DNA of 33,379 bases, taken from Sulfurovum sp. enrichment culture clone C5 (GTDB lineage Bacteria > Campylobacterota > Campylobacteria > Campylobacterales > Sulfurovaceae). A program made the position numbers and the translations under genes. Positions 1 to 33,379 of the stretch are shown here, piece by piece (the stretch's first letter is position 1; every line of letters begins with the position of its first letter). The notes under the pieces are model-generated. The model saw only the letters and a list, made by a program, of their open reading frames with translations, did no database searches and had not been told where the DNA came from. The stretch covers positions 1 through 33,379 of the forward strand of contig FAXN01000020.1 of assembly GCA_001493195.1 (NCBI GenBank). The letters run 5' to 3'.

Positions 1-76
1 TATCATCGTTTAGTATATTATTTATCAGAAGAGCCCCAACTCTTCCAGTGCTTCCGAGTATTCCTACTTTTATCAT
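1..76 (-). CDS. dapB: 4-hydroxy-tetrahydrodipicolinate reductase, N-terminal fragment
   Basis: Only the first 25 codons lie in the window; the rest runs off the left edge. The reverse strand reads ATG at 76-74 and begins MIKVGILGSTGRVGALLINN, a Rossmann dinucleotide-binding start (GxxGxxG) characteristic of DapB, which reduces dihydrodipicolinate in lysine and diaminopimelate synthesis. An AAAGG ribosome site lies inside the last codons of trxB. The trxB stop is one base away, so the two genes are almost certainly cotranscribed. The trxA-trxB-dapB order matches Campylobacterota. The identification rests on the N-terminus and context only, and another small NAD(P)-binding reductase is possible. 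Confidence 0.75.
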   Translation of the reverse strand, partial: MIKVGILGSTGRVGALLINNILNDD

Positions 77-77
77 T

Positions 78-1016
78 TTATGACCTTTCATTTAGATAAG
101 ATATAACTTCTAGTGCTGCAGTTGCACCATCACTTGCCGCACAAATTACTTGTTTTGGTGCATCGATTCTCATATCGCCTGCTACAAATAATCCTTCAAC
201 CGATGTATGCATTTTTAAGTTTGTGATGATTTGACCATATTCATTTGTGTCGCATAAAAACTTTCCATCAGATTGTTTCAAAACGCTATTATTTACATCA
301 TTTCCTACAAAAACAAAAATTCCTGGCACATTGAGTTTTTGTTTATTTTTATTTACATCTTCTATGATGAGTCCATTGACGCCCATGGCATCTCCAACTA
401 TTTCTATAATTTGAGAATTTAGTATCAACTCAATATTATCTTTTTTTTGAACTCTATCTATAGTTGATGGTGCAGCTCTAAAAGTATCTCTTCGGTGAAT
501 AATATATACTTTGGAACAGATATTTGAAAGATAGTAAGCTTCTTCTAACGCTGTATCTCCACCACCAAGAATTGCAACCTCTTTATTTTTGTAAAAAAAT
601 CCATCACACGTTGCACATGTGCTTACACCTCTGCCAAAAAATTCATTTTCGCCTTTTATGTTAGCTTTTTTTGGTGTGCTTCCTGTGCAAACGATAACAC
701 TTTTTGCAAGTTGTGGCTCTTTTCCCAAAATATTTATTTTGAAATTTTCACCTTCTTTTTCTATATTTACAACTTCATCCATTTGATGTTTTAGTCCAAA
801 ATGAAAACATTGTTCTTGCCAACTATCCATAAAATCCATACCACTTTTTGTATGGTCAAAAAAACCAGGATAATTTTCTATTTCACTACTTTGTGTGATT
901 TGACCACCAGGAAGACCTTTTTCAAAAAGTGTTACATTTTCAATTCCGCCTCTTGTCGCATACAATCCAGCCGCTAGCCCAGCCGGCCCACCACCAATAA
1001 TAGCACAATTAAGCAT
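78..1016 (-). CDS. trxB: thioredoxin-disulfide reductase
   Basis: This is a cytoplasmic FAD flavoenzyme that passes electrons from NADPH to thioredoxin. The protein has 312 residues, normal for the low-molecular-weight bacterial family. Visible motifs are the FAD-binding GGGPAG (8-13), the redox-active CATC (134-137) and the NADPH-binding [10 protein letters not shown] (151-160) followed by HRRDTFR (174-180). Near the C-terminus is the FAD motif GLFVAGDMR. The ATG at 1016 has an AAAGG ribosome site about six bases upstream. It lies downstream of trxA, 115 bases away, and directly precedes dapB with one base between them. Nothing in it looks disrupted. Confidence 0.96.
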
Positions 1017-1131
1017 ATTTAATGACCTTTAAAAGTTTTTAAATTTTCTTATAAATTTAAGCGATTGTATCCAAAAAGAGGTAAAAGAAGTATGACAAAA
1101 TAAGAAAAAAGTCCTATTTTGCCAATATTTT

Positions 1132-1449
1132 TTATAGTAGTGAGTTTATTTTTTGTGCAAAAACATCTTTTGATGCTGCGCCAATCATTTGATCAACTAA
1201 TTCGCCATTTTTAAAGAATAAAATTGTTGGTATTGATCTTATACCAAATTTTACAGCGATGTCTTGTTCCTCGTCAGTATTTACTTTGCAAATATTCGCT
1301 TTTCCTTCAAATTCTACAGCCAATTCTTCTATAACTGGAGCTATCATACGACAAGGTCCGCACCAAGGAGCCCAAAAATCTACAAGCGAAATACCATTAT
1401 TTATAGTTGATTCAAAATTGTTATTGTTTAATTCAATATATTTTCCCAT
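1132..1449 (-). CDS. trxA: thioredoxin
   Basis: A cytoplasmic protein-disulfide reductant, and the partner of the trxB product just downstream. The active site WCGPC is at residues 29-33, preceded by VDFWAP and followed later by the cis-proline segment SIPTILFF. The protein is 105 residues long, typical for thioredoxin 1. An upstream in-frame ATG would add 13 lysine-rich residues. The ATG at 1449 is preferred because an AAGGA ribosome site sits seven bases upstream and the family starts here. The promoter candidates lie between this gene and the dioxygenase-like gene upstream. The 115 bases between trxA and trxB contain only a weak AT-rich hairpin. Confidence 0.95.
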   Translation of the reverse strand: MGKYIELNNNNFESTINNGISLVDFWAPWCGPCRMIAPVIEELAVEFEGKANICKVNTDEEQDIAVKFGIRSIPTILFFKNGELVDQMIGAASKDVFAQKINSLL

Positions 1450-1479
1450 TGTTTTTTCCTTTTTTGTTTTTATATATAA

Positions 1480-1551
1480 AGTATACATATTTTCGTTTAA
1501 ATTATCATTATTTGACGATGGAACTTTAACTAATCTTTTTTATTTTGTCAA
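1480..1551 (-). promoter_or_regulatory. candidate promoter region for trxA-trxB-dapB
   Basis: Two sigma-70-like candidates lie on the minus strand in the 105-base gap upstream of trxA. The distal one has TTGACA (1551-1546), a 17-base spacer and TAAAGT (1528-1523). The proximal one is a -10 element TATACT (1485-1480) without a recognisable -35, about 30 bases from the start codon. I cannot tell which is used, or whether both are. Confidence 0.45.
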
Positions 1552-1554
1552 TAT

Positions 1555-2334
1555 CTACAAGACTATTTCTCTAAATTTTTCTGACCTAGTATTTGGCAAA
1601 GCTTTTGTTAGACTACCCTTTACCGTATAGACAAATGAAATTTTTGGCTCATCAGTATCATTTTTGTTTGCACGATGAAGCAAAAGAGAGTGAAATATAA
1701 CTACATCACCTTTGCGTAAATTTTTTGAAACTTTATCTTTTATCAAATTTATGTTTGGTTCACAGTCTTCTCTAAAGTAATCTTTTTCATCAAATTGAAA
1801 TTTGTCATATTTTATCTTATGACTACCAGGTATAAACTCTAAGACACCATTTTCTTGACACTCTTCTCCAAGTGAGAGCCAAATACTAACTAAATTATCA
1901 TCCGTGTATCTCCAGTATCTTCTATCTTGATGCCATCTTGTTTGAGTGCTAACGTGTGGCATTTTTGTCATTATAGAGTTGTGATGAGCAAGAGTTATAG
2001 TTACTTTGTCATCTAGTATTTGCTCTAAAGCAGGTCTTATATTTTTATCTTCCATCCAATTTTTAAAAACAACATCTCTATCATAGACTTGTCTCAACCT
2101 TCTCACGGGAGCTTCAAATTCATACGCCATGCTATTATAATCAGACTCATTTGTTCTGTAATCTTTGGATTTATTGTCATAACCAACTTCCGTCTCGATA
2201 GGCTCTATTCTGTACTTTAGGTGTACTTTTGCCATTTCCAAGATTGCTTCACATTGAATGTGGGGAGCAAATTGTTCTAAAATTAAAAATCCATTTTCAT
2301 TAAAATCGTCGAGTTGTTGTTTTGTTAGTTGCAT
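1555..2334 (-). CDS. phytanoyl-CoA dioxygenase (PhyH) family protein
   Basis: A probable Fe(II)/2-oxoglutarate-type oxygenase of the PhyH superfamily; the substrate is unknown. Counting from the ATG at 2334 (259 residues), the iron-binding facial triad is H135-x-D137 in RWHQDRRYW, with the distal H220 in FHSLLLHRANKN. The cupin core also shows GVLEFIPGSHK. The position where human PhyH has its 2-oxoglutarate-binding arginine, 11 residues after the distal histidine, holds a lysine (K231), so cosubstrate use is less certain. A TTG two codons upstream (2340) is an alternative start, and neither start has a strong ribosome site. A TATAAT lies 28 bases upstream. The gene sits between yraN and trxA, which are adjacent in H. 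pylori, so it looks like a local insertion. Confidence 0.82.
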   Translation of the reverse strand: MQLTKQQLDDFNENGFLILEQFAPHIQCEAILEMAKVHLKYRIEPIETEVGYDNKSKDYRTNESDYNSMAYEFEAPVRRLRQVYDRDVVFKNWMEDKNIRPALEQILDDKVTITLAHHNSIMTKMPHVSTQTRWHQDRRYWRYTDDNLVSIWLSLGEECQENGVLEFIPGSHKIKYDKFQFDEKDYFREDCEPNINLIKDKVSKNLRKGDVVIFHSLLLHRANKNDTDEPKISFVYTVKGSLTKALPNTRSEKFREIVL

Positions 2335-2361
2335 ATCCAAGCTTTATTAAAAATTATCATC

Positions 2362-2367
2362 ATTATA
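2362..2367 (-). promoter_or_regulatory. -10 element for the PhyH-family gene
   Basis: A perfect TATAAT on the minus strand (2367-2362) lies in the 80-base gap after yraN. It is correctly placed to start transcription about 20 bases before the dioxygenase start codon. No -35 is recognisable, which is common in Campylobacterota promoters. Confidence 0.45.
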
Positions 2368-2420
2368 ATCCTATTTAGTTTAAAGAGATATGCTTTTTAA
2401 AAATAAATTTTCAAGAATAC

Positions 2421-2759
2421 TCATAAAGTTATATTTTCGATAAATTCTATTTTTTCTTGTCTGATGATAAGGGCATCTATACAAAAAGCCATATTGAGTT
2501 TCCTCTCTTTTAGAAAATAGTATGCAGAGTTGATAATTTTTCTAATTTTGCTTGGAGTTATATTGTATATAGGGTCAAAATCTGCATTTGCACTTTTGAC
2601 TTCGATAAAGTGTAAAACTTTGTTTTTTGAAGCAATGATGTCTATTTCACCAAGTTTCCTTGCATAATAATTTCTCTCAACTATCGTATAGCCACCAGAC
2701 GCTAGAAATTTAGTAGCAAGAGTTTCATTATAATTTCCAGTATCTTTGGTTGACATCAT
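2421..2759 (-). CDS. YraN/UPF0102 family protein (nuclease-like fold)
   Basis: A small protein of 112 residues belonging to the UPF0102/YraN family, which has a restriction-endonuclease-like (Holliday-junction resolvase-like) fold and no firmly established function. The family signature is GEIDII (47-52) followed by HFIEVK, the D...ExK-type catalytic arrangement of PD-(D/E)xK nucleases. The start is ATG at 2759, or the next codon at 2756, with only a weak ribosome site. It starts 10 bases after the stop of the HNH endonuclease gene, so it may now be read from the RM promoter. In H. pylori the family member HP0823 stands directly before trxA. Here the dioxygenase-like gene intervenes. Confidence 0.88.
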   Translation of the reverse strand: MMSTKDTGNYNETLATKFLASGGYTIVERNYYARKLGEIDIIASKNKVLHFIEVKSANADFDPIYNITPSKIRKIINSAYYFLKERKLNMAFCIDALIIRQEKIEFIENITL

Positions 2760-2769
2760 TCGGCACTAT

Positions 2770-3744
2770 TCATTTTTTGAGTATATTTTCTCTATGATAC
2801 TTTAAGTATTCTTCTCGTCCCTTAGTCGGCAAGTGGGGAATTATTTTATTGTCTGAAATATTGAGTTTAGAATAAGTCATATTTGACAAGAATGGAGAAA
2901 GAATAGTTCTTTTGTCGTCCGTAAATGAAAGAAAGCCTCTATCAAACAATCTATCAAAAGTAGGCGTAAGCATAAATCCATTTTTTGGATCAGTTTTTTC
3001 AAAATCATTTGATGTAATCCAAGGTTTAATATGACTTGCAATTAGTAATCTATCATCCGAAATCAATGTTATAGGGCAAAATGGACATTCCGCTAATAAT
3101 TTCGCTCTATATTCTCCTTGCCCAACTCTTGCTCTAATTAACTGCTTCTTTTCTTCTAGCGGAGCATTACTATCAATAATTTCCTCTTCTTCTTTCTCAA
3201 CAACATAAGGATGCTCAACATTTCCAAAGTAGTCAGCAAAAAGTCTAAAGTAATAGTTTAATTTGCCATTTTGGTCAAGTAGTTTTACTACTGAAATGAA
3301 TGTAATGTTTGGCAAAGATAGTTCACGAATAATTTTGTAAGCTATATCATTAGAGTTTACATAAATCCGAGGACCTGCGATTTGGGTTTGTTCAATAATC
3401 TCAAAATCAATTCTGTTTGGTAGAGCATCTATTTTTGTTTTTCGTAAGTTCCAAAGATTTGGCAAAGTTTCTTTGTTTACATAGGGTTGTTCCGGCATTA
3501 AATACTCTGCTTTTGTTTCTTCAAGATACTTTTGTAAATCAGTTTTCATAAGAAAACAATGAACTACAAAGCCAGTATTGCCAAAAAAACTTCTTGTCTC
3601 GACATTGTTTTGTCCAATATACAGTTTAGCTTCGCCGTTGCCTCCTCCTATCTTATTTTGACGAACCACAAAGCTATCAGCAATTGTTATTTTCTCTTTT
3701 GTGCCTATAACCTTAAAATGCTGATTGTCTAAAATGATATCCAT
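2770..3744 (-). CDS. HNH restriction endonuclease (type II)
   Basis: This is the probable nuclease half of a type II restriction-modification system, cutting DNA that lacks the partner's methylation. The C-terminal third carries an HNH_2-type domain. It includes GQGEYR (208-213), a zinc-like CPFC pair (C220, C223), ASHIKPW with H238, DPKNGFML with N255, and DRLFDRGFLSF (264-274). Residues 1-200 are an unrecognised N-terminal region, presumably for DNA recognition. Its ATG follows the methyltransferase stop after two bases (TAATCATG), so translation is probably coupled and the methylase is made first. Length 324 residues. The recognition sequence cannot be read from the protein. Confidence 0.88.
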   Translation of the reverse strand: MDIILDNQHFKVIGTKEKITIADSFVVRQNKIGGGNGEAKLYIGQNNVETRSFFGNTGFVVHCFLMKTDLQKYLEETKAEYLMPEQPYVNKETLPNLWNLRKTKIDALPNRIDFEIIEQTQIAGPRIYVNSNDIAYKIIRELSLPNITFISVVKLLDQNGKLNYYFRLFADYFGNVEHPYVVEKEEEEIIDSNAPLEEKKQLIRARVGQGEYRAKLLAECPFCPITLISDDRLLIASHIKPWITSNDFEKTDPKNGFMLTPTFDRLFDRGFLSFTDDKRTILSPFLSNMTYSKLNISDNKIIPHLPTKGREEYLKYHRENILKK

Positions 3745-3746
3745 GA

Positions 3747-5003
3747 TTATCTCGTTGCGTATTGAGTGATATCCATTTGTTTAAGCATTGCAATAAGAAC
3801 ATCAACCACAATGCTATTTCCTGCCTGTCTATACATTTGCGTATCACTTACAACTTGTTTAAAATCATCTCTAAAACCCATTAGCCTCAAGCACTCTTTA
3901 GGCGTTAACTTTCTGATTCGTCCTTTGTTGTGTGTGACATAGTTATCAACTCCTGCTCTATGCATTTTATGCATTGACTGCAAAAGTGGTCTTGCTATTT
4001 CAAGGTCTGTTTTTATTGAAGTTTTAAATTCTTTAGTACCAGAGCATAAAACATAATTTCTTACTTTGTCTGATAAATAATATTTTTCTTCAACTGTATT
4101 TACATCAAAAATAAACTCATCAAACTCATTTTCCTTACCTTGTATAAAGATAAAGTCTCCATGCCAATTAAATTGTTGGTTGGCTTTTTGACAAAGTGCT
4201 ATATCTCCATTAATTTGTGTATAACGTTTATTTTTATTTTTTGAACTTGTCACAAACTTTATACCTTTTTCTTTTAGATAATATTTGCTTCCAGTATAAT
4301 CTTCTAAAAAATCTTGCATTTTATGCTCTAATGAAATTGGCTCAGGAAATGAAAAATGAGATGATTTGTTTTTAAAGCCTACTACGAATATTCTTTCTCT
4401 GTGTTGAGGTATCCCAAAGTCTTTCGCATTTAATACTTTATAAAAGTATCTATATCCAAGTTCATCAAATGTAGCCTTTATGGTTTCAAAAGTGTTGCCA
4501 TTGTCATGATTTACTAAGCCTTTTACATTTTCATAAATAAAAACATTGGGTTGGCTTTCTTTTACAACTCTAGCAAATTCATAAAATAATGTTCCTCGTG
4601 TGTCATCAAATCCTCTGCGTTTTCCAACCATTGAAAATGATTGACAAGGACTACCTCCAACAAGTAAATCTATCTTACCTTTATATTTCTCCCCATTTAT
4701 ATTATGTACATCATCATACCATCTAGTTTCATCAATGTTATAGTTTGCAAAATAACTTTGTTTTACAAAATTATCATTATCACAAGCAAATTGAATTTTT
4801 GAATTTAGATTAAGTCGCTTTAATGCATATTCAATAGCCCCAATTCCAGAAAACATAGTAGCTAGCTTAATTGTAGCATTTGGATTTGAAAAACTTTTTT
4901 CAGTCCATAATTGTGACTCTATGACATTTGTTTTATTTGTAGCGCAATTAATAATATGATGAATGTCACTATCGTATTGATAATTGTTTGTAATAAATTC
5001 CAT
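3747..5003 (-). CDS. DNA (cytosine-5-)-methyltransferase of a type II RM system
   Basis: It methylates carbon 5 of cytosine in the RM target site using S-adenosylmethionine. In the longest reading (440 residues from a TTG at 5069) the conserved motifs run in order: motif I ATMFSGIGAIE (70-80), motif IV GGSPCQSFS with catalytic C142, motif VI ENV (180-182), motif VIII QHRER (222-226) and motif X YRQAGNSIVVDVL (413-425). A variable target-recognition region of about 150 residues precedes motif IX. I prefer the ATG at 5003 (418 residues) because a good promoter overlaps the extra N-terminal codons. A GTG between them is also possible. An AAGGA lies unusually far (15 bases) upstream of the chosen ATG. 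The endonuclease gene follows directly. Confidence 0.95.
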   Translation of the reverse strand: MEFITNNYQYDSDIHHIINCATNKTNVIESQLWTEKSFSNPNATIKLATMFSGIGAIEYALKRLNLNSKIQFACDNDNFVKQSYFANYNIDETRWYDDVHNINGEKYKGKIDLLVGGSPCQSFSMVGKRRGFDDTRGTLFYEFARVVKESQPNVFIYENVKGLVNHDNGNTFETIKATFDELGYRYFYKVLNAKDFGIPQHRERIFVVGFKNKSSHFSFPEPISLEHKMQDFLEDYTGSKYYLKEKGIKFVTSSKNKNKRYTQINGDIALCQKANQQFNWHGDFIFIQGKENEFDEFIFDVNTVEEKYYLSDKVRNYVLCSGTKEFKTSIKTDLEIARPLLQSMHKMHRAGVDNYVTHNKGRIRKLTPKECLRLMGFRDDFKQVVSDTQMYRQAGNSIVVDVLIAMLKQMDITQYATR

Positions 5004-5040
5004 TGTGAGTTGTCTATGTCCTTGTTCTATTTCCACGATA

Positions 5041-5069
5041 ATTATACCTACATTTTTAAAATATAACAA
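5041..5069 (-). promoter_or_regulatory. promoter of the RM operon
   Basis: On the minus strand TTGTTA (5069-5064), a 17-base spacer and a perfect TATAAT (5046-5041) form one of the best sigma-70-like promoters in the window. Transcription would start near 5034, about 30 bases before the preferred methyltransferase ATG, so it excludes the TTG start at 5069. Confidence 0.65.
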
Positions 5070-5078
5070 TTTATAACA
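5062..5078 (-). repeat. tandem TGTTATA repeat overlapping the RM promoter -35
   Basis: TGTTATA occurs twice on the minus strand (5078-5072 and 5068-5062), spaced 10 bases start to start, about one helical turn. The downstream copy contains most of the -35 hexamer. It could be an operator controlling the RM operon. In such AT-rich DNA it could also be chance. Confidence 0.35.
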
Positions 5079-5097
5079 TAAATAAAAAACAGATGAG

Positions 5098-5124
5098 AAT
5101 AATATGACAAATTGTCATATTATT
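5098..5124 (-). terminator. hairpin terminator of the yajQ-fdh operon
   Basis: A perfect 12-base-pair inverted repeat (5098-5109 with 5113-5124, loop 5110-5112) is followed on the minus strand by a T-rich stretch after about seven bases. The fdh stop codon (5122-5120) lies within the stem. It separates the formate dehydrogenase transcript from the RM promoter. Confidence 0.65.
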
Positions 5125-7204
5125 GAGGCAAAACCTCTACTTTAAGCGATTTGAATTTGGCAGTCATTATAAGCTCATCACATTCATCACCAAAGATATG
5201 ATTTATTTTTGATTTGGCATGATGAAAGGTACAAAAAAGTGTTTTTTCTCTAATTTTATCTGTATATTTTACACTTAATGGTTCTGTTTGCCCATAAATA
5301 GTTTTAAGTATGACCTTATCACTTTTAAAAATTTTTTGTGCATATTCTGGAGCAAGCAATATATCTTCGCTGTAACTCTCTTGAAGTCTTGGACTCTCTT
5401 TTGTTTGTGCAGAGTTGTTATAATGAACAAGTGTTCGACCTGTTGTTAGGTAATACCCAAAAAGAGAATCATTATAAAAATCATTATTTAGAATATCTTC
5501 AACCATGCCTCTAATTTTGTATTTATGATAATGGAACTCTCCAAGGCCATCTTCAGTTCTAAAGTCGAGCAGATGCAGTATGGGAGTGTCTTCATGATGA
5601 ATAGGCCACTGCATACCTCTTTTTCTATGTCTTGCCAAGCGATAATACTTTGCTCCACTAAATCTTCTGTGAGCAACTTGTGTTACTTCTTCCCAAACAT
5701 CCTCACTTGTTTCGTAAACAAAATCACCACCCATTTTATTGTCTATCATTTTTAACACTTCCCAATCATCAGGCAGAGATGAATGCACTAATGGTTGCGA
5801 GAGATGAAGTCTTCTCATAGCATTTATATAAACCCCAGTTTTTTCATAAGCACTTTTAACTCCTATAACTAAGTCCGCAAGTTTTCCTATTTGAGTCATA
5901 AAAAGTTCTTGAACCATCAAAAACTCTAGATTTTCAAGTGCTTTGTGTATTTTGTTTTGGTTTGGATGAATATGTGCTATATCTTCGCCAACATTTATCA
6001 TAGCTTTGATATTGCCTTTTATCATTTCGTCTATAAGTTGAGGCGTCATAAGCCCATCAATTTCTGGTTTTTGATAATCAGGGGCAAAGTATGGCAGGCA
6101 TCCCATATCGCAAGCGCCCTGAACATTGTTTTGTCCACGAAGTGGCATAAGACCAGCCCCACTTTTACCTATATTTCCTGTCATAAGAGCAAGATGAGTT
6201 ATCGCCATAACTGCGTATGAGCCATCGGTGTGCTCGGTAATTCCGAGCCCCCAAAATATCATAGATTTTTTAACAGCATATTCTCTGGCAATATTTGGGA
6301 TTTGTTTTGCTAGATATTCATATCCTTTTATGTTTTTAGCAAAATCTGGATTTGCGTATGGATCATTTAAGATTTTTTCCCTGAACTCTTCAAAGCCTTT
6401 TGTTCTATTTTTTAAAAAACTTTCATCATAAAGCTCTTCATCTATGATGACATAAGCCATCATATTGAGTATCATTAGATTTGCTTCATATGGGATAATG
6501 CAGTTTTGTTTAGCAAATTTGGATAGCTTAGTATCTCTTACATCAATTATGGCTAGATTATTATGTGTTTTAGCCATATCTACTATACGATTTGCAATGA
6601 TAGGATGTGCTTCTATGGTATTTGAGCCAATGACAATCATAAATTCACATTCGTATATATCATTGTATGGATTGGTTGCTGCTCCTTCTCCTATCGTAGT
6701 TCTCATGCCTTTTAAACTTGGGCTGTGGCATACTCTCGCACAATTATCTACATGCGGGGATTGCATTGTAGAACGGCAAAATTTTTGAAGGAGGTATGAG
6801 CTTTCACAATTTGTCCTAGCTCCACCAATAGCACAAAAGCTATCTCCACTATATTTTGATTTAATCTCTTTTAACTTCATGGCTGCTATCGTGGTTGCAG
6901 TATCTAAATCGCAACTATAATACTTCTCGTCATGCTCTGCAAGAGAATTTTTTATAACTTTAAAAATCTGTTCATTGTTTTCTAAAAATGATTTTCTAAC
7001 TAGCGGGGTATTTATCCTATTTGGAGAATTTACAAAGCCATATCCGCTTTTACCTTTTATACAAAGTTTACCTTGAGAGACTACACCATCTTTGTGTGCA
7101 ATTATCTTTTGTATTTCATTGTTTTCTACAATTCCTACTATATCGCACCCAACACCACAATATGTACAGACACTTTCTATCTCTTGTGTATCATTAAATG
7201 GCAT
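5120..7204 (-). CDS. formate dehydrogenase-like molybdopterin oxidoreductase (FdhF-type, Cys form)
   Basis: A probable molybdenum or tungsten bis-MGD enzyme oxidising formate (or reducing CO2). The N-terminal 4Fe-4S motif is C13-x2-C16-x3-C20 with C48 in GKLCIKGK. The catalytic segment NCARVCHSPS carries C159-H160, where E. coli FdhF has selenocysteine followed by histidine, so this is the cysteine form. TGNIGKSGAGLMPLRGQN and the following NVQGACDMG are diagnostic of formate dehydrogenases. There is no twin-arginine signal, so the enzyme is cytoplasmic. At 694 residues it is close to FdhF and has no extra ferredoxin or NuoG-like domain. No electron-transfer subunit, hydrogenase or fdhD/fdhE is nearby. 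The ATG at 7204 has an AGG ribosome site and starts five bases after yajQ. Confidence 0.88.
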   Translation of the reverse strand: MPFNDTQEIESVCTYCGVGCDIVGIVENNEIQKIIAHKDGVVSQGKLCIKGKSGYGFVNSPNRINTPLVRKSFLENNEQIFKVIKNSLAEHDEKYYSCDLDTATTIAAMKLKEIKSKYSGDSFCAIGGARTNCESSYLLQKFCRSTMQSPHVDNCARVCHSPSLKGMRTTIGEGAATNPYNDIYECEFMIVIGSNTIEAHPIIANRIVDMAKTHNNLAIIDVRDTKLSKFAKQNCIIPYEANLMILNMMAYVIIDEELYDESFLKNRTKGFEEFREKILNDPYANPDFAKNIKGYEYLAKQIPNIAREYAVKKSMIFWGLGITEHTDGSYAVMAITHLALMTGNIGKSGAGLMPLRGQNNVQGACDMGCLPYFAPDYQKPEIDGLMTPQLIDEMIKGNIKAMINVGEDIAHIHPNQNKIHKALENLEFLMVQELFMTQIGKLADLVIGVKSAYEKTGVYINAMRRLHLSQPLVHSSLPDDWEVLKMIDNKMGGDFVYETSEDVWEEVTQVAHRRFSGAKYYRLARHRKRGMQWPIHHEDTPILHLLDFRTEDGLGEFHYHKYKIRGMVEDILNNDFYNDSLFGYYLTTGRTLVHYNNSAQTKESPRLQESYSEDILLAPEYAQKIFKSDKVILKTIYGQTEPLSVKYTDKIREKTLFCTFHHAKSKINHIFGDECDELIMTAKFKSLKVEVLPQ

Positions 7205-7209
7205 ACAAT

Positions 7210-7707
7210 TTACCTAAAATTCCCAAAAACAAGCGGTGCATTGAGGTCTAATTTTCTCACCTCTGTCATAACTTTTTGAAGATCATCAATCTTGGCCGCA
7301 CTTACTCTTACTTCATCGCCTTGGATAGATGGAGTAACTTTTAGTTTCATCTCTTTTATCGCTTTAACTATCTTTTTGGCTTCATCACTTTCAAGTGAAT
7401 CTACGATACGATAAATAAACTTAACATTACCACCGCTCATACCTTCGCTTTTTACTTCTTGAATAGATTTGCCAGATATTTCTCTTTTTATAAGTTTGCT
7501 TATAAGTATATCTTTTAGTGCATCTATTTTTTGTTCACTAGAACTACTTAGTGTAACAGTTTTTGCTTTTTCATTTAGTTCTATTTCAGCCACAAGACCC
7601 TTAAAGTCAAATCTAGTTGCAAGCTCTTTTTGTGCTTGAACCACAGCATTTTTAAGCTCCATCATGTCAAGTTTTGCACTTATATCAAAGTAGTGATCTT
7701 TTGCCAT
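7210..7707 (-). CDS. YajQ family nucleotide-binding protein
   Basis: A small cytoplasmic protein (165 residues) of the YajQ/UPF0234 family. Members bind RNA or nucleotides, and some bind cyclic di-GMP and act as regulators; the function in this phylum is not established. The N-terminus KDHYFDISAKLDMMELKNAV, the internal RFDFKG and the C-terminal EVRVSAAKIDDLQKVM with NAPLVFGNFR are family signatures. The ATG at 7707 follows a GAGAGA-rich ribosome site. It is the first gene of a two-gene operon with the formate dehydrogenase, five bases apart, and is divergent from the acyl-CoA synthetase. Confidence 0.92.
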   Translation of the reverse strand: MAKDHYFDISAKLDMMELKNAVVQAQKELATRFDFKGLVAEIELNEKAKTVTLSSSSEQKIDALKDILISKLIKREISGKSIQEVKSEGMSGGNVKFIYRIVDSLESDEAKKIVKAIKEMKLKVTPSIQGDEVRVSAAKIDDLQKVMTEVRKLDLNAPLVFGNFR

Positions 7708-7741
7708 ATTTCTCTCTCTGTTTTGGTTTGATATTTAAATT

Positions 7742-7747
7742 ATTATA
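7742..7747 (-). promoter_or_regulatory. -10 element for yajQ-fdh
   Basis: A perfect TATAAT on the minus strand (7747-7742) lies 34 bases upstream of the yajQ start, in the 148-base divergent intergenic region. There is no clear -35, only the AT-rich background. Confidence 0.45.
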
Positions 7748-7818
7748 TCTTTTAAAATTTTAAAATACCTAAAGATTTTTATTTTTATTTTTTACTATAG
7801 TGCAAAAGTTCTATTATT

Positions 7819-7827
7819 TGCTACAAT
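7819..7827 (+). promoter_or_regulatory. extended -10 promoter for the acyl-CoA synthetase gene
   Basis: TGcTACAAT is an extended -10 element ending 28 bases before the ATG at 7856. It is the plus-strand half of the divergent yajQ/acyl-CoA synthetase promoter region. No -35 is evident. Confidence 0.5.
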
Positions 7828-7855
7828 ATGAAAACTGCATAGTTAGGAAAAAACG

Positions 7856-9787
7856 ATGTTAGAACATGAAATATATACGTTATTGGAATCAAATGGTTTC
7901 AAAGTTCCGCAATATAAACTATTTAAACTTAATGAAGTACCAAGCATCGATTTTTATCCAATTGCTCTAAAAATTCATTCATCAAAGATAATACACAAAA
8001 GTGAATACGGAGCAGTAAAGACAGCAATTTTTGATGATATAGGGTATAAAAAAGCCCATGATGAGATACTCCAAAATATTAAAAATTACGGCGTAAGTTT
8101 AGATAGTAATGACTGTTTTATAGCTACAAGTATGATAAATGGCGAAGAGTTGTTTTGTGGAGTCATTGACGATACTGTTTTTGGAATGAATATAATTTTT
8201 GGAAAAGGTGGAATATTTTTAGAGCTTTATAAAGATATTTGCTATATTGATATATTTGCAAATGAAGATGAGATAGAACGAGCCATAAAATTAACTAAAA
8301 TTTCAAAAATTTTTAGCGGGTTTAGAAATTTCAAATATGACATCAAAATAATTATAGATTTTATAAAAAATGTCCAAGAATTTGTCAAAAAAAATGAAAA
8401 TATAAAAGAGCTTGATCTTAATCCTATCATTTTAAATAGCGATGGAGTCTTTATTGTTGATGCAAGAATAGAGTTTGATGAGTTAAAGACGTCTAGTGAA
8501 AAACCGAGACAGAGAATAAATAGTTTTTTTGACAACAGTAGCATAGCGGTCATCGGAGCAAGTAGCAATCCAAATAAAGTAGGATATGCTATAGCTCAAA
8601 ATGTATTATCTTTTAAAGGTGAAGTGTTTTTTGTAAACAAAAAAGGTGGTGAGCTTTTTGGTAAAAAATGCCATAAGGATATAGTAGAGATTGCTTCAAA
8701 TATTGATATGGCAATCATTTCCATACCGCCAGCTATGGTTTTAGATGAAATTAAAAAGCTTGTAAAGAAAGATATAAAAAATATCATTGTTATAAGTGCA
8801 GGATTTAAAGAGATAGGCAATTTAGTTGGAGAACAACAGATTAAAGACCTAGCAGATCTTTATAATATAAATATTATAGGACCTAATTGCTTGGGATATT
8901 ATGAAAGCACTAAAAATTTAAACGCAACATTTGCAACAAAAAATGTTATATCTGGAGATATTGCACTTTTGGCACAAAGTGGTGCAGTTTTGAGTGCATT
9001 GATGGACAAAGCATATGATTTTAATATCGGTTTTTCACATATTGTTTCATTTGGAAATATGATAGATTTGAACTTTGCACAAACCATCGAAGCTCTCCAA
9101 GATGAGCCTACATGTAAGTATATTGCTATTTATGCAGAAGGCATTAAAGACGGAAAAGCTTTTTTGCAAAGTGTTAGGAATTCAAAAAAACCGATTTTTG
9201 TTTGTAAGACAGGTAAAAGTGAGCTTGCAAAAAAAGCAGCTTTTTCACATACGGGGAATCTAAGCGGAAATTATGCAACATTTGAAGGACTTTTAAAAAG
9301 TGTAGGTGCAAACATGGTTGACAACATAGAGGCATTGATATTAGCTCCAAAAAAACGCTCAAATAATATTTTGATCATAACAAACGCAGGAGGACCTGCG
9401 ACTGTTTTGACTGATTATATTGTAGCAAGAAATGGTAGATTATATAATTTGAGTGAAAATGATATAAGGCTCCTCAATGGGGTATTGCCTTCAAATTGGT
9501 CAAAAAATAATCCAATAGATATTATTGGAGATGCAAGAAGTGATAGATTTGAAAGTGTGCTGGAAGTAATAAAAGAATTTGAGGTTGACTTGGTGTTTGT
9601 GATAGTTACACCACAGTTTATGACAGACGCTTTGTCTATAGCCAAAGCAATATACAAAGCATCAAAAACAAAATCTATTATCCCTATAATGCTTGGTGGA
9701 GATAGCTTAGGTGATGCGAAAGTGTTTTTTAAAAACGAAAAGATGGTTTACTTTGATAGTTTACAAGAAGCTACTTCATTTTTATGA
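7856..9787 (+). CDS. ADP-forming acetate/acyl-CoA ligase, fused beta-alpha
   Basis: Probably interconverts acyl-CoA plus ADP and phosphate with acid plus CoA and ATP, an energy-conserving step in acetate or amino-acid-derived acid metabolism. Residues 1-210 are the ATP-grasp (beta) part, with LKIHSSKIIHKSEYGAVK, FGKGGIFLEL and ELDLNP. Residues 222-320 form the CoA-binding Rossmann domain with IAVIGASSNPNKVGYA. Residues 340-640 are the ligase CoA domain, with GPNCLGYY and the presumed phosphorylated H465 in SHTGNLSG. The ATP-grasp part is N-terminal, the reverse of the commoner alpha-beta fusion. An AGGA ribosome site precedes the ATG by eight bases. It converges on the P-type ATPase gene with four bases between stops. 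A protein acetyltransferase is unlikely, as there is no GNAT domain. Confidence 0.85.
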   Translation: MLEHEIYTLLESNGFKVPQYKLFKLNEVPSIDFYPIALKIHSSKIIHKSEYGAVKTAIFDDIGYKKAHDEILQNIKNYGVSLDSNDCFIATSMINGEELFCGVIDDTVFGMNIIFGKGGIFLELYKDICYIDIFANEDEIERAIKLTKISKIFSGFRNFKYDIKIIIDFIKNVQEFVKKNENIKELDLNPIILNSDGVFIVDARIEFDELKTSSEKPRQRINSFFDNSSIAVIGASSNPNKVGYAIAQNVLSFKGEVFFVNKKGGELFGKKCHKDIVEIASNIDMAIISIPPAMVLDEIKKLVKKDIKNIIVISAGFKEIGNLVGEQQIKDLADLYNINIIGPNCLGYYESTKNLNATFATKNVISGDIALLAQSGAVLSALMDKAYDFNIGFSHIVSFGNMIDLNFAQTIEALQDEPTCKYIAIYAEGIKDGKAFLQSVRNSKKPIFVCKTGKSELAKKAAFSHTGNLSGNYATFEGLLKSVGANMVDNIEALILAPKKRSNNILIITNAGGPATVLTDYIVARNGRLYNLSENDIRLLNGVLPSNWSKNNPIDIIGDARSDRFESVLEVIKEFEVDLVFVIVTPQFMTDALSIAKAIYKASKTKSIIPIMLGGDSLGDAKVFFKNEKMVYFDSLQEATSFL

Positions 9788-9791
9788 TGAA

Positions 9792-12305
9792 TTATTTATA
9801 TTTATACCATAAATATTCACCCCATTTACGTAACTCTATTAAACCAAAAACCCATAAAGCAAATAGACCTATTATTGCAAGTGACTCTGCATTTAGGGGG
9901 AGTGTATGGAACACGTCTGATAGTCCATATATAGCAAAGAGTTGCAAGATTAATCCAATACCTATGCCGTAAAATATATATGGATTAATCTGAAATGATT
10001 TTTTGATATTTTTTAAAAAAGGTTCGTTTTCTTTTAATGACTGTAAGCCGTTAATCCACGTAGAAATAACAAAAACCGTAAAAAGTATGGAGATAGCACT
10101 TTCTTTACCATAATGTTCAAGTATCCATATGTATAAAAATAGTGCACTAAAGCTAATAACTAATGCGGCATATAGTACGCGAAAAATTTGCACTTTGTCT
10201 AAAAACTGTTCATGTAGTTTAGTTGGCGGTCTGCTCATGACATCTTCTTCATTCTTTAGGAATGGAAATGTTTTGTCTAATGCACTGTCTGAAACTAGAT
10301 TGATCCATAATATCTGTAGTGGATAAAGTGGTAGAGGAAGTGCCATCAATATTGCACCAGTGATGAGAATCACTTCATCTAAACTTGTAGAAACAAGAAA
10401 ATAAACTGCTTTACGTATGTTTCCTGCGATTGCACGACCTTGCTTGATAGCATCTACTATAACAGAGAGATTGTTGTCAGCAAGTACCATTTTAGCAGTT
10501 GATTTGGCAGCTTCGCTTCCGTTTCCCATACTTATACCTAGGTTTGCAATTTTTAATGCTGGAACATCATTAACTCCATCTCCAGTAACTGCTACAATTT
10601 CTCCTTGTTTTTGCAAGCTTTTAACTATGCGATATTTATGTTCTGGAAGTACTCTTGCCCACACGGTTACTTTAGGTAAAAATGCTTCTAGTTTCTCATC
10701 ATCCATTTGATCTAGTTCTTTCCCTGAAATAACAAGATCACCATCTTTGTAGATACCTACCATTGTAGCAACTGCTTTAGCTGTTAATGGGTCATCTCCC
10801 GTTATCATCATAACTTTTACACCAGCTTTTTGAGCCGTTTGTACAGCTTTTAAAACCTCAATTTTAGGCGGATCTATAAAACCCACAAGTCCTACTATGT
10901 CTATTTTCCATTGATCTATTGCATCTGAAGTATATTTTCCAGTACCTAAGGCTATTACCCTCAAGCCCTCAGAAGCCATTTTATCATGCTCTTTTTTGAG
11001 AGTATTAAAATCTTGTGTGTTTAGTGCAAACTCTTTAAGCGATTCAAATGCACCTTTTACAAAAATTCTATGATCTTCTTGAACTATATTAGAACTTCCC
11101 ATTAATCTGTATTTGGTATCAAAAGGATAAAGATTAACTCTAGGATATTTTTCTCTGATATTTTTATACTCTTTTCCCACCCAAAGTGCCAAGGCGGTAT
11201 CCATTGGATCACCATTTCCTTCTATAGATTCATTGGCAAGTGCTGAGACAGCTTGAGTGAAAGTATCATGCAAAGAGAAAACCTCTTGCACTTTGAGTTT
11301 ACCCTCAGTAATAGTGCCAGTCTTGTCTGAAGCTATGACTGTTGCACTACCTAATGTTTCAACGGATGGTAAATGACGAATGTAAACTTTTTTGACACTA
11401 AGTGTCATCGCGCCTATGGTTAAGACAAGAGTTACAACTATTGGCAGACCTTCGGGTACTGCAGAAACAAGCTCGGCAATAACTAAATAAATGACTTCTA
11501 AAAGTTCTCTACCTTGTCGTAATGCAAGAAAAGCTGTCAAGGCGATTATCATAAGCAGGATACTCATATGTTTTTGGCTAAAAATCTCGAGAGCTTTGCT
11601 TAATGGTGTATCTATAGAATCTTCCTCGGCTCTGCTGGCAATAGACGCAAGATATGTTTTTTGAGCTGTAAATACAACAACTCCTTCAGCTTTACCCTTG
11701 GTCACTGTAGTACCAGAAAGCGCCATATTGTGCAGTTCATATGGTAGCATTTCTTTTGATAGTATGAGTTGTGCATCTTTTTCCACAGGCATAGATTCGC
11801 CTGTAAGTATAGATTCATCAATAACTAATCCATTGGTTTTAAATAAGCGTATATCTGCAGGTATGATATCTCCTTCACCTAGAATGATGATATCTCCTGG
11901 TACAAGTTCTGTTGATGGGATAGTTAAGATTTTATTTTCACGTCTGATTTGTGTTTTGTTTTGAGTAAGTTTTTTTAGTGCCTTGATGGATACTATGGCT
12001 TTTGTCTCTTGCCAAAAGCCTATGGAAGCATTTACAAAGATAATGATCAGTATCAATAATCCTTCATGCATATTTCCTAAAAAAATAGAAAGTAGTCCAG
12101 CAGCTACCAAAACATAAACGAGTGGACTCTTAAATTGCTTGATAAAGAGCAAGAAATAATGATGTTTTTCCTCTTCAATTTCATTTTTTCCATACAACAA
12201 AAGATTTGCCTTTGCCTTGTTGTAATGAAGCCCTTTTGCTGAAGTTTCCAACATATTAAATATAGACTCAACAGTTTCACTTTGCGGGTATTCAGGAATG
12301 TTCAT
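9792..12305 (-). CDS. P2-like cation-transporting P-type ATPase
   Basis: An inner-membrane ion pump of 837 residues with the full P-type core. It has TGES (168-171) in the actuator domain, PEGLP (284-288) in M4, DKTGT with the phosphorylated D327, the nucleotide-binding KGAFE (418-422), TGDDPLTAK (502-510) and the hinge GDGVNDVPAL (575-584). About ten membrane segments are visible. An N-terminal cation-ATPase domain (10-60) and no metal-binding CxxC argue against a heavy-metal P1B pump. Compared with SERCA, M4 keeps its glutamate and M6 keeps N669 and D673. The sequence after D673 (SALDKTFPF) departs from the usual DGLPATALGF, so the ion (calcium, magnesium, sodium or other) is uncertain. The ATG has an AGGA ribosome site. 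Confidence 0.9.
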   Translation of the reverse strand: MNIPEYPQSETVESIFNMLETSAKGLHYNKAKANLLLYGKNEIEEEKHHYFLLFIKQFKSPLVYVLVAAGLLSIFLGNMHEGLLILIIIFVNASIGFWQETKAIVSIKALKKLTQNKTQIRRENKILTIPSTELVPGDIIILGEGDIIPADIRLFKTNGLVIDESILTGESMPVEKDAQLILSKEMLPYELHNMALSGTTVTKGKAEGVVVFTAQKTYLASIASRAEEDSIDTPLSKALEIFSQKHMSILLMIIALTAFLALRQGRELLEVIYLVIAELVSAVPEGLPIVVTLVLTIGAMTLSVKKVYIRHLPSVETLGSATVIASDKTGTITEGKLKVQEVFSLHDTFTQAVSALANESIEGNGDPMDTALALWVGKEYKNIREKYPRVNLYPFDTKYRLMGSSNIVQEDHRIFVKGAFESLKEFALNTQDFNTLKKEHDKMASEGLRVIALGTGKYTSDAIDQWKIDIVGLVGFIDPPKIEVLKAVQTAQKAGVKVMMITGDDPLTAKAVATMVGIYKDGDLVISGKELDQMDDEKLEAFLPKVTVWARVLPEHKYRIVKSLQKQGEIVAVTGDGVNDVPALKIANLGISMGNGSEAAKSTAKMVLADNNLSVIVDAIKQGRAIAGNIRKAVYFLVSTSLDEVILITGAILMALPLPLYPLQILWINLVSDSALDKTFPFLKNEEDVMSRPPTKLHEQFLDKVQIFRVLYAALVISFSALFLYIWILEHYGKESAISILFTVFVISTWINGLQSLKENEPFLKNIKKSFQINPYIFYGIGIGLILQLFAIYGLSDVFHTLPLNAESLAIIGLFALWVFGLIELRKWGEYLWYKYK

Positions 12306-12346
12306 TGATTGTTTCCTATGCTGATTAATTCCTATTATTATTTATA

Positions 12347-12355
12347 ATTTTACCA
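12347..12355 (-). promoter_or_regulatory. extended -10 promoter for the P-type ATPase gene
   Basis: On the minus strand TGgTAAAAT (12355-12347) is an extended -10 element 41 bases upstream of the ATPase start. It lies in the 272-base divergent region shared with rpsB. Confidence 0.45.
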
Positions 12356-12422
12356 TAACAAAAGAGTGATTTTGTGCAATAAAATATTTAGTTTTGTAAT
12401 GACTAATTGTTTAAGATTTATT

Positions 12423-12431
12423 TGGTATAAT
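12423..12431 (+). promoter_or_regulatory. extended -10 promoter for rpsB-tsf
   Basis: TGgTATAAT is a perfect extended -10 element. A start site near 12438 gives a leader of about 140 bases before rpsB, long for this compact genome, and that leader contains the inverted-repeat structure at 12470-12519. Confidence 0.65.
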
Positions 12432-12469
12432 ATTGTCTCATTTTCTATTAAGATTTTGAAAACCTCACA

Positions 12470-12519
12470 TGTAGTTATTCCTTGTAATGGTTGCACAAAT
12501 TGTTGTGTTAAGGACTGCA
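12470..12519 (+). promoter_or_regulatory. structured mRNA leader of rpsB, possible S2 autoregulatory site
   Basis: Three nested stems can form. The outer one pairs 12470-12474 with 12515-12519 (one G-U), the middle one 12479-12483 with 12510-12514, and the inner one 12494-12498 with 12503-12507, closed by a four-base loop. They are separated by a 4-base bulge and a 10/2 internal loop. The element lies in the 5' untranslated region about 60 bases before the rpsB start. In gammaproteobacteria S2 represses its own leader. Whether this element does the same is inference from position and shape. Confidence 0.45.
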
Positions 12520-12577
12520 GAGGCAAAAACCAGATAAGCGAGAAATCGTAAAATATTTAATTGACCAAGGAGAAAAA

Positions 12578-13360
12578 ATGGTAACAATGAAAGATTTGCT
12601 AGAGTGTGGTGTACACTTCGGGCATCAAACAAGAAGATGGAATCCAAAAATGAAAAAATTTATTTTTGGCGAAAGAAAAAATATATATATTATAGATTTA
12701 CAAAAAACTTTGAGATATTTCAAATATACTTACAATATCGTTAGAGATGCTGCAGCTGAAGGCAAAACAATGCTTTTTGTTGGAACAAAAAAACAAGCAA
12801 GAGTTGCGATTGAAGAAGCTGCAAAATCATGCGGTATGCCATATGTTTCAAACAGATGGTTGGGCGGTATGCTTACAAACTATCCAACAATAAAAAAATC
12901 AATCAGAAAACTTGAAATAATCGAACAAATGGAAGAGAATGGTCAAATCAAACTTTTGACTAAAAAAGAAGCTTTGATGCTAAGTAGAACAAAAGATAAA
13001 CTAAATAATTATCTAGCTGGTTTTAGAAATATGCAAAAACTTCCAGATATGATGTTTGTTGTTGATACTGTAAAAGAGCATATAGCAGTTGCAGAAGCTA
13101 GAAGACTTGGAATGAAAATAGTAGCTCCGCTTGATACAAACTGTGACCCTGATTTGGTTGATTATCCAATCCCTGGGAATGATGATGCTATAAGATCAAT
13201 TGAGCTTTTCTGTAAAGAGATGGCTGAAGCTATGAACGAAGGCAAAAATATACTTGCTGAAAATAATGGCGAAGTTGTAGAAGAAGCTCCAGTTAGTGCC
13301 GATGAAGTTGAAGAAGTTGTTGCTGAAGTTAAAGAAGAAGCAATCAGCGAAGAGGAGTAA
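12578..13360 (+). CDS. rpsB: 30S ribosomal protein S2
   Basis: A structural protein of the small subunit, needed for S1 binding and assembly. The protein has 260 residues with the signatures [19 protein letters not shown] near the N-terminus, [11 protein letters not shown] and, towards the C-terminus, [14 protein letters not shown]. The last 40 or so residues form an acidic, glutamate-rich tail. The ATG at 12578 has a strong AGGAG ribosome site eight bases upstream, which favours it over the ATG three codons later. tsf follows after three bases, forming the usual rpsB-tsf operon. Confidence 0.98.
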
Positions 13361-13363
13361 TTG

Positions 13364-14425
13364 ATGGCAAATTTTGGACCAGCAGACATTAAAAAACTAA
13401 GAGAAATGACTGATGCTGGAATGTTGGACTGTAAAAAAGCTCTGACTGAGGCAGATGGTGTTATGGATAAAGCAGTGGAGTGGTTAAGAGATCAAGGTCT
13501 TGGAGCTGCTGCTAAAAAAGCAAGTAAAGTTGCTGCAGAAGGTTTAGTTGGCATGAAAGTTGAAGGCAAAAAAGCTGTCATTGTTGAAGTTAATTCACAA
13601 ACAGATTTTGTTGCTAAAAATGAAAAATTTACAACTTTTGTAAATGACACTATCAATCATGCTTTTGAAAATGACTTATCTAATGCAGATGCTATTAACA
13701 ACTCATCGATCAATTCACAGTCATTTGGAGAATATCTTTCAATGCAAATTGCTACAATTGGCGAAAATATGGTTGTAAGAAGATCTGGCATGCTTGTGGG
13801 CGATGAAAATACAGCCATCAATGGATATATACACGCAAACGGCCAAGTAGGTGTTATTATTGCCGCTAAATGCGACAGTGCAAAAACAGCTGATGCTATG
13901 ACAGCACCTCTTAAAGATGTAGCAATGCATGCAGCAGCAATGAAACCTACAACGCTTAGCTATAAAGATTTTGATGCTTCTTATGTTGCTGATGAGACAC
14001 AAGGTCGTATTATCAAAATAGAAAAAGAAAATGAAGAGAGAGCAAGATTAGGTAAGCCTTTACTAAATATTCCTCAATACATTTCAATGGCTCAATTGAC
14101 TGACGATGTTTTGGCTGCGGCTGAAGCTGATATCAAAGAGAAATTAAAAGCAGAAGGTAAACCAGAGCAAATCTGGGACAAAATTGTTCCAGGTCAAATT
14201 GCTAGATTCATTTCTGACAATACGACACTCGATCAAGAACAATGTTTGTTAGATCAAAAATTTGTTATGGATGACAGTATAACTGTTGCTCAGTATATAG
14301 AAAATAAAGCTAAAGCAGCAGGTGGTAGCGCAGAGATAATTTCATTTATTCGTTTAGAAGTAGGTGAAGGTATCGAAGTAGCTCAAGAAGATTTTGCTGC
14401 AGAAGTTGCTAAACAAATGGCATAA
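13364..14425 (+). CDS. tsf: elongation factor Ts
   Basis: The guanine-nucleotide exchange factor that recycles EF-Tu-GDP to EF-Tu-GTP. The UBA-like N-terminal domain (1-50) contains TDAGMLDCKKAL (16-27), and the core carries the TDFV motif (80-83) and VAMHAAAMKP. The protein has 353 residues, the length usual in Campylobacterota and longer than in E. coli. A TTG directly after the rpsB stop is in frame, but the ATG one codon later is correctly spaced from the AGGAG inside the rpsB end. It is followed by a strong hairpin and a convergent gene. Confidence 0.98.
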   Translation: MANFGPADIKKLREMTDAGMLDCKKALTEADGVMDKAVEWLRDQGLGAAAKKASKVAAEGLVGMKVEGKKAVIVEVNSQTDFVAKNEKFTTFVNDTINHAFENDLSNADAINNSSINSQSFGEYLSMQIATIGENMVVRRSGMLVGDENTAINGYIHANGQVGVIIAAKCDSAKTADAMTAPLKDVAMHAAAMKPTTLSYKDFDASYVADETQGRIIKIEKENEERARLGKPLLNIPQYISMAQLTDDVLAAAEADIKEKLKAEGKPEQIWDKIVPGQIARFISDNTTLDQEQCLLDQKFVMDDSITVAQYIENKAKAAGGSAEIISFIRLEVGEGIEVAQEDFAAEVAKQMA

Positions 14426-14429
14426 CTCT

Positions 14430-14459
14430 TTTATACAATCCTAATTTGGATTGTATAAA
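14430..14459. terminator. terminator-like hairpin between tsf and a convergent gene
   Basis: A perfect 12-base-pair stem (14430-14441 with 14448-14459) with a six-base loop starts four bases after the tsf stop. It is symmetrical and sits between convergent genes, so it could stop transcripts from both sides. Neither side has a run of T residues, so it is not a textbook intrinsic terminator. It may instead protect 3' ends. Confidence 0.6.
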
Positions 14460-14499
14460 TTCCTCCTAATATTTCACCTATATCTTTATAACTAATTTG

Positions 14500-15936
14500 T
14501 TATTTTACAGATGCTTGTATAGTTGGCTTTGGATTTAAAAATTCTTTCATAGCAATCTTTTTATTATCTTTAATCTTTTTCCCATCATGATAAAGCATTA
14601 CTATCTCAAAACTATCACTCCCAACAACATATGATGCTATATCGTCTGGATTTACTACAAATCTATCCAGTGTTCTAGAGGTTGGCCAAGGAACTTCTCC
14701 ATAAGCTAAATATACAAGTTTTGAGCAATATACTTTATCGCAACTATTGGCATCAAAATTAAAATCATAATCTTTACCAAGTTGACGAAAAGCATTGATT
14801 ATGATATTTTTTCTTTTATTTATTGCTATATCCGTATCTCTTATGACTGCCAAATCATCAATATTCAAAAAGTGCTCCATACTATTTATAACAACACCTT
14901 CTCTTAATGCTTCTATAATATGCTTACTATTTTTTATTTTATCATGGTAAGGTACTATAGCTTCATGTTCCCATAACCCAAGTTCTTTAAGTTCTTGTTC
15001 GTCTCCTATCCACAAAGCAGCATGTCCCCAATGTCCAGGTATAAAACTATCAGTTAATCTAAAAGGAGTTTTTTCTAGTAAAATATCTCCAGCCTTTAGA
15101 TTTGATTTTGTGCTAGTTAAAATCTCTTGACTATCATATAGCTTACCTTTTCTAGTTGCCACCATACCCACAGTATTCCCAAAAAGTAAGCTGACTAAAT
15201 TTGTGGTTTCATTTTTTACAGATTTTCCAGTATCTATAAAATCAAATGTTGTTTGTTCGATTTTTGTATTTATTATGTTAGATGTATCATTTTCTTTTAT
15301 TATCGCATAAGAAGGGCTATTTTTTATAAGGGTAGAAATATATTTATAGTTTTCAAAATCAATTTCATCATTTTGTCTATTTTTTTCATACCAATCAATA
15401 GCACTTTTTGTTCTATATCTATTTTGGCTAGAAGCAAAAGATGAAGCCATTTTACTTAGTTCCCTATATCCTATACCATAACCACTATCTGGATTATTCA
15501 AATGAAATCTAAGTAAATTATCATTTTGGTATTGTGATATTGCTAACATCCAATTATCATACATCAAAAGCGTAGATGCTAGCGAAATAGAAACTTTTGC
15601 CATTTGAATATCTTTTGATTCTTTATCATTCGATATACTCTTTGTCTCTTTTTCATATTTGGTTGCTAGGTCATATAGTTTTTCTCTTTGTTTTAAAAAT
15701 GAACTAGTTGTGTTGCTTAGATCTTCTAGGTCTTTACCACTTAGGGGCTGTTTTGTAGATGATTTTGCATGAAGTTTATTATATAGCTCTACCATTTTAT
15801 CTCTTATGGTCAAAGATTCTTCAAAAACTCTTATAGAATTAAAAATCTCTTGTTGAATTTGTTTTTTAGTATCAATTTTATTTTCTGCCAATAAAAAAGT
15901 TGATAAAAACAAAAGAATAGTAAATAATTTTTTCAT
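14500..15936 (-). CDS. secreted YiiX/YebB-like permuted-papain hydrolase
   Basis: Probably an exported cysteine hydrolase or amidase of the NlpC/P60-related, circularly permuted papain clan; the substrate is unknown. With the ATG at 15936 (478 residues) the protein begins MKKLFTILLFLSTFLLAENK, a clear signal peptide with a cleavage site near LLA. Residues 20-130 are charged and predicted helical. The catalytic domain spans about 280-450, with AGDILLEKT, GHWGHAALW (301-309, H305 likely catalytic), HIIEALREGV and KVYCSKLVYLAY with the nucleophile C404. Histidine before cysteine is the permuted order. An upstream in-frame start would add 29 residues and hide the signal peptide. The chosen ATG has AGGG seven bases upstream. 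It converges on tsf. Confidence 0.82.
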   Translation of the reverse strand: MKKLFTILLFLSTFLLAENKIDTKKQIQQEIFNSIRVFEESLTIRDKMVELYNKLHAKSSTKQPLSGKDLEDLSNTTSSFLKQREKLYDLATKYEKETKSISNDKESKDIQMAKVSISLASTLLMYDNWMLAISQYQNDNLLRFHLNNPDSGYGIGYRELSKMASSFASSQNRYRTKSAIDWYEKNRQNDEIDFENYKYISTLIKNSPSYAIIKENDTSNIINTKIEQTTFDFIDTGKSVKNETTNLVSLLFGNTVGMVATRKGKLYDSQEILTSTKSNLKAGDILLEKTPFRLTDSFIPGHWGHAALWIGDEQELKELGLWEHEAIVPYHDKIKNSKHIIEALREGVVINSMEHFLNIDDLAVIRDTDIAINKRKNIIINAFRQLGKDYDFNFDANSCDKVYCSKLVYLAYGEVPWPTSRTLDRFVVNPDDIASYVVGSDSFEIVMLYHDGKKIKDNKKIAMKEFLNPKPTIQASVK

Positions 15937-15994
15937 AAAATACCCTTGGACGGATTGTTTAAATTTGTCAAATTTTTTTATATTATTAAAAATT

Positions 15995-16000
15995 AGTATA
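15995..16000 (-). promoter_or_regulatory. possible -10 element for the YiiX-like gene
   Basis: TATACT on the minus strand (16000-15995) lies 58 bases upstream of the start codon in the divergent intergenic region. There is no -35 match, and this is a weak call in AT-rich DNA. Confidence 0.3.
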
Positions 16001-16039
16001 TCGAAAAACTTTAAAAAAACCAAAAATTAAGATAAAATA

Positions 16040-16045
16040 TATAAT
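16040..16045 (+). promoter_or_regulatory. -10 element for the MFS-PlsC-ligase gene
   Basis: A perfect TATAAT ends 18 bases before the ATG at 16064, leaving a short leader that carries an AGGA ribosome site. No -35 is seen. Confidence 0.4.
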
Positions 16046-16063
16046 CTTTTATTAGGATTAAGT

Positions 16064-19000
16064 ATGGATTCATCTCTTTTCAAAATTAAATCTTTTATCC
16101 CTTATATGTTTATAGTCTTTATTAATGTTGTAGTTGATATAGCACATAAAATTACTATTCAAAATACCGTAATTAAAACATATGATGGAGATGCGCTTAT
16201 GATTTTGAGTGCCATTATAAATGCACTTATGTTGGTTCCTTTTGTAATGCTTTTTTCTCCATCTGGATTTATCAGTGACAAATACTCAAAAACTCTTGTT
16301 ATCAGATATGCATCATTTGCAGCAATCATCATAACATCTCTTATAACCATAAGTTATATTTTCGAATTTTGGTATTTGGCTTTTGGGCTAACTATAGTAT
16401 TGGCTACTCAAGCAGCAATCTATTCACCAGCAAAATATGGGATAATTAAAGAGATGGTAGGTGAGGAAAACTTAGGAGAAGCAAATGGTTTTGTTCAGGC
16501 AATTACAATTACAGCGATACTTTTAAGTGGACTTTTATTTTCTGTATTGTTTGAAATATTTTATAGTGACGCTTTAACTCCAAATAGCATTATAGGAAAT
16601 ATGGTACCAATAGGTATCATTATGGTTATTCTCAGCTCTGTAGAGTTTGCACTTTCATTTAAATTGATTGTAAATAAAAAAGTTGAAAATAAAATACATT
16701 TTTCTATTTCAAAATATACAAATTTTGTATATTTAAAGCAAAATATCAAAACGATAGTTGAAAACAGAAGTATCCTCAGATCAATTATTGGATTGAGTTT
16801 TTTCTGGGGAGTTGGACAACTTTTAATATCCGTAATTCCTGCTCACTACAAAGAGATAACAAATAGTTCAAATACTGTAATGATACAAACCATAATGGCA
16901 CTTAGTGCAGTTGGTGTTATGATGGGTTCATTTATGGCTGGTAGAGTATCAAAAAAACGAATAGAGTTAGGTATAGTTCCTCTTGGTGCTATGGGCATAT
17001 TCGGCTCACTTTTAATTTTTGGATTTGCAAATTCAGCCTTTTGGCTTGGGGTAGCAAGCTTTTGTTTTGGTTTTTTTGGAGGACTCTTTATCGTTCCACT
17101 AAATGCCCTTATACAATTCCTTTCTCCACAAAAATCATTAGGAACCGTACTGGCTGGAAATAATTTTATTCAAAATATTTCAATGATTGGTTTTTTGATT
17201 TTATCTATCTTTGTAGTATGGCTTGGGATGTCAAGTCAAGTAATCTTTTTTATGGTTGCGACCATGGCATTTTTTGTAAGTTTGTTTGTTATCAAGCAAA
17301 TCCCGCATCTGTTTGCTAGAATTATGCTTTTGCCTATCTTGAAAACAAGATACAAATTTGCTCTTCATGGGTTAGAAAATCTACCATCTCGTGGCGGAGT
17401 TTTGATGTTAGGTAACCATATAAGCTGGATAGATTGGCTGATACTCCAATCAGCAACACCAAGACCTATAAAATTTGTTATGGAAAAAACATTTTATCAA
17501 AAATGGTATATAAAATCATTTCTGGATTTTTTCCAAGTTATACCAATCTCTTCTGGAGGTAGTAAAAAAGCCCTTGAGGTTATAAAAGAAAGACTTGACA
17601 ATGGAGAAGTAGTCGCACTTTTTCCAGAAGGAAGAATCAGCTTTAACGGTCAAATGAATGAATTTAAAAAAGGATTCGAACTTGCTATTGGCGGAACAAA
17701 ACATAAAATAGTTCCATTTTATATACATGGTCTTTGGGGATCAACATTTTCTAAAGCAAATAATTATTTCAAGTCTATGGCTAGAAAAGGCGACAAAAGG
17801 GATGTTCGTGTTGCATTTGGAGAGCCTTTAGAGTCTGATGCAAATATTTTTATGGTAAAACAAGCAGTTGTTGCACTTTCAAGAGAAGTTTGGCAAGAGT
17901 CAATGATGCAAGAAGAATCACTCATGGATTCTTGGCTAAGATGGGCAAAAGCAAGACCGTTTAAAAGATCAATTGTAGATTCTTTGGGCAGTGATTTGAA
18001 TAATTTAAAAGTGATGGTAGGCGTATTTTTATTTTCAAAAATTTTTAGAAAATACAATGAAAAAAATGTCGGAGTTCTTTTGCCATCTTCTGCTATAGGT
18101 TCTATTGTAAATCTTGCACTTTTTATAATAGGCAAAAGACCTGTTAATTTAAACTATACATTAAGTCCAAGCATTATGCTTATGGCACTCAATCAAGGCG
18201 AGATTAATCATATCATAACATCTGAAAAATTTTTGGAAAAACTTGAAGGAAAAGGATTTGATTTTAGAGATGTCATGGGAGAGAGAATCGTGACATTGGA
18301 GCAAGTGAGCGGTTCGATAAAAAAATCACAAAAAACAAAAATTCTTTTAGAAGCTTTATTGGCTCCAAAGTGGTGGTTAAAATTTCGTTATTTTGATTAT
18401 ATATCTATGGAGGATACAGCTACAATTCTCTTTAGTAGTGGAAGTGAAGGACATCCAAAAGGTGTGGAGCTTACCCATAGAAATCTCATTGCAAATATAA
18501 AACAAGTAGCTGCACTTTTTCAGTACGGGGAAAATGATGTGATGTTAAATTCATTACCTATTTTTCACTCTTTTGGATTAACCGTAACAACACTTTTACC
18601 TCTTTGTGAAGGTGTTCCCATGGCAAGTGTTGCCGATCCTACAGATAGTGTTGCGATTGGGAAAATGGTCGCTAGGTATAGTGCCACTATTCTTTTTGCT
18701 ACCCCAACATTTCTAAGATTATACACTTTAAATAAAAAATTAGATCCTTTGATGTTTGCATCGCTTAGAATGGTAGTAGCAGGTGCTGAAAAATTGAAAC
18801 CAGAAATTCGTAAAGCATTTAAAGAGAAATTTGGAATAGGGCTACTAGAGGGATACGGTGCCACAGAGACATCACCAGTAGTATCATGCAATATGCCAAA
18901 TGCACTAGATTTAGATACTATGCAAGTAATTGTCTGCAATAAAGAAGGAACTATAGGGCAACCAATTCCTGGAACATTGATAAAAATAGTAGATCCAAAC

Positions 19001-19519
19001 ACATTGGAGTGTTTAGGGTTGAATGAAGATGGTCTTATATTGGTTGGTGGCGCTCAAGTTATGAAAGGATATTTCAATGATCCAGAAAAAACAAAAGAGG
19101 CGATTGTAGAAATTGATGGAGTGAGGTATTATAAAACAGGAGACAAAGGTCATATAGATGAAGATGGATTTTTGAGTATTGTTGATAGATATAGTAGGTT
19201 TGCAAAAATTGGTGGTGAAATGATAAGCCTTGGACAAGTTGAAATGCTTATAGACAGAATTTTTGGAGATGAGCTAACATCAGTTGTCGTTGCCATAGAG
19301 GATGATAAAAAAGGTGAGCAAATAGTGCTTTTACACAATAGTGAGCTCTCTCCTCAAGAGATTCAAAAAAGAATCAAAGAGAGTCCTTTGATACCACTTA
19401 TGCAACCATCGTTTCATTTTTATGTAGATGATTTTCCAAAACTTGCTAGCGGTAAAACAGACTTTAAAAAAGCAAAAGAAATTACACTAGAAAAAATGTT
19501 GTCAGCAAAAGGAGAATAA
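16064..19519 (+). CDS. LplT-like MFS transporter / PlsC acyltransferase / acyl-activating enzyme fusion (Aas-type)
   Basis: A 1151-residue inner-membrane fusion probably recycling lysophospholipids by flipping them inward and re-acylating them. Residues 1-420 are an MFS permease of about 12 segments. Residues 430-640 are a PlsC-type acyltransferase with the HX4D motif H452-D457 (NHISWIDW) and FPEGR (520-524). Residues 650-1151 are an AMP-forming ligase with the P-loop SSGSEGHPKG (791-800), GYGATE (930-935), TGD with D1027 and the C-terminal lysine K1131 in ASGKTDFKK. E. coli has the same parts as neighbouring genes, lplT and aas, whose lengths sum to about this size. The ATG has AGGA six bases upstream. 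The amidohydrolase follows after three bases. Confidence 0.9.
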   Translation: MDSSLFKIKSFIPYMFIVFINVVVDIAHKITIQNTVIKTYDGDALMILSAIINALMLVPFVMLFSPSGFISDKYSKTLVIRYASFAAIIITSLITISYIFEFWYLAFGLTIVLATQAAIYSPAKYGIIKEMVGEENLGEANGFVQAITITAILLSGLLFSVLFEIFYSDALTPNSIIGNMVPIGIIMVILSSVEFALSFKLIVNKKVENKIHFSISKYTNFVYLKQNIKTIVENRSILRSIIGLSFFWGVGQLLISVIPAHYKEITNSSNTVMIQTIMALSAVGVMMGSFMAGRVSKKRIELGIVPLGAMGIFGSLLIFGFANSAFWLGVASFCFGFFGGLFIVPLNALIQFLSPQKSLGTVLAGNNFIQNISMIGFLILSIFVVWLGMSSQVIFFMVATMAFFVSLFVIKQIPHLFARIMLLPILKTRYKFALHGLENLPSRGGVLMLGNHISWIDWLILQSATPRPIKFVMEKTFYQKWYIKSFLDFFQVIPISSGGSKKALEVIKERLDNGEVVALFPEGRISFNGQMNEFKKGFELAIGGTKHKIVPFYIHGLWGSTFSKANNYFKSMARKGDKRDVRVAFGEPLESDANIFMVKQAVVALSREVWQESMMQEESLMDSWLRWAKARPFKRSIVDSLGSDLNNLKVMVGVFLFSKIFRKYNEKNVGVLLPSSAIGSIVNLALFIIGKRPVNLNYTLSPSIMLMALNQGEINHIITSEKFLEKLEGKGFDFRDVMGERIVTLEQVSGSIKKSQKTKILLEALLAPKWWLKFRYFDYISMEDTATILFSSGSEGHPKGVELTHRNLIANIKQVAALFQYGENDVMLNSLPIFHSFGLTVTTLLPLCEGVPMASVADPTDSVAIGKMVARYSATILFATPTFLRLYTLNKKLDPLMFASLRMVVAGAEKLKPEIRKAFKEKFGIGLLEGYGATETSPVVSCNMPNALDLDTMQVIVCNKEGTIGQPIPGTLIKIVDPNTLECLGLNEDGLILVGGAQVMKGYFNDPEKTKEAIVEIDGVRYYKTGDKGHIDEDGFLSIVDRYSRFAKIGGEMISLGQVEMLIDRIFGDELTSVVVAIEDDKKGEQIVLLHNSELSPQEIQKRIKESPLIPLMQPSFHFYVDDFPKLASGKTDFKKAKEITLEKMLSAKGE

Positions 19520-19522
19520 ATT

Positions 19523-20506
19523 TTGCAAACTATTGATATGCATGTACATTTGTTAAGTTCAAAAGTTAGATTTGATAGGCTGTATGACAAAATGGCTATA
19601 AAACTTTTTGGAAAAAAACTTGGGCTAGAATATGAGAAAGCAAAGCTAGATCCATATCAAGCATATACAGATGCATTGATAGGTAGCATAAGAGATTCTA
19701 GACATATTTTAAAAGTTGCTCTTTTTGGAGTTGATTCGAAGATAAGTCATCATGGAGATGAGTTGCATAGAGATGCGACTGTTTGTGCAACCAATGAAGA
19801 TGTATATCAACTATACAAAAATAATGAAGATGTTATAGTCCCATTTTTCTCTATAAATCCAGCTCGTTTAGATGCACTTGATTTGATAGACCAATATAGT
19901 GAACTTGGCTTTAGAGGAGCTAAATTTTTGCAAAATTATTGGGGTGTAGATACAAGAGATAAAAAATATTCTAAATATTTCCAAAAACTAAGCGATAAAA
20001 AAATTCCTTTAATTGTGCATATCGGGAGCGAAAGCAGTGTTCATTCTGTAAAATCATGTGAATGTATAAGTATGCTTGATGCTCCTTTGTATCATGGAGT
20101 TTTAACAATAGCAGCACATATGGGGCTAAGTTACAGTTGGCATAAACCAATCAAAGCTATTTCTAAAAATCCAAAACATTTTCCCCAAGAATATTTTAAA
20201 CTTTTAGATATGCTAAAACATCACCCCAATCTATACGCAGATATATCAGCACTGTTAACACCAGTCAGGGCAAAAGTTCTTCCACATTTATCAAACCAAG
20301 ATCAGGTATCAGATAAGTTGCTTTTTGCCACAGACTATCCAGTACCATTTAGTGCTATTTTCACCTCTTATGATTTACCATTTAGTAAAAGATTTGAGAT
20401 TGAAAAAGAAGAGAACCCTTTTGATAGATATGCCAAAGCTATATTGGAATATTTTCCTAAAAATCATTCTTTATATGATAACCATAAGAAATTAATAGTT
20501 GTCTAA
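19523..20506 (+). CDS. amidohydrolase family protein (TIM-barrel metal-dependent hydrolase)
   Basis: A metal-dependent hydrolase or decarboxylase of the Amidohydro_2 family; the substrate is not known. The start is TTG at 19523. It is chosen because GGAG lies eight bases upstream and because the first barrel strand IDMHVH, with metal ligands H7 and H9, directly follows; the next ATG would leave almost nothing ahead of it. Other likely ligands are H166 (IVHIGSES), H199 (AAHMG) and D271 (FATDYPVPF). The protein has 327 residues. It begins three bases after the lysophospholipid-recycling fusion, so the two are probably cotranscribed. Its stop overlaps that of the convergent membrane-protein gene. 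Confidence 0.82.
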   Translation: MQTIDMHVHLLSSKVRFDRLYDKMAIKLFGKKLGLEYEKAKLDPYQAYTDALIGSIRDSRHILKVALFGVDSKISHHGDELHRDATVCATNEDVYQLYKNNEDVIVPFFSINPARLDALDLIDQYSELGFRGAKFLQNYWGVDTRDKKYSKYFQKLSDKKIPLIVHIGSESSVHSVKSCECISMLDAPLYHGVLTIAAHMGLSYSWHKPIKAISKNPKHFPQEYFKLLDMLKHHPNLYADISALLTPVRAKVLPHLSNQDQVSDKLLFATDYPVPFSAIFTSYDLPFSKRFEIEKEENPFDRYAKAILEYFPKNHSLYDNHKKLIVV

Positions 20507-21369
20507 TCATTTTCCTTACAACTATTTTCTTTGATTATTTTATAAAAGAAAGCCAACCCTACAAACATAAATGTAGTTCCGATTAGCAACCAAAATGCAG
20601 AAAGCATTTTTTCATAATTTCCTAGAACTATTTTAAATACTACCATAAGCGTTTCTATGGAAAGAGCAATGATGATAGATGTTAAAAATTTACCCAATAT
20701 TTTATATTGTCTATCCTCCTCTTTCGCAAATGAAGTAAACAAAACCTCATGTTCAAAGATTTGACTTGATAAGTCATATATGGCAATTCCCAGGGTAACT
20801 GATATGATTGATTGAAATATATTATGAAGTAAGTTATTTTCACTTTTGAAAAATACAACTTCTCCTAAAATATATGCACCATATAAAATAAGCGTGATTG
20901 AAACCAATGCCAATATAAGTGCTGCAACAAAATAAACAGTTCTTTTTATTTTATCATATATGCTGTTGTATTCCATAAGTCTAAGTTCTTCAAGTAGTCC
21001 GATTAGATTTAAATCAAATACATAATAGACATCATTTATTTTATGAACAACAGATAAACTTGCTTTTCCTGTTCTGTAGTGAATGTATGGATTTGATATA
21101 TAAAAATTTTCATTATTAAAAACAACTTTAGAAAAATAATGTTCTTTTATGCTTCCTATATTTCCATCTTCACTTCTTTTTTTGCAAATGATAGGAGATA
21201 TTTGCTTGTATTGATTATCAACTGCATATAAAAGCTGGATATTGGGATGATTTTTTAAAATTTCATGGGCATTTTCTATATAGTTTTTTGGTAAATTTTT
21301 TATCATTGTGATGATAAATTCATCTACTGTAGCTTTGTGTTTTTTATATATATTTATGACTTCTTTCAT
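20503..21369 (-). CDS. membrane protein with N-terminal PDC/Cache-like domain, function unknown
   Basis: Not recognised as a named protein. Residues 1-135 are soluble and look like a PDC/Cache ligand-binding fold: LLYAVDNQYKQISPII, then YFSKVVFNNENFYISNPYIH, RTGKASLSVVH and YYVFDLNL. About four membrane segments follow, near 144-167, 181-199, 226-249 and 257-277. There is no signal sequence or membrane segment ahead of the sensor-like domain, so it would be cytoplasmic unless exported some other way, unlike usual Cache receptors. There is no kinase, cyclase or chemotaxis output domain. The ATG has AAGGA six bases upstream and a near-consensus promoter. It lies after glnA but behind a hairpin, so it is probably a separate unit. 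Confidence 0.75.
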   Translation of the reverse strand: MKEVINIYKKHKATVDEFIITMIKNLPKNYIENAHEILKNHPNIQLLYAVDNQYKQISPIICKKRSEDGNIGSIKEHYFSKVVFNNENFYISNPYIHYRTGKASLSVVHKINDVYYVFDLNLIGLLEELRLMEYNSIYDKIKRTVYFVAALILALVSITLILYGAYILGEVVFFKSENNLLHNIFQSIISVTLGIAIYDLSSQIFEHEVLFTSFAKEEDRQYKILGKFLTSIIIALSIETLMVVFKIVLGNYEKMLSAFWLLIGTTFMFVGLAFFYKIIKENSCKEND

Positions 21370-21395
21370 TGCAAATCCTTTTGAAGATTTGATCT

Positions 21396-21423
21396 ATTAT
21401 AACATTATTTATAAAATAGTCAA
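21396..21423 (-). promoter_or_regulatory. near-consensus promoter of the Cache-like membrane protein gene
   Basis: On the minus strand TTGACT (21423-21418), a 16-base spacer and a perfect TATAAT (21401-21396) preceded by TGt (extended -10) form the best promoter in the window. The start codon is 26 bases downstream. Confidence 0.7.
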
Positions 21424-21445
21424 GTATTTATTAGATAGATGATGT

Positions 21446-21473
21446 TTACTAAAAAGCAAGTGCTTTTTAGTAA
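21446..21473 (-). terminator. hairpin terminator of glnA
   Basis: A perfect inverted repeat of 13 bases per arm (21446-21458 with 21461-21473) begins six bases after the glnA stop. With a two-base gap the innermost pairs must open to make a loop. The minus strand has an A-run on the ascending arm and a T-run on the descending arm. It separates glnA from the downstream promoter. Confidence 0.65.
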
Positions 21474-21479
21474 TTTTTA

Positions 21480-22910
21480 TTAGCAAGAATATGTAGTTTG
21501 AACTTCAAATGGAGTTGGTCTTGCCTCGTCTGGCCAGATTTGTCTCTCAAATTGATAATGTTGGAAAGTATCTATAAATTCTTGAGTCATTACAGGTTTC
21601 AAGAAATCATTATCAGCAATCAAACCTTCAACAGCTTCTCTTAGCGTATGAGGCATTTGAGGTATTTTTCTCTCTCTGATTTCATCTAGACTTAGTTCAA
21701 ATAAATCTTCATCCATTGGACCAACTGGAACATATTTGTTTTTTATACCATCTATCCCAGCTAGTAAAAGTGCTGTAAAACAAAGGTATGGACAAGATGT
21801 GCTATCTGGGAATCTTGTTTCAATTCTTGTAGCTCCTTCTCCAGCACCATAAGGAATACGACAACTTGCAGATCTGTTTTGGCTTGAATATGTCAAGATG
21901 CTTGGCGCTTCAAATCCAGGGATAAGTCTTTTGTATGAGTTTGTACTTGCATTAGTAAATGCAGCAACAGCATGAGCATGTTTAAATATACCACCAAGAT
22001 AATGTAAAGCAGTTTCGCTTAGGTTGCCATAACCACCTTCTTTGTAGAATGTGTTTTTGCCATTTTTCCAAATTGATTGGTGAACATGTTGACCATTTCC
22101 GTTATCACCATAAAGTGGTTTTGGCATGAATGTAGCACTTTTACCATTCATATGGGCTACCATTTTTACAACATATTTTAGTTTTTGAACATTATCTGCT
22201 GCTTCAACTAATGTACCATATTTAACACCAATTTCATGTTGACCTTGTGCAACTTCATGGTGACCAAGAACTACTTCTAGACCAACATCTTCAAGTACAT
22301 GCATCATTTCAGCTCTCAAGTCAACACCACTATCGATTGGCATTACTGGGAAATAACCACCTTTTGTTCTAGCTCTATGACCCATATTGCCCATTTCGCC
22401 ATAATCTCTATCATCATTCCACTCTCCATCAACCGTGTCAAGTCTATAAGACGCTTCGTTAACAGCTAATTTGATTTTTACATCTTCAAATACAAAAAAT
22501 TCATTTTCAGGTCCAAAGTATGCAGCATCACCTACATCAGCACCAGCCATATAGTCAAGAGCTTTTTTAGCTATGCTTCTTGGACATTTTTCGTACATTT
22601 GACCTTTATATATATCGTAAACATCACAAATTATGATTATTGTACTGTCTGCAGTGAATGGATCTAAGAAAGCAGTTGGTACATCAGGTTTTAAAACCAT
22701 ATCAGATCTATTGATTGGTTGCCATGCTTCAATCGACGAACCATCAAATGGAAGACCATTTTCAAGCATACCTTTATTAACCGCACTTAGTCTATATGTA
22801 ACATGGTGCCACATACCTTTAATATCTGTAAAACGAAAATCAACAAACTCAACTTCGTTTTTTTCACAGAAATCATAAAACTCATCAATGTTCTTGACAA
22901 ACTTACCCAT
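21480..22910 (-). CDS. glnA: type I glutamine synthetase
   Basis: It makes glutamine from glutamate, ammonia and ATP, the main ammonium-assimilation step. The protein has 476 residues from the ATG at 22910, which has a strong AAGGAG eight bases upstream; a longer in-frame reading adds 17 residues and is unlikely. Visible signatures are FDGSSIEAW (56-64), [11 protein letters not shown] (133-143), [12 protein letters not shown] (217-228), the ATP-binding [16 protein letters not shown] (264-279) and NRSASCRIP (345-353). At the site of the adenylylation tyrosine (NLYDLP in E. coli) it reads DLFELS with F404, so this control is probably absent. It stands alone, with a hairpin after it. Confidence 0.97.
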
Positions 22911-22940
22911 AGAAATACTCCTTAAAAATTTTATGCTTAT

Positions 22941-22946
22941 ATTATA
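22941..22946 (-). promoter_or_regulatory. -10 element for glnA
   Basis: A perfect TATAAT on the minus strand (22946-22941) lies 30 bases before the glnA ATG in the 71-base gap after the phosphatase gene. I see no sigma-54 (GG-N10-GC) site correctly oriented here. Confidence 0.5.
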
Positions 22947-22981
22947 CCTATAAGTTGGCATAAAATGGCTTGATTTATTGA

Positions 22982-23761
22982 TTAAAAATTAATCAATTTT
23001 TTATCTCTTTGATTAAAAATCATAACTTTTGAAAACCCTATATTTTTCACAAGCTCCATAATTTCATCATATTTAAAACCAATATGATCTATTTCATGTG
23101 CATCTGAAGCAAATGTGATTGGAATATCTAATTCATAAATAACTTCTAAAAAGCTTTTTGATGGGTATGGTTCGCCTATAGGTTTTCTAAAACCTGCTGC
23201 GTTTATTTCAATTGTCATGTTTGATTGTTTGATAGCTTTTAGAGCATTGCTTGATATGATTCTTATATCTTTTTTGGGTAAAAATTTAAAAATTTTAATC
23301 AAATCTAAATGTCCTACAATATCAAAAAGTCCAGTTTTTGCCATCTCTTCAATAGCATCAAAATAACTTTGCCAAATTTCATCAATATCTCTTGTTTTGT
23401 ATCCACCTATAAACTCTGGATTGTCAAATCCCCACTCATTGATAAAATGTACCGAGCCTATCATATAGTCAACTTTTCTTGACAATACTCTCTCATCCAT
23501 ATGGTGTGGCAGGTAATCGACTTCATAGCCTAGAAGGATTTCAATATCGTTTTTATATCTTTCTTTAGCCTCTAAAACCAAATCCTCATATTTTTGCATA
23601 TCTTCAAGTTTAAGTCGATATCCTTCGTCAAAATCCATAGGAGCATGCTCACTAAAACCATATATATCAATCCCAAGTTCAATGGCTCTTTGTATATACT
23701 CGTCTATCGTGCCATTTGCGTGATTGCAAAAAGTTGTATGATTATGTAAGTCTATTCTCAT
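22982..23761 (-). CDS. histidinol-phosphatase, PHP family (HisJ/HisK type)
   Basis: It probably removes phosphate from histidinol phosphate in histidine synthesis. The protein has 259 residues of PHP-superfamily type. Visible metal-ligand motifs are the N-terminal HxH (H6, H8 in [12 protein letters not shown]), SEHAP with H39, E80, GSVHF with H105, GHLDLI (H151, D153) and [11 protein letters not shown] (D220, H222). [15 protein letters not shown] (35-49) is specific to the histidinol-phosphatase subgroup. The ATG at 23761 has no ribosome site, and a TACAAT -10 ends only six bases upstream, which suggests a leaderless mRNA. No other his gene is in the window. Confidence 0.85.
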
Positions 23762-23767
23762 GGGATT

Positions 23768-23776
23768 ATTGTAGCA
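23768..23776 (-). promoter_or_regulatory. extended -10 promoter almost abutting the phosphatase start codon
   Basis: TGcTACAAT on the minus strand (23776-23768) ends six bases before the ATG. The usual start point about seven bases downstream would fall on or next to the A of the ATG. Confidence 0.5.
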
Positions 23777-23826
23777 TAAATAAGTTATTGATTTTCAGTT
23801 ATTGTTTTATAACAAATATTATTTTC

Positions 23827-23854
23827 TTGTCTTTTACGAGTAATTGGATACAAT
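23827..23854 (+). promoter_or_regulatory. promoter of the U32-family gene
   Basis: TTGTCT (23827-23832), a 16-base spacer and TACAAT (23849-23854) give a plausible promoter with a leader of about 22 bases before the ATG at 23883. It overlaps a longer in-frame TTG reading and argues against that start. Confidence 0.45.
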
Positions 23855-23882
23855 ATCTAAAAAAATAAAAAGAAATATTGTG

Positions 23883-25199
23883 ATGAATAAAAAAGTAGAA
23901 CTTCTCTCTCCTGCAGGTAATTTGGAAAAACTTCAAATAGCACTAAATTATGGAGCGGATGCTGTTTATGGTGGTGTTAGTAGTTTTTCCCTTCGTATCC
24001 GATCGGGTAAAGAGTTTGATATGGATAGCTTTAAAGCAGGTATTGATTATGCTCACGAGAGAGGCAAGAAAGTTTATGTGACAATCAATAGTTTTCCTTT
24101 TAACTCGCAAATCAAACTCTATGAAAAACATATAACTCAAATGAGCGAACTAAACCCAGATGCATTTATAGTTGCAAGCCCGGGGATTGTGAAAATGGCG
24201 AATAAGATAGCCCCAAATATACCCATACATTTATCCACACAGGCAAATGTGATGAATGCTCTAGATGCACAAGTTTACTATGATATGGGCGTAAAGAGAA
24301 TCATCGCTGCACGCGAGATAAGTTTAAAAGACTGTGAAGCGATAAAAAAATCTATTCCAGAGTTAGAAATAGAAGTTTTTGTACATGGTTCCATGTGTTT
24401 TGCATATAGTGGTAGATGTCTTATCTCGGCTCTTCAAATGGGCAGAGTTCCAAATCGTGGAAGTTGTGCAAATGATTGCAGATTTCCTTATGAAGTATTT
24501 GCACATAATCCTGAAACAAATACTACTTTTAGACTTGATGAGGAAGAGGGCATTGGGACTTATATAATGAATGCAAAAGATATGAATCTTGCTTCTCATG
24601 TAGATGAGATATTAAAAAGCGGAGTAATAGATAGCTTGAAAATTGAGGGTAGAACAAAATCTCCATATTATGTAGGTGTGGTTACAAAAGCTTATCGTCA
24701 TGCAATTGATGATTATTATGCAGGAAAATTTGATACCAAGATTTATCAAAATGAACTAAATACTACCCAAAATAGAGGTTTTACAGATGCATATCTCATC
24801 TCCCGTCCTTTTGAAAAACACGATACCCAGTCGCATGATTTTACTATCCAATACGGCACTCATCAAGTAGCTGCACTTGTAAGTAATGATGGACTTAGCT
24901 GGAAATGCAAAGATAAGACTTGTATTGGCGATGAAGTGGAGATAGTCTTGCCACAAGGAGAAAGCTTAGAAGATGTGGAAAATGAGTATGTAAAAATAGA
25001 AAAAAGAGATGAGCGATATTTTATGACTATAAAAAAAATTATCTCAAAAGAGGGGCGAGAATTTGAGTGTATTCATAGTGGAGATGAGAGAGATATAGTG
25101 CTTGGATTTTCATTGCCACCATATACTATTCTTCGCCGTGGCATAGATGAAGCACTAATCAAAAAAGGACTAGAGAGTGAGATTGGCTGTCCTACTTAA
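23883..25199 (+). CDS. trhP: U32 family protein, TrhP/YegQ-type tRNA uridine hydroxylation factor
   Basis: U32 'peptidases' of the YegQ/TrhP group take part in prephenate-dependent formation of 5-hydroxyuridine in tRNA wobble positions. The older peptidase or collagenase label is probably misleading. The protein has 438 residues from the ATG at 23883. It shows the N-terminal ELLSPAGNLEKL followed by YGADAVYGG, the U32 signature in FVHGSMCFAYSGRC, and the cysteine cluster C172, C179, C195 and C199 (NRGSCANDCRFPYE). After these comes DSLKIEGRTKSPYYV. The ribosome site is weak. A TTG 13 codons upstream is rejected because the promoter overlaps it. RlhA-type relatives are the main alternative, but the length fits TrhP. 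Confidence 0.8.
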   Translation: MNKKVELLSPAGNLEKLQIALNYGADAVYGGVSSFSLRIRSGKEFDMDSFKAGIDYAHERGKKVYVTINSFPFNSQIKLYEKHITQMSELNPDAFIVASPGIVKMANKIAPNIPIHLSTQANVMNALDAQVYYDMGVKRIIAAREISLKDCEAIKKSIPELEIEVFVHGSMCFAYSGRCLISALQMGRVPNRGSCANDCRFPYEVFAHNPETNTTFRLDEEEGIGTYIMNAKDMNLASHVDEILKSGVIDSLKIEGRTKSPYYVGVVTKAYRHAIDDYYAGKFDTKIYQNELNTTQNRGFTDAYLISRPFEKHDTQSHDFTIQYGTHQVAALVSNDGLSWKCKDKTCIGDEVEIVLPQGESLEDVENEYVKIEKRDERYFMTIKKIISKEGREFECIHSGDERDIVLGFSLPPYTILRRGIDEALIKKGLESEIGCPT

Positions 25200-25207
25200 C
25201 TATTTTT

Positions 25208-25216
25208 TGCTATAAT
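25208..25216 (+). promoter_or_regulatory. extended -10 promoter for purE
   Basis: TGcTATAAT is a perfect extended -10 element in the 44-base gap between the U32 gene and purE, followed by a short leader with AAGGA. It may also serve the genes after purE. Confidence 0.65.
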
Positions 25217-25243
25217 ATTACAAGTTTTTTGAAGGATGTTTAA

Positions 25244-25738
25244 ATGAAATTTGTATCTATAATTATCGGAAGTAAAAGCGATTATGAAGTTATGCAGGAG
25301 TGCGGTGCAACATTGGAAAAGTTTGGCGTGCCTTATGAGCTTATAGTTTCTTCTGCACATAGAAGTCCAGAGAGAACAAAAGACTACATTAAAAGCGCAG
25401 AAGCAAAAGGTGCTCAAGTTTTCATAGCAGCTGCAGGTATGGCAGCACATCTTGCAGGCGCAATAGCCGCAGGTACTACAAAGCCAGTTATCGGTGTTCC
25501 TATGGCAAGCGGAGAACTTAGAGGTCAAGACGCACTTTTAAGTACTGTAATGATGCCAGCTGGTATGCCAGTAGGTACAGTTGCTATAGGTAAAGCAGGA
25601 TCGACAAATGCAGCATACCTTGCAATTCAAATAATGGCACTTCAAGATGATGAGCTTAAAATCAAACTTCAAGAAGATCGTATAGCAAAAGCAAAAAAAG
25701 TAGAGCTTGATTCAAGTGAGATTGAAGTTATACTCTAA
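25244..25738 (+). CDS. purE: 5-(carboxyamino)imidazole ribonucleotide mutase
   Basis: It converts N5-CAIR to CAIR in purine synthesis. At 164 residues it is a normal class I PurE. Signatures are the N-terminal IIGSKSDYEVM (7-17), the substrate-binding SSAHRSPERT (36-45) with the catalytic histidine, AAAGMAAHLAG and the C-terminal DALLSTVMMPAGMPVGTVAI segment. The ATG has AAGGA eight bases upstream. No purK is adjacent. It is first in a tight run with glutaredoxin and glyQ. Confidence 0.96.
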   Translation: MKFVSIIIGSKSDYEVMQECGATLEKFGVPYELIVSSAHRSPERTKDYIKSAEAKGAQVFIAAAGMAAHLAGAIAAGTTKPVIGVPMASGELRGQDALLSTVMMPAGMPVGTVAIGKAGSTNAAYLAIQIMALQDDELKIKLQEDRIAKAKKVELDSSEIEVIL

Positions 25739-25758
25739 TCATGCAGGAGAATAAAAAA

Positions 25759-25995
25759 GTGCAAAAGTCAATTGTTATTTTTACATCTCCATCTTGCGTT
25801 TGGTGCACAAAAGCCAAAAATTATTTTATAAAACAAGGTTTGAAGTACAAGAGTATAGATGTGACAAAAGATAAATTTGCAGCCAATGATTGTTTGAAGC
25901 ACGGTTGTAAAGGGGTGCCAGTAATCCTCATAAGCGGAACTTACTGGATATGTGGATTTGATCAGAAAAAAATAGAAAATGCGTTAGGGAAATAG
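25759..25995 (+). CDS. glutaredoxin family protein
   Basis: A small thiol-disulfide oxidoreductase with a thioredoxin fold. The redox motif CVWC lies in IVIFTSPSCVWCTKAK, followed by the cis-proline segment GVPVILI and then GFD. I place the start at the GTG (25759; 78 residues), because an AGGAG at 25745-25749 is nine bases upstream and nothing like it precedes the in-frame ATG at 25741 (84 residues, two bases after the purE stop). The CAG and GAG codons that form this AGGAG are also less usual choices in such AT-rich DNA. glyQ begins at the base after the stop. Confidence 0.85.
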   Translation: MQKSIVIFTSPSCVWCTKAKNYFIKQGLKYKSIDVTKDKFAANDCLKHGCKGVPVILISGTYWICGFDQKKIENALGK

Positions 25996-26892
25996 ATGGA
26001 TAAAAATTCGATTACATTTAGCGAGTTATTGCTAAAACTTCAACAATTTTGGGGTGAGCAAGGTTGTACCATAGTTCAGCCATACGATTTACCAGCAGGT
26101 GCTGGAACTTTTCATCCAGCAACATTGCTACGAAGCTTAGATAGTACACCATGGAGTACAGCTTATGTGGCTCCTTCACGTCGTCCAACAGATGGCAGAT
26201 ATGGTGAAAATCCAAATCGTCTTGGAGCTTACTATCAATTTCAAGTGCTTATAAAACCATCGCCTGAAAATATACAAGATTTATATCTTAAAAGTTTGGA
26301 ATATTTAGGACTCAATTTAGCAGAACATGACATTAGATTTGTTGAGGATAACTGGGAGTCGCCAACTCTTGGAGCTTGGGGGCTTGGTTGGGAAGTATGG
26401 CTTGATGGCATGGAAGTAACTCAATTTACATATTTTCAACAAGTAGGCGGCATCGCATGTGATCCTGTGGCTGTTGAGATTACATATGGAACAGAACGGC
26501 TTGCTATGTATCTACAAGGCGTGGAGAGTGTTTTTGATATAGTGTGGAATAGATTTGGAGACAATATTACTACTTATGCAGATGTTCACAAAGAGAGCGA
26601 ATATGAGTTTAGTAAATATCATTTTGAGATAGCAACCACATCGAAGCTTCTCAAGGATTTTGAAGATGCAAGTAGTGAATGCAATTTGTGTTTAGAAAAT
26701 GAATTACCACTTCCTGCTTATGATGAGTGCATGAGAGCAGCTCACGCTTTTAATGTGCTTGATGCCAGAAAAGCGATATCTCAAGCACAAAGACAAAACT
26801 ATATTTTAAAGATACGAGAGTTAAGTAAAGGTTGTGCTTGGCTTTATAAATCACAAGAAGCTCAAAGAAATGACAGAGTAAAAAGTAGATAA
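25996..26892 (+). CDS. glyQ: glycine--tRNA ligase alpha subunit
   Basis: The catalytic subunit of the alpha2beta2 glycyl-tRNA synthetase. The protein has 298 residues with the highly conserved N-terminal [71 protein letters not shown] and [11 protein letters not shown]. The ATG directly follows the glutaredoxin stop and has AGGG seven bases upstream. The beta subunit gene (glyS) is not next to it, unlike in E. coli; the next gene is the Nif3-family gene, as in H. pylori. Confidence 0.97.
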
Positions 26893-26896
26893 ACAG

Positions 26897-27637
26897 ATGA
26901 AACTTTTAGAGATTTACAATTTTTTAGATTCCATAAGTCCATTTTCTCTTCAAGAAAAATGGGACAATAGTGGGTTGAATGTTGGTTCGTTTGAAAAGGA
27001 AATTAACAAAGTTTATCTCTCATTGGATATTGATAATGAACTTTTAGAGCAAGTTGAACCAAATAGTCTTATCATAACTCATCATCCGCTAATTTTTGCA
27101 GAACTCTCGTCTCTTGATTTTTCCAAGTACCCATCAAATCTAATACAAACAATGTTAAAAAAAGATATTGCCCATATTGCAATGCATACAAATTTTGATA
27201 AAACACATTTAAACAGATATGTTTTTGAAGATATTTTAGGATTTAAAGATAAAAATAGCACCGATTATATATGCGTAGCAGATGGAAATTGGACAAAAGA
27301 TGAACTTATAAATATTGTAAAAGATAAACTAGGACTAGAATATATAAAAGCTGTAAATCCAAAAGATAATATAAAAAGTATAGCACTAATGACAGGCAGT
27401 GGAGCTTCTATGATAGATGATGTTGAAGCCGATTGCTTTTTGACTGGCGATATAAAATATCATGATGCTATCAAAGCTAAAAGTCAAAATATCATGATGA
27501 TTGACATTGGTCATTATGAGAGTGAGAGATTTTTTGCTGATATTTTGTTTAAGCATTTGGAAGTTTTACCAATTTTGGCTATAATTTCAAACTCTAAAAA
27601 TCCATTTACTTATCTAAATGAAAATATGAACAAGTAA
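26897..27637 (+). CDS. Nif3-like dinuclear metal-centre protein
   Basis: A NIF3/YbgI/DUF34 family protein with a conserved two-metal site. A role as a metal-binding insertase or GTP cyclohydrolase-like enzyme has been proposed, but no function is settled. The protein has 246 residues. The metal ligands are visible as THHP (H62, H63), MHTNFDKTHLN (H97, D101) and near the C-terminus GHYESE. KWDNSGLNVG (21-30) is a further family signature. It starts four bases after glyQ with a weak ribosome site and precedes the FlgZ-like gene, the same order as HP0960-HP0959-HP0958. Confidence 0.92.
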   Translation: MKLLEIYNFLDSISPFSLQEKWDNSGLNVGSFEKEINKVYLSLDIDNELLEQVEPNSLIITHHPLIFAELSSLDFSKYPSNLIQTMLKKDIAHIAMHTNFDKTHLNRYVFEDILGFKDKNSTDYICVADGNWTKDELINIVKDKLGLEYIKAVNPKDNIKSIALMTGSGASMIDDVEADCFLTGDIKYHDAIKAKSQNIMMIDIGHYESERFFADILFKHLEVLPILAIISNSKNPFTYLNENMNK

Positions 27638-27674
27638 GCAAACATATATGCTTAAAATTTAAGAAGGACGAACA

Positions 27675-28394
27675 GTGAACAAAAATTTAAAAGAGCTTAT
27701 AGAGCTTTCTGTAATCGATAAAGAGATTGATAGTTTCAATCCCCAATTAGAGGCTATAGAAAAAAAGCTTAAAAAATCTCAAGATAAAATAGATGGTGCT
27801 CAAAGCGAGATAGATTCTATAAAAAGTTCTATAGATGAAAATGTAGCCAAAATAAAAATCTATGAAGAGCAAATTGTAACATTAAGCGAGCAGTTGAAAA
27901 ACATTACTAAAAAATCAAAAGATGTTTCGACTGAAAAAGAGATGAAGGCTTTATCTTTGGAAGAAGATATTGCAAAAGAAAAAATCTCATTTGCGAATGA
28001 AGAGATAGAAAGACTTGGCAGCATAAATGAGAAAAAAGTTTTATCATTGGATGATTTAAATAAAGATCTTGAAGAATTAGAAGAGTCACAAAAAGATTCT
28101 GTTGATAGTTCAAAAGTTTTAAAAAGCGAAATCGAAGAGAAAAAATCTGGATTATTTGCAGCTAGAGAAGCAAAAATAAACACTTTTGATCAAAAAATAT
28201 TGTCTTTCTATGAAAAAATCAGAAATTGGGCAGGCAATAGCGCTGTTGTTCCTGTTCAAAAACAAGCATGTTATGGTTGCTATATGAAAATTAGTGATAA
28301 ATCTTATTCTGATGTTATAAAATCTGAAGAGATTGTGACTTGTCCTCATTGTGGCAGAATAATCTATATAGAAAGCAAAAGTAGCGAAAGTTAA
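27675..28394 (+). CDS. zinc-ribbon coiled-coil protein, FlgZ/HP0958 type
   Basis: In H. pylori the homologue HP0958 (FlgZ) supports sigma-54 (RpoN) stability and binds flagellin mRNA, so it affects flagellar gene expression. The same role here is inference. Residues 10-170 are a long heptad-rich coiled coil with many lysines and glutamates. A C-terminal zinc ribbon has C199-x2-C202 and C223-x2-C226 (CYGC, CPHC). The start is GTG at 27675, supported by AAGGA six bases upstream. Length 239 residues. It lies 37 bases after the Nif3 gene and just before waaA. Confidence 0.88.
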   Translation: MNKNLKELIELSVIDKEIDSFNPQLEAIEKKLKKSQDKIDGAQSEIDSIKSSIDENVAKIKIYEEQIVTLSEQLKNITKKSKDVSTEKEMKALSLEEDIAKEKISFANEEIERLGSINEKKVLSLDDLNKDLEELEESQKDSVDSSKVLKSEIEEKKSGLFAAREAKINTFDQKILSFYEKIRNWAGNSAVVPVQKQACYGCYMKISDKSYSDVIKSEEIVTCPHCGRIIYIESKSSES

Positions 28395-28397
28395 TAC

Positions 28398-29600
28398 TTG
28401 TTGTTTAAAATATTTTATTTTATAACCACATCACTTGCTCTTTTTGTATCGCTTCCATTTCTTTGGATAATTTCAAAAATTAAATCAAAGTATAGAGAGT
28501 CAATACCTGCTAGGTTTTGGCTTAAAAACAATGCTCCTTTAAAAGAAGATGGCATATGGATACATGTATGCTCATTTGGTGAAGCCAAATCAATATCTGG
28601 GTTGGTAAAAGAAATCCCACAAAAATTGCTTAGACTTAGTGCTATTACAAAAACTGGATTTGATGAAATATCAAAATATTCAAAAGAGAGTAGATATTTG
28701 CCGTTTGAGCCATTGCTTTTCTTTTGGGCAAAACCACAAAAAATACTTATAGTCCTAGAAGCCGAGCTTTGGTATCTACTGTTTTTATTTGCTAAAAAAA
28801 GAGGAGCTCAAACATTTCTCGTAAATGCTAGAATGAGCGAAAAGTCATATCCTAAGTATTTAAGATTTAAGTGGTTATATAAAAGAATTTTTGCACAAAT
28901 TGATGAGATTTATGTGCAAAGCGAGGATGATGCCGCACGTTTTAGAGAGCTTGGGGCTAAGAATATTTCTGTTACAGGGAATATTAAGTTTGCAAATATT
29001 GCTAAACTTACGAAAGAACTTAAAAAACCAGATGGAATATTTGTTTGTGGTGCTAGTACCCATGAAAATGAAGAGAGTTTGATACTTGATGGATTTAGGT
29101 CGTTAAAATTCAAAAAACCAAACTCAAAAATTGCCATAGTTCCTCGTCATCCTGAGAGATTTGATAAAGTTGATAAAATGATGAGTTCTCTATCAAAACT
29201 TTACGGGTGGAGTTATCATAGATATAGCCAAAGAGATGATTTTGATAGCGATATGGTACTTGTGGATGTCCTTGGAGAACTTGTCAATATTTATGCCATT
29301 AGTGATTTTGTGGTTCTTGGTGGTGCCTTTGAAATGATTGGAGGGCATAATGCTCTTGAGGCTGCTCAATTTGGCTGTAAAATCATAAGTGGACAAAACT
29401 ATTTCAATCAAAAAGAGATTTTTGGTGGGATTGAAGGTATAAAAATAGTTTCAAAAGAAGAATTGAGAGAAGCTATAAGTTATCCAAATCTGCTTCCTAA
29501 AACTACTATCAAAAGTAGTGCGAATATAGATACAATGTTAGAAAAAATAAAAAAAATTGCAAATAAAAGAAAAAGAAATGTCAAAAGAAAAAGCGTATAA
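28398..29600 (+). CDS. waaA: 3-deoxy-D-manno-octulosonic acid transferase
   Basis: It transfers Kdo to lipid A precursor at the inner-membrane face. The protein has 400 residues in the GT-B-like WaaA/KdtA family. An N-terminal membrane anchor spans about 1-27. The catalytic glutamate is in HVCSFGEAKS. Further signatures are VTGNIKF, IVPRHPERF and GGAFEMIGGHNALEAAQFG. The start is one of two consecutive TTG codons (28398 or 28401), neither with a strong ribosome site. Its 3' end overlaps the next gene by 23 bases. The position between the FlgZ-like and RluA-type genes is conserved with H. pylori. Confidence 0.93.
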   Translation: MLFKIFYFITTSLALFVSLPFLWIISKIKSKYRESIPARFWLKNNAPLKEDGIWIHVCSFGEAKSISGLVKEIPQKLLRLSAITKTGFDEISKYSKESRYLPFEPLLFFWAKPQKILIVLEAELWYLLFLFAKKRGAQTFLVNARMSEKSYPKYLRFKWLYKRIFAQIDEIYVQSEDDAARFRELGAKNISVTGNIKFANIAKLTKELKKPDGIFVCGASTHENEESLILDGFRSLKFKKPNSKIAIVPRHPERFDKVDKMMSSLSKLYGWSYHRYSQRDDFDSDMVLVDVLGELVNIYAISDFVVLGGAFEMIGGHNALEAAQFGCKIISGQNYFNQKEIFGGIEGIKIVSKEELREAISYPNLLPKTTIKSSANIDTMLEKIKKIANKRKRNVKRKSV

Positions 29601-30318
29601 ATTACTGGCTCTTCAAGAGGGTATATCAAACAATAAAGCAAAAGAGCTTATAGACAAAGGTCTTGTTTATGTTGGAGATCAAAAGGTTAAAATTGCAAGA
29701 GCAGATATAGACGAAGATACTAAATTTAGAATAGAGATGCCACAAGATATAAGTATCATATTTGAGGATGATTATATAGTAGCAGTTGATAAACCAGCAT
29801 TTATAGAGAGTTATGATGTAGAAAAAATCATGCCAAATCTAAAGTTACTTCATAGGCTTGACCGCGAAACTAGCGGTGTTTTGTTACTCAGTAAAGATGA
29901 AGTGTTTACAAGTGAAGCAATAGAAGCTTTTAAACAAAAAAAAGTTATCAAAGATTATGTTGCTTGGGTGGATGGCATCATCTATGAAGAACAAGAGATC
30001 GAAGTGCCAATCACTACAATAAAAAAAGGTGGAGCAGCTTTTTCAAAAGTTGATCTCAAAAGTGGAAAACCTGCCAAAACAACCATAAAACCGCTTGAGG
30101 TTCAAGGTAAAAAAAGTAAAATTGATATTAGGATAGATACAGGCAGAACCCATCAGATTAGAGTTCATTTAGCACATATGGGATATCCAATTGTTGGCGA
30201 TGAAAAGTATGGAAGTAGAACAAAAGCAAAAAGGATATTGCTTCATGCAAAGAGAATATCACTTCTTGGGTATGACTTTACTTCTCCTGAGCCAAAAGAT
30301 ATAGCAAGGTATAAGTAA
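29578..30318 (+). CDS. RluA-family 23S rRNA pseudouridine synthase
   Basis: It isomerises uridine to pseudouridine in rRNA; the target site is not predictable here. Counting from the ATG at 29578 (246 residues), an S4 RNA-binding domain covers about 1-55. The catalytic aspartate is D95 in LLHRLDRETSGVLLLS, and the C-terminal GRTHQIRVHLAHMGYPIVGD (about 189-208) is typical. The ATG lies within the end of waaA and has only a weak purine-rich ribosome site, so translation is probably coupled. A TTG seven codons upstream is in frame but less likely. Confidence 0.92.
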   Translation: MSKEKAYKLLALQEGISNNKAKELIDKGLVYVGDQKVKIARADIDEDTKFRIEMPQDISIIFEDDYIVAVDKPAFIESYDVEKIMPNLKLLHRLDRETSGVLLLSKDEVFTSEAIEAFKQKKVIKDYVAWVDGIIYEEQEIEVPITTIKKGGAAFSKVDLKSGKPAKTTIKPLEVQGKKSKIDIRIDTGRTHQIRVHLAHMGYPIVGDEKYGSRTKAKRILLHAKRISLLGYDFTSPEPKDIARYK

Positions 30319-30339
30319 CTATTTTAAGCCCCTCTTGGG

Positions 30340-30345
30340 TACAAT
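30340..30345 (+). promoter_or_regulatory. -10 element for ffh
   Basis: TACAAT lies in the 76-base gap before ffh, 49 bases upstream of its ATG, with a T-rich region before it and no -35. Confidence 0.4.
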
Positions 30346-30394
30346 TATGCCAATAAATATACAAAATAATATATAAATTTTTAAGGTATGGTAT

Positions 30395-31747
30395 ATGTTT
30401 GATACACTAACAGAAAGTTTCAAAAATGCAATAGGAAAAATTCGCTTTCATGACGATGAAAAAGCACTCGCTCGTGCACTTGATGAACTTAAAAAATCAC
30501 TTCTTAAAGCAGATGTTCATCACAAAGTCGTTAAAAGCTTATTGGCAAATATAGAGCTAAAAACAAAAAATATAGGTGTTGGAAAAGATAATTTTTTAAA
30601 AGTTTTATCTACCGAAATAAACACTCTTTTAACCGTTAGTGGCAAACAAGGTTTTGTTTTTGCATCAAAACCACCAACAGTTGTACTAATGACAGGTTTG
30701 CAAGGAAGTGGAAAAACAACAACAACTGGGAAACTTGCATATTTTTTAAAAGAACAAAAAAAGAAAAAAGTAATGGTGGTTGCAGCCGATTTGCAAAGAC
30801 TTGCAGCTGTTGAGCAACTTAGACAAATAACTTCTCAAATTGATGTAGCATTGGTTGCTGATGAGAATGCAAAACCAGTTAATATAGTAAAACTTGCACT
30901 TGAAAAAGCCGAAAAAGAGCTTTTTGATGTCGTGCTAATCGATACAGCAGGAAGACTTGCGATTGATGATGAGCTTATGAATGAACTACATGAAGTTCAA
31001 AAAGTATCAAATCCTGATGAGATATTTTATGTAGCAGATGCTATGACGGGTCAAGATGCTGTTAGAACGGCTACAACATTCCAAGAAAAAATTGGAATAA
31101 GTGGCGTAATACTCACCAAATTTGATGGTGATAGTAAAGGTGGAGTTGCTTTGGGACTTGCTGAGCAAGTAGGTGTGCCTTTGAGATTTATAGGTATGGG
31201 TGAAAAAATGCCTGACCTTGAGCAGTTTTTACCAGATAGGATTACGAGTAGATTGCTTGGTGGTGGAGATATCGAAACTCTTGCAGAAAAAACTGTAGCA
31301 GCAATTGACGCTAAACAGGCAAAGAAATTTTCACAAAAAATCAAAAAAGGAAAATTTAACTTTAATGATTTTTTAGAACAAGTAGAATCTGTTAAAAAGC
31401 TAGGTTCTATGAAGTCTTTGATGGGAATGATACCAGGTATGAGTAGTGTTGCAAAACAAATGGGCGAAATGGATTTGGAAAATTCAAGTGAACTAAAAAT
31501 GATAAAAGCAATGATAAATTCAATGACTCAAAAAGAGAGAGAAGATCCGGAGCTACTAACAAATAGTAGAAAAAGAAGAATAGCCACAGGGGCAGGACTT
31601 GATCAAATGCAAGTCAACAGGGTTTTAAAACAATTTGGAAGTGCGGCTAAAATGGCAAAGCAACTTTCAGGCAAAAATGGATTAAGACAGATGCAAGATA
31701 TGATGAAACAAATGCAAGGTGGCGGATTTCCAGCAGGGCGGAAATAG
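30395..31747 (+). CDS. ffh: signal recognition particle protein Ffh (SRP54)
   Basis: The GTPase that with 4.5S RNA carries ribosomes making membrane proteins to FtsY. The protein has 450 residues. The N domain is about 1-90. The G domain has the P-loop GLQGSGKT (101-108), DTAGR (183-187) and TKFDGDSKGG. The methionine-rich M domain is about 295-450, with GMIPGM and a C-terminal glycine- and methionine-rich tail. The ATG has AAGG about eight bases upstream. It leads the conserved group ffh-rpsP-khpA-rimM-trmD. Confidence 0.98.
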   Translation: MFDTLTESFKNAIGKIRFHDDEKALARALDELKKSLLKADVHHKVVKSLLANIELKTKNIGVGKDNFLKVLSTEINTLLTVSGKQGFVFASKPPTVVLMTGLQGSGKTTTTGKLAYFLKEQKKKKVMVVAADLQRLAAVEQLRQITSQIDVALVADENAKPVNIVKLALEKAEKELFDVVLIDTAGRLAIDDELMNELHEVQKVSNPDEIFYVADAMTGQDAVRTATTFQEKIGISGVILTKFDGDSKGGVALGLAEQVGVPLRFIGMGEKMPDLEQFLPDRITSRLLGGGDIETLAEKTVAAIDAKQAKKFSQKIKKGKFNFNDFLEQVESVKKLGSMKSLMGMIPGMSSVAKQMGEMDLENSSELKMIKAMINSMTQKEREDPELLTNSRKRRIATGAGLDQMQVNRVLKQFGSAAKMAKQLSGKNGLRQMQDMMKQMQGGGFPAGRK

Positions 31748-31772
31748 ATTAATATTTATTTTATAAAATTTA

Positions 31773-31781
31773 TGGTATAAT
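31773..31781 (+). promoter_or_regulatory. extended -10 promoter for rpsP-khpA-rimM-trmD
   Basis: TGgTATAAT is a perfect extended -10 element in the 119-base gap after ffh. It would give a leader of about 80 bases before rpsP. Confidence 0.65.
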
Positions 31782-31826
31782 CCGCTTCCAAAAAGTGTTT
31801 ATGAGTCTTTTTGTAAAAAAGAAAAG

Positions 31827-31856
31827 AGTTGTCAGCACTTAAAATTACAAACAACT
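31827..31856 (+). promoter_or_regulatory. possible stem in the rpsP leader next to the ribosome site
   Basis: AGTTGT (31827-31832) can pair with ACAACT (31851-31856) around an 18-base loop. The right arm abuts the AAGGA ribosome site. The stem is short and the loop long, so this is a weak call. Confidence 0.25.
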
Positions 31857-31866
31857 AAGGAAAAAT

Positions 31867-32094
31867 ATGACAACGATTAGAATGACAAGAATGGGTAGAA
31901 AAAAAAGACCATTTTATAGAATAGTAGTAACTGATAGCAGAAAAAGAAGAGATGGTGGTTGGATAGAATCAATCGGTCACTATAATCCTGTATCATCAGA
32001 TAAAACTCTAGTAGTAGATCAAGAAAGATTAAATTACTGGATTAGCGTTGGTGCTCAAATGAGCGACACAGTTAAAAAAATTACTTCAAAATAA
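31867..32094 (+). CDS. rpsP: 30S ribosomal protein S16
   Basis: A small-subunit assembly protein of 75 residues. The N-terminus [19 protein letters not shown], the following [19 protein letters not shown] and the C-terminal [15 protein letters not shown] are standard S16 signatures. The ATG has AAGGA six bases upstream. It is the first gene of an operon with khpA, rimM and trmD, an order shared by many bacteria. Confidence 0.98.
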
Positions 32095-32100
32095 TACTTA

Positions 32101-32343
32101 ATGGTTAAAGATTTTATAGAATCTTATACAAAACTTCTAGTAACTCATCCAGAATCTGTGCAAGTCAAAACAATTGACTCTACAGATGAATGCGAAGAGT
32201 TAACAATATATGTAAATCAAGATGATGTTGGTAAAATTATAGGCAAAGATGGCAAGATGATAAATGCCATTAAAGCTGTAGTTTCTGGATGTAAGGCTAA
32301 AGGTGGGAAAAATTATCGCATAAGCGTACAACCAAATGAATAA
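32101..32343 (+). CDS. khpA: KH-domain RNA-binding protein (KhpA type)
   Basis: An 80-residue single KH-domain RNA-binding protein. The RNA-contacting GxxG loop is in GKIIGKDG (44-51). It starts six bases after rpsP with no visible ribosome site, so it probably relies on coupling. Its end overlaps the rimM start by eight bases. The position between rpsP and rimM is typical of KhpA. Confidence 0.92.
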   Translation: MVKDFIESYTKLLVTHPESVQVKTIDSTDECEELTIYVNQDDVGKIIGKDGKMINAIKAVVSGCKAKGGKNYRISVQPNE

Positions 32344-32857
32344 TATATTTATCGCTCAAATAGGCAAAACAGTAGGATTGCATGGCGATATGAAACTTCA
32401 TATACATTCAGACTTTCCAAATCAATTTAAAATAGGCTCAAAGTTTAAAACAGATCGTGGAATTGTTGAATTTATAAAGTTTGACGCTAAAAATTCTATA
32501 GCCAGATTTAAAGGTTATGAGAGTTTAGAGAGTGCAAAAAAACTTACTAATGCCAAAATTTATACTACTTCAGAAGAAACAAAAGAAAATTGCGATTTAG
32601 AAGAAGGACAATACTTTTGGTTTGATATAATTGGGTGTACTGTGATAGAAAATGGCGAAATTTTAGGAGTTGTAAAAGATGTTGAGAGATTAACAAATAG
32701 TGATTATTTGGAAATTACAACAGCCCAGACCCTAGTTGACAAAGATTTATCAAAAAGTTTTTTAATACCATATATTCCTAGATATATTAGCAGTGTTGAT
32801 ATACCGTCAAAAGAGATATATGTAGTTGATGCTAAAAGTATTTTAGAGAATAGTTAA
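32336..32857 (+). CDS. rimM: ribosome maturation factor RimM
   Basis: It binds S19 and helps assemble the head of the small subunit. The protein has 173 residues. An N-terminal barrel has IAQIGKTVGLHGDMKL. A PRC-barrel C-terminal domain has EGQYFWFDIIGCTV, LGVVKDVERLTNSDYLEI and the family's LIPYIPRYI. Its ATG lies inside the end of khpA in another frame, and its TAA shares one base with the trmD ATG, so all three are probably translationally coupled. Confidence 0.95.
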   Translation: MNNIFIAQIGKTVGLHGDMKLHIHSDFPNQFKIGSKFKTDRGIVEFIKFDAKNSIARFKGYESLESAKKLTNAKIYTTSEETKENCDLEEGQYFWFDIIGCTVIENGEILGVVKDVERLTNSDYLEITTAQTLVDKDLSKSFLIPYIPRYISSVDIPSKEIYVVDAKSILENS

Positions 32858-33379
32858 TGAGATTTTCTTTTGTAACTCTTTTTTCAGATTTGATATCTGG
32901 TTATTTTAATGAAAGTATTCTTTTTAGAGCAAAAGAGAATGGTTTAATAGATATTGATTTTGTAAATCCAAGAGATTTTTCAAAAGACAAGCACAATAAG
33001 GTTGATTTTCCTATGGTGGGAGGAGGTGCTGGTATGCTTATGATGCCAGAGCCGCTAATAGACTCGATACGTTCTGTTAAAAGTAAAGATTCCAGAGTTG
33101 TGATGCTTAGCCCAGTTGGAAAAAAATTTACACAAAAAGATGCCATAAGACTTTCTAGTTTTCCGCATTTGATTTTAATTAGTGGAAGATATGAAGGGGT
33201 TGATGAAAGAGTTATAGAAAGCGAAGTAGATGAGGTCTTTTCTATAGGGGATTTCATCTTAACTGGTGGTGAACTTGCTAGCCTTGTAGTTTGTGATAGT
33301 GTTGCTAGAAATATAGTTGGAGTTTTAGGAAATAGTGATTCTCTTAGTGGTGAGAGTTTTGGAGAAGATTTACTTGAAG
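32857..33379 (+). CDS. trmD: tRNA (guanine-N1)-methyltransferase, 5' part
   Basis: It methylates G37 of tRNAs using S-adenosylmethionine and guards the reading frame. The gene is open to the right edge, so only about 174 codons are present. The start ATG overlaps the rimM stop by one base. The protein begins MRFSFVTLFSDL and has the knot-fold signatures GGGAGMLMMPEP, LISGRYEGVDERVIES and SIGDFILTGGELA, which bind the cofactor. VGVLGNSDSLSGESF follows near the edge. The order rimM-trmD confirms the call; rplS would be expected next, outside the window. Confidence 0.96.
   Translation, partial: MRFSFVTLFSDLISGYFNESILFRAKENGLIDIDFVNPRDFSKDKHNKVDFPMVGGGAGMLMMPEPLIDSIRSVKSKDSRVVMLSPVGKKFTQKDAIRLSSFPHLILISGRYEGVDERVIESEVDEVFSIGDFILTGGELASLVVCDSVARNIVGVLGNSDSLSGESFGEDLLE

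Follow-up and report, generated by a model that had tools for sequence, protein, structure and literature searches.

The window analysed here is the whole 33,379-nt stretch of contig FAXN01000020.1 (GCA_001493195.1), from Sulfurovum sp. enrichment culture clone C5. Within it, the genes encoding ribosomal protein S2 (rpsB) and elongation factor Ts (tsf) are preceded by a structured leader, the elements of which are listed in Table 1. The closest named relatives, as judged by the S2 protein, are Sulfurovum and Sulfurovaceae genomes (95–96% identity). The extended −10 element reported in the first-pass annotation is found in the sequence, and its position makes a leader of about 140 bases, with a transcription start near 12438, plausible. 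This element was not listed by a sigma-70 promoter scan, and no terminator-like sites were found at 12300–12640.

Table 1. Features of the rpsB–tsf leader region in the window. Column numbers refer to alignment A1 (71 leaders).
Feature	Position	Strand	Basis
Extended −10 promoter element TGGTATAAT	12423–12431	+	sequence; TATAAT-like boxes similarly placed in congeners
P1, 5′ strand, UGUAGU	12470–12475	+	A1 columns 29–34; covariation
Unpaired UAUU (4-base bulge) separating P1 from the CCUU	12476–12479	+	column pair 34–95 standard in all 71 A1 rows, placing U12475 in P1
Near-invariant CCUU, 5′ side of the middle stem of the first-pass annotation (partner 12510–12513)	12480–12483	+	
Pseudoknot, 5′ strand, UGGUU, in the longer (10-base) strand of the internal loop 12484–12493/12508–12509	12488–12492	+	
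P3 hairpin CACAA-AUUG-UUGUG	12494–12507	+	A1 columns 55–58/85–88
P1, 3′ strand, ACUGCA	12514–12519	+	covariation, as for the 5′ strand
Conserved GAGG 3′ of P1	12520–12523	+	A1 columns 101–104
Pseudoknot, 3′ strand, AACCA	12528–12532	+	anchored pairing count
P4 hairpin GCGA-GAAA-UCGU, between pseudoknot and Shine-Dalgarno	12538–12549	+	MFE fold; congener alignment
Putative Shine-Dalgarno AAGGAG of rpsB	12567–12572	+	position; complementarity
rpsB, ribosomal protein S2	12578–13360	+	PF00318, E 3.1e-97
tsf, elongation factor Ts, next gene downstream	13364–14425	+	PF00889, E 3.6e-63

A conserved fold closed by a pseudoknot upstream of rpsB

The first-pass annotation had placed a multi-stem leader at 12470–12519. 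The stems are present in the sequence and in the MFE fold, and the interval extends exactly from the 5′ to the 3′ strand of P1. The 4-base bulge, the asymmetric 10/2 loop, the AUUG-capped stem (12494–12498/12503–12507) and the U12472–G12517 wobble in the outer stem were all correctly read. As a single sequence, the window leader folds in an ordinary way, with z values of −0.38 (158 nt) and −1.40 (71 nt). What escaped the annotation is the pseudoknot: the 10/2 internal loop holds the UGGUU strand that can pair with AACCA downstream of P1.

The rpsB upstream regions of 141 loci were compared over their last 120 bases, which yielded 127 distinct leaders. The upstream sequence is too short in two of them (L085 and L086), which lie at contig ends. 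The element is present in canonical or shrunken form in 124 rows, and the remaining leader, L046, carries a divergent form. Alignment A1 comprises 71 of the 124 parsed rows. Considering P1, P3, the middle stem and the pseudoknot together, 92.1% of the cells in A1 form standard pairs, compared with 76.1% in shuffled alignments and 34–49% when the strands are slid, and two-sided changes are found in 257 cells, compared with 73.7 after shuffling. P1 is paired in 99.8% of cells, with two-sided changes in all six pairs, and P3 in 91.6%, with two-sided changes in all four.

Because sequence counts can be inflated by kinship, changes were also mapped on a phylogeny of the rpsB coding sequences. P1, the middle stem and P3 have 14 pairs in total, in which 105 coincident two-sided changes were counted, compared with an expectation of 28.8 (at most 42 in 2000 draws); all 105 fall in P1 and P3. 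Five of the six P1 pairs and three of the four P3 pairs reach p ≤ 0.0005, the exceptions being column pairs 34–95 (p 0.0565) and 58–85 (p 0.064). When P1 and P3 were slid by one column as a control, 30 coincident changes were found against 21.0 expected (maximum 33); a standard pair was kept in only 3 of the 30, and a single slid pair reached p 0.0425. The covarying pairs that the first-pass annotation had proposed to look for in related genomes are hence found in P1 and P3, in 71 leaders and with the tree taken into account. Its picture of three stacked stems is supported for these two stems and not for the middle one, CCUU/AAGG, in which none of the four pairs shows a coincident change in the tree-aware analysis of A1.

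In the middle stem, column pair 41–93 is non-standard in 26 of the 71 rows, and the CC and the facing G are nearly invariant, which is compatible with pairing without demonstrating it. The invariance may instead reflect conserved contacts. As a possible P2, RNAalifold proposes a 2-bp CC/GG hairpin that would use the GG of the pseudoknot; both strands of this hairpin are nearly invariant. The sequence of the GAGG block is also strongly conserved (G in 70, A in 57, G in 69 and G in 69 of the 71 rows).

Both the G-U in the outer stem and the 4-base bulge had been proposed as protein contacts. The former is unlikely to be one, as the corresponding columns 31–98 are occupied by UA in 38 rows, CG in 29 and UG in 4, and U-G is therefore one of several interchangeable pairs. 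A contact at the bulge is plausible: A12477 and U12478 are each kept in 66 of the 71 rows, the other two bases being variable. U12475 belongs to P1, since column pair 34–95 is standard in all 71 rows of A1, and UAUU is thus left unpaired.

GGUU occurs in the 10-base loop side of nearly all leaders, and AACC occurs 3′ of P1. The pseudoknot is paired in 86.3% of cells when A1 is taken as it stands, with its 3′ strand out of register in some rows, which we attribute to gap placement. Pairs were also counted in 122 anchored rows, leaving out the shrunken L136 and L137 and setting the L117 anchor by hand. At least four contiguous pairs can form in 121 of the 122 rows (the exception is L117) and at least five in 66, the first four being partly built in because the anchors demand GGTT-like and AAC[CT]-like words. 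Among 78 distinct strand pairs, the fifth pair, which is not biased by the anchors, forms in 57.7%, compared with 36.0% after shuffling, and none of 5000 shuffles was as high. Positions 6 and 8 give no pairing signal, and position 7 a weak one (188 of 5000 shuffles). In the Arcobacter loci L123 and L125, the two strands read GGGCU and AGCCC.

Distribution and variant forms in Campylobacterota

Stronger proof of the pseudoknot than that given by canonical rows comes from compensatory change in family f16, the leaders of which (L046 and L143–L172) have a GGUGC-type core and a 6-bp pseudoknot of many different sequences. In these leaders GGUGC replaces GGUUGC, the GAGG block is lost, and the P3 loop reads GAAANAAU in most rows. 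Alignment A2 was built from 26 of 31 available f16 loci, without L166, L170 and L172, which retain the canonical type, L156, a near-duplicate, and L167, too divergent for placement. The six pseudoknot pairs are formed in 97.4% of cells over the 26 rows, and five of the six show two-sided changes. On the tree, 16 coincident changes were counted, and the pair is kept in all of them. With the strands slid by one column, six were counted against 2.4 expected, the pair being kept in none, and one slid pair reached p 0.007. In f16, too, the innermost letters are set by the anchors, which leaves the outer three pairs free of bias. P1 (84.3% of cells paired) and P3 (77.5%) align less well in this family, and the middle helix is again weak, being paired in 59.7%; taken singly, five of the six f16 P1 pairs fall short of significance in the tree-aware test.

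Two covariance models, R1 (cut-off E 0.05) and the f16-derived R2 (cut-off E 0.001), were used to search 397 Campylobacterota genomes. R1 matches 328 of the 397 genomes, in 61 of 68 genera, including a single f16 genome (G107). R2 adds 38 genomes, all of f16 and none overlapping with R1, so that the two models together find the element in 366 of the 397. The position of 20 further matches was checked for each model, those of R1 being high-scoring; this was not a random draw. All 40 lie 13 to 112 bases before the S2 start on the same strand, and in 37 the core differs from every row used in training. In an earlier comparison of match and rpsB coordinates, agreement was found in 26 of 26 cases, the window's genome included, and in 12 of 12, many of which had fed the models. 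The S2 leader is present in most Campylobacterota genomes, and the Rfam model misses it at its cut-off. A 2024 review describes conservation of this leader "at least across" gammaproteobacteria in its accessible part (PMC10931766).

Neither model matches the other 31 genomes. In two of these (G023 and G193) a match to rpsB is absent from the assembly as well. Six others, from genera g38 and g51 of the probably Helicobacter-like family f13, carry by eye a shrunken leader in which P1 and a G-rich block are kept. The shrunken f13 leaders (L136, L137, L175–L178, L181 and L182) retain P1 and this block and have a reduced apical part. AAACTTT, the presumed pseudoknot strand of L136 and L137, is immediately followed by AAGGAG. 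G429 has two full S2 matches on different contigs, and contig 4 of G129 has a second, partial Ribosomal_S2 match (48652–48861, L184) of 19.4 bits, under the cut-off.

Additional hairpins flank the element. Hairpins of at least four Watson-Crick pairs between the pseudoknot and the Shine-Dalgarno were scored as P4 and compared with dinucleotide shuffles. They occur in 82 of 125 distinct leaders, a count that includes kinship, whereas shuffled sequences give 19.5 on average and 29 at most; 79 are left when misparses into P3 (L153, L164 and L167) are removed. P4 hairpins comprise 60 different sequences, and thus their shape is kept and their sequence is not. Eight of the 11 leaders of the window's genus have such a hairpin, and L016 lacks half of the stem. 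The P4 of the window, with three Watson-Crick pairs and a closing G-U, falls below the strict criterion. P4 may be a lineage-specific addition.

A 5′-terminal hairpin is located just before P1 at 12438–12464 and in the same stretch of 37 leaders from the window's family and its kin; in L027 and L033, for instance, it is formed by UCCAU/AUGGA. The 36-nt 5′ flank folds better than its shuffles, with a mean z of −1.70, compared with −1.30 for the core element.

Relationship to the rpsB motif and to the E. coli S2 operator

The leader is a Campylobacterota member of the rpsB motif, the S2 leader described by Meyer 2009 (PMC2704228). As set out in the accessible part of that source, the motif lies upstream of rpsB and features P1, a variable P3 and a pseudoknot between a junction strand and a 3′ extension. 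In the leaders analysed here, rpsB is directly downstream, P1 undergoes compensatory change, P3 is variable, and the J2-3 strand forms a pseudoknot with the 3′ extension after P1. The pseudoknot of the motif is described as having five pairs outside Firmicutes, and its variable P2 as possibly short or absent (PMC2704228). A P2 is not clearly discernible in the window leader, which differs from the motif in featuring P4, a hairpin not mentioned in the available section text of Meyer, and the f16 leaders differ in their altered consensus.

The first-pass annotation knew of no description of S2 autoregulation in this phylum. The motif listing of Meyer 2009 already includes "a few Epsilon-" members (PMC2704228, accessible part), so that the phylum is not blank and the novelty of the leader is reduced. 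Our literature search found no Campylobacterota S2-leader paper beyond Meyer 2009. In their accessible parts, PMC6429828 analyses an Arcobacter genome and mentions an rpsB RNA in no organism other than an alphaproteobacterium, and PMC7247131 names rpsB once, as belonging to an L13 leader of Bacteroidia, and does not name Epsilon or Campylobacter.

No Rfam family matches the leader at its gathering score. In a relaxed search of 4227 families, t44 (RF00127) was the first of two matches (12448–12529, + strand, 18.8 bits, E 0.12); it is the best-matching family and lies at the right place and on the right strand, below its gathering threshold of 44 bits. The t44 model matches the leader in 3 of 20 loci from relatives at E 10 (L007, L026 and L041). 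Among 150 genomes of the phylum, 15 have a match at E 1 or better and none exceeds the threshold, the best reaching 34.6 bits. In a control search, Thermotoga maritima was also matched, and on our reading E. coli alone is over the cut-off. Conversely, R1 picks up the rpsB leader of E. coli, where T44 is annotated, with 16.9 bits (E 0.0032 in 1.2 kb); in a larger run the E value was 0.22, and a chance match scored 14.4 bits. The models alone tie the leader only weakly to that of E. coli, and the shared layout carries the argument. Other r-protein leaders, such as those of S15 and S6:S18, share autogenous control through the 5′ UTR (Rfam; PMC7247131, accessible part), and none of those in Rfam gives a match to the window leader at E 10 or better. 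At L007, the model of HPnc0260, an antisense RNA of bacteria, matches positions 2297–2452 (+ strand of the locus) narrowly below its threshold (58.1 of 59 bits); the match is on the other strand, just upstream of the leader, and overlaps a tRNA match.

The S2 operator of the E. coli rpsB–tsf operon (t44; tff, b4414) reads CACACACGTATC, GGGGTGCC, GATACGTGGAGG and ATAACCCC. It shares with the window leader a CACAC...GTGGAGG frame and P1, and the GTGGAGG is at the same place as the GAGG in Table 1. On our reading, the GGGGU of its junction strand can pair with ACCCC after P1. In contrast, P1 is shorter in the window leader, and P3 closes directly on GGUUG and UU.

Proposed regulation by S2 and alternative readings

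In E. coli, surplus S2 represses rpsB–tsf translation via the leader, with the help of S1 (PMC10931766, accessible part), and control of rpsB by S2 is also given in PMC2704228. The operator excludes the Shine-Dalgarno and the start codon, and a bulge in the leader is reported to be needed for regulation (PMC10931766); the 4-base bulge of the window leader may correspond to it. The first-pass annotation had suggested S2 autoregulation from the position of the leader. The same position and an architecture like that of the E. coli S2 leader, together with weak reciprocal model matches, make it the best reading, and we consider it very likely that the Campylobacterota rpsB motif mediates S2 autoregulation through the rpsB–tsf leader.

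The comparison shows how the rpsB–tsf 5′ UTR folds, with P1, a bulged junction, P3 and a closing pseudoknot between the junction and the strand after P1, and that this fold is conserved and lies ahead of rpsB. The subsequent steps, from binding of S2 to repression and the way in which it blocks, rest on homology. Free S2, in excess over assembling 30S subunits, would most likely bind this fold, as it does in E. coli with help from S1, and bound S2 would block translation of rpsB and, through rpsB, of tsf. Repression would probably hinder initiation or ribosome standby without masking the Shine-Dalgarno in a helix. The pseudoknot of the window ends 34 bases before the Shine-Dalgarno, which lies outside the element; this points to hindrance rather than masking. 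In the 122 rows, the start codon follows the AAAC[CT] word, located by pattern, at a median distance of 47 bases; the two shrunken rows have a distance of 13, and the other 120 span 20 to 163 bases. Spacing this variable speaks against simple masking and suggests that initiation or standby is hindered. PMC10931766 (accessible part) describes the way in which S2 represses with no contact to the Shine-Dalgarno as unclear. The two usable models, and the natural series of canonical, f16-type and shrunken variants, would allow S2 repression without Shine-Dalgarno contact to be tested.

A more specific proposal, that Campylobacterota have a distinct form of S2 autoregulation in which P4 couples S2 binding to ribosome access and the f16 core has been rebuilt as S2 and leader co-evolved, is tentative and, in our view, rather doubtful. 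If it holds, the rebuilding of the recognition core in f16 implies that the S2 protein and the leader of that family must have co-evolved.

The element could also be a conserved cis-regulator of rpsB–tsf that responds to a ligand other than free S2, for example a small molecule, an intermediate of 30S assembly, EF-Ts or S1 by itself. In E. coli, S1 is reported to be a required partner of the repressor (PMC10931766, accessible part), which would suit this idea. We regard it as improbable, because position and architecture match the E. coli leader, where S2 supplied in trans represses, and because rpsB is directly downstream in all 40 matches checked. Lower still is the probability of a structure that acts mainly on mRNA stability or processing, or enhances translation, without feedback. 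A 5′ UTR location would be expected of such a structure, and the flanks with P4 and the 5′-terminal hairpin also out-fold their shuffles; however, a compensatory pseudoknot with the layout of a reported repressor site exceeds what an end-protecting hairpin needs.

Compared with S2 autoregulation, two further explanations have a negligible probability. The z values of the single sequence, only −0.38 and −1.40, would be compatible with chance hairpins, an explanation refuted by covariation on the tree and also at odds with distribution and position. The other is control by a cysteine-rich leader peptide encoded in the open frame at 12366–12551 (+ strand), for which a similar reading exists in 2 of 10 congeners (L020 and L029). 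Length changes break the cysteine-rich frame in the other 8 of 10, so that it probably arose by chance; the frame has no Pfam match, and its bases covary as RNA.
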